Shown here: piece after piece, positions 1-41,999 of the stretch | Numbering within the stretch: the first letter of the stretch is position 1 | Layout: each line of letters opens with the position of its first letter | Assembly (NCBI GenBank): GCA_029007725.1 | Contig: JAQXIJ010000002.1 | Coordinates: 1 to 41,999 of the forward strand | DNA length: 41,999 nucleotides | Reading direction: 5' to 3' | From: Bacillota bacterium | Lineage (GTDB): Bacteria; Bacillota; Clostridia; UBA1381 | Made by a program: the position numbers and the translations under genes | Notes under the pieces: generated by a model | Databases searched by the model: none | What the model saw: the letters and a program-made list of their open reading frames with translations, nothing else | What the model was told of the DNA's origin: nothing

Positions 1-420
<420 letters not shown>

Positions 421-636
421 ATTGGCTATATTCACGCTTTCGCGCTTATATACTTCTTTATCAGAACTTGTTAGCTCTAACTTTGTACTTTTCAAGTACC
501 ACTGACTTTAAATTTCGTTTCCGAATTTCTGTCATAAAAAAACTCATAGTTTTCTTTAGTAGATTTCTCTACTGACAAGAACTCTGCACTGTTTATTTTT
601 CAATGTTCAACCGCTGCCTCAAGCGACAGCTTATTT

Positions 637-665
637 ATATTACCACATCCAAACGTGTTTGTCAA
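637..665 (-). promoter_or_regulatory. rrn promoter, proximal (P2)
   Basis: On the minus strand there is TTGACA (-35, 660-665), a 17-base spacer and TAATAT (-10, 637-642). It lies about 215 bases upstream of the mature 16S 5' end, with an A-rich UP-like stretch just upstream. The leader between the promoter and 16S (421-630) carries no gene. Confidence 0.85.
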
Positions 666-774
666 TACCTTTTTTTATCTTTTTTCGATTTTTTTAATTC
701 CGGTATCGCCCGCTCGTTTGGACAGCTTGTTCATTTTACTACCTTTTTCTCCTTTTGTCAATACCTTTTTTTAT
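658..774. repeat. 21-bp direct repeat at the tandem rrn promoters
   Basis: The same 21 bases (TTTGTCAATACC followed by seven T, then AT) occur at 658-678 and 754-774. Read on the minus strand, each copy is an A-tract UP-like element joined to the -35 box of one rrn promoter. The repeat therefore looks like duplication of the promoter upstream module. Confidence 0.85.
733..761 (-). promoter_or_regulatory. rrn promoter, distal (P1)
   Basis: This is a second sigma-A type promoter on the minus strand: TTGACA (756-761), a 17-base spacer and TAAAAT (733-738). It lies 96 bases upstream of P2 and shares the same A-rich upstream block. Tandem promoters are normal for rRNA operons. Confidence 0.82.
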
Positions 775-838
775 TTTTTTATATTATAAAAAGTTTTACA
801 ATATGTGCGAAAGTCAAAAACCCTCAAGCAGTACCACC

Positions 839-866
839 TGTGCGAGAGGCAGCTGCCTCTCGCACA
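839..866. repeat. 28-bp perfect palindrome (terminator-like)
   Basis: Positions 839-866 form a perfect inverted repeat centred on AGCT, with arms starting TGTGCGAGAGGC. On the plus strand it is followed by ATTATTTTTT, so it would act as a rho-independent terminator for rightward transcripts. No rightward gene lies upstream. It sits at the junction between the rrn promoter region and the decayed mobile element, and could be an element boundary or a leftover terminator. Confidence 0.7.
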
Positions 867-899
867 TTATTTTTTGCCAAAAAAAAGGAAAGGAGGACA

Positions 900-1163
900 A
901 CCTTATTACTTGCAGATATTTTTCCTACGGGGGACAGGAAACACTTTGAGGAACAGTACAACTCAGGTGCAGCCCTGCCAGATATTGCGGACACACTTGG
1001 CGTGCATATCAGCACCATCTACCGATAACTTAACCGAGGCGGCACGGTCGAAATTGATGCCAATGGGCGTGCCGGATATTATGTAGAGCTCGCACAAAAA
1101 AATATGCTGGAAAGCCTTAAAAGGCGAGGCAAAAGACAAGGAGACACAAAACAAAATGAATGA
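900..1163 (+). pseudogene. small helix-turn-helix protein, disrupted by an internal stop
   Basis: One frame reads TGDRKHFEEQYNSGAA, then an HTH (LPDIADTLGVHISTIYR), then a stop codon (TAA 1026-1028) where a Glu codon is expected. It continues in the same frame through LNRGGTVEIDANGRAGY and LESLKRRGKR to a real stop at 1161-1163. Such short IS30-type HTH proteins are common in clostridial prophages and integrative elements. A strong GGAGG lies near 890, but the start codon is no longer clear. The end overlaps the next start by 8 bases, which suggests an old operon. Confidence 0.7.
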
Positions 1164-1825
1164 GTTGCAATCATTCATTAATGCGGAGTTTGGCGAGATA
1201 CGCTCAATTACTATTGAAAATATCCACTATTTTGTTGGCAGAGATGTTGCAAGCATTTTGGGCTATTCCAACACAAGGGATACCTTGGCAAAGCGGGTTT
1301 ACAGTGAGGACAAACTCACAAGGAAAGCGGTTTATACATTTTGATACTTACAAGCAAGCTGCCATCCGCAAAAGAGTTTAAGCGTTGGGTTACATCAAGT
1401 GTTTTGCCTATGATACGCAAAACCGGTGTTTATTCTGTCGGTATGGTTTTGAAAAACGATGACACCGTTGCACCGATGCGGTTGCTTTCCCTGGATGATT
1501 ATTTATCTGCCGCTCGATTGATAGCAACCTGCAAGAGTGAACGCCTGGGAATTGTGCTTGCCCTGCTTTCAAAAGGCAGCCGGGGTATTCCGCAGATTGC
1601 ATCCGCACACCTTTAAGACAGGACACATCGGATATTGCCGAAAGAATTACACGAGTGAGATCAAAAACAGGCATAAACCTACAAGAGCTCGGAAAAGAAC
1701 TTGGTATAAGTGTTGAGGGTTTGCGTTCTCACGAAACCAGGCGGCGTTTTCCAAAGCAAGACAGGTACACCTTCATCGTAATGCTGTTAAACAACCTTGA
1801 GGAAACAGCCGAAAAGGATGATAGC
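1156..1825 (+). pseudogene. BRO/antirepressor-type phage protein, frameshifted and internally deleted
   Basis: The ATG at 1156 opens a BRO N-terminal domain (IHYFVGRDVASILGYSN, then LAKRVYSEDK) that stops at 1344. The family's next block (SKLPSAKEFKRWVTSSVLP, then MIRKTG) follows in another frame from about 1341, and the segment normally between them is missing, so an internal deletion is likely. A second shift near 1590 joins to DIAERITRVRSKTGINLQEL and LGISVEGLRSHETRRRFPK. That last part resembles the C-terminal region of phage antirepressors. The gene is dead as it stands. In phages these proteins counter the repressor or are DNA-binding. Confidence 0.72.
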
Positions 1826-1983
1826 GAACAATACCCTACGAACAAAAAAGAGCCAAAGAGCGTGAGCTTGCGGCTATGCGGAAACGCCGAATACAAAGAC
1901 GTAATAACTGCATTGCTTGGCTCATTCTTATTGGCGGTGTGCTTGTTATATTTGCTCTCGTACGCTGTTTGGGTGGCACCTAA
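1825..1983 (+). pseudogene. small membrane protein remnant
   Basis: One frame gives a basic stretch (KRAKERELAAMRKRRIQRR) followed by a single hydrophobic segment (CIAWLILIGGVLVIFALV) and a stop at 1981. A stop immediately precedes the frame and no good start codon or ribosome site is visible, so the 5' end is probably lost. The arrangement suggests a small single-pass protein carried between phage or element genes. I do not recognise a function. Confidence 0.45.
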
Positions 1984-1989
1984 CGAGCC

Positions 1990-2528
1990 ACGCACAAAAA
2001 AGACAAGCTACACCTACAATCACAGTGTATCCTTATATTAAGGATTGTAACGAGCAACCAACCTCAAAGGTACTTGATCTTACAAATGCAACCAAAACTG
2101 CAAAGGGCGTGCCGGAATTGTCGCTTGATTACGATCTACAAATGGCTATGTATGATAGCTGCCAAAAGTATGATGTACCCTTTGTGTTGGCACTTGACGT
2201 GGCAGAAAAGGAAAGGAAAGCGGCTTTAACCTGTATGCAGCGAGCAAGACAGACGATCACGGCATTATTGCAAATTAACCGCTGCAATTTTGAGTACCTA
2301 CGCAACAAGGAAATTTATCCCCTTACTTAAGAGGGCAACATTGAGACAGGCATAATGTTCCTCGGTGAAAATTTAACCCTTTACAGAGATTAGGAGCTCG
2401 CAGTTATGGCTTATAACTGCGGCCGCACTGGAGCCAAAAGACTTTGGGACGCCGGTACATACAGCACAGCATACTCAAGAGCTGTTATGGAGCTATACAA
2501 AAAAATGGCTCGGTATGCTGGAGGATAA
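1990..2528 (+). pseudogene. lytic transglycosylase (SLT family), frameshifted
   Basis: Pieces match a small SLT-type transglycosylase: VPELSLDYDLQMAMYDSC with KYDVPFVLALDVAEKE. A shifted frame then gives ESGFNLYAASKTDDHGI (around 2217-2270), which returns to the first frame at LQINRCNFEYL. In-frame stops at 2328 and 2391 interrupt the part before ELAVMAYNCGRTGAKRLWDAG. The conserved catalytic Glu (ETES-like), LQIN and MAYNCG motifs are all recognisable, but need two frameshifts and two stop readthroughs. In phages or conjugative elements such enzymes open the cell wall locally. Confidence 0.75.
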
Positions 2529-2531
2529 ATA

Positions 2532-2621
2532 ATGGCTTATTATAATAATTGCCCGGATTGTGGTGCAAACCTTGATCCCGGCGAAAAATGAGACTGTCAA
2601 ACAAATAAAAATTATATATAG
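2532..2621 (+). pseudogene. zinc-ribbon mini-protein with a Cys codon turned to stop
   Basis: The ATG at 2532 gives MAYYNNCPDCGANLDPGEK, then TGA, then DCQTNKNYI and a stop. The TGA sits where the second CxC pair of a zinc ribbon would begin (GEKCDC expected), so a TGC or TGT codon has probably mutated. The ATG is 3 bases after the transglycosylase stop, fitting a former operon. Confidence 0.6.
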
Positions 2622-2792
2622 GTGATTGTAAAATTGAGTTATTGCAGCAAGGTATAAATCGGCTTTGATAGTAAGTGTGTTGTGTGTTCTTATGCAATCG
2701 AAATGCTGTATAAGGAACACAGGGGCAAAAAACAAAACCTCGCTACACATATACTTATGTTGACGGACGATGTTATTATTTTTGCAGCATAA
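2622..2792 (+). pseudogene. small Cys-containing protein remnant
   Basis: A GTG at 2622 behind AGGTG is followed by an in-frame stop at 2655. From 2658 the frame reads IGFDSKCVVCSYAIEMLYKE, then HRGKKQNLATHI and LMLTDDVIIFAA, and stops at 2790. A frame change near 2645 gives ELLQQG before GFDSKC, so a frameshift is likely. The CxxC could bind metal. I do not recognise the family. Confidence 0.4.
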
Positions 2793-2794
2793 AA

Positions 2795-3191
2795 AGCACA
2801 ATGCAAAAGCCGCAGACAAATCTATTGAGGAGTTTATGCTTACACGCCTCGGCTTGCATATCAAGCCAAACCACAATATTAAACGGACGGAAAAAAGCCT
2901 CCGGATATGATGGGATTTGTGGTCATCAAAGATCAAACCACAATAAGATCCCGCACCTTTGTACGAGCTCGTCGTGCCCTTTTGAGAGCGTGGCGCCGTA
3001 TGTTAGCATGGTTGCCCATATATCTGCAAAATGCCCGGAGGATCGTTTCTTAACGTGGGTATTTTAAGCACAAAAACTCACAACATATTGCAAAGGCGTT
3101 GCACCTTAAATCCATGCATCGTGCGGCAAGAAAAGTAATAAGCAAATTTGTGAAAGGAGCATACGACAATAGTAACGAAAGCGTATTTTAA
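2795..3191 (+). pseudogene. C-terminal remnant of a phage-type reverse transcriptase (tentative)
   Basis: The frame reads KSIEEFMLTRLGLHIKPN and shifts near 2895 to PDMMGFVVIKDQTTIRSRTF and VRARRALLRAWRRM. After an in-frame stop near 3050 it continues FKHKNSQHIAKALHLKSMHR and ARKVISKFVKG. The pattern 'LGL-IKPN ... DMMGF ... TTIR-R-F-R-RRA ... Y-G-FKHTNS' resembles the region after the palm domain in clostridial prophage reverse transcriptases. The catalytic palm with its YxDD box is absent. The assignment rests on remembered family pattern and needs a profile search. Confidence 0.45.
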
Positions 3192-3415
3192 ACGGCTCTA
3201 TACCAAGTATATAAACGATAAGACCAATCAGGCGGTTGCAAAAAACGTTGTGCAGGCTGTTGAGTAGATTTATAAGGATATGCACTGTGAGGAAAAGCTC
3301 AACAAAGCCCTTGAGGCGGCATCGGAAATGCTTGCAGAAAAAGGTAATTACCATTACTGATCTTGAGATGCGTATGCTGATCGAGGCGGCGCTTGCCGAA
3401 TTTAACAAATTGTAA
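3172..3415 (+). pseudogene. phage holin, LLH family, broken
   Basis: One frame reads VTKAYFKRLYTKYINDKTNQ, AVAKNVVQAVE, a stop, then IYKDMHCEEKLNKALEAASE and MLAEKG. A shift follows to ITDLEMRMLIEAALAEFNKL and the stop at 3413. The C-terminal block (EKL-KAL--ASEMLAEKG then TDLEMRMLIEAALAEFN) is characteristic of LLH holins, which make membrane holes that release phage lysins. The N-terminal membrane segment is missing. It follows the transglycosylase in a likely former lysis region. Confidence 0.65.
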
Positions 3416-3603
3416 TACCAAACAACCGCAGTATAAAAGCCTTTTACACCCTTTTCTTATAATCTTAAATTTTTATGTATAGAGGGTAAAACAGGGATCA
3501 CAGAGAGGAATTTTACCGCACACCTGCCTTTTTGTACGCAAGTACGCATACAATGTAAGAAAGCACATGGAGAGCCGCAAAGCTTTCTAGGTGCTATTTC
3601 ATT
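3416..3603. other. non-coding stretch in the decayed element
   Basis: I see no open frame, RNA motif or clear repeat here. It separates the holin remnant from a small minus-strand ORF and looks like scrambled element DNA. Confidence 0.4.
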
Positions 3604-3804
3604 TTATTGGTTGTTTTCATATTTATCAATATATGCTTTTACCTTTTCGATTAAAGCATAGTACTCATCCATAAACATAAATGTGAGCTCTGCTTTTTCA
3701 AGCTCCATAAGCATTTTTATATAGCGGTTTAGTTTGCCCTTGTCTGTTTTCAAAGCATACGCTTTATAAATGCCGTCCGTTTCATAATCGTGCAGTACAC
3801 GCAC
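3604..3804 (-). CDS. small hypothetical protein, possibly 5'-truncated
   Basis: A 66-residue frame starts at GTG (3804) with MRVLHDYETDGIYKAYALKT, ends with EKVKAYIDKYENNQ, and is charged and mostly helical. It is the only unbroken frame of this size in the 900-5000 block, and the composition looks like real protein. No convincing ribosome site precedes the GTG, and the plus-strand fragment of another gene begins within it. The 5' end may therefore have been cut by a rearrangement. No function is recognised. Confidence 0.4.
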   Translation of the reverse strand: MRVLHDYETDGIYKAYALKTDKGKLNRYIKMLMELEKAELTFMFMDEYYALIEKVKAYIDKYENNQ

Positions 3805-3947
3805 CTTGTTTCACCACTACCGATCAGGATATTATTGACAAGTTGGAAAGCGTACCGAGCAAAGCCGGTTATATTAAAAGCCTTATCCGTACTGACATAG
3901 CCGCAAGTACACGAAAGCAAACAGAATACATACCCGTAGGCAGCACA
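3788..3947 (+). pseudogene. 3' fragment of a small plasmid/element DNA-binding-type protein
   Basis: The frame reads TTTDQDIIDKLESVPSKAGY then IKSLIRTDIAAS, without a start codon. 'DQDII-KL-S--SK-GYIK-LIR-DI' matches the C-terminal half of short ribbon-helix-helix type proteins found on integrative elements. It runs straight into the transposase frame with no stop between them, which suggests that the IS or a deletion joined the two. Confidence 0.4.
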
Positions 3948-4991
3948 ATGAGGCATTATAAAACACTTACTTGGAATGATAGATTACAAATAGAGACTTG
4001 GCTGCGTGTGAAAACGCCCATAAAAATTATAGCCGAGCAGTTGGGCGTGCACATCAGTACCATATACCGTGAGATCAAGCGTGGTGAATACTAACACCTT
4101 AACACCGACTGGACAACGGGAAAACGGTACAACCTCGAAATATCCGAGCAGAAAAAGCAGGAATTTTTAAGGGCAAAAGGCAGAGATCTTAAGATCGGCA
4201 ATAATATGGAGTACGCTGATTATCTGGAGTACAAGGTTGCTGTTGATAATAAGCCCCTGGTGCTATCCTCGGCGAAATAAAGCGTAAGGGCTTAAAATTC
4301 AATACATCTATTTCAAAAACTACCTTTTACAGATATGAAAGCGGTGTTTTCCTCACCATAACCAATAAGAGCCTGCCGGTTAAAAGGAATAAAACCGAGC
4401 ACAAATATGATAAGATGCAACGAGCTAAACGCCCGCCAAAGGGTGATGGCATAGAAAAACCCCAGAGGAAAATTCCGAGCGTGTAACCTTTGGGCATTGG
4501 GATATGGATTGTGTGTAGGGCAAAAAGGGTACCAAGAAAACCCTCCTTGTACTTACTGAACGCAAAACCCGCAACGAGATCATCCGCATTATGCAGAACA
4601 AAACCGCCGCCAGCCTTGTTAAGGCTCTTAACGCACTTGAACGGGAACACGGTCCGGAGCTGTTTGCCCAGGTGCTCCGACCATTACCGTTGACAATGGC
4701 TCCGAGTTTTCCGACTTTACCGGAATTGAACAAAGCTACATTCTTTCTGGATGCAATCGCACCAAGTTATACTTTTGACACCCATACAGCTCGTACGAGC
4801 GTGGATCCAATGAAAACCAAAACAAAATGGTACGCCGCCATTACACCAAAGGTTATGATTTCACCAACACAACACCCACCGAAATACGCAAACTTGAAAA
4901 ATGGATCAATAACTACCCACGGGAAATTTTTGATTATTATACCTCTGCTGACCTGTACGAGGCCTGCCTTAACAGCCTTATGATCGTGTAA
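3948..4991 (+). mobile_element. IS30-family transposase, degenerate
   Basis: The ATG at 3948 gives MRHYKTLTWNDRLQIETWL, then the IS30 HTH (IKIIAEQLGVHISTIYREIKR), and a stop at 4092. Downstream pieces in changing frames are HLNTDWTTGKRYNLEISEQK, then LPVKRNKTEHKYDKMQRAKR with PPKGDGIEK. The DDE core follows as FGHWDMDCV (then a stop), KKTLLVLTERKTRNEIIRIM, TVDNGSEF, PYSSYERGSNENQN, and finally WINNYPREIFDYYTSADLYE with a stop at 4989. The three catalytic acids are still visible in WDMD, VDNGSEF and NEN. At least three shifts and several stops make it inactive. I could not identify terminal inverted repeats with confidence. Confidence 0.82.
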
Positions 4992-5064
4992 TTGCACAAC
5001 AAAAAGACTATTTCTTTGTGCACTTTTCACAAACTTTGCAGATTTTCGTATTTTTTCGCAGAAA

Positions 5065-5550
5065 CTACTTGACTTTACAATTTTTTTGAGATTTTTTGAA
5101 AAAATGTGCCATCACTGCTCGAAAAAACGCAATTTTTTCATTTATATTTTGCCTTCTCACTTGCCTTACACAATACTTTCTGTACTTTTTGTCATTACAC
5201 GAAACATATTCCTTTTCGCGGTAAAAGCCTTCAACCAAAGCCAGAATATCTTCATTTTTGACACCGCTCTCACGATTGCACTGATTATCACCGCGCATAA
5301 TATATCCCTTTTTCCCCACTCCGATCACTCTGTGTATCACAAACTGACCGTTTTTTCTTCTGTAGAGAGGCAAATCATATTTTTTCAGTTTCACCGGAGC
5401 CTTTACAAGAACGACCGTATCCTTTCCTTCACGAATCATAGGAAGCATACTCCTTCCTTTAGGTCCGAAACGTACTTTTTTCCCAAGTGCAATCTGCTCA
5501 TGCATAAAGGGCCACATATCCGCAAGACGCACTTCGTTTACATTACTCAT
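5065..5550 (-). CDS. S24/S26-family (signal peptidase-like) peptidase
   Basis: This 161-residue protein carries the Ser box GRSMLPMIREGKDTVVL (about residues 32-48), then LPLYRRKNGQFVIHRVIG and YIMRGDNQCN. The order is that of S24/S26 serine peptidases, with Ser as nucleophile. No N-terminal membrane anchor is visible, so it is not a standard signal peptidase I. The C-terminal 45 residues are strongly basic. It overlaps the upstream PqqD-like gene by 8 bases, so the two are co-translated. Peptidases next to PqqD/RRE proteins can process modified peptides, but no precursor peptide is seen here. Confidence 0.75.
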   Translation of the reverse strand: MSNVNEVRLADMWPFMHEQIALGKKVRFGPKGRSMLPMIREGKDTVVLVKAPVKLKKYDLPLYRRKNGQFVIHRVIGVGKKGYIMRGDNQCNRESGVKNEDILALVEGFYREKEYVSCNDKKYRKYCVRQVRRQNINEKIAFFRAVMAHFFKKSQKNCKVK

Positions 5551-5845
5551 TAATTACCAACAGCTTTCCTTCGTCAAGTTTTTTAAGAAAATTTACTATA
5601 TCCTCTTTTGCAGTTTCCTCGTCAACGTCATATTCCGCCATAACATTTGACAAAAGCTGTTCCATCGTAGTGCCCAATTCAAGTATTTTCCACAGAAAAA
5701 CTCCCACTTCATTATTTATTGTAATGAGCCCGTTAAAGTCAATAGATTCGTCTTCAACTCCGATTACAAGATAATTGCCGGCAACTTTCCGCAAAATAAA
5801 GCCGTCTTTAATTTTAATCGAATCTGTTTTTTTCACAATTTTCAT
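5543..5845 (-). CDS. PqqD-family (RRE-like) protein
   Basis: At 100 residues this is the usual length for PqqD domains. It begins MKIVKKTDSIKIKDGFILRK and has the typical INNEVGVFLWKILELGTT, LLSNVMAEYDVDEETAKEDI and NFLKKLDEGKLL stretches. PqqD folds bind leader peptides and deliver them to modifying enzymes such as radical SAM proteins. AAAGGTGG precedes the ATG. It lies 19 bases after the TM1266-type gene and overlaps the peptidase gene. No radical SAM enzyme or transporter lies nearby, so the substrate is unknown. Confidence 0.8.
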   Translation of the reverse strand: MKIVKKTDSIKIKDGFILRKVAGNYLVIGVEDESIDFNGLITINNEVGVFLWKILELGTTMEQLLSNVMAEYDVDEETAKEDIVNFLKKLDEGKLLVINE

Positions 5846-5864
5846 ATTATACCACCTTTACATA

Positions 5865-6110
5865 TTATTTGAAAAAAATTTTTTCAACAGTAACTCCGTC
5901 AAGACGTGCTATTTCGTCCGACATTTTTTCGATAACCGATTTCGGTGCATCGATAATAATGCTCAAAACAGAAACCTCTCTCTCATTAAGCGGAATTCCC
6001 TGCCTGCACAAAATATCCTCTCCGTAATTATGCAGCACCGCATTCATTTCATCTACAGAGCGAAATTGTTCTACCTTAATACCCACTATTCCAATCACAT
6101 TATTTTCCAT
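5865..6110 (-). CDS. TM1266-type iron-only hydrogenase system putative regulator
   Basis: This 81-residue ACT-like protein reads NVIGIVGIKVEQFRSVDEMN, VLHNYGEDILCRQGIPL, SVLSIIIDAPKSVIEKMSDE and IARLDGVTVEKI. That pattern matches the TM1266 family of small proteins found near [FeFe]-hydrogenase maturation genes. GGGAGATG precedes the ATG. Here it leads an operon with PqqD and a peptidase, and no hydrogenase genes are present in the window. The family name is well supported, but the function is only putative. Confidence 0.78.
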   Translation of the reverse strand: MENNVIGIVGIKVEQFRSVDEMNAVLHNYGEDILCRQGIPLNEREVSVLSIIIDAPKSVIEKMSDEIARLDGVTVEKIFFK

Positions 6111-6192
6111 ATAGTCATCTCCCTAATTTAATATATTTGTAATATATTTCTCTACAACAAAAAATTACAGATATATTATATGTGGTTTAGTT

Positions 6193-6221
6193 ATTATAAC
6201 ATACATAAAAATATAATTCAA
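6193..6221 (-). promoter_or_regulatory. promoter of the TM1266-PqqD-peptidase operon
   Basis: On the minus strand: TTGAAT (6216-6221), a 17-base spacer, and TATAAT (6193-6198). It lies 83 bases upstream of the first start codon and is divergent from the ruvX promoter. Confidence 0.75.
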
Positions 6222-6250
6222 CAAAAAAGAGATTGTTGGCAATAAAAATT

Positions 6251-6279
6251 TTGACTTTTTGTATATATTATGTTATTAT
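6251..6279 (+). promoter_or_regulatory. ruvX promoter
   Basis: TTGACT (6251-6256), a 17-base spacer, TATTAT (6274-6279), and the ATG at 6302. The leader is short. Confidence 0.75.
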
Positions 6280-6301
6280 CCTATAGTAAAGGAGCAATAC
6301 T

Positions 6302-6715
6302 ATGAGAATACTTGGAATTGATTTTGGTGACGCACGTGTGGGAATTGCCGTAAGCGACATTATGTGTTGGACGGCACAGGGTGTAAAAACCATCCCAAAC
6401 CGCGGTATTAACAATCTGATATCTGACATTGCAAAGGTACTTGACGAGTACAAGCCTGAAAAAATTGTTATAGGCATCCCTAAAAACATGGATGGTTCTC
6501 TCGGCTTCCGCGCATATGCAACAAAAGAATTTGCCAAAGACCTGAAAACCGTATACGGCGGTGAAATAATTTTTTGGGACGAGCGGCTGACGACAGTCGG
6601 CGCGACACGCTTTTTAAACGAAACCAACACACGCGGTAAAGCGCGCAAAAAGGTGCTCGACACGGTTTCTGCCTGTCTTATACTTGAAGGTTATCTGAAC
6701 AGTTTAAAAAATTAG
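6302..6715 (+). CDS. ruvX: putative pre-16S rRNA nuclease / Holliday junction resolvase-like YqgF
   Basis: The 137 residues are typical of YqgF/RuvX. The RNase H-like fold is shown by MRILGIDFGDARVGIAVSD (first catalytic Asp), IVIGIPKNMDGSLG and IIFWDERLTTVGATRFLNE, with the conserved Asp near the C terminus in KKVLDTVSACLILEGYL. The family matures the 5' end of 16S rRNA and was earlier proposed to resolve Holliday junctions. AAAGGAG lies upstream of the ATG. The DUF1292 gene follows, an arrangement common in Firmicutes. Confidence 0.95.
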   Translation: MRILGIDFGDARVGIAVSDIMCWTAQGVKTIPNRGINNLISDIAKVLDEYKPEKIVIGIPKNMDGSLGFRAYATKEFAKDLKTVYGGEIIFWDERLTTVGATRFLNETNTRGKARKKVLDTVSACLILEGYLNSLKN

Positions 6716-6744
6716 TTGACAATATTTGTTTAATATATTACAAT
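6716..6744 (+). promoter_or_regulatory. promoter of the DUF1292 gene
   Basis: TTGACA (6716-6721) begins directly after the ruvX stop codon. A 17-base spacer and TACAAT (6739-6744) follow, so the DUF1292 gene can be transcribed independently of ruvX. Confidence 0.75.
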
Positions 6745-6803
6745 TATTAAGACACATATTAATTGTCACAGGTGAAATACTAACTGCATATAAGGAGAAT
6801 GAC

Positions 6804-7070
6804 ATGGAAGACAATATTATTATTTTAGAGGACGAAAACGGCAACCCGATTGAGTTTTTACCGCTCAGTGTATATGAATTCAAAGACAAAATATACTGTG
6901 CGCTTACAGAAGTCACAGAGGACGGTGAAGAGGAATCGGACGAGGTTGTCATCATGCGCATTGAGGGTGAAGGCGATGATGCCGAGTTGCATATGGTTGA
7001 GGACGAAAAAGAGCTTGAAGCGGCATTTGATGAATTTGTACGTATAGATAGTGAAGCGTCAGAAGAATAA
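6804..7070 (+). CDS. DUF1292 family protein (YrzB-like)
   Basis: This is an 88-residue, very acidic protein. The ATG at 6804 is chosen because AAGGAG lies 8 bases upstream; the longer frame upstream would pass through the promoter region. It has the DUF1292 pattern IIILEDENGNPIEFLPLSVY, with YCALTEV and ESDEVVIMRIEGEG, then ELEAAFDEF. The family is widespread next to ruvX in Firmicutes, and its biochemical role is unknown. Confidence 0.88.
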   Translation: MEDNIIILEDENGNPIEFLPLSVYEFKDKIYCALTEVTEDGEEESDEVVIMRIEGEGDDAELHMVEDEKELEAAFDEFVRIDSEASEE

Positions 7071-7095
7071 TTTTTTAATTTTTTTCAAAAAACTA

Positions 7096-7124
7096 TTGTC
7101 ATATGCCTTGGTATGTGGTAATAT
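7096..7124 (+). promoter_or_regulatory. promoter of 6S RNA
   Basis: TTGTCA (7096-7101), a 17-base spacer, and TAATAT (7119-7124). This predicts a transcription start near 7131, just before the 5' strand of the long closing stem. Confidence 0.75.
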
Positions 7125-7130
7125 ATTTAC

Positions 7131-7326
7131 AGAGAAACCCTGCAATTCTCGTATACAACCTTTATTTTTTACCAACACTTCTTATAAGGGATTTCTACTC
7201 TTTTTGCGGCGTATACGCCTCCTTTCCTTCGGGACTGCCAGTGGACATATAATGCAAAAAGGTGATTACCCACCTGCTTATGCAGGTAAGAAATCAGGTT
7301 TTATCTACGGTCTGTGCGGGGAATCA
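7131..7326 (+). ncRNA. ssrS: 6S RNA
   Basis: No protein frame with a ribosome site is present, but a long-range stem closes the segment. CCCTGC (7138-7143) pairs with GCGGGG (7316-7321), and CGTA pairs with TACG just inside, with an internal bulge between. Internal blocks TTCCTTCGGGA, GTGATTACCCACCTGC and GCAGGTAAGAAATCAGG match the remembered layout of clostridial 6S RNA: a double-stranded rod of about 190 bases with a central bubble that mimics an open promoter and binds sigma-A RNA polymerase. The strong promoter ends 7 bases before the predicted start. A covariance-model search would settle it. Confidence 0.72.
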
Positions 7327-7392
7327 ATTTAAAAATCAGAGAGTGTCTCTCAAATTTTAAAGGTTCAGCTTTTTGCCAAACCTTTTTCATGC

Positions 7393-7427
7393 AAAAAACT
7401 CTGTCTCAATACGAAACAGAGTTTTTT
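7393..7427. terminator. bidirectional terminator between 6S RNA and pheT
   Basis: AAAAAACTCTGT (7393-7404) pairs with ACAGAGTTTTTT (7416-7427) around an 11-base loop. It has T-runs on both strands, serving pheT from the right and the 6S region from the left. Confidence 0.85.
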
Positions 7428-7438
7428 CTATGAAAATT

Positions 7439-9823
7439 TTATCTTTGCTGTGCCTTGTTCTTAAATTCCAAATCTTTAGTAATTTTCTTGAATACCTTGT
7501 TAATCTCTTCGTTGGTCAGACTGCGTTCGGGATCTCTGAAGGAAATGGCAAACGCAACGCTCTTTTTACCATCGGGTATCCTTTCTCCCTCATAAACGTC
7601 AAACAGTTTTATTGAGTCCAAAAGCTTTCCCGAAGCCTTTACTATTGTTGCTTCAAGGTCACCGACAGCGACGGTCTTGTCAACCAAAATTGCAATATCC
7701 CTTTCAACTGCCGGGAATTTCGGCAACGGCTTAAACTTAACGCTCCTGTTTATATTGTTAAAGATTTTAATCAAATCTATTTCCGCAACATAGCATTCGG
7801 TATCGATATCGAAATTATTAGCAGCATCCGGATGAATTTCGCCCATAACTCCTGCCGGCTCGCCGTTAATTAAAATTTCCGCAGTTCTGCCTGGATGAAA
7901 TGTAGGATTATCGGTTACCGCGCGATAGGTTACATTGCTTACGTTTATTCCGGCAAGCACCGCTTCAACAGCTCCCTTTATATCAAAGAAATCTATACCC
8001 TTGCCGTACATACCTATAGTAAGCTTTTCCTGTTCATCAGGGAGTTTCCCGGCTTCTGTCGGAATAAACACTTTGCCTATTTCAAACAGCTTTACCGCTT
8101 CATTCTTGTGGCTGTAATTATATGCCATGGCGGTAAGCATCGATGAAATTGTCGTTGTACGCATAATTGAAGTATCCTCGCCGAGAGGATTTGAGATTTT
8201 TATAACATTGCGCATCGGACTGTCAGCCGGAAGACGCAGTTTATCAAATTCGCCGGGGCTTCTGAAAGTATATGTGCAGATTTCATTCATTCCCTGAGCA
8301 ACAAGGACACTGCTTATGTCATCTCTGCAAATCTGAAGCGGTGAACGCTTTCCTTCTGTAGCCTCTCCGCTCAAAGGCGTCGCAGGAATTTTATCATATC
8401 CATAGAATCTTGCAACCTCCTCGGCAACATCGGCTTCACATTCTATATCCGGTCTAAAGCTCGGCGCAGTCAGTTCCATTTTTTCCATGTCAACGTCAAA
8501 TTCTATTGTACGCAGGTATCCAGCCATTTCTTCTGAAGAAATGTCAATTCCCAAAAATGCATTGATTTTTTCCGGTCGGAATTTAAGCGTCTTCGGCTGC
8601 TTAATGTTCCCCTTTATATCAATCATTCCTCCGACAACCTCTCCGCAGCCGAGCTGTTCAACCAATTCGCAGGCACGCTCAAGTGCCGGAATTGTGTTGT
8701 TTGCATCAAGACCTTTTTCATATCTTGACGAAGCTTCGGTTCTCAATCCGACCTTTTGCGCAGTCAGTCTTACAGTTACCGCATCAAATGTGGCAGACTC
8801 AAAAACAACGGTTGTCGTATCATCCTTAACCTCAGAGTTGAAACCACCCATAACACCTGCGATTGCAACTGACTTTTCTCCGTCGGAAATAACAAGGTCA
8901 TTGTGATTTAACTCTCTGTCCTGTTCGTCAAGGGTTTTTATGATCTCTCCGTCCCTTGCGTCGCGGACAACGATTTTGTTTCCACTCAAATCTCTTAAAT
9001 CAAACGCATGCATTGGTTGACCGTATTCAAGCAGAATGTAGTTTGTTATATCAACAATGTTGTTTATCGAACGCACACCGCAGGCTTTAAGTCGATGCAC
9101 CATCCATTTCGGTGACGGTCCGATTTTAACATTTTTTATCATTTTTGCACTGTAGCGTATACACTTTTCCGGACTTTCAACCGTTACAGACAGAGTATCG
9201 GCAATATTTTCACTGTTTTCGCTGAATTTCGGATGCGGGACTGAGAACGGACGCTTAAAGGTCGCAGCTGTTTCCCTTGCGAGTCCGATAACGCTGAAGC
9301 AATCCGGTCTGTTTGATGTTATTTCGTATTCAATTACCTCATCATTAAGACCGAAAACATCTCTTATATCCACTCCGATCTTTGTGTTGTCAGGCAGAAT
9401 CAGAATACCATATTCCGGTTTCCGGTCAAGGTCCGATTCAGACAGTCCGAGTTCTTCGTGAGAACAGAGCATACCACAGGACTCAACTCCACGGAGTTTT
9501 CCGGTTTTTATGTGTACTCCTCCAGGCAGATAAGAATCGTTCTTTGCAACTGGAACTATCTGACCTACCTTTACGTTCGGCGCGCCGGTTACAATCTTAA
9601 GCACCTCATCTCCAACATCAACACGGCAGATTACCATATGGTCGGAATCCGGATGCTCGGTTATTTCCAAAATTTTTCCTGTAACGACATTTTTAATATC
9701 CTTGCCCATGTTTTCAATTGTTTCAACCTTGGAACCAGTCATAGTAACTGCGTCGTTATATTCTTTTGGCGAAATGCCACTCATATCTGTATAGTCATTG
9801 AACCAACTCATTGGAACTTTCAT
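7439..9823 (-). CDS. pheT: phenylalanyl-tRNA synthetase beta subunit
   Basis: The 794 residues are normal for bacterial PheT. Order: N-terminal start MKVPMSWFNDYTDMSG, an EMAP/tRNA-binding domain (about 40-150, with HPDSDHMVICRVDVGDE), B3/B4 editing domain (EYEITSNRPDCFSVIGLARE, PMHAFDL), B5 domain (DIECEADVAEEVARFYGYDKI), the catalytic-like core, and a C-terminal ferredoxin-like anticodon-binding domain (FPAVERDIAILVDK). With PheS it charges tRNA-Phe. It starts 20 bases after pheS and is controlled by the same T-box leader. Confidence 0.97.
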   Translation of the reverse strand: MKVPMSWFNDYTDMSGISPKEYNDAVTMTGSKVETIENMGKDIKNVVTGKILEITEHPDSDHMVICRVDVGDEVLKIVTGAPNVKVGQIVPVAKNDSYLPGGVHIKTGKLRGVESCGMLCSHEELGLSESDLDRKPEYGILILPDNTKIGVDIRDVFGLNDEVIEYEITSNRPDCFSVIGLARETAATFKRPFSVPHPKFSENSENIADTLSVTVESPEKCIRYSAKMIKNVKIGPSPKWMVHRLKACGVRSINNIVDITNYILLEYGQPMHAFDLRDLSGNKIVVRDARDGEIIKTLDEQDRELNHNDLVISDGEKSVAIAGVMGGFNSEVKDDTTTVVFESATFDAVTVRLTAQKVGLRTEASSRYEKGLDANNTIPALERACELVEQLGCGEVVGGMIDIKGNIKQPKTLKFRPEKINAFLGIDISSEEMAGYLRTIEFDVDMEKMELTAPSFRPDIECEADVAEEVARFYGYDKIPATPLSGEATEGKRSPLQICRDDISSVLVAQGMNEICTYTFRSPGEFDKLRLPADSPMRNVIKISNPLGEDTSIMRTTTISSMLTAMAYNYSHKNEAVKLFEIGKVFIPTEAGKLPDEQEKLTIGMYGKGIDFFDIKGAVEAVLAGINVSNVTYRAVTDNPTFHPGRTAEILINGEPAGVMGEIHPDAANNFDIDTECYVAEIDLIKIFNNINRSVKFKPLPKFPAVERDIAILVDKTVAVGDLEATIVKASGKLLDSIKLFDVYEGERIPDGKKSVAFAISFRDPERSLTNEEINKVFKKITKDLEFKNKAQQR

Positions 9824-9843
9824 TTATTTTTCAGCCCTTTCCT

Positions 9844-10864
9844 TTAAAATTGTTTTAAGAATCTGACATCATTTTCAAAGAACAGACGCAAGTCGTTAAT
9901 GTCATATCTGCCCATAACCAGTCTTTCAAGACCAAAACCGAATGCAAAGCCGGAATAAACCTCCGGGTCAATTCCGCAGTTGGCAAGCACTTTCGGGTGA
10001 ACCATGCCGCAGCCAAGAATTTCAATCCAGCCCTCGCCCTTGCATACGCTGCAGCCCTTTCCGCCGCATGAGAAGCAGGCGACGTCGACCTCGGCAGACG
10101 GCTCTGTGAACTGAAAATGATGAGGACGGAAACGCACCTTAGTGCTTTCTCCGTAAATCGATTTGATAAGAGTTTCAAGAGTACCCTTCAAATCCGCCAT
10201 TGTTATTCCCTTGTCAACAACAAGCCCCTCGATCTGGTGGAATACGGGTGAATGTGTGGCGTCAACCGTATCGCTTCTATAAACAAGACCTGGAGCAATA
10301 ATTCTTATCGGCGGCTTTTGACTTTCCATTACATGAATCTGCATCGGCGATGTCTGGCTGCGCAGAACTATATTGTCTTCAATATAAAAGGTATCCTGTG
10401 TGTCACGAGCAGGATGATTTTTGGGAATGTTAAGTGCCTCAAAGTTATAGTAGTCATACTCAACCTCAGGTCCCTCAGCTATCTGAAATCCCATGCCGAT
10501 TACTATGTCCTTGAACTCGTTAAGCACCTTTGTAAGCGGATGCAAGGTTCCGATTTCGGGCTTTTTCCCCGGCATAGTTATGTCTACAACCTCACTTTTC
10601 AGCTTCGCATCCTGAATGATGCGCGCCATTTCGGTCTTTTTTGCATCAATTTCATTTGATAAAAACTGGCGGATTTCGTTCGCCATTGCGCCGATTACCG
10701 GGCGTTCCTCGGGCGAAAGTCTGCCCATTTCTTTAAGAATCGAGGTCAGCTCACCTTTTTTTTCCGAGATATTTGATACGAATATCTTCCAGTGTGTCGA
10801 TGGTTGACGCGTCTTTAAGACGTGCTTCGACGTTCTTTTTAATTTCCTGAAGTTTCTCCTTCAT
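9844..10864 (-). CDS. pheS: phenylalanyl-tRNA synthetase alpha subunit, apparent frameshift near the N terminus
   Basis: Translation from the ATG at 10864 (ribosome site GGAGG just upstream) gives [20 protein letters not shown] and [14 protein letters not shown], then hits a stop. Dropping one base in the eight-A run at 10756-10763 joins it to [19 protein letters not shown] and to the complete rest of PheS (motif 2 region [15 protein letters not shown], motif 3 [16 protein letters not shown]). The corrected product is 339 residues, the usual length. The frame can also start at ATG 10728 (294 residues), but that loses the tRNA-binding coiled coil. Because the gene is essential, a sequencing error or transcriptional slippage is likelier than loss. 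It carries a Cys cluster ([12 protein letters not shown]). Confidence 0.9.
10756..10763 (-). other. frameshift site: eight-A run in pheS
   Basis: The minus strand reads GG, eight A, GG. Seven A would keep the PheS frame. This is the only break in the gene. Confidence 0.85.
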
Positions 10865-10907
10865 TAAAAATTCCTCCTTTTTGCTACTGATATTTTTTCA
10901 GGATTAA

Positions 10908-11160
10908 AGCAACAAAAAATGCCCCGTCCCGATAAATCTGGGACGAAGCATATATTCTCTCCGTGGTACCACCCATATTTCCGCAAAAGCGGACACTCAT
11001 TTCGTGAATTAACGCATCACAAACGGCATGAACTACACACAACCAAGCTTCACCCACGCTGCTCCGAAAGGAATTTTGGGATATGCCCTTACCGAAATGG
11101 CTCACAGCCGACGACCATAACTCTCTTTTGGGAAGCATATCTTGCTTTAATTTTCATCAT
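10908..11160 (-). promoter_or_regulatory. T-box leader (Phe) of pheST
   Basis: The minus strand carries the T-box core GGGTGGTACCACGGAGAG (about 10962-10979), which pairs with the 3' end of uncharged tRNA. It is followed by a terminator (CGTCCC..., GGGACGGGGCATTTTTT, 10911-10943). The 5' part forms stem I, in which ATTTCGGTAAGG near 11090 places a TTC Phe codon in the specifier position. Uncharged tRNA-Phe should stabilise the antiterminator and turn on pheST. The specifier choice is inferred from position and from the gene controlled. Confidence 0.88.
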
Positions 11161-11272
11161 CGCTTTTAATATTATACACCAGTAGAATATCACAAAAAAC
11201 GCCCTATTGCAAGAGTTTTTTGTAAATTTTTTTATAAAGCGGAATATACTATAATTATGGGAGGGATATAGC

Positions 11273-11542
11273 ATGAACGAGAATATTAATGACAAATTAT
11301 CAAAAATTTTGTCGCATGTAGACAAAAGAAAGCTGATGAACTCCACGGATAAGCTTTCAAAGCTGATGTCATCCGAAGCTGGGCAAAAGCTGAAAAATTC
11401 ACTGACCGAAGAGGACAAAAAGAGAATTTTGGAGCAGTTTATGTCACTTGATCCGGCTGAAGCAGGAAAAAAACTGAGCAGCAACGGTCTTGAAACCTTT
11501 GAAAAGCTTTCCCCTGACGAAATTCTTAAAAAGCTGAGGTGA
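11273..11542 (+). CDS. small uncharacterised helical protein
   Basis: This 89-residue protein is rich in Lys, Ser and Leu, with no membrane segment. It contains the semi-repeated helical pieces KLSKILSHVDKRKLMNS and KLSKLMSSEAGQKLKN. GGGAGGG precedes the ATG. Two further small genes follow within 6 and 10 bases, so the three form one operon ending at a strong terminator. Similar trios of unnamed genes occur in Clostridia, and I suspect a sporulation or envelope role, but nothing in the sequence proves it. Confidence 0.75.
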   Translation: MNENINDKLSKILSHVDKRKLMNSTDKLSKLMSSEAGQKLKNSLTEEDKKRILEQFMSLDPAEAGKKLSSNGLETFEKLSPDEILKKLR

Positions 11543-11548
11543 TAATAA

Positions 11549-11971
11549 ATGGCAGATATGATGGATACACTGCGCGGTCTTCTCGGCGACAATGCCGATG
11601 AAAAGTTAAAAAACATCATGACAACCCTGCAAAGCAGCGGACTTATGCAAAACACGCCCTCTGCCCCTCAAAAAAAAGCGGGAAATCTGGCAAAGGAGAT
11701 AAACGACGACATAAAAATCGAAGCACCGGCAAAAAGCACACCGGCACAATCCGGCAGTTCAAGTTCAGGATTAAGTGCCGAAAATCTCCAGTACATGGCG
11801 CAAATCAAAAATATAATTAATGAAATGTCAAACAGTAACGACTCGCGGTCGAATCTTCTGCGTTCGCTGCGACCCTATATGCGAACAAACCGCCAGGTTA
11901 GCATTGACAGAGCTATCAGGCTTATGAATCTCAGTAAACTGTCGGGGCTTGCCGGACTGTTCAGAAAATAG
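11549..11971 (+). CDS. uncharacterised protein with conserved C-terminal helical block
   Basis: A 140-residue protein with three parts. There is an N-terminal helical segment (MADMMDTLRGLLGDNADEKL), a Ser/Ala/Pro/Lys-rich linker (about residues 40-78), and a C-terminal block (SRSNLLRSLRPYMRTNRQ, IDRAIRLMNLSKLSGLAGL). The C-terminal 'LL-LRP-M---R---IDRAIRLMNLSKL' pattern recurs in unnamed Firmicutes proteins that I remember. Function unknown. It is the middle gene of the three-gene operon. The ribosome site is weak (AGGTGAT). Confidence 0.75.
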   Translation: MADMMDTLRGLLGDNADEKLKNIMTTLQSSGLMQNTPSAPQKKAGNLAKEINDDIKIEAPAKSTPAQSGSSSSGLSAENLQYMAQIKNIINEMSNSNDSRSNLLRSLRPYMRTNRQVSIDRAIRLMNLSKLSGLAGLFRK

Positions 11972-11981
11972 GAGGAGCCAA

Positions 11982-12248
11982 ATGTATCGCAAGTATTACA
12001 GCTACAACGATATGCCTCAGCTGCTAAAACATGAGCCGCCAAAAGGAATAAAACCCGACAAGCAGGAGCTTTGCGAAGCTTCCTCCGAAAAATGCGATTC
12101 TCGCAATGAGTCCAGAAAGCTTTTCGGTAAATTTGAACTTGACGACATAATAATCGCAGCGGTAATCTTAGCTCTTCTGATTGATGACTGTGATGACAAT
12201 CTGTTGCTCATTGCCCTCGGATTTGTATTCCTGACAGGCATAATATAA
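11982..12248 (+). CDS. small membrane-associated protein, acidic-hydrophobic C terminus
   Basis: The ATG at 11982 is chosen because GGAGGAG lies 6 bases upstream; the gene encodes 88 residues. A polar N-terminal half rich in charged residues and two Cys is followed by a hydrophobic tail (FELDDIIIAAVILALLIDD, then NLLLIALGFVFLTGII). Two short hydrophobic stretches separated by DDCDD suggest a membrane hairpin. Proteins ending in this 'DDIILI...LLLDD--DNLLLI' pattern are common and unnamed in spore-forming Clostridia. Confidence 0.72.
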   Translation: MYRKYYSYNDMPQLLKHEPPKGIKPDKQELCEASSEKCDSRNESRKLFGKFELDDIIIAAVILALLIDDCDDNLLLIALGFVFLTGII

Positions 12249-12256
12249 GGTTTTAC

Positions 12257-12297
12257 AAAAAACCGGTTATCCATTTGCTTAGGATAACCGGTTTTTT
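12257..12297. terminator. bidirectional terminator between the small-gene operon and mgtE
   Basis: AAAAAACCGGTTATCC (12257-12272) pairs perfectly with GGATAACCGGTTTTTT (12282-12297) around a 9-base loop. It is T-rich on both strands. The mgtE stop codon (12296-12298) overlaps its edge. Confidence 0.93.
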
Positions 12298-13630
12298 ATA
12301 TGTGAAGAACCGCACTTGCTATATTGAAGTAAATAATAAGTGACGCTGCATCAACAATAGTCGTAATAAACGGGCTTGCCATCACTGCCGGGTCGAAACC
12401 GATTTTTTTTGCAGCCAAAGGCAAAGTACAGCCAATCAGTTTTGCAAAGAATACCGTGCACACAAGTGTTGAGCAAACAACAAGAGCAATAGTTGCCGAA
12501 ACTCTGTCTACAATCATGAGCTTTACAAAATTTGCTGCGGCAAGCGTTATGCCGCAAAGTAGGGCGACACGAATCTCTTTCCATATGATTTTGAACACGT
12601 CTCTGAAATCAATTTCTTCAAGCGACAGTCCGCGAATTATTGTAACCGATGACTGTCCTCCCGAATTCCCGCCCGTGTCCATAAGCATGGGAATAAACGT
12701 TGTCAGTACAACGAATTTTCCGAGCGCATCCTCATAATGGGCAATAATCTTTCCGGTAAAAGTTGCCGAAATCATTAGTATCAGAAGCCACGGAATGCGT
12801 TGCTTCCATGTGTCAAACACTCCGGTTTTAAGATACGGACGCTCGGACGGCACAATAGCCGCCATTTTTTCGATATCTTCTGTTGCCTCCTCCTGCAGGA
12901 CGTCGATAGCATCGTCAACTGTTACGATTCCGACCAGACGGTGTTCGTTATCAACAACAGGAATTGCAAGAAAATCGTATTTTGAAAGCGCTCTTGCCAC
13001 ATCCTCTTTATCAGTTGACGTGTTTACATAAATCGGATTTTTTTCCATTATGTTTGAAATTATGCAGTCTTCTTCAGCAAGAAGAAGATCCTTTACTGAT
13101 ACCAATCCCATCAATATTCTGTTTCGGTCTATTACATAACATGTATAAATCGTTTCCTTATCAAGACCGGTACGTCTGATGCGTGTAAAAGCGTCCTTGA
13201 CAGTCATGTCCTCCTTGAGATCGATAAACTCGTTTGTCATAATCGAACCTGCACTATCCTTGGGATAGTTGAGGATTTCGTTTATACTATGTCTCATCTC
13301 AGGATCGGTATGCTTTATGATACGTTTTACGACATTCGCAGGCATTTCCTCTATAATGTCTACGGCATCGTCAAGATACAGTTCATCGAGCACCTCTTTA
13401 AGCTCTGTGTCTGAAAATCCTCGTATCAACATCTCCTGCATATCGGGGTCAAGCTCTACAAATACCTCTGCCGCCGCTTCTTTTGGCAAAAGCCTGTAAA
13501 GAAGAGGCATATACTTTTCAGGCAAATCATCGAACAGCGCGGCTATGTCAACCGGCTCCATCATGGATAAAATCCCCTTAAGCTTAGTATATTGCTTGTT
13601 ATCTATAAGTTCGATGTATTCATTCACCAT
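12296..13630 (-). CDS. mgtE: magnesium transporter MgtE
   Basis: The 444 residues match the family. An N-terminal helical superhelix domain (1-125) is followed by two CBS domains (about 130-250, with NEFIDLKEDMTVKDAFTRIR and NPIYVNTSTDKEDVARALS) and a plug helix. The five-helix channel domain (from about 280) contains the pore signature MLMDTGGNSGGQSS. It imports Mg2+, with the CBS/N domains closing the pore when Mg2+ is high. Its start lies 20 bases after the penicillin-binding protein gene and behind GAGGAGG, so both are probably on one transcript. No M-box leader can fit in that gap. Confidence 0.96.
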   Translation of the reverse strand: MVNEYIELIDNKQYTKLKGILSMMEPVDIAALFDDLPEKYMPLLYRLLPKEAAAEVFVELDPDMQEMLIRGFSDTELKEVLDELYLDDAVDIIEEMPANVVKRIIKHTDPEMRHSINEILNYPKDSAGSIMTNEFIDLKEDMTVKDAFTRIRRTGLDKETIYTCYVIDRNRILMGLVSVKDLLLAEEDCIISNIMEKNPIYVNTSTDKEDVARALSKYDFLAIPVVDNEHRLVGIVTVDDAIDVLQEEATEDIEKMAAIVPSERPYLKTGVFDTWKQRIPWLLILMISATFTGKIIAHYEDALGKFVVLTTFIPMLMDTGGNSGGQSSVTIIRGLSLEEIDFRDVFKIIWKEIRVALLCGITLAAANFVKLMIVDRVSATIALVVCSTLVCTVFFAKLIGCTLPLAAKKIGFDPAVMASPFITTIVDAASLIIYFNIASAVLHI

Positions 13631-13650
13631 AGCATATGCCTCCTCAAAAT

Positions 13651-16125
13651 TTAGTCAAGAGTTATCACTTCATTTCCGCCCGACTGTTCATTACCTGAGG
13701 ATGGGCTTTCCGCTGCCGGCTGCTTTGTAGGCTTTGTGCCCTCCACTGCTCCATCGTTCGGTGCTTCTGCATTTTCACCGTCCGTTTTCGGATGTGTCGA
13801 CGGCTTTGCAGTATCTTTTGGGACATTCTTGTCCTTTGATGAACTGTCTGAAGATCCGCCGGCATTATTGCAGTATTTGGTCGGAGCCGTTCCATTTGCA
13901 AAATATTGCTTCGTAGCATAATCACAGCCTTTTGAGGCAAGCTTGCCGGTTTTTGCGCAGATTGAAATCTCCGTTACGCCTGCAGGCTTCGACAGCGTCT
14001 TTTCCTGGAGGTTTGCATGAACCTTTTCCATGACCTTTTTCCACACGGCGGTCGAAACATTGTTCTTTACGCCCGCGCTTGACAGAGAGGACGGAGAATC
14101 AAACCCAAACCATACCGCACCGACATAATACGGTGTATATCCGATAAACCATTTATCGTAATTGTCGTTTGTAGTACCGGTTTTGCCGTAGGTATCAATT
14201 TTTGATAGCCTTGCATTTCGTCCGGTTCCGCTGCTGCCGTTTACTACCTCGTGCAGGAAACTTGACATAATGTACGCGTTTTCCGGGCTTATTACCCTTG
14301 TAGATTCCGGCTCATATTCAAGCAGAACCTTTCCGGTGCTGTCTATAACCTTGGTATAGGTGTGCGGAGCATTATAAATGCCGCCGTTTACGAATACGCT
14401 GTATGCAGCCGCCATTTCTTTCGGCGACACACCGTTAGTCAGACCGCCCAGTCCCAAAGAACTGTAGTTTTTATCATTAGCAACAAGCGAGCTGAAGTGA
14501 TATTTATTTGTCATATAATTGTAACTTGTGTCCACTCCCACGCTTTGCAGGACCTTGACGGCAGGAATATTTGCCGAAATTTCAATTGCACGGCTCACAA
14601 GCATATCGCCCTTGAATCCTGTGTACGAATTTTTCGGTGTCCAGTTGCCTATTGTAATCTTCTCGTCCTTCAAAATGGAAGCTGCGGTTATTTTTCCAGT
14701 TTCAAGCGCAGGCGAATAAACCGAAAGCGGCTTTATGGATGAACCTGGCTGACGCTTTGACTGCGTAGCGCGGTTTAAGCCTCTGCTTTCCGTCTTTTTG
14801 CCAATTCCGCCCACCATACCCTTGATTTCGCCCGTATATGGATCGGAAATAACCATTGCAGACTGCGCGCCCCTTGACGCCGCAGAGAAGTTGGACTTGT
14901 TTGTATAAATCTCTTCCATATATTTTTGGATATCACTGTCCATTGTAGTATAAATTTTCAGTCCTCCGCTGAATACCTGCTGTTTTGCGAATGATTCGGA
15001 ATAGCCTTTTTTGTTTTGTAATTCCGCAATAACATCATTTATCACTTGATCAACAAAATAGCTGTACACAGTCGAATTAGGCGAAACATATTTGCTGTTT
15101 ACACCAAGATTTGAAGCAACCGCTTCATTATATTCATCTTCTGTTATTTTTTTAAGTTCATACATCTTTTTAAGGACAGTGTTGCGTTTTTTCAGCGTAT
15201 CCTCTGGATGCTTAAAGGGATCATAGGTTGAGGGACGCTGAGTTATGCCTGCAATCATCGCTGCCTGTGGCAGAGTAAGATCCGCCGCGCTTTTTGAAAA
15301 ATACACCTTTGACGACGACTCAACTCCGTAGCACTGATTTCCGAAATATACTATATTTAGGTACATTGTCAGAATTTCATCCTTGGTAAATCTTTTTTCA
15401 AGCGCAACCGCACGCATCATTTCTTTAATTTTACGCGTTACGGTCTTTTCCTTTTCGTTTGTAATGTTCTTTATCACCTGCTGAGTTATGGTACTTCCTC
15501 CGTATCCGGGGGATTTGCCGGTAACTTTTGACACGCACCAGCCTACCACAGCACCACCGGTACGTTTTATATCTATGCCGTGATGTTTATAAAACCTCTC
15601 GTCCTCAATTGAGACGACCGCATCACGCATAATGTCAGGAATTTTGTCCGAATCGATCCATTCGCGGTTGCCGTCGTTGTGAAGATGCTCAACCTCCACC
15701 GCATTCCCGTCAGAATCGTTTGCGTAAATTGTCGATGAAAAGTTGTATGCCAGGCTGTCAAAATCCATCGCGTCGATTTCCTTTGATATTGCAGCATACA
15801 TTCCCGAGCCTACGCCCAGTGCCACAACTATGCCTATGCATGCACAGATAACAAGAGTTATTCGAACTCCTGCCCAAAATGTGCTTTTCTTTTTCGTTTT
15901 TGGTTTAACCGTTCTTCCGATCTGTTTGTCCGAAAGCTCTCGGCTGCTATAAATACTGTCCTTCCGCGAAGGCGGTTCGTCTGTTCTTTTTGTCCGTTCT
16001 GATGAAGTCCTTTGTCCTCCGGGTTCTGCCGCACCGGCTCCGTAGTATTTCCGTTTATAATCTTCGGTTGTTTTTCGCTTATAGCCATCGGAATTCGATT
16101 TATGCTTGTCACGTGCGTGTTTCAA
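13651..16125 (-). CDS. class A penicillin-binding protein (bifunctional glycosyltransferase/transpeptidase)
   Basis: The TTG at 16125 is chosen because GGAGGTG lies just upstream, and the promoter at 16166-16194 excludes the longer frame that begins at 16197. The product is about 824 residues. A basic cytoplasmic N-terminal tail (1-85) precedes one membrane helix (about 86-108) and a GT51 domain with EDERFYKHHGID and GGSTITQQ. The transpeptidase domain has SSIK, SAN and KTGT. A long Pro/Ser/Asp/Glu-rich tail follows (about 745 onward). It polymerises and crosslinks peptidoglycan at the membrane. Co-transcription with mgtE is likely. Confidence 0.94.
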   Translation of the reverse strand: MKHARDKHKSNSDGYKRKTTEDYKRKYYGAGAAEPGGQRTSSERTKRTDEPPSRKDSIYSSRELSDKQIGRTVKPKTKKKSTFWAGVRITLVICACIGIVVALGVGSGMYAAISKEIDAMDFDSLAYNFSSTIYANDSDGNAVEVEHLHNDGNREWIDSDKIPDIMRDAVVSIEDERFYKHHGIDIKRTGGAVVGWCVSKVTGKSPGYGGSTITQQVIKNITNEKEKTVTRKIKEMMRAVALEKRFTKDEILTMYLNIVYFGNQCYGVESSSKVYFSKSAADLTLPQAAMIAGITQRPSTYDPFKHPEDTLKKRNTVLKKMYELKKITEDEYNEAVASNLGVNSKYVSPNSTVYSYFVDQVINDVIAELQNKKGYSESFAKQQVFSGGLKIYTTMDSDIQKYMEEIYTNKSNFSAASRGAQSAMVISDPYTGEIKGMVGGIGKKTESRGLNRATQSKRQPGSSIKPLSVYSPALETGKITAASILKDEKITIGNWTPKNSYTGFKGDMLVSRAIEISANIPAVKVLQSVGVDTSYNYMTNKYHFSSLVANDKNYSSLGLGGLTNGVSPKEMAAAYSVFVNGGIYNAPHTYTKVIDSTGKVLLEYEPESTRVISPENAYIMSSFLHEVVNGSSGTGRNARLSKIDTYGKTGTTNDNYDKWFIGYTPYYVGAVWFGFDSPSSLSSAGVKNNVSTAVWKKVMEKVHANLQEKTLSKPAGVTEISICAKTGKLASKGCDYATKQYFANGTAPTKYCNNAGGSSDSSSKDKNVPKDTAKPSTHPKTDGENAEAPNDGAVEGTKPTKQPAAESPSSGNEQSGGNEVITLD

Positions 16126-16165
16126 TCTAACACCTCCAACGTATAATACAAATATAGCCAATTCT

Positions 16166-16194
16166 ATTATAGTACAAATTATATTTTTATGCAA
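16166..16194 (-). promoter_or_regulatory. promoter of the PBP-mgtE operon
   Basis: On the minus strand: TTGCAT (16189-16194), a 17-base spacer, and TATAAT (16166-16171). The transcript should start near 16159, inside the longer frame, which supports the TTG start at 16125. Confidence 0.82.
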
Positions 16195-16276
16195 CACAAA
16201 AATAAAAAAAGAACAAATGAATAAAATACAAAATTATGGTAAAAATAACTAAAAATTACATTTAGGAGTCCTAATT

Positions 16277-16666
16277 ATGAATATAAACAAAAAAAGTATA
16301 ATAGGTATTTCTCTGGCAGCTTTGTCGCTAACTGTCCTTTTTACTTCATACCGTATTAATTCAAAACCCACGCAGAAGCCGGATCCCAAGCCCGAAGAAA
16401 ACGAGCGCCGGCCGGTAACAAATTCCGCCGAAATTGAAGAAATCCCTGAGCCAACCGAAACGGTTTCGATAATTTATTACAGTATATATTTTGAAGACAG
16501 TGCACTTTCCATGTATGAGGTGAACGGCGAAAAGCGTACACTAATAAAATCAATTGAAATTAATCCGAATTATTACCCTCCTGAGGATATCTACGCCTTC
16601 ACAAAAGGCATAAACTGCGGCAGCAAGGAAGAAGGTTTTGAAATATTAGAAAATTTCTCAAATTAA
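16277..16666 (+). CDS. membrane-anchored or secreted small protein, BofC C-terminal-like
   Basis: A 129-residue protein with an N-terminal basic-hydrophobic signal or anchor (NKKSIIGISLAALSLTVLF), then a Pro/Glu-rich linker. The C-terminal domain reads SMYEVNGEKRTLIKSIEINP with YPPEDIYAFTKGINCGSKEE. The 'Y-VNG-KR-LIKSI-I----P-ED---F-KGI-----EE' pattern resembles the C-terminal domain of BofC, a forespore-secreted regulator of SpoIVB, and related clostridial proteins. The similarity is from memory. AGGAGT precedes the ATG. It stands alone, divergent from the PBP gene. Confidence 0.62.
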   Translation: MNINKKSIIGISLAALSLTVLFTSYRINSKPTQKPDPKPEENERRPVTNSAEIEEIPEPTETVSIIYYSIYFEDSALSMYEVNGEKRTLIKSIEINPNYYPPEDIYAFTKGINCGSKEEGFEILENFSN

Positions 16667-16747
16667 TGTAATTTATGTAAATTAAAGAAAACAAGAAAAA
16701 ATAAAAGAAAAATAAAGAAAATTGCTAATATATTTAAAAATTAGCTG

Positions 16748-16775
16748 TTGAAATGTAAACCAATATGGGTATAAT
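16748..16775 (+). promoter_or_regulatory. groESL promoter
   Basis: TTGAAA (16748-16753), a 16-base spacer, and TATAAT (16770-16775). The predicted start overlaps the CIRCE operator. Confidence 0.85.
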
Positions 16776-16782
16776 AGAGTTA

Positions 16783-17119
<337 letters not shown>

Positions 17120-17135
17120 TTTGGAGGCGATATAA

Positions 17136-18767
<1,632 letters not shown>

Positions 18768-18781
18768 TAATCAACCCCCAG

Positions 18782-18811
18782 AAAATATGGCTCGCTTGAG
18801 CCATATTTTTT
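18782..18811 (+). terminator. groESL terminator
   Basis: AAAATATGGCTC pairs with GAGCCATATTTTT around a GCTT loop and ends in a T-run. Confidence 0.9.
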
Positions 18812-18845
18812 GTGCATATCAATTCTTATATTTTTATAAAAAATA

Positions 18846-18874
18846 TTGCTATTTTATACATATGATGATATAAT
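18846..18874 (+). promoter_or_regulatory. promoter of the NfeD-SPFH operon
   Basis: TTGCTA (18846-18851), a 17-base spacer, and TATAAT (18869-18874). It is about 40 bases upstream of the NfeD start. Confidence 0.78.
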
Positions 18875-18914
18875 TGAAGCGTGGAGTGCCTGTGGCACGG
18901 AAAGGAGCACTGTC

Positions 18915-19340
18915 ATGGATATGGGTTTGGTATGGCTTGCGGCGATTATCGCGCTTGCGGTAATTGAGACGCTCACCGTTCAATTTGTGTCAATATGGTT
19001 TGCAGGTGGAGCAGTTTGCGCTCTTATCGCATATCTTCTCGGTGCAGACACAACTGTGCAGCTGGTTACATTCATCATTGCGTCTGCCGTTTTACTTGTA
19101 TGCACAAGACCGTTTGTAAAAAAGTTTCAGAGAGGCAGAGTCGAACGGACCAATGCAGACAGTCTTATTGGAAAAACGGCAGTTATAACACAGAGCATCG
19201 ACAACATTGCAGGCGAAGGTGAAGCAAAAATAAACGGTAATTACTGGACTGCCCGAAGTTCTGACGGATCGCCAGTTGAAAAGGACAGCGTGGTTACCAT
19301 AGAAAAAATTGACGGCGTTAAGCTTATAGTAAGAAAGTAG
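18915..19340 (+). CDS. NfeD family membrane protein
   Basis: The ATG at 18915 has AAAGGAG 8 bases upstream; the product is 141 residues. Two or three N-terminal membrane helices (MGLVWLAAIIALAVIETL, IWFAGGAVCALIAYLL, VTFIIASAVLLVC) are followed by a cytoplasmic OB-fold NfeD domain (SLIGKTAVITQSI, GEAKINGNYWTARSS, VEKIDGVKLIV-like end). NfeD proteins partner with SPFH/stomatin proteins in membrane microdomains. The SPFH gene follows 11 bases later, as is usual. Confidence 0.93.
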   Translation: MDMGLVWLAAIIALAVIETLTVQFVSIWFAGGAVCALIAYLLGADTTVQLVTFIIASAVLLVCTRPFVKKFQRGRVERTNADSLIGKTAVITQSIDNIAGEGEAKINGNYWTARSSDGSPVEKDSVVTIEKIDGVKLIVRK

Positions 19341-19351
19341 AGGTATTATTT

Positions 19352-20233
19352 ATGGGATATGTTTTAGCATTGCTGGTTCTCATTATTGTATGTATCATTG
19401 CAAACATTAAAATAGTGCCACAGGCACACTCGTATATAATCGAGCGTTTCGGCGCATACAGTGCAAGCTGGGGTGTCGGTCTGCACGTAAAAATCCCGTT
19501 TATTGAACGAATAGCAAAAAAGGTCAGCCTTAAAGAGCACGTGGTTGATTTTGCACCGCAACCGGTTATCACAAAGGATAACGTAACCATGCAGATAGAC
19601 ACTGTTGTTTACTATCAGATTACTGATCCTAAGCTGTTTACCTACGGTGTTGAGCGTCCTATGATGGCTATCGAAAACCTTACTGCGACCACCCTTCGTA
19701 ATATAATCGGTGAAATGGAACTTGACGAAACGCTTACTTCAAGAGATATCGTAAATACAAAGATGCGTTCTATTCTTGACGATGCCACCGACCCGTGGGG
19801 CATAAAAATCAATCGTGTAGAACTGAAAAATATTCTTCCTCCCCGCGAAATTCAGGACGCTATGGAAAAACAGATGAAGGCAGAGCGTGAAAGACGTGAA
19901 TCTATTCTCCGCGCTGAGGGCGAAAAAAAATCGGCCATTCTTATGGCAGAGGGCGAAAAAGAATCTGCAATATTAAAAGCCGAAGCAAAGAAGCAGGCGC
20001 AGATTAAGGAAGCCGAAGGTAAAGCACAGGCAATTCTTACCGTTCAAGCGGCTGTTGCAGAGGGAATCAAAAAAATCAACGATGCGAATCCTACTGACGG
20101 ATATATTGCTCTGAAATCTCTTGAAAGTTTTGAAAAGGCAGCCGACGGAAAAGCAACAAAAATTATTATTCCGTCACAAATTCAAAGCGTTGCCGGTCTT
20201 GCAACGACAGTTAAGGAACTTATGAAAGAATAA
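19352..20233 (+). CDS. SPFH/Band 7 (stomatin-like) membrane protein
   Basis: A 293-residue protein with an N-terminal membrane segment (GYVLALLVLIIVCIIANI), then the SPFH domain (VPQAHSYIIERFGAYSASW, HVVDFAPQPVITKDNV, ENLTATTLRNIIGEMELDE). A long Glu/Lys/Ala coiled coil (residues 170-235: MKAERERRESILRAEGEKKS) is followed by a short C-terminal part. The family builds oligomeric membrane scaffolds that regulate proteases and membrane quality. It pairs with the NfeD protein upstream. It is close to the QmcA/stomatin-type subgroup. Confidence 0.95.
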   Translation: MGYVLALLVLIIVCIIANIKIVPQAHSYIIERFGAYSASWGVGLHVKIPFIERIAKKVSLKEHVVDFAPQPVITKDNVTMQIDTVVYYQITDPKLFTYGVERPMMAIENLTATTLRNIIGEMELDETLTSRDIVNTKMRSILDDATDPWGIKINRVELKNILPPREIQDAMEKQMKAERERRESILRAEGEKKSAILMAEGEKESAILKAEAKKQAQIKEAEGKAQAILTVQAAVAEGIKKINDANPTDGYIALKSLESFEKAADGKATKIIIPSQIQSVAGLATTVKELMKE

Positions 20234-20237
20234 GCTT

Positions 20238-20285
20238 CAGGTCGGATGAAACAATAATTTTTCATCTGACCTGATATTTTTTTCA
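20238..20285 (+). terminator. terminator after the SPFH gene
   Basis: CAGGTCGGATGAAA pairs with TTTCATCTGACCTG (one G-T pair), followed by ATATTTTTTT. Confidence 0.88.
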
Positions 20286-20294
20286 AAATAACGC

Positions 20295-20323
20295 TTGACA
20301 CAGGCGGCATGCCGTGCTATAAT
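20295..20323 (+). promoter_or_regulatory. lysA promoter
   Basis: TTGACA (20295-20300), a 17-base spacer, and TATAAT (20318-20323). This is a perfect consensus sigma-A promoter feeding the lysine riboswitch. Confidence 0.93.
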
Positions 20324-20344
20324 ACCTATCAACATATATTTTTG

Positions 20345-20507
20345 GTAGAGGTGCATTTTGCAATCAGTACTGTGCGGAGCATGCCCCGACGAGGTTTGCC
20401 GCATACGAAAGGTGCAGGTGCCGAAGACAGCCATGTCAACGGCTGATCTGGCAAAGCAAAATAATATTTGCTTTGCTGTCGTGCTTTTACGCACGGAGAG
20501 CTATCTG
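20345..20507 (+). promoter_or_regulatory. lysine riboswitch (L-box) of lysA
   Basis: Conserved L-box pieces are present in order: GGTAGAGGTGC (5' side of P1/P2), CCCGACGAGG, GAAAGGTG, GTGCCGAAG, CTGATCTGGC and the 3' signature GCACGGAGAGCTATC. P1 closes by GGTAG with CTATC. The P1 3' strand (CTATCT, 20501-20506) can alternatively pair with AGATAG (20537-20542), the left arm of the terminator. Lysine binding should therefore free the terminator and stop lysA transcription. Confidence 0.93.
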
Positions 20508-20534
20508 TTTCTTTTTTTTTTAACATAAGAAAAC

Positions 20535-20567
20535 AAAGATAGTCTACCATAACAGGCTATCTTTTTT
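20535..20567 (+). terminator. riboswitch-controlled terminator of lysA
   Basis: AAAGATAG (20535-20542) pairs with CTATCTTT (20557-20564) and is followed by T residues. The left arm competes with the riboswitch P1 3' strand. Confidence 0.78.
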
Positions 20568-20624
20568 GTTTTATAGCCTTGTTATACCAAATAATGTGAA
20601 AATATTTTTTTGGAGGACTGAAAA

Positions 20625-21923
20625 ATGCAAATCTGTAATAACATCGGCACAAACAAAAATGGTCACCTTACCTTTGCCGGTTTCGACACTGTGGCGCTTG
20701 CAAAAAAGTACGGCACACCGCTGTATCTTATGGACGAAAGCAAGATAAGAGAAAAAATGCGCGCCTACAAAAGCGCAATGAAAGCGTATTTTCCTGACGG
20801 CAGTATGCCGCTTTATGCCAGCAAAGCAGCGAGCTTTAAGCATATTTATAAAATTGCATCAGAGGAAAAAATCGGTATTGACGTTGTATCAGTCGGCGAA
20901 ATTTTTACGGCGCTTAAAAGCGGCTATGACCTTGCCACCGCATATTTTCACGGCAATAACAAGACGGACGAGGAAATCGAATTTGCGATACGACATAATG
21001 TCGGCCATTTTGTGATTGATTCGATAGGCGAGCTTGAAGCGGTTGACCGCGAAGCTGAAAAACAGGGCAAAATCCAAAGGGTTCTGCTGAGGATAACCCC
21101 CGGAATCGATGCGCACACCAACAAAAAGATTGCAACAGGAAATGTTGACTCCAAGTTTGGTGTGGCCATAGCAACCGGTCAGGCAGAAGAATTTGCCGCT
21201 GATGCGCTCAAATACAAAAATATTGAGATTTCAGGCTACCACTGCCATGTCGGTTCACAAGTATTTGACGCAGAGCCTTTCGTGGACGCGGTTGACATCA
21301 TGATGGACTTTGCACACAGAGTAAAAGAAAAATACGGATATGAACCCGAAATTTTAAATCTCGGCGGCGGTTTTGGCGTAAGATATGTTGCATCACAGCC
21401 CGAGCTTGACATAAAAAACAGCATTAAAGACGTTGCTAAAGTTCTGTACAGGAAATGTTCGGAACTCGGCATGAATATTCCTAAAATCCTTATGGAACCG
21501 GGCAGAAGCATCGTTGCCGATGCGGGAATGACGCTTTATACCGTCGGCAGCGTAAAGGAGATAACAAATTTCAAAAATTATGTTGCAATCGATGGCGGAA
21601 TGACCGACAATCCGCGCTATACTCTATATGACGCAGAGTACACCGTTATAACCGCAAGTAAGGCTACACTTGAGCCTAAATACAGATGCTCTGTTGTCGG
21701 CAAATGCTGTGAAAGCGGAGATATTATTCAGGAAAACGTGCACATAGCAAAGCCGGAAAGGGGCGACATAATAGCTGTCCTTACAACCGGTGCATATAAT
21801 TACTCTATGGCGTCAAACTATAATCGTATAGCAAAACCGCCGATAGTTATGCTACGCGGCAGTGAGGACTATGTTGCGGTTAAGCGCGAAACGCTTGATG
21901 ACCTTATCCGTAACGATATTTAA
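20625..21923 (+). CDS. lysA: diaminopimelate decarboxylase
   Basis: The 432 residues are typical. The PLP lysine is in MPLYASKAASF (about residue 66), with the phosphate loop GGGFGVRY, HCHVGSQ, the substrate-binding EPGRSIVADAG, and the CCESGD active-site Cys pair of the dimer interface. It converts meso-diaminopimelate to L-lysine, the last lysine step. GGAGG precedes the ATG. The L-box upstream makes it lysine-responsive. asd-dapA-dapB follow from a separate promoter. Confidence 0.97.
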   Translation: MQICNNIGTNKNGHLTFAGFDTVALAKKYGTPLYLMDESKIREKMRAYKSAMKAYFPDGSMPLYASKAASFKHIYKIASEEKIGIDVVSVGEIFTALKSGYDLATAYFHGNNKTDEEIEFAIRHNVGHFVIDSIGELEAVDREAEKQGKIQRVLLRITPGIDAHTNKKIATGNVDSKFGVAIATGQAEEFAADALKYKNIEISGYHCHVGSQVFDAEPFVDAVDIMMDFAHRVKEKYGYEPEILNLGGGFGVRYVASQPELDIKNSIKDVAKVLYRKCSELGMNIPKILMEPGRSIVADAGMTLYTVGSVKEITNFKNYVAIDGGMTDNPRYTLYDAEYTVITASKATLEPKYRCSVVGKCCESGDIIQENVHIAKPERGDIIAVLTTGAYNYSMASNYNRIAKPPIVMLRGSEDYVAVKRETLDDLIRNDI

Positions 21924-21951
21924 TAAAAATCAACAAAACCGGTATAATATA

Positions 21952-21980
21952 TTGACATAAAATTAAGGTAATGGTAATAT
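21952..21980 (+). promoter_or_regulatory. promoter of asd-dapA-dapB
   Basis: TTGACA (21952-21957), a 17-base spacer, and TAATAT (21975-21980). The 100-base leader shows no riboswitch, so DAP production is uncoupled from the lysine switch on lysA. Confidence 0.8.
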
Positions 21981-22085
21981 AAAATAGAGTAAATATACAA
22001 AAAATGACGGACTGTTAATAATCAAAAGCAAAATTGCTGATATACCATGCCCTCGTTTTTGTAATATGAATGGAGAGATTTTTAA

Positions 22086-23168
22086 ATGAAAAACAATTAC
22101 AAAGTAGGTATTATCGGTGCAACAGGAATGGTTGGCCAAAGATTTATAGAACTTTTGCACGACCACCCGTGGTACACAATCGCGGTTCTTGCCGCTTCAC
22201 CCAGAAGTGCCGGTAAAAAATACAAAGACGCAGTAGGAAAAAAATGGGCTATGGAAGAAGAAATTCCATCAAATGTCTCAGATATGGTTGTTATGGACGC
22301 AACTGCAGACGCTGAAGAAATAGCCGGTATGGTTGATTTTGTTTTCTGCGCTGTAGATATGAAAAAAGACGAAATCAAGACTCTTGAAGAAAAGTACGCA
22401 ACACTCGAATGTCCTGTCATTTCAAACAACTCTGCAAACCGTCATGTCGTAGATGTGCCCATGATCATTCCGGAGGTTAATCCGGAACATGCCGAAATCA
22501 TAAACGCACAAAGAAAAAGGCTTGGAACAAAGCGCGGTTTTATCGCGGTTAAGTCAAACTGCTCTATCCAGAGTTACGTTCCGGCTCTTCACCCGCTGAA
22601 AAAATTCGGAATCACAAAGGTTCTTGCAACCACTTATCAGGCAATTTCGGGCGCAGGAAAGACATTTGAGACATGGCCCGAAATGATTGACAACGTTATT
22701 CCGTTCATTGGCGGTGAAGAGGAAAAATCGGAAATAGAACCGCTTAAGGTTTGGGGTAAAATCGAAGGTGACAAAATTGTTGACGCTGAAGAGCCATCCA
22801 TTACAACTCAATGCCTAAGAGTACCGGTTTCTAACGGTCACACGGCTGCGGTATTCGTAAGTTTTAAAAACAAACCTTCAATAGAAGAAATCAAAGATGC
22901 ATGGAAAAACTTTAAGGGCGAACCGCAGGAGCTTGAACTTCCACATGCTCCGAAGCAGTTTTTGAACTATTTTGAAGATGATAACAGACCTCAGGCAAAA
23001 ATTGACCGCATGATGGAGGGCGGAATGGCTGTATCTATGGGCAGACTCCGTCCCGATAAACAGTACGACTATAAATTTGTATGCCTTTCACACAATACGC
23101 TCCGCGGAGCTGCCGGTGGCGCAGTGCTCATGGCAGAGCTTCTTACAAAAAAAGGCTATTTAGATTGA
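22086..23168 (+). CDS. asd: aspartate-semialdehyde dehydrogenase
   Basis: A 360-residue protein with the N-terminal NADP site GIIGATGMVGQRFIELL, the catalytic Cys in KSNCSIQSYVPALHP, and GAGKTFETW. The longer length and sequence style fit the archaeal/fungal-like Asd subgroup, which also occurs in Clostridia, better than the short Bacillus type. It reduces aspartyl phosphate to aspartate semialdehyde, the branch point to DAP/lysine, threonine and methionine. GGAGAG precedes the ATG. First gene of the dap operon. Confidence 0.96.
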   Translation: MKNNYKVGIIGATGMVGQRFIELLHDHPWYTIAVLAASPRSAGKKYKDAVGKKWAMEEEIPSNVSDMVVMDATADAEEIAGMVDFVFCAVDMKKDEIKTLEEKYATLECPVISNNSANRHVVDVPMIIPEVNPEHAEIINAQRKRLGTKRGFIAVKSNCSIQSYVPALHPLKKFGITKVLATTYQAISGAGKTFETWPEMIDNVIPFIGGEEEKSEIEPLKVWGKIEGDKIVDAEEPSITTQCLRVPVSNGHTAAVFVSFKNKPSIEEIKDAWKNFKGEPQELELPHAPKQFLNYFEDDNRPQAKIDRMMEGGMAVSMGRLRPDKQYDYKFVCLSHNTLRGAAGGAVLMAELLTKKGYLD

Positions 23169-23208
23169 TTACTTGTGCCTTATGACACAGAAAGGAATGG
23201 TTAAATAT

Positions 23209-24099
23209 ATGAAAAAACTGCCATTTACGGGTTCTGGCGTAGCGCTTGTGACCCCTTTCAATCCCGACGGAACACCGAACTACGAAAAGCTCTCCGAGCT
23301 CATTGAAATGCACATTTCTCACAAAACCGACGCCATAATTATATGCGGAACAACCGGCGAAGCTTCCACTCTTCCCGATGACATCCATCTTGATATAATT
23401 AAGTTCACTGTTGAAAAAGCTGCCGGCAGAATCCCGGTTATCGGTGGAACAGGCAGCAACGACACTGCTCACGCTATTGATTTTTCAATAAAGGCTGAAC
23501 AGTTCGGCTGTGACGCGGTGCTTTGCGTCACTCCCTATTATAACAAAGCGACAAGCAAGGGACTTGTTGCACACTACAAGGCTATTTCGGATGCAATTTC
23601 TATTCCTATTATACTTTATAATGTTCCTTCCAGGACAGGTGTAAATATTTCCATACCGACCCTTAAGGAACTTGCAAAAATCGAAAATGTGGTCGCCATA
23701 AAAGAAGCAAGCGGGAATTTGAGCTATGCAATCAAGGCTGCAAAAGAGGTTCCGCAGCTTTATATCTATTCCGGAAATGACGATATAATAGTTCCTATGC
23801 TTTCTATAGGTGCAAAGGGAGTTATTTCCGTTGTTGCCAACATTCTGCCCGAAGACACGCATAATATTTGCGAAAAATACTTAAGCGGTGACGTCGGGGC
23901 ATCACTCGAGCTTCAGCTTAATATGCTAGAGCTCATAAACAATCTGTTTATAGAAGTTAATCCTATTCCAATCAAAACCGCTATGAACGTTCTTGGATAT
24001 GAAGTCGGTTATTTGAAACTTCCTCTTTGTGACATGGAGGATGCTCATCTTGAAATTCTGAAACAATCACTGCGTGATTACGGAGTAAAAAAACTGTAA
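23209..24099 (+). CDS. dapA: 4-hydroxy-tetrahydrodipicolinate synthase
   Basis: The ATG at 23209 is chosen for its AAAGGA site and family start (KKLPFTGSGVALVTPF); 296 residues. The TIM barrel has GTTGEASTL, the catalytic Tyr in PYYNKATSKGL, YNVPSRTGVNI and the Schiff-base Lys in VVAIKEASGNL. It condenses pyruvate with aspartate semialdehyde. It starts 40 bases after asd, and dapB follows 14 bases later. Confidence 0.97.
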   Translation: MKKLPFTGSGVALVTPFNPDGTPNYEKLSELIEMHISHKTDAIIICGTTGEASTLPDDIHLDIIKFTVEKAAGRIPVIGGTGSNDTAHAIDFSIKAEQFGCDAVLCVTPYYNKATSKGLVAHYKAISDAISIPIILYNVPSRTGVNISIPTLKELAKIENVVAIKEASGNLSYAIKAAKEVPQLYIYSGNDDIIVPMLSIGAKGVISVVANILPEDTHNICEKYLSGDVGASLELQLNMLELINNLFIEVNPIPIKTAMNVLGYEVGYLKLPLCDMEDAHLEILKQSLRDYGVKKL

Positions 24100-24113
24100 G
24101 AAGGTATTGACTA

Positions 24114-24875
24114 ATGACAAATATAATTTTAAACGGCTGCAACGGAAAAATGGGTAGAGTAATAACGCGTCTTGCCGAAGAAGATGATGACTGCAAAATT
24201 GTTGCAGGTCTTGACATAAACGACTTCATGCCGAACGAATACCATGTTTTTACAGACCCTTCGCAATGTAATGTCGATGCTGATGTTATTATCGACTTTT
24301 CGCATCCGTCCGCACTCGAAAATCTTTTGACCTTCGCAAAAAAACGCAAAATCCCTGTTATCATTGCCACCACCGGGCTTTCGAATGAACAAAAGCAGGA
24401 TATTGTCGAATCAGCGCGCGAAATTCCGGTTTTTTTCTCGGCTAACATGAGCCTCGGAATAAACCTTCTGATTGCTCTCAGCAAGAAGGCAACTGCACTT
24501 CTTGATGGGAACTTTGATATAGAAATTGTCGAAAAGCATCATAACCAAAAAATCGATGCTCCGAGCGGTACGGCGCTTGCAATAGCTGACGGAATTGCGG
24601 AGGTTCTTCAAAACAAGCCGGAATATGTCTATGACCGCCACAGTGTGCGCAAAAAACGTTCAAAAAACGAAATAGGTATTCATTCCGTGCGCGGAGGCAC
24701 AATCGTAGGTGAGCACGAAGTAATCTTTGCCGGTCAGGACGAGGTCATAGAGCTTAAACATCAGGCAACATCAAAAGAGGTTTTCGCCGTTGGCAGCATA
24801 AGAGCTGCAAAATTTATAAAGGGCAAGCCGGCCGGGATGTATGACATGAATGACTTAATCGGTGAAATGCTATGA
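24114..24875 (+). CDS. dapB: 4-hydroxy-tetrahydrodipicolinate reductase
   Basis: The 253 residues are typical. The NAD(P) site is NIILNGCNGKMGRVITRLAE and the conserved active-site block is EIVEKHHNQKIDAPSGTAL (about 134-152). It makes tetrahydrodipicolinate for DAP and lysine; in spore formers the pathway also feeds dipicolinate. A 4-base overlap (ATGA) with the next gene indicates translational coupling. Confidence 0.97.
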   Translation: MTNIILNGCNGKMGRVITRLAEEDDDCKIVAGLDINDFMPNEYHVFTDPSQCNVDADVIIDFSHPSALENLLTFAKKRKIPVIIATTGLSNEQKQDIVESAREIPVFFSANMSLGINLLIALSKKATALLDGNFDIEIVEKHHNQKIDAPSGTALAIADGIAEVLQNKPEYVYDRHSVRKKRSKNEIGIHSVRGGTIVGEHEVIFAGQDEVIELKHQATSKEVFAVGSIRAAKFIKGKPAGMYDMNDLIGEML

Positions 24876-25375
24876 TAGGCATTCCCGAAGCATGTTTTTT
24901 TACCGGTCACAGGGTGATACCTAAAAAGCTGTACGAACAGATTATAAGCCGGCTGCGTGAGCAAATTCTGAACATGATAAACCGCGGTGTAACGGTTTTT
25001 ATAGCCGGCGGCGCAATTGGATTCGATACGCTTGCCGCAGAACAGGTGCTTGCCCTGCGTAAGGACTATGATAGTATCAAGCTCCACCTCTATCTTCCAT
25101 GTCGCGGCCAGGATTCTGATTGGAGAGAACAGGACCGTGACCGCTATCAGCGCATAAAAAGGCGCGCGGATTATATTTTTTATGTAACTGACGGCGAATA
25201 TTCCGATGGCTGTATGAAAAAGCGTAACCGGGCAATGGCAGACAGTGCGGAATATTGCATTGCATATATTGTAAACAGCCGCCGCAGCGGCTCATCGCAA
25301 ACTGCCGCTATGGCAATTGAAAAAGGTATACCTGTTATAAACATTGCAGATTTAATTAATAAGGACTGCCGATAA
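24872..25375 (+). CDS. SLOG/DUF1273 family protein (YpsA-like)
   Basis: A 167-residue protein with the Rossmann-like SLOG motifs ACFFTGHRVIPKKLYEQI (TGHR) near the N terminus and FIAGGAIGFDTLAAEQVL around residue 45, and a late GIPVINI strand. SLOG proteins bind nucleotide-derived ligands; YpsA relatives are linked to cell division or stress in Bacillus. It overlaps dapB by 4 bases, so it is expressed with lysine/DAP synthesis genes. That linkage may be incidental. A terminator follows. Confidence 0.85.
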   Translation: MIGIPEACFFTGHRVIPKKLYEQIISRLREQILNMINRGVTVFIAGGAIGFDTLAAEQVLALRKDYDSIKLHLYLPCRGQDSDWREQDRDRYQRIKRRADYIFYVTDGEYSDGCMKKRNRAMADSAEYCIAYIVNSRRSGSSQTAAMAIEKGIPVINIADLINKDCR

Positions 25376-25398
25376 TACAAAATTCCGGCAGTCTTTTT
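25364..25398 (+). terminator. terminator of the dap operon
   Basis: GACTGCCG pairs with CGGCAGTC around a 14-base loop, followed by TTTTTAT. The left arm lies in the last codons of the SLOG gene. Confidence 0.85.
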
Positions 25399-25404
25399 AT
25401 ATTG

Positions 25405-25450
25405 AAAAAAGCAGCGAGCCGTGTCAAAGACATAGCATTGCTGCTTTTTA
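25405..25450. terminator. second hairpin, terminator-like
   Basis: AAAAAGCAGC (25406-25415) pairs with GCTGCTTTTT (25440-25449) around a 24-base loop. T-rich on both strands, it follows directly after the dap operon terminator. Confidence 0.6.
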
Positions 25451-25524
25451 TATTTACGTCAAAAAGTCAGGCACAAGTGACAATTTTATGTAAACCTCCA
25501 TAATATAATATCGGAGGTGAAAAC

Positions 25525-25779
25525 ATGTATTCATTTATATGCGCTGAAAATAAATCCGCAATCCCGGCAATTTCACTTTTCTGTGACGATGTGCCGCTTT
25601 TTTCAGATTTAATTCATAATCTACCATCATGCAAAAAATCCCTTTTAAGCGGAACATCTGCCATTACGGTTTATGACAATTTAGGACATATAATGCACGA
25701 TTTATGGATGTCATTTGCCCCTGACAAAAGCTACAGACTCTACATTTATGACTCATATATCTGCATTATGTCTGATTAG
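25525..25779 (+). CDS. small orphan protein
   Basis: An 84-residue protein with a strong GGAGGTG site 8 bases before the ATG and a TATAAT box nearby (about 25503), so it is likely real. It is balanced in composition, with ISLFCDDVPLFSDLIHNLPS and the C terminus DKSYRLYIYDSYICIMSD. Three Cys are present but there is no clear metal motif, and no membrane segment. It converges on sigF with a 14-base overlap at their 3' ends. I do not recognise the family. Confidence 0.65.
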   Translation: MYSFICAENKSAIPAISLFCDDVPLFSDLIHNLPSCKKSLLSGTSAITVYDNLGHIMHDLWMSFAPDKSYRLYIYDSYICIMSD

Positions 25780-26476
25780 ACCTGCGTATCCGATCCAGCA
25801 CCTTCTTTTCTATTCGCGAAACCTGTACTTGCGAAACCCCGATTATTGGCGCAATTTCCTGCTGTGTTTTGCCCTTAAAATATCTGAGCACAATAATTCG
25901 TCGTTCGCGCGGCTCCAGCTTACCGAGTATATTTTCAATCATTATGCGGTCTACAAGCTTTTCCTCACTATCCTCGCTTCGTAGTTTGTCCAAAAATTCT
26001 TCGTTGGAATCAATGTATATATCACGGTTTATTGAATCCGGCGGTGCAGTTGCTTCAAAAGCTTCTATAAGCTCCTCCACCGCAATGCCACTCTTTTCGG
26101 AAATTTCGTTTATGGTAGGTTCACGGTTAAGCGTGTAACTAAGCTCTTCTTGTGTCCTGTATCCCTTATATGCCGCCTGTTTAAGGCTTCGACTAACCTT
26201 TATAAGACCGTCATCACGCAGAAATTTGCGTATCTCTCCTATTATCATAGGTACGGCATATGTGGAAAATTTAACATTGAAGCTCTCATCAAAATTATCA
26301 ATGGCCTTAACAAGTCCCATCATTCCTGTCTGCACCAAATCTTCCGGCTCAGCGCGGCAGCCGCGGAACTTTTTTACAATATTCCACACCAATCCCGAAT
26401 TTTCTTTGCAAAGCAAGTCTCGTGCAAGGCTGTCGCCTTGTTTTACCCGCTTCAAAAGCATAGAATTTTTATCCAT
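25766..26476 (-). CDS. sigF: RNA polymerase sporulation sigma factor SigF
   Basis: A 236-residue sigma-70 family factor of the SigF/SigB type. Region 2 is FRGCRAEPEDLVQTGMMGLV with FSTYAVPMIIGEIRKFLRD, region 3 is SYTLNREPTINEISEKSGI, and region 4 is LEPRERRIIVLRYFKGKTQQ and GVSQVQVSRIEKKVLDRI. It directs the first forespore genes and is held inactive by SpoIIAB. It is the last gene of spoIIAA-spoIIAB-sigF, 13 bases after spoIIAB. Its 3' end overlaps the small orphan gene on the other strand. Confidence 0.96.
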   Translation of the reverse strand: MDKNSMLLKRVKQGDSLARDLLCKENSGLVWNIVKKFRGCRAEPEDLVQTGMMGLVKAIDNFDESFNVKFSTYAVPMIIGEIRKFLRDDGLIKVSRSLKQAAYKGYRTQEELSYTLNREPTINEISEKSGIAVEELIEAFEATAPPDSINRDIYIDSNEEFLDKLRSEDSEEKLVDRIMIENILGKLEPRERRIIVLRYFKGKTQQEIAPIIGVSQVQVSRIEKKVLDRIRRSNQT

Positions 26477-26489
26477 AAAAATCCCCCGC

Positions 26490-26909
26490 CTATAGCCCTA
26501 TTGTCTTTATCAGCTTGACCTCTGTTCCATCGCCGAGCTTGCTTCTTACCTCGACCTTGTCCATAAAGCTCTCCATTATAGAAAAACCCATTCCAGAACG
26601 TTCAAGCTCCGGCTTTCCGGTAAAAAGGGGTTCCCTTGCCTTTTCCACGTCCGAAATGCCGCAGCCATCGTCCGAAATTATAAAAGTTACCGTTCTTTCA
26701 GAAATTCTTCCCTCCATATGTACCATTCCGACGGTATTTTCATATCCGTGAATAATCGCGTTTGTGACCGCCTCGGAAACAGCTGTCTTTATTTCTGCCA
26801 TTTCCTCTACGGTCGGGTTAAGCGGTGCAATAAACGCGGCTGCGACAACCCGTGCAAAGCTCTCGTTTTCAGACTCGTTCAAAAATTCCAAGTACATTGT
26901 ATTGTTCAC
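26490..26909 (-). CDS. spoIIAB: anti-sigma F factor and kinase SpoIIAB
   Basis: A 139-residue GHKL-type kinase: N box [21 protein letters not shown]1 box SDDGCGISD, and G2 box [19 protein letters not shown]. It binds SigF in the ATP form and phosphorylates SpoIIAA. It lies 15 bases after spoIIAA and 13 bases before sigF. Confidence 0.96.
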
Positions 26910-26924
26910 ACCGATTTCTCCTTT

Positions 26925-27266
26925 CTACTTATCAAGCAGACGCATCGCCTTTTCAAAGGTCGGCGTCAGCTTGATTATTTTATCTATCCCCGACATTTCC
27001 ATAATCCGCAGGATTTGTGCATTGATACCGTAGGCGATTACGCGTCCGCCGAGCGTACGCGCTTTTTTATACCTTCCCATAATCACGCCTATGCCCGACG
27101 AATCCATAAACGTCAGTCCGGAAAAATCAAAAACAATATTTTTCGCATTGCTACTGCACAGCTTGTTATCCACTTCCTCTTTGATTTTCGCCGCCATATG
27201 ATGGTCAAGTTCTCCCGACACCTTAACCAAAAGCGTCTTTTTCTCCCCCAGCAGCCGTACTTCCAT
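26925..27266 (-). CDS. spoIIAA: anti-anti-sigma factor SpoIIAA
   Basis: A 113-residue STAS-domain protein with the phosphorylatable Ser in LTFMDSSGIGVIMGRYK (DSSG). SpoIIAA releases SigF from SpoIIAB when dephosphorylated by SpoIIE. GGAGG precedes the ATG. Only 31 bases separate it from the SSB-like gene upstream, so the expected SigH-type promoter has little room between the genes. Confidence 0.95.
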   Translation of the reverse strand: MEVRLLGEKKTLLVKVSGELDHHMAAKIKEEVDNKLCSSNAKNIVFDFSGLTFMDSSGIGVIMGRYKKARTLGGRVIAYGINAQILRIMEMSGIDKIIKLTPTFEKAMRLLDK

Positions 27267-27297
27267 TAAAAATCCTCCTTTGTTGATTTAGTTATTA

Positions 27298-27915
27298 TTA
27301 TGCAAATTCCATCCGGCTCACCGAAACCTCATATGCAGTTTTTTCGACAACCTCATCTTCCGATAAGTGCTTTTGATATGTACGTGACTGTATTCTGCCC
27401 CATATTTTAATGTTGTCGCCGACGTTGATGTTTTTGCAGAAACGTGCATTTCTGCCCCATGCAATTACCGGAATGTAATCGGACTTATTATAGCTTCGGT
27501 TGACGGCAACCAAAAGATCGGTTATTTCTCTGCCGAAAGGCGTCGTCCTGTACACCGGCGCCTTACATAAAAATCCGTTCAGATAAAGCGAATTAGGATT
27601 TTTATCCTCTGTCTTGTCGCAAAGTCTTATGTCCTTTGCAAAAACCGTAAGAACAAGCCTGTTTTCACCGTTTTCATAGCTGTTGTACGAACGGAACTGA
27701 CCATCTACCTCAATCACGTCGCCAATGCTGAGCGATATGTCGGCAAGCAGTCTGTCGGAAACCATAATCTTTACGTTGTCGCTTATCCCGGACAGGCGCG
27801 GTATTTCAAGTGTAAAAGTATAAAACTTTTCTCCATAAATTTCGTGACTAAATTTAAACTCATCACTTATTATGCCTATAACCTCTGCCCGATTGTTAGC
27901 AGTGTAGTTTTCCAT
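27298..27915 (-). CDS. single-stranded DNA-binding protein with two OB folds
   Basis: A 205-residue protein. The first OB-like half (residues 10-95) runs from RAEVIGIISDEFKFSHEIY to VDGQFRSYNSYENGENRLVL. The second half (about 105-205) has the canonical SSB pattern NGFLCKAPVYRTTPFGREIT, DLLVAVNRSYNKSDYIPVIA and WGRNARF. Double-OB SSB-like proteins occur in Clostridia beside the normal Ssb and may act in repair or development. GGAGGAA precedes the ATG. The spoIIA operon follows at 31 bases without a terminator, so co-transcription is likely. Confidence 0.85.
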   Translation of the reverse strand: MENYTANNRAEVIGIISDEFKFSHEIYGEKFYTFTLEIPRLSGISDNVKIMVSDRLLADISLSIGDVIEVDGQFRSYNSYENGENRLVLTVFAKDIRLCDKTEDKNPNSLYLNGFLCKAPVYRTTPFGREITDLLVAVNRSYNKSDYIPVIAWGRNARFCKNINVGDNIKIWGRIQSRTYQKHLSEDEVVEKTAYEVSVSRMEFA

Positions 27916-27981
27916 CTTAAATTCCTCCTCACTTCATAAATTATATTTATTCACCAAATCTCAAGAATATTACTCTTTTAC

Positions 27982-28010
27982 TTGACAAATACATAAAATA
28001 ATGCGATAAT
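27982..28010 (+). promoter_or_regulatory. valS promoter
   Basis: TTGACA (27982-27987), a 17-base spacer, and GATAAT (28005-28010). The short leader leaves no space for a T-box. Confidence 0.82.
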
Positions 28011-28050
28011 GTAAATTGTATATTTATGTATTTTTTTCAGGAGGATTACA

Positions 28051-30693
28051 ATGGACGACAATAAGAATATCGCAAAAACCTATGATCCGTCCCAATTTGA
28101 AGACAGACTGTATAAAACTTGGGTGGAAAAAGGTTACTTTCATGCTGAAATAAATCCCGACAAAAAGCCTTTTACAATCGTCATCCCACCCCCGAACGTT
28201 ACGGGTCAGCTTCACATGGGTCATGCGCTTGACGAAACACTTCAGGATATTCTCATAAGATATAAGAGAATGCAGGGCTATAATGCGCTGTGGATTCCGG
28301 GCACAGACCATGCAGGAATCGCAACACAAATCAAGGTTGAAGAAAGCCTGCGTCTAAACGAAGGTCTTACACGCTATGACCTTGGCCGAGAAGCTTTTCT
28401 GGACAGAGTTTGGGACTGGAAAAAGCACTTCGGTGACAGAATCATCAACCAGCTCAAAAAAATCGGTTCTTCCTGTGACTGGGATAGAGAGCGCTTTACT
28501 ATGGACGAAGGCTGCTCAAAGGCTGTCCGTGAGGTTTTTGTAAACCTTTATAACAAGGGGCTAATTTATCAGGGCTCAAGAATAATCAACTGGTGTCCGC
28601 ACTGCATCACCGCTCTTTCCGATGCTGAAGTTGAGCACGAGGAGCAGGCAGGTCATTTCTGGCACATCAAATATCCTATAAAGGACAGCGATGACTTTGT
28701 TATAATAGCAACCACAAGACCGGAAACTCTTTTCGGCGATACTGCCGTTTCGGTTAATCCGGACGATGAAAGATACAAAGATTTGGTAGGAAAAATGCTT
28801 ATTTTGCCGCTTGTCGGACGTGAAATTCCGGTAATCGCAGATGAATATGTCGACAAGGAATTCGGTACCGGATGCGTTAAAATTACGCCTGCGCACGATC
28901 CGAACGACTTCGAAGTCGGTAAGCGTCACCATCTGGAGCAAATCAAGGTTTTAAACGACGACGCTACCATGAATTCATATGCCGGAAAATATGAGGGTAT
29001 GGACAGATATGAGTGCCGAAAAGCAATGATACATGATCTTGAAGAAGCCGGACTTTTGGTGAAGGTTGAAGAACACACGCACAATGTCGGCACCTGCTAT
29101 CGCTGCGGTACTACGGTCGAGCCGATCATCTCAAAGCAGTGGTTCGTTAAGATGAAGCCTCTGGCAGAACCCGCAATAAGGGTGGTTAAGAACGGCGATA
29201 CGAAATTTGTTCCGGAGCGTTTTTCAAAAATATATATGAACTGGATGGAAAACGTATTCGACTGGTGTATATCGCGGCAGCTTTGGTGGGGACACAGGAT
29301 TCCTGCATTCTATTGTCAAGAATGCGGAAAAACAACCGTTTCAAAAGAGGATATCACAACCTGTCCACACTGCGGGGGCAAGGTACAGCAGGATGAAGAT
29401 GTACTTGATACATGGTTCTCATCGGCTCTTTGGCCTTTCTCAACGCTAGGCTGGCCAGATAAGACCACAGATCTCGACTATTTCTACCCTACCAGCGTTT
29501 TGGTAACGGGCTATGACATCATCTTCTTCTGGGTAGCTAGAATGATTTTCTCTGCCATGGAGCACACCGGCAAAGCGCCGTTTAAGTACGTGTTCATTCA
29601 CGGACTCGTACGTGATTCACAGGGCAGAAAAATGTCAAAATCTCTCGGCAACGGCATTGATCCGCTCGAAATCATCGACAAATACGGTGCTGATGCGCTG
29701 AGATTTACGCTCGCAACCGGAAATGCTCCCGGAAACGATATGCGTTTTTATATTGAGCGTGTTGAGGCAAGCCGAAACTTTGCAAACAAAATTTGGAACG
29801 CGTCAAGATTTACTCTTATGAATCTTGATATAACCGAAAACAAACTGCCCGACATTAAGGATTTACAGCTTGAGGATAAGTGGATTATTTCAAAATATAA
29901 CACTGTCTGCAAGGAGGTGACAGAAAACCTTGATAAGTTTGAACTCGGGGTTGCCGTTTCAAAGCTTTACGACTTCATCTGGGATAATTTCTGCGACTGG
30001 TATATTGAGCTTGTAAAGCCGCGTCTTTTTGACAAAGAAAACCCCACTGGCAAGACTGCGCAGTATGTTCTTACCTATGTGTTGTCAAACACAATGAAAC
30101 TTTTCCATCCTTTTATGCCATTCATCACCGAAGAAATCTGGCAGCATCTGCCACATGAGGGCGAAAGCATAGTAATCAGCGACTATCCTAAGTTTGACGC
30201 AAAGCTTTGCTTTGCTGAGGATGAAAAACAAATGGAAATAATTATGGGCGCAATTTCGGCAATCCGAAACAGACGTGCGGAAATGAATGTACCGCCGTCA
30301 AAGAAAGCTAAAGTCATAATCGTAACTGAAAAAGCTGACGTATTCGGCAAAGGAGCAGCATTCTTTGAAAAACTTGCTTCCGCTTCAGAAACCGTTATTA
30401 AAAGCGTCAAGGACGGAATTGACGCAAATTCCGTTAATATCGTAGTTGCCGGAGCGGAAATCTTTATTCCTATGGGCGAGCTTGTCGACAAAGACAAGGA
30501 GCTTGCAAGGCTTAACGCTGAAAAGAAAAAGCTTGAAGGTGAAATCAAGCGCGTTGAGGGTAAGCTTTCAAATAAAGGCTTCGTTTCAAAGGCACCACGA
30601 AAGGTTATTGACGAAGAAAGGGAAAAAGGCAAAAAATATTCCGAAATGCTTGAAAAAGTAGTTGAAAGTATTAAAAACTTAGAAAATATTTAA
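28051..30693 (+). CDS. valS: valyl-tRNA synthetase
   Basis: The 880 residues are typical. HIGH-like [17 protein letters not shown], the editing domain with [17 protein letters not shown], zinc-binding CRCGT-like and CQECGKTT...CPHCGG Cys pairs, KMSKS as [17 protein letters not shown], the anticodon-binding domain, and a C-terminal coiled coil ([20 protein letters not shown]) appear in order. It charges tRNA-Val. GGAGG precedes the ATG. Unlike pheST, it lacks a T-box leader. A terminator follows and folC starts within its 3' flank. Confidence 0.97.
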
Positions 30694-30697
30694 TCAG

Positions 30698-30722
30698 AAA
30701 GGGCGGATTGTCCGCCCTTTTT
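30698..30722 (+). terminator. valS terminator
   Basis: AAAGGGCGGA (30698-30707), loop TTG, then TCCGCCCTTT and two more T. It is compact and strong. folC starts 11 bases later. Confidence 0.9.
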
Positions 30723-30733
30723 GGGTGAAATCA

Positions 30734-31906
30734 ATGAACTATTCAGAAACTTTAGAATATCTTAACAGCACGCCGAAATTTTCCGCAATTCTCGGCAACA
30801 ACAACTTAAAAAAACTGCTTGAACATCTGGGCAATCCACAGAACGCACTCAAATTTATTCATGTTGCCGGAACAAACGGCAAGGGCTCTGTTTGCGCCAT
30901 GACAGCAAGAATTTTACAGGAATCCGGCTATAAAACCGGGCTATATACATCGCCGTATATTGAGGTTTTCAATGAGCGTATTCAGCTTAACGGCAAAAAT
31001 ATTCCCGAAAATGATCTTGCGGAAATTGCCACGCTCGTAAGAAATGCAATCGAAAATCTGGATATTGAAATATCTGTGTTTGCTCAGATTACCGCAATGG
31101 CGTTTATATGGTTCTTACGAAAAGAATGTGACATTGTTGTGCTTGAAACCGGTCTTGGCGGAACTCTTGACGCAACCAACATCATAACCACTCCGGTTGT
31201 CTGCGCCATAACAAAAATCGGGCTTGACCACACCCAGTATCTCGGCGGCACAATATCCGAAATTGCCGCAGAAAAATGCGGAATAATAAAAGACGGTATT
31301 CCTGTAGTCACCTGCGCAAATCAAGATATGGAAGCTCTTTCGATAATTAAATCCGCGTGCATAAGGCATAATTCACGGCTTATAATTCCCGATGCCTGTC
31401 AACAGTTTGACCTTAAATTGATGGGTGCTTATCAGCAGTATAACGCTCAGGTCGCGGCATCCGTGGCAAATCAGCTGAGCATAAGCTCCGAAATAATTGC
31501 AAAAGGTTTAAAAAACACTACATGGCTTGCTCGGTTTGAATTTATCCGCGAAAACCTTGTTATAGACGGCGGTCATAATCCTGATGGATTTGCGGCACTT
31601 GCAGATTCACTGCGGAAACTAAAAAAGCCGATCATTACGGTTTTTTCCATGATGTCGGACAAAAACCATGCCGTGTGTGCCCAAATTATTGAAGGCGTTT
31701 CGGATAAAATTATAACAACGCAGATTTCTATGCCACGCTGCGAGTCTGCCGCAGTGCTTGCGGCGGAATTTAAAAATCCGATTGTCGAACCCGACCCCAT
31801 TTCGGCGGTAAAAACCGCTCTTGAGCTTGCCGGAAACACACACGTTGTCTGCGTCTGCGGCTCGCTCTATCTTGCCGGGGAAATCCGATCCTATTTCAAA
31901 AACTGA
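30734..31906 (+). CDS. folC: folylpolyglutamate synthase / dihydrofolate synthase
   Basis: The ATG at 30734 was chosen because GGGTGA lies 7 bases upstream; 390 residues. The P-loop is FIHVAGTNGKGSVCAMTARI, followed by TSPYIEVFNERIQLNG, LETGLGGTLDATNI and GLDHTQYLGGTISEIAAEK. The C-terminal Mur-ligase-like domain has NLVIDGGHNPDGFAALA and VVCVCGSLYLAGEIRSY. It adds glutamates to folates. At about 390 residues it is slightly shorter than many homologues (about 420-430) but keeps all motifs. Convergent with the deacetylase, overlapping it by 16 bases. Confidence 0.95.
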   Translation: MNYSETLEYLNSTPKFSAILGNNNLKKLLEHLGNPQNALKFIHVAGTNGKGSVCAMTARILQESGYKTGLYTSPYIEVFNERIQLNGKNIPENDLAEIATLVRNAIENLDIEISVFAQITAMAFIWFLRKECDIVVLETGLGGTLDATNIITTPVVCAITKIGLDHTQYLGGTISEIAAEKCGIIKDGIPVVTCANQDMEALSIIKSACIRHNSRLIIPDACQQFDLKLMGAYQQYNAQVAASVANQLSISSEIIAKGLKNTTWLARFEFIRENLVIDGGHNPDGFAALADSLRKLKKPIITVFSMMSDKNHAVCAQIIEGVSDKIITTQISMPRCESAAVLAAEFKNPIVEPDPISAVKTALELAGNTHVVCVCGSLYLAGEIRSYFKN

Positions 31907-32643
31907 CGACCTGTTGCATCAATATAATAGTTATCACTGTAAATCAGCTCTGAAACCTTGCAAAGTTCAAACCGCTTTGTGAGGTTTTTTAATATTGCGT
32001 CAAGTGAATCCTTTGTATACTGTGTGCCATTGTGCATTAAAATAATATCACCGGCGGCAGCGTTCTGCGTCACGCGGCTTATGATTTCTCCGCAGGATTT
32101 CGCCTTATAGTCAAGGCTGTCCTTTGACCACTGAATATATGTTCTTTCCGTTTCATCACATGCCTTAATTGTCTTGTCGTCATACTCCCCGTAAGCACCT
32201 CGGAAAAGATATATTTTCTCCCCGGTTATTTTAAACACCACATCATCACATTTTTGCATATTAGTAATAATTTCGTCTTTAGTCATTGCAGAATAGTGAG
32301 CATGGTTATACGAATGATTCCCAATCTCCATGCCTGCACTGCAGAGCTTTTTCAATGCCTCTGGATACTTTTCCGCCCAATTTCCAACTACAAAAAATGT
32401 AGCCTTAACTTTATATTTGTCCAAAATTTCCAAAATGCTGTCAATATCATCATCATTCCATGCGCAATTGAATGTCATCGCTAACCTGTTGTCAGTTCTC
32501 TGCACTGAATATATCGGCACTTCCCTACCGTTTACCGAAAACACATCCTTAGTCTTGCATGCTGCACCAATACACATACCGATGCTAATTATTGCAATCA
32601 CTATAATCAGCATCCTTGTTTTTGTCAAAACAAAACATTTCAT
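31891..32643 (-). CDS. polysaccharide deacetylase (NodB domain) with altered first motif
   Basis: About 250 residues from ATG 32643 (GGGTGA just upstream). There is one N-terminal membrane helix (TRMLIIVIAIISIGMCIGA), so it is membrane-anchored or secreted. The NodB domain has the metal site HSYNHAHYSAM (HSxxH, intact), RGAYGEYDDKTIKACDE, and a late QWSKDSLDY and DIILMHNGTQYTKDS. Motif 1 reads TFNCAWNDDDIDSILEILD, where relatives I know have TFDAAW. The catalytic-base Asp is therefore Asn. It may be inactive, use another acid, or act in spore wall or cell wall changes, as for PdaA/PdaB relatives. Confidence 0.85.
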   Translation of the reverse strand: MKCFVLTKTRMLIIVIAIISIGMCIGAACKTKDVFSVNGREVPIYSVQRTDNRLAMTFNCAWNDDDIDSILEILDKYKVKATFFVVGNWAEKYPEALKKLCSAGMEIGNHSYNHAHYSAMTKDEIITNMQKCDDVVFKITGEKIYLFRGAYGEYDDKTIKACDETERTYIQWSKDSLDYKAKSCGEIISRVTQNAAAGDIILMHNGTQYTKDSLDAILKNLTKRFELCKVSELIYSDNYYIDATGRQFLK

Positions 32644-32690
32644 ATAATCACCCACAACTAAAATATGACCATCACCGCTCGAATATTCTA

Positions 32691-32719
32691 TTTACATATG
32701 GCGGAAAATGTGGTATTAT
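32691..32719 (+). promoter_or_regulatory. dxs promoter
   Basis: TTTACA (32691-32696), a 17-base spacer, and TATTAT (32714-32719). Forty bases upstream of the dxs start. Confidence 0.72.
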
Positions 32720-32758
32720 GTAAAGAGATATAAATCAAGAAATGAAGGTATATAATAA

Positions 32759-34573
32759 ATGACGCTTAATGATATAGCTTCTCCCGCAGATATAAGGGGT
32801 TTATCCGACGAGAAACTTGCAACGCTTGCGTTTGAAATACGCAAATTTCTCGTGAGCAGCATTAGTGAGACAGGAGGACACCTTGCATCAAATTTGGGGG
32901 TAGTCGAGCTAACACTTGCGCTGCATTCGGTATTTGATTTTTCGAAAGACAGACTTGTCTGGGATGTTGGTCATCAGTCATATGTGCACAAGATTCTGAC
33001 CGGAAGAAAGGAAAAATTTTCGACTCTCAGGCAATTTGGAGGAATAAGCGGGTTTCCGAAAACTTCCGAAAGCATATATGATGCGTTCAATACCGGGCAC
33101 GCATCCACCTCGGTTTCCGCCGCTCTCGGCATGGCGCGCGCAAGAGATCTGGCACAGGATAATTACGAGGTTGTTGCAGTTTTCGGCGATGGTGCACTTA
33201 CGGGAGGAATGCTGTTTGAAGGTCTAAACGATGCCGGGCACTCGAATTCAAAGGTGATATTTATCCTTAACGATAACGAAATGAGCATATCCCAAAATGT
33301 CGGTGCTTTGGCAAAATACCTGCAAAGACTGCGCCGCACAAAGGGATATTTTAAGTCCAAGGATGCGATAGAGGACTTTTTGGGGAAACTCCCCATCGGT
33401 GCAGACACGGCGACGGTAGCAGCAAAAAAACTTAAAGGCATACTTCGCCAGAGGGTGCTTCCGCCGACCATGTTTGATAATCTTGGACTTAATTATTTCG
33501 GTCCTATCGATGGGCATGATATTGCAAGCTTAAAAACCGTTTTTGAGCGTACCAAGCAATCGTCAACCTCTTCGTTTATACATGTACAGACAAAAAAAGG
33601 CAAGGGATATAAACCTGCCGAGCTGCACCCCCAGCAGTACCACGGCATTTCTGGTGTAAAGGTTGCAGCAAAAGAGGACTATTCCGCCGTATTCGGGAAG
33701 ACGCTTTGCCGTATTGCCGAAAGCAATAACAAAATTGTTGCAATCACAGGCGCAATGCCATTGGGTACAGGTCTTTCGGAATTTTCAAAGAAATATTCAA
33801 ACAGATACTTTGATGTTGGAATTGCGGAGGAACACGCCGTTACAATGGCGGCAGGACTTGCGATAAAGGGTTTCACACCGGTTGTTCCGCTGTATTCCAC
33901 ATTTATGCAGCGCGCATATGACCAGATTCTGCATGACGTCTGTCTGCAAAATCTGCACGTTGTGCTCTGCGCTGACCGTGCCGGAATTGTCGGTCAGGAC
34001 GGCGAAACACATCACGGACTTTATGACATTGCATTTTTGTCACATATGCCTAACATAACCCTTTTGTCTCCATCCGGCTTTGATGAGCTATCGCAGATGC
34101 TTGACTATGCAATAAACGTCTGCAAAGGGCCTGTTGCAATACGATATCCTCGCGGAAATACCCAGGTTCCCGCTATACCGTTTGAAATTGGAAAACTGCC
34201 GATGCTTAAAGACGGAAAGGATATTCTTATTCTTTCAACAGGAAGAATGTTAAAAACTGCACAAAAAGTTGCTGATACAACAGGCGCACAGTTGTTCGCC
34301 GTGCCGACAATCAAGCCTTTCTGCACCGAGCTTATATGTGAACAATCAAAGGGTAAAAAACTTGTCGCAACCATCGAGGATGCGGCTATAACCGGTGGGA
34401 TAGGCTCACTTACTGCAACTGCTCTTTGCGAAGCAGGAATTGGCGTACCGCTTTTGCGCTGTGCGTTTCCGGACACCCCCATTACTCATGGAAGCATTGT
34501 GGAGCTTGACAAGCTATACGGTCTTGATGCTGATAGTATAATAAAAAAAATCAAGGAGAAAATAAATGTCTGA
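32759..34573 (+). CDS. dxs: 1-deoxy-D-xylulose-5-phosphate synthase
   Basis: The 604 residues are close to the family norm (about 620). The thiamin diphosphate site is GDGALTGGMLFEGLNDAGHS then NDNEMSISQNVG. It has the substrate His in SSISETGGHLASNLGVVEL, DVGIAEEHAVTMAAGLAI and the transketolase C-domain. It makes DXP from pyruvate and glyceraldehyde 3-phosphate, first step of the MEP isoprenoid path and also used for thiamin and pyridoxal. AAGG lies before the ATG. Its end overlaps tlyA by 8 bases. Confidence 0.97.
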   Translation: MTLNDIASPADIRGLSDEKLATLAFEIRKFLVSSISETGGHLASNLGVVELTLALHSVFDFSKDRLVWDVGHQSYVHKILTGRKEKFSTLRQFGGISGFPKTSESIYDAFNTGHASTSVSAALGMARARDLAQDNYEVVAVFGDGALTGGMLFEGLNDAGHSNSKVIFILNDNEMSISQNVGALAKYLQRLRRTKGYFKSKDAIEDFLGKLPIGADTATVAAKKLKGILRQRVLPPTMFDNLGLNYFGPIDGHDIASLKTVFERTKQSSTSSFIHVQTKKGKGYKPAELHPQQYHGISGVKVAAKEDYSAVFGKTLCRIAESNNKIVAITGAMPLGTGLSEFSKKYSNRYFDVGIAEEHAVTMAAGLAIKGFTPVVPLYSTFMQRAYDQILHDVCLQNLHVVLCADRAGIVGQDGETHHGLYDIAFLSHMPNITLLSPSGFDELSQMLDYAINVCKGPVAIRYPRGNTQVPAIPFEIGKLPMLKDGKDILILSTGRMLKTAQKVADTTGAQLFAVPTIKPFCTELICEQSKGKKLVATIEDAAITGGIGSLTATALCEAGIGVPLLRCAFPDTPITHGSIVELDKLYGLDADSIIKKIKEKINV

Positions 34574-35384
34574 AAAACTGCGGCTTGACGTGCTGCTGGT
34601 GGACAAGGGGCTCGCGGAAAGCCGCGAAAGGGCAAAGGCTCTAATCATGGCAGGTCAGGTGTATATAGATAATCAGAAATGCGACAAAGCCGGCATGTCG
34701 GTCGATATATCGACGGTGCCAGAAATCCGCGGCGAAAAGCTGAAATATGTCAGCCGTGGCGGACTAAAGCTTGAAAAAGCAATGAAGGAGTTTCCAATCA
34801 CTTTGAAGGGCAAAACAACAATGGATATCGGTGCTTCAACAGGCGGTTTTACCGACTGTATGTTGCAAAATGGCGCAAAAAAGGTGTTTGCAGTTGACGT
34901 TGGCTACGGTCAGTTTGCCTGGAAGTTGCGTAGTGATGAGCGTGTCATAAACATGGAGCGCACCAACATTCGCTATGTTACTCCGGAGGATATCGGCTGC
35001 ACCATAGATTTTGCCTCTATAGATGTGTCATTTATTTCACTAAAGCTTGTTTTGCCTGTTGCATACAAACTACTTGCCGAAAACGGAGAGCTTGTTGCGC
35101 TTATAAAGCCACAGTTCGAGGCAGGACGCGAACAAGTCGGAAAAAAAGGCGTCGTGCGCGACATAAAGGTTCACTACAGTGTCATTAAAACCGTGCTTGA
35201 CTTTGCGCGCAGCATAAATTTTTATGTTGCGGGGCTGTCATTTTCGCCGATAAAAGGTCCCGAGGGCAACATTGAATATCTTGCATATCTAAAAAAAGAA
35301 GAGTGCATCGACAACACAACAGACGAAGTCATTCACAACGTTGTTGACGCGTCGCACTCGGTTTTACAGGAGAAAATCAAATGA
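34566..35384 (+). CDS. tlyA: TlyA family rRNA (cytidine-2'-O)-methyltransferase
   Basis: The 272 residues are typical. The N-terminal S4 RNA-binding domain is LRLDVLLVDKGLAESRERAK and GQVYIDNQKCDKAGMSVD, followed by SRGGLKLEKAM. The Rossmann methyltransferase domain has TTMDIGASTGGFTDCMLQNG, FAVDVGYGQFAWKLRSD, DVSFISLKLVLP and LIKPQFEAGREQVGKKG. It methylates ribosomal RNA. Overlaps dxs (8 bases) and ispE (4 bases), so the three are tightly coupled. Confidence 0.95.
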   Translation: MSEKLRLDVLLVDKGLAESRERAKALIMAGQVYIDNQKCDKAGMSVDISTVPEIRGEKLKYVSRGGLKLEKAMKEFPITLKGKTTMDIGASTGGFTDCMLQNGAKKVFAVDVGYGQFAWKLRSDERVINMERTNIRYVTPEDIGCTIDFASIDVSFISLKLVLPVAYKLLAENGELVALIKPQFEAGREQVGKKGVVRDIKVHYSVIKTVLDFARSINFYVAGLSFSPIKGPEGNIEYLAYLKKEECIDNTTDEVIHNVVDASHSVLQEKIK

Positions 35385-36262
35385 AGCTTTATGAAGACAT
35401 AATTATAACCGGCAACCGTGCGATTGCAAAATCTTACGCTAAAATAAATCTTACTCTTGATGTGCTTGGCAAAACCGCAAACGACTACCACACGGTGGAA
35501 ATGATTATGCAGACGCTTAATCTGTTTGACCTTGTTATTGTCGACAAAGCTGCATCCGACATAAGCATTTCGACCAACTTTCATTTTTTAAACAGTACCA
35601 AAAACATAGCCTGCCGGGCGGCGACACTGTTTTTTGAGCGCACAAAAATCAGCGGCGGGGCAAAAATTCTTATTCACAAAAACATCCCGGTTGCAGCAGG
35701 GCTTGCAGGAGGCAGCGGAAATGCCGCGGCGGTGCTTTGTGCGCTGAATATTTTATATGATACCGGGCTTGATGACAATGCACTTTGCTCGCTCGGTGCG
35801 GAACTCGGTGCAGATGTTCCCTACTGCATTCTCGGCGGTACACGCCTTGCCGAGGGTATAGGTGAAAAGCTCACCCCTCTCGCGCCGCTTGACAAAACCT
35901 GTATTCTTATCGTAAAGCCGCCGAACAGCGTTTCTACAGCTGAAATTTATCGAAAAATCGATTCGGCAGATGCTCTCGTTCACCCGGACACACGTGGAAT
36001 GATTTCGGCAATCGAAAAACATGACATCGGGGCAGTTTGTGCAAAACTGTCGAACATTATGGAAAGTGTCACGTCTGTGGACTGTCCTGAAATTTTGCAT
36101 ATAAAGCAGAGTATGCTCGACTTTGGCGCAGATGGTGCAATTATGAGCGGTTCGGGGCCAACTGTTTTTGCTATTTTTCGAAATCCACTTGACGCAAAAA
36201 AAGCCTGCGACGCTTTTTCACAGGAATACAAAGAAGTATTCCTTACGCACACGCTGAACTGA
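35381..36262 (+). CDS. ispE: 4-diphosphocytidyl-2-C-methyl-D-erythritol kinase
   Basis: The 293 residues are typical. SYAKINLTLDVLGKTANDYH is the conserved start of the GHMP-kinase fold, IPVAAGLAGGSGNAAAVLCA the ATP loop, and GAELGADVPYCILGGTRLAE and DGAIMSGSGPTVFAIF the later motifs. It phosphorylates CDP-ME in the MEP pathway, so dxs and ispE flank tlyA in one operon. The ATG overlaps the tlyA stop in ATGA. A strong terminator follows. Confidence 0.96.
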   Translation: MKLYEDIIITGNRAIAKSYAKINLTLDVLGKTANDYHTVEMIMQTLNLFDLVIVDKAASDISISTNFHFLNSTKNIACRAATLFFERTKISGGAKILIHKNIPVAAGLAGGSGNAAAVLCALNILYDTGLDDNALCSLGAELGADVPYCILGGTRLAEGIGEKLTPLAPLDKTCILIVKPPNSVSTAEIYRKIDSADALVHPDTRGMISAIEKHDIGAVCAKLSNIMESVTSVDCPEILHIKQSMLDFGADGAIMSGSGPTVFAIFRNPLDAKKACDAFSQEYKEVFLTHTLN

Positions 36263-36301
36263 AAACTGCGGATAGGCAAAACACATATCCGCAGTTTTTT
36301 T
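36262..36301 (+). terminator. terminator of dxs-tlyA-ispE
   Basis: AAAACTGCGGATA pairs with TATCCGCAGTTTT around an 11-base loop, followed by a T-run. The left arm starts at the end of ispE. Confidence 0.9.
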
Positions 36302-36309
36302 ATTATTTT

Positions 36310-36457
36310 GTTTCTCTTGAACGTTTTCAATTTCCACCATTACCGCATCCATAACAAAAGCAGTTAAAGTACAATTTTCCCCTTCAATAGCTTTTTCTAC
36401 ATTTGCTATTACATCATTAGTGAATCTTATACATTTGTTGTTAGTCGGTGGTATAGA
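36310..36457 (-). pseudogene. ribbon-helix-helix type protein remnant
   Basis: On the minus strand one frame reads NKCIRFTNDVIANVEKAIEG, ENCTLTAFVMDAVMVEIENV, then QEKQNNKKT. That is the pattern of short Arc/MetJ-like DNA-binding proteins (IRFT...V...VEKA...N-T-TAFV--AV-V--EN). The frame opens after a TAG without a start codon and ends by running into the ispE terminator and gene. I call it a fragment. The rest of the gap (about 36460-36655) shows only a short frame (MKCISAKALTQADIY) and nothing I can identify. Confidence 0.45.
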
Positions 36458-36655
36458 CTAAAAACATGAAATGTATATCAGCGAAAGCTTTGACACAAGC
36501 AGATATTTATATCTGTTACGCTGTTTAAGAAAAAAATGTACCAGACTTTCTTTCAGAGAAGCCTAAAACAAATGGCAAACCGCATCAAGTGCGAAGGACA
36601 CAGATTACGGTAGTGCAGAAGAGGTGATATCTGCTTCTTTGTGCATCGTAATTTT

Positions 36656-37873
36656 TTAAACATCAAGTCTTGTTCTGGTTTTCCATTCTCCGTTTGTAAA
36701 ATCAGGAATATCAACCGGCGAATTTGAGTTTGCGATGGATTCGCGAGTAAGTGCGCTTATACTCATCCAACTTGCTGCGTCATATACATCTATCGGCATC
36801 GGCCTATTGTTTTTTAATGCGTCAAAGAACGCACAGAAATCAAAATAATCCATTCCGTCGTGACCCATCTCTTTAATCTTCTGCGTAATGTTTCTCCAAC
36901 AGTCAGGCAGATAGCGTTCTTCATAATCCTTTGCGTTGTCTATAACCTTTTTGTAATGCTCAACAGTTACAAAGTTTTCAGGCTCACCCTCCAGATATAC
37001 CGAATTTGTGTTTTCCTCATACATACCGCGCGTGCCGCGTACGGTAAATTCGCGGCTGTATGACCGTGGAAGCGTCGTATCAAGCGTAAGAGATATTGTT
37101 TCTCCATTTTCACAGGTAATCAGTGTATTTACTATATCTCCCTGAGCAAACTCTTTTCCTATAAGCTCCTTATTTTCAAAGATTTCTTCCCTATCCTTGA
37201 TATATCTCTTCATACCTGCAGCCTTTGACGCCATTGATACAAGGCGCACCATGCGGTTGCCTCTGTTTATATCAAGAATTTTTGCAATCGGTCCTAGATC
37301 GTGTGTTGGATAGTTGTCACAGTTTTCGTTCAGATAGTGCTGGAGTCTGTAGTGACGTCTTTCCTTTCCCGTTCCTATCTCTTCACGCAGGTCGTGGGCA
37401 TATGCCCCGTGGCAATGCACAATTTCGCCGAACAATCCGCTTCTTACCATGTTTCTTACAAGCATTTCGTTTTTACCAAAGCAGCAGTTTTCCAGCATCA
37501 TAAACGGAACCTTTGTTTTCTCCCACGTATTTACAAGCTCCCAGCACTCGCCCACGCTTGCGGCTCCTCCAACCTCCATTCCTACAGCTTTACCCGCCTT
37601 CATTGCGTCTATTGCGATTCTGATATGAGTCTCCCAGCTGCTGAAAACCATTACCGCATCAACATCTCTGCGCGAAATTACCTTTTTATAGTCACAGCTT
37701 TTAAACGGAGCCGGGCTGCCCGCGTCGGTAACGATTTTTGCCCCCTCGTCGCAGCGGTCGGCATATACGTCCGAAACCGCAGTAACCACAACCCCATTGA
37801 TATTCAATATACACGATAGGTTGCCCTTACCTCTTCCTCCAAGACCTACAACGGCTATGTTAACATTTTCCAT
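36656..37873 (-). CDS. Gfo/Idh/MocA family protein, GH109-like
   Basis: A 405-residue protein with an N-terminal Rossmann NAD site (VNIAVVGLGGRGKGNLSCIL). The motifs MMLENCCFGKNEMLVRNMV, GLFGEIVHCHGAYAHDLREE, HYLNENCDNYPTHDLGPIAK and LDINRGNRMVRLVSMASKA follow. The ENC-YG--E, GAY-HDLR and YPTHDLGP blocks are the signature of NAD-dependent alpha-N-acetylgalactosaminidases (GH109), from memory. It could thus be a glycosidase or an ordinary sugar dehydrogenase. No signal peptide is seen, so it is cytoplasmic. AAAGGA precedes the ATG. It is divergent from an AraC regulator. Confidence 0.8.
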   Translation of the reverse strand: MENVNIAVVGLGGRGKGNLSCILNINGVVVTAVSDVYADRCDEGAKIVTDAGSPAPFKSCDYKKVISRRDVDAVMVFSSWETHIRIAIDAMKAGKAVGMEVGGAASVGECWELVNTWEKTKVPFMMLENCCFGKNEMLVRNMVRSGLFGEIVHCHGAYAHDLREEIGTGKERRHYRLQHYLNENCDNYPTHDLGPIAKILDINRGNRMVRLVSMASKAAGMKRYIKDREEIFENKELIGKEFAQGDIVNTLITCENGETISLTLDTTLPRSYSREFTVRGTRGMYEENTNSVYLEGEPENFVTVEHYKKVIDNAKDYEERYLPDCWRNITQKIKEMGHDGMDYFDFCAFFDALKNNRPMPIDVYDAASWMSISALTRESIANSNSPVDIPDFTNGEWKTRTRLDV

Positions 37874-37914
37874 ATTTTTTATTCCTTTCTGTTTGTTTTT
37901 TTTTATAATATCAC

Positions 37915-37964
37915 AAAAAAGACAGTTTTCATATGATAATATTTATACAAAAACTGTCTTTTTT
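37915..37964. repeat. inverted repeat between the divergent GH109-like and AraC genes
   Basis: AAAAAAGACAGTTTT (37915-37929) and AAAACTGTCTTTTTT (37950-37964) are perfect inverted copies separated by 20 bases. It lies between two divergent start sites where a terminator would not be expected, so it may be an operator, an insulator, or attenuation hairpin for one side. Confidence 0.7.
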
Positions 37965-37986
37965 TGCACTGTCAAAAAAAACAATA

Positions 37987-38015
37987 TTGACTTCATAGCA
38001 AAGTCAGGATATAAT
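37987..38015 (+). promoter_or_regulatory. promoter of the AraC gene, with internal dyad
   Basis: TTGACT (37987-37992), a 17-base spacer, and TATAAT (38010-38015). Inside it TGACTT (37988-37993) and AAGTCA (38001-38006) form a dyad with a 7-base spacer, overlapping the -35 box. This is a plausible repressor or autoregulation site. Confidence 0.75.
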
Positions 38016-38060
38016 AATTTAAAAGAAACATTCAAAAATCAAAACATGAGAGGGGTAAAT

Positions 38061-38894
38061 ATGCAAGATTTATTTGCTTTACCGAATATATTTTCCGGAT
38101 TCCGGCGCAATATAGAAAAGGACTTCTTTTTGCAGGCGATAGGCTATAATAATTTTATGTATATAAAGCCTATGACTCATTCCAGGGTGCAAGTCATGTA
38201 CACTCTGCATCTTGTTTTGTCGGGCAGAGGAACGCTGAATATTGCCGGCAGAAGGTATAACTTAAAATCTCCATGTTTGTTTTTTCTTCCGCCAAAAACC
38301 TCTATTTCATACTATCCAGACAATGATGACCCGTGGCAATATGTATGGTTTGAAATGCTCGGCGGAATTTCTGAGGAATATGCCCGGCTTATGGGTATGT
38401 CATACGAAATACCGACAGTTCACTGCAAGGACTACAAAGCTTCATATTATAGCATCTATGGGCTCTTCAAGCAGCTGGAACTTGGCGGCACAGTTGGATA
38501 TTATGAGGCTTTGTCAGCGTTTTACCGTCTGCTTGACGCAAACACACAGGACGCACCTAAAACGGAAAAAAGCTTGTCTGATTCAATAATTTCCTATCTG
38601 CTTTATCAATACCAAAACCCAAACCTGTCGGTCGAAAACATATGCCGTGACTTTAGGATAAGCCATTCCTATCTATGCAAAATTTTTAGGCGAGAAACAG
38701 GCAGACCGCTTATACAGCACCTTATCGAAATTCGCATAGAAAAGGCCTGCGAGCTTTTGAGAACAACCGATTTGAACATTAAAGAAACCGCATATTCGGC
38801 AGGTTTTGGCGATGAACTATACTTTATGAAAACTTTTAAAAAACATATGCACGCGACTCCCATGGAATATCGAAAAAAATGCCGGACGAGCTAA
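38061..38894 (+). CDS. AraC family transcriptional regulator
   Basis: A 277-residue protein; the ATG at 38061 has AGAGGGG 7 bases upstream. A cupin-like ligand-sensing half (LHLVLSGRGTLNIAGRRYNL and SPCLFFLPPKTSISYYPDND) is followed by a linker and the two-HTH AraC domain (NPNLSVENICRDFRISHSYL and CKIFRRETGRPLIQHLIEIR, then AYSAGFGDELYFMKTFKKHM). The sensing half suggests a sugar ligand. It is divergent from the GH109-like gene, its likely target. Confidence 0.92.
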   Translation: MQDLFALPNIFSGFRRNIEKDFFLQAIGYNNFMYIKPMTHSRVQVMYTLHLVLSGRGTLNIAGRRYNLKSPCLFFLPPKTSISYYPDNDDPWQYVWFEMLGGISEEYARLMGMSYEIPTVHCKDYKASYYSIYGLFKQLELGGTVGYYEALSAFYRLLDANTQDAPKTEKSLSDSIISYLLYQYQNPNLSVENICRDFRISHSYLCKIFRRETGRPLIQHLIEIRIEKACELLRTTDLNIKETAYSAGFGDELYFMKTFKKHMHATPMEYRKKCRTS

Positions 38895-38915
38895 ATATCC
38901 GGCATGTTTAATATT
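38879..38915 (+). terminator. terminator after the AraC gene
   Basis: ATGCCGG (38879-38885) pairs with CCGGCAT (38899-38905), followed by GTTTAATATTTT. The left arm lies in the last codons. Confidence 0.65.
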
Positions 38916-38993
38916 TTCCTTTTTTTCTAATCGACTCTATTTATGCTTATCGGTCTTATTTTTATATATTTTGCTGTCTGCACACATAATAAA

Positions 38994-39665
38994 TTACTGT
39001 ATATCAAAAGTAACATTTTTATACCCTGCGCATAATACACTTATATCAATAGGATGCAAAATACCTGGTGCTTTTGCTGCATGTTGAATGTCACTCGTAA
39101 TTTTCTTAACAAACGCATTAATTCTCGCACCCGAATTTAACGTCTGAACAAATGCAAACTCATCTCCGCCATAGCGCGCACAAAATCCGTTTGTCTTCCT
39201 GCACATCTCCCTGAGTGCATTCTCAACGATCACTATCGCCTTGTCGCCCTCGTTATGTACGTAGGTGTTATTTATCCTTTTGAACATGTCGATGTCAAGC
39301 AAAATAAAATACAACCTCTCATTTTTATCAAGATATTTTATCTTGTACGAAAGATATGTAAATAATTGCCTCCGATTATTTATTCCCGTCAGAGGATCAT
39401 CAATCGATACCAAACTCTGTAAAGAGCATATATACATAAGCAGAAATAAAACCACTATACCTGCCTAAAGTATAGGTGCATCCTAAATAGCCATTTGCAG
39501 TATTCCGCAGGTAAGATGCGGAAATGCAAAGGTTACGATTGTAATGAGATCAGCACGCCAAAGAAAAATCCCCCCTTCTTTTGGAAAAAATCAGCGTCTT
39601 TACAGAAGTATATCCGGCATATGAGTAGCATAAAATCAGATGCATATAAAACATAGGTCCGCGGT
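38994..39665 (-). pseudogene. GGDEF diguanylate cyclase, N-terminal part broken by stops
   Basis: The intact C-terminal frame (38994-39455) starts at a GTG and gives a full GGDEF domain: DDPLTGINNRRQLFTYLSYK, DIDMFKRINNTYVHNEGDKA and CARYGGDEFAF, so the active-site motif is kept. Upstream in the same frame the membrane region is readable (WRADLITIVTFAFPHLTCGI) but contains two stops, at TAG sites near 39490 and 39468. The second falls where a Trp codon is expected before PGIV-like sequence. Further upstream the frame shifts (GPMFYMHLILCYSYAGYTSV near 39600-39660). It was a membrane sensor making cyclic di-GMP, now probably lost. Confidence 0.7.
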
Positions 39666-39765
39666 GAATAATGTGATAAAAAACTGCAAAGATATTTATT
39701 TTTTATTCAGAAAAGGATAGCGATAATTGTCTTACGTACAACAATCAAAAAAATTCTCTTATTTA

Positions 39766-39794
39766 TTGACAAAATGGCAAAAATTTCGTATACT
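39766..39794 (+). promoter_or_regulatory. pnuC promoter
   Basis: TTGACA (39766-39771), a 17-base spacer, and TATACT (39789-39794). The start lies about 32 bases before the ATG, so there is no room for a riboswitch. Confidence 0.8.
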
Positions 39795-39832
39795 AATATT
39801 CTGAATATATGTATATTAAGAGGAGAAAAACA

Positions 39833-40636
39833 ATGGAACCTTCAAAAAAAAGCAAAGCAAGACAGCTTTGGGACTACTTCACAACTTATGAGAAAATATG
39901 GTTTTTCAGCATACTGATACTTGCATCGATATTCGCAGTAATCTTTCCCGAAGAAGATGTAAACGGTGTAAAGGGCGCGGTTATCATGGGTTTGTATCTT
40001 ATCGATACATTTCTGAACATAACCTGCGAACTGCTTATTTCAAAGCAGAGCAAATGGAATTTCATTGTTTCGATATTTGTTGAAATTGTTGAAATTGCAA
40101 TCTGTGTCGTTCTTGCATATCGGTTTGCAACAATGGCAACCACTTTGTTCTTCTGGCTGCCGATTGATATTATAAGCTTTATACACTGGAACAAGCACCC
40201 CGACTCCCAGGACAACGAACTGACTGAAGTCAGAAAGCTCAGCGGACTGCAAGAAGTACTGGTAATATTGGGCATTGTCGTCTGGACTGTTGTTGTCGGA
40301 TATATGCTTTCGGGACTTAACTTCATGACCGACCTGTTCGGCGGCAATACAACGCTTGCGACAATTGTCTGCTATCTTGATGCTTGCGTCTCTGCAGTAG
40401 GTGTTGCAAACGGTGTGTTCATTCTTCTGCGCTACCGCGAACAGTGGATTGCATGGTACATCAGCGCAATAATTGAAACAGTTATAAACATTCTTTCCGG
40501 TCAGTATGTACTCCTAGTTCTCAAATTCGGATATCTTACAAACACAACCTACGGTTACATAAAGTGGACTAAGTATATTAAATCTCATAAATCAGAGCAA
40601 CAGACAAATTCTATAGCGATTCCCGCATCAGAATAA
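39833..40636 (+). CDS. pnuC: PnuC-family nicotinamide mononucleotide/riboside transporter
   Basis: The ATG at 39833 has AGAGGAG just upstream; 267 residues. Multiple membrane helices (IWFFSILILASIFAVIF, VSIFVEIVEIAICVVLAYR, VLVILGIVVWTVVVGYML) are present, and the C-terminal family signature is EQWIAWYISAIIETVINILS and GYLTNTTYGYIKWTKYI (with the W-YI and TTYGYIKW residues of PnuC). It imports nicotinamide riboside or mononucleotide for NAD synthesis. A bidirectional terminator follows. Confidence 0.92.
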   Translation: MEPSKKSKARQLWDYFTTYEKIWFFSILILASIFAVIFPEEDVNGVKGAVIMGLYLIDTFLNITCELLISKQSKWNFIVSIFVEIVEIAICVVLAYRFATMATTLFFWLPIDIISFIHWNKHPDSQDNELTEVRKLSGLQEVLVILGIVVWTVVVGYMLSGLNFMTDLFGGNTTLATIVCYLDACVSAVGVANGVFILLRYREQWIAWYISAIIETVINILSGQYVLLVLKFGYLTNTTYGYIKWTKYIKSHKSEQQTNSIAIPASE

Positions 40637-40647
40637 AATCCCCATAA

Positions 40648-40685
40648 AAAAAGGCATCAGTGAAACAACTCACTGATGCCTTTTT
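40648..40685. terminator. bidirectional terminator between pnuC and the PAP2 gene
   Basis: AAAAAGGCATCAGTGA pairs perfectly with TCACTGATGCCTTTTT around an AACAAC loop, T-rich on both strands. Confidence 0.93.
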
Positions 40686-41376
40686 ATATATATTGTTCCG
40701 CTTTCTTTTCATCATTTACTGTATATTCACTTATTTTTTCAGTGGAATATACAAACGGATAAACAATTGCACAAAGTATCAGAGCCGCAAAAATATCAAC
40801 CACGGAATGTTGCTTTAAGAACACAGTGGATATGCTTATCAGCAATGCAACTATCAAAAATGCGATTCTCCATCCGCGTGTTCCGAAATGCTTGCTGTTT
40901 CTTGCCGAAAAATACACCGCAAACGAACCGATTACGTGCATTGATGGGCAAACATTTGTATTGGTATCAAAATTATAAAGCATAGAAACTATATGAGTAA
41001 ATATATTGTTTCGTGCAAATTCGTTCGGGCGCAAATCCTGTGCAGTCGGATATATCACGTAAATCAGAAGTGTTGCGGTATATGTAATTATGATATATTT
41101 CATATACCGCTTAAACGTCGGAATATCGAACAAAAGCGACCAGACAAGCATTCCGATAAGAAACACAAACCAGAAATAGTATGGTATAACAAAAAATTCA
41201 CAGAACGGAATTTTGGCGTCAAGTGAACACGACACCATGTGATATTTAAGGTTCAGTATTCTTTCCAGAATGAAAAAGGCAATCCCAAATGCCGGCCAGA
41301 ACAGCAGCAATTTCAAGTGCCTAAATTTAGGTGAGTTCAGTCTGCTAAGTTTAAAACCTCGGTATCTTTCAAACAT
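40684..41376 (-). CDS. PAP2-family membrane phosphatase
   Basis: A 230-residue protein with about five to six membrane helices. The phosphatase motifs are CPSMHVIGSFAVYFSAR (motif 2, SxxH) and FLKQHSVVDIFAALILC (motif 3, with catalytic His and Asp). Such enzymes remove phosphate from lipid phosphates or undecaprenyl-type carriers on the outer membrane face. The first arginine-containing motif is weak. Its start overlaps the CrtO-like gene by 8 bases, so the two are coupled. Its stop lies in the terminator. Confidence 0.85.
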   Translation of the reverse strand: MFERYRGFKLSRLNSPKFRHLKLLLFWPAFGIAFFILERILNLKYHMVSCSLDAKIPFCEFFVIPYYFWFVFLIGMLVWSLLFDIPTFKRYMKYIIITYTATLLIYVIYPTAQDLRPNEFARNNIFTHIVSMLYNFDTNTNVCPSMHVIGSFAVYFSARNSKHFGTRGWRIAFLIVALLISISTVFLKQHSVVDIFAALILCAIVYPFVYSTEKISEYTVNDEKKAEQYI

Positions 41377-41848
41377 TAATCTTTCGCTCCTCTCTAAGCA
41401 TTAGCCTATTTCTGAGTGAAATATAGTTTGGTCTGTTGTACCTCTGAATCATGACATACGGCAGATTTCCGAGCACTATATACAAGGCGGTTAAAATTAC
41501 TCCGATACGATTTTTCCAAATCATATAAATTCCAAAAGACAAAACGCAGAGAATATAGTGCACAAACTCCGCCACGCAAGATTCCTTTACCAGTCTGTCA
41601 AGCCCTTCCGGGCTTGTGTTAACTATCCTTTTAGGGAACAGCAGGTCACTGACCTTGCTCATATCGGGTACTTTTGATTTCCACTGCTTAACATTAAATT
41701 TAGCATAAAATTTTCCGTTTTTTTCCCATTTAAACGGCGCATACGGAAATTTGTCCTCACAGAAAATCTCTCTCGGCAAAAGCATCCCGCCCCAAAAGCA
41801 CGCCTGACCTATCACAGTAATATATATGATTGTAAATATTATTTTCAT
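41369..41848 (-). CDS. CrtO-like (glycosyl-diaponeurosporenoate acyltransferase family) membrane protein
   Basis: A 159-residue protein with an N-terminal helix (KIIFTIIYITVIGQACFWGG) and a middle block PYAPFKWEKNGKFYAKFNVK and QWKSKVPDMSKV. Two C-terminal helices follow (HYILCVLSFGIYMIW and ILTALYIVLGNLPYVMIQRY), then NRPNYISLRNRL. The FKWEKNG, W--K-PDMS and GNLPY-MIQRYNRP motifs match the family that includes staphyloxanthin CrtO. No other carotenoid genes lie nearby, so the substrate may be another lipid or sugar. Its end overlaps the PAP2 start. Confidence 0.78.
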   Translation of the reverse strand: MKIIFTIIYITVIGQACFWGGMLLPREIFCEDKFPYAPFKWEKNGKFYAKFNVKQWKSKVPDMSKVSDLLFPKRIVNTSPEGLDRLVKESCVAEFVHYILCVLSFGIYMIWKNRIGVILTALYIVLGNLPYVMIQRYNRPNYISLRNRLMLREERKINV

Positions 41849-41927
41849 AGTCTCACCTCACAGCATATAATTATACCACAACAAAAATATATTTACAACA
41901 TCTTATCGTATTTTTTGTCGATTTATA

Positions 41928-41999
41928 TCACTGATATAGCTTTGCAAGACCGCCTTCGCTTGTTTCTCGATATATTTTTGACAAGTCCTTGCCGGTTTC
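41928..41999 (-). CDS. C-terminal end of a likely L-serine dehydratase (partial)
   Basis: The frame cut by the window edge reads ETGKDLSKIYRETSEGGLAK, then LYQ and a stop at 41928. 'TG-DL--KY-ETS-GGLA' matches the C terminus of SdaA-type L-serine ammonia-lyases. Only 23 residues are visible, so it is tentative. Confidence 0.6.
   Translation of the reverse strand, partial: ETGKDLSKIYRETSEGGLAKLYQ

Follow-up and report, generated by a model that had tools for sequence, protein, structure and literature searches.

Three small adjacent genes in the window (the whole stretch of 41,999 nucleotides analysed here, contig 2 of a 1.65-Mb genome in 89 contigs with Clostridia-like gene content) raise the question of whether they form a peptide-processing unit and, if so, which peptide such a unit would act on. 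The initial annotation regarded the genes, for a TM1266-type protein, a PqqD-like protein and a serine peptidase, as an orphan operon and perhaps an undescribed system that recognizes and cleaves a leader-containing peptide possibly encoded elsewhere; it named a structural comparison and a survey of genome neighbourhoods as checks. The gene structure that it reported was confirmed, as all three open reading frames are present on the minus strand where they had been placed (Table 1), the PqqD-like and peptidase genes overlap exactly as described, and no radical SAM gene, precursor or transporter lies in the neighbourhood within the window. The overlap, which suggests translational coupling, is identical in relatives, and the TM1266 and PqqD genes are separated by 19 bp. 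Broken pieces of an IS30-type transposase adjoin the end of the peptidase gene, and a longer copy occurs on contig 23 (C23) of the same genome. Elsewhere in the window two small adjacent ORFs have no confident family match; similar ORFs are found at the corresponding place in some genomes of the family.

Table 1. Positions of the features discussed in the text; C, contig of the genome that contains the window (G000); L, locus; G, genome.
Feature	Sequence	Positions	Strand	Remarks
TM1266-type protein gene	window	5865-6110	-	81 aa; TIGR03959 74 bits (cut-off 60.8); PF21699 1e-18
RRE (PqqD-fold, LppB-like) predicted leader-binding protein gene	window	5543-5845	-	100 aa; PF05402 49.4 bits (cut-off 23.4)
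S26-type serine peptidase (LppS-like) gene	window	5065-5550	-	161 aa; TIGR02228 signal peptidase weak, 31.9 bits
RRE/peptidase gene overlap	window	5543-5550	-	8 bp, exact
PqqD/S26 gene overlap	L033	9415-9422		8 bp
PqqD/S26 gene overlap	L109	3391-3398		8 bp
HprK-like (LppK-like) kinase gene	G000:C23	25306-26019		E=3.6e-94
IS30-type transposase pieces	window	3843-4983		broken
IS30-type transposase, longer copy	G000:C23	33540-34589		
Two small adjacent ORFs	window	11273-11971		89 and 140 aa
Glycyl radical enzyme and activating radical SAM gene	L295 (G000:C29)	1765-4808		decayed
Iron-type ABC ATPase, HydE and NifH-like protein genes	L095 (G000:C5)	243-3164	+	one run; HydE TIGR03956, 539 bits
68-70 aa protein after S26	L034	7820-8029		
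68-70 aa protein after S26	L035	8202-8414		
68-70 aa protein after S26	L037	8702-8908		
68-70 aa protein after S26	L009	2307-2516		
Example leader peptide	G064			MKNYVKPSIELNRFDVEDIITTSG...

The PqqD-like protein was modelled as a winged helix of the PqqD type (pLDDT 87.9), with TbiB1 (TM 0.70), PqqD and TfuB1 as the best PDB matches and further matches to TigE and MccB. The structural comparison places the predicted model inside the RRE folds, in line with the initial annotation. When its sequence profile was compared with solved structures, LppB (9x8z) and PbaB1 (9x90) were matched. In the alignment to 9x8z, N45, D82 and F86 of the window protein are the equivalents of LppB N33, D70 and F74, and they are conserved in 41, 37 and 41 of 44 homologues, respectively; the Asn and Asp of this set are a feature of RREs for Tyr-type leaders. 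A one-residue insertion (N44) is located in the strand beside the binding Asn. A single-sequence RRE scan of the genome contigs yielded only two remote loci. Among the relatives, the PqqD of clade g10 (loci L040-L049, with a kinase-PqqD-DHFR layout) has Gly at the D82 position, which is that of the Tyr-binding Asp70 of LppB. The g10 genomes with this PqqD carry many leader peptides, and it may be expected to fit the leader differently.

The model of the peptidase (pLDDT 95.6) has the LexA/UmuD/Sec11 signal-peptidase fold, with Foldseek E-values of 1e-3 to 1e-2 at a probability of 1.0 and human Sec11 (SPC-A) among the best matches; a Pfam search of its sequence gave no match. S34, H73 and D88 are invariant in 49 homologues, and the counterpart of LppS D93 is D88 or E94. 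Judged from the model, the N-terminal helix is short (residues 9-21) and seems unlike a membrane anchor. The protein is thus a SipW-like Ser/His/Asp peptidase adjoining a discrete RRE, as in the LPP pathway introduced below. Directly 3' of the S26 gene, four members of the genus encode a conserved protein (MTECTGLIQIPPEN..., basic tail; c21, MKDEDFAFDIMNNANTVASMTECTGL...), which has no family match and was not seen in the window.

The RRE and the S26 peptidase correspond to LppB and LppS of the linear polyphosphorylated peptide (LPP) RiPPs, which are encoded by lppAKBSDN in Paenibacillus alginolyticus (Popov et al., Nat Commun, 20 May 2026; PMC13381572). In that pathway, LppB presents the leader of LppA to the SipW-like peptidase LppS, the HprK-like LppK phosphorylates Ser3 of the core, LppD is the export pump and LppN an NTP transferase; experiments have demonstrated LppB-dependent cleavage by LppS in vitro as well as phosphorylation by LppK, and LppA is cut at T-1|A1-Q2-S3 (PMC13381572). 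LPP clusters, described mainly from Bacilli and without an assigned function, hold one to three precursors each (PMC13381572). Because LppB and LppS act in this way in vitro, leader-peptide recognition and cleavage, as the initial annotation supposed, is the best reading of the window pair, and we consider it quite probable that the pair is the corresponding step of an LPP-like RiPP pathway. The system can no longer be called undescribed, its counterpart having been published in May 2026.

The survey of neighbourhoods revealed conserved partners of the PqqD-peptidase pair, namely an HprK-like kinase, an ABC exporter, a nucleotidyltransferase, short precursors and sometimes a radical SAM protein. 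Among 291 genomes (species) of the class, PqqD was found in 91, S26 in 79 and both in 78, so that 78 of the 79 S26 genomes also carry PqqD (P = 9e-56, Fisher's exact test, a value that overstates independence since the genomes are related); many of the genomes compared are incomplete metagenome assemblies. The S26 gene directly follows PqqD in 51 of the 291 genomes and lies within 6 kb of it in 12 more. An HprK-like kinase (E<1e-20 set) accompanies S26 in 77 of the 79 genomes, and the two that have none are 61-62% complete. In the neighbourhoods of the pair across the class, an MsbA-like exporter was observed at 23 loci, SLH proteins at 18, an NTP transferase at 7 and a radical SAM gene at 7, and short peptides were also found. 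Within the family, PqqD relatives are present in 41 of 70 genomes, two of them being weak matches inside long frames.

The layout of these genes differs between clades. In the window's genus the S26 gene stands directly after PqqD; in genus g10, PqqD is located between the HprK-like kinase and DHFR, and the S26 gene is elsewhere. Locus L039, in which an SLH protein, the kinase, PqqD and S26 follow in a row, links the two. The genome that contains the window does encode an HprK-like kinase, of the LppK type, unlinked to the pair; it lies on contig 23 and adjoins DHFR, as in g10, and the window pair thus looks like a split part of an RRE/protease/kinase module. The label of orphan is therefore wrong genome-wide, as it overlooked both this partner kinase and the conservation of the gene pair. 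Beside the window pair the MsbA-like exporter and the NTP transferase are absent, and no LppD-like exporter was found in 600 kb of the same genome. No SPASM-type peptide maturase was recognised among the inspected members of its 17 radical SAM matches, which are housekeeping types or HydE. A more complete cluster is seen in G062, another genome of the genus, where a radical SAM gene, HprK, two short Cys peptides, PqqD and S26 lie together and the 8-bp overlap is kept. A glycyl radical enzyme and its activase, which precede the pair in G064 and G065 (the activase also in G066), were considered as partners and set aside, as they occur in few genus members only and their position may reflect chance or a local operon.

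The TM1266-type protein, although above the cut-off of the [FeFe]-hydrogenase-associated regulator family (TIGR03959), is not part of the unit in the way the initial annotation had it. It adjoins the pair in the window genome only, no TM1266 gene was found by tblastn in the PqqD/S26 loci of relatives, and it was accordingly rejected as a functional partner; as far as is visible, it is unrelated to the function of the pair. Elsewhere in the same genome, genes for an iron-type ABC ATPase, HydE and a NifH-like protein form one run (L095), which may be the true setting of TM1266-type proteins there.

The substrates were sought among the relatives. The two Cys peptides linked to the machinery in G062 have the leader MEKYxRAEMxVVEFETEDVITTSG. 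A leader profile built from machinery-linked peptides and searched in the genomes of the genus and family identified scattered short ORFs with the consensus MKxYxKPxIEIxxFxVEDIIxxSG (an example is given in Table 1), with up to 33 matches per family genome at E<=5 (G001 33, G047 29, G048 22, G035 20). A Shine-Dalgarno-like sequence precedes nearly all of 20 inspected peptide genes. Within the family, leader peptides (E<=0.02) occur in 40 of 42 genomes with the machinery vs 3 of 28 others (P = 1.6e-13; 7e-12 with seeds removed), and across the class 46 of the 47 genomes with leader peptides have PqqD (P = 9e-27; 31 of 32, P = 5e-19, with seed genomes removed), all P values again overstating the independence of related genomes. 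Clade g7, which is without the machinery, gave no leader-peptide match below 0.1. In the relatives, the machinery seems to work in trans on scattered short peptides that number from several to dozens. We found no earlier description of such a trans-acting, many-substrate layout in the open-licence papers searched.

The dispersed peptide genes have a characteristic position. Of 43 examined, 41 lie immediately behind a gene on the same strand, in most cases with a gap of 12-37 bp. A home-made rule detected a signal-peptide-like start in 29 of 32 complete upstream ORFs; the background of this rule is 34%, as it also accepted 150 of 443 control genes. The secreted proteins scanned contain BspA LRR, Big_2, GLUG and SLH domains, and the rest none. 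One peptide/secreted-protein pair, downstream of a NadD-like gene, is common to five genus members and lies next to RsfS and LeuRS in three of them; its presence at the same place in all five indicates that such peptide genes are inherited. Judging from gene position, the peptides may be partners of the surface proteins. We give about an even chance to the broader view that one central kinase/RRE/S26-protease set matures many peptides in trans, each the companion of an upstream secreted or surface protein, so that the system would serve cell-surface protein loci as a general accessory, unlike a classical natural-product cluster.

In the genome of the window itself, three leader-profile searches found no leader peptide, and no precursor was found in 600 kb by a position-based scan for short ORFs behind secreted-protein genes together with a profile search, scans that recovered known leader peptides as positive controls; a precursor with an LPP-type leader is likewise missing from the finds in this genome, for which a single short precursor is uninformative as a query. 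At the RsfS place, where relatives have the secreted protein and peptide, remnants of a glycyl radical enzyme and activase are present instead. Decayed genes for a glycyl radical enzyme and its activating radical SAM protein lie at L295, and in G064 and G065 a similar pair, seemingly intact, precedes PqqD-S26. The suggestion that the substrate is encoded elsewhere fits the relatives, with their scattered leader peptides, and found no precursor to bear it out in the window genome, whose substrates may have a divergent leader or may have disappeared, leaving the machinery behind.

Under the LPP-like reading, the RRE would grip a short precursor by its Y-x-x-P leader and present this leader to the S26 protease, as its fold, its residues and the example of LppB suggest, and the protease would remove the leader in the manner of LppS. 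The cut might fall just before x-x-Ser-Gly, a speculative placement by analogy with LppA. The HprK-like kinase would add phosphate to a Ser close to the beginning of the core, and the product would presumably be exported to serve its function. In the relatives, one machinery would act in trans on peptides encoded genome-wide, usually just downstream of genes for secreted or surface proteins.

The missing precursor bears on a second account, in which the system is a relic in this genome, with substrates and exporter gone and the RRE, protease and kinase persisting without function. The decayed glycyl radical enzyme and activase at the place of the relatives' peptide, the transposase pieces beside the peptidase gene and the small size of the genome all fit such a history. 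Against it, the three machinery ORFs are intact and keep their catalytic and binding residues. The long branch of the window pair is matched by a long RuvX branch, so that nothing points to a relaxation confined to the pair, and relaxed selection was dropped as proof of decay. Decay is thus possible, not shown, and we regard the relic account as rather unlikely.

Two further accounts keep the machinery active on another kind of target or product. The peptidase could cut a non-RiPP target, such as the TM1266 protein or another partner, with the PqqD protein as an accessory chaperone; the close, co-oriented TM1266 gene and the presence of HydE in the genome would suit this, but the absence of TM1266 from the relatives' loci and the co-occurrence of PqqD, S26, kinase and leader peptides across the class make it very improbable. 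Alternatively, the RRE could be a lasso-peptide B1 protein working with a substitute protease toward a lasso peptide. Its best structural matches are indeed lasso B1 proteins, and the leader motif is common to lasso precursors, yet no B2 protease or Asn-synthetase-like macrolactam cyclase stood out among the neighbourhood ORFs, and we give this account hardly any credence.

The LPP-like reading has implications beyond the window, as LPP-type core machinery is present in about a quarter of the 291 species of the class. Some genomes have dozens of precursor-like genes to go with it, scattered and for the most part following genes for secreted proteins, and this dispersed layout is a genomic hint at the role of the peptides, something at the cell surface. 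If the trans reading is true, loss of the protease or kinase should alter many peptides at once.

Among known systems, the LPP pathway is the closest. Shared with it are the discrete RRE, the SipW-like Ser/His/Asp peptidase and the HprK-like kinase, at many loci of the class also the MsbA-like exporter and NTP transferase, and, in the relatives' peptides, the Y-x-x-P leader with a conserved Ser about 18-19 residues past the Tyr. Unlike in LPP clusters, the kinase of the window genome is unlinked and no exporter, transferase or precursor lies beside the pair, while the precursors of relatives are dispersed; their leader (YxKPxIEIxxFxVEDIIxxSG vs YxxPxVLxHQxIxFETxxS) has no HQ and no FET, and ends in E-D-I-I-x-x-S-G where that of LPP ends in F-E-T-x-x-S. 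The paeninodin-type lasso systems (PbaB1/B2/C/K) likewise have a discrete RRE, HprK kinase, NTP transferase, ABC exporter and [Y/W]xxP leader. They differ in that an S26 peptidase here takes the place of the cysteine leader peptidase B2, the cyclase is not among the genes noticed, the leader residue is Tyr and not Trp, and their RREs have Gly where the present one keeps Asn. Finally, the SipW/Sec11-type signal peptidases (S26B) share the fold and the order of the Ser/His/Asp motifs with the present peptidase, as the match to SPC-A illustrates, whereas the latter has no evident N-terminal membrane anchor and is genetically tied to an RRE.
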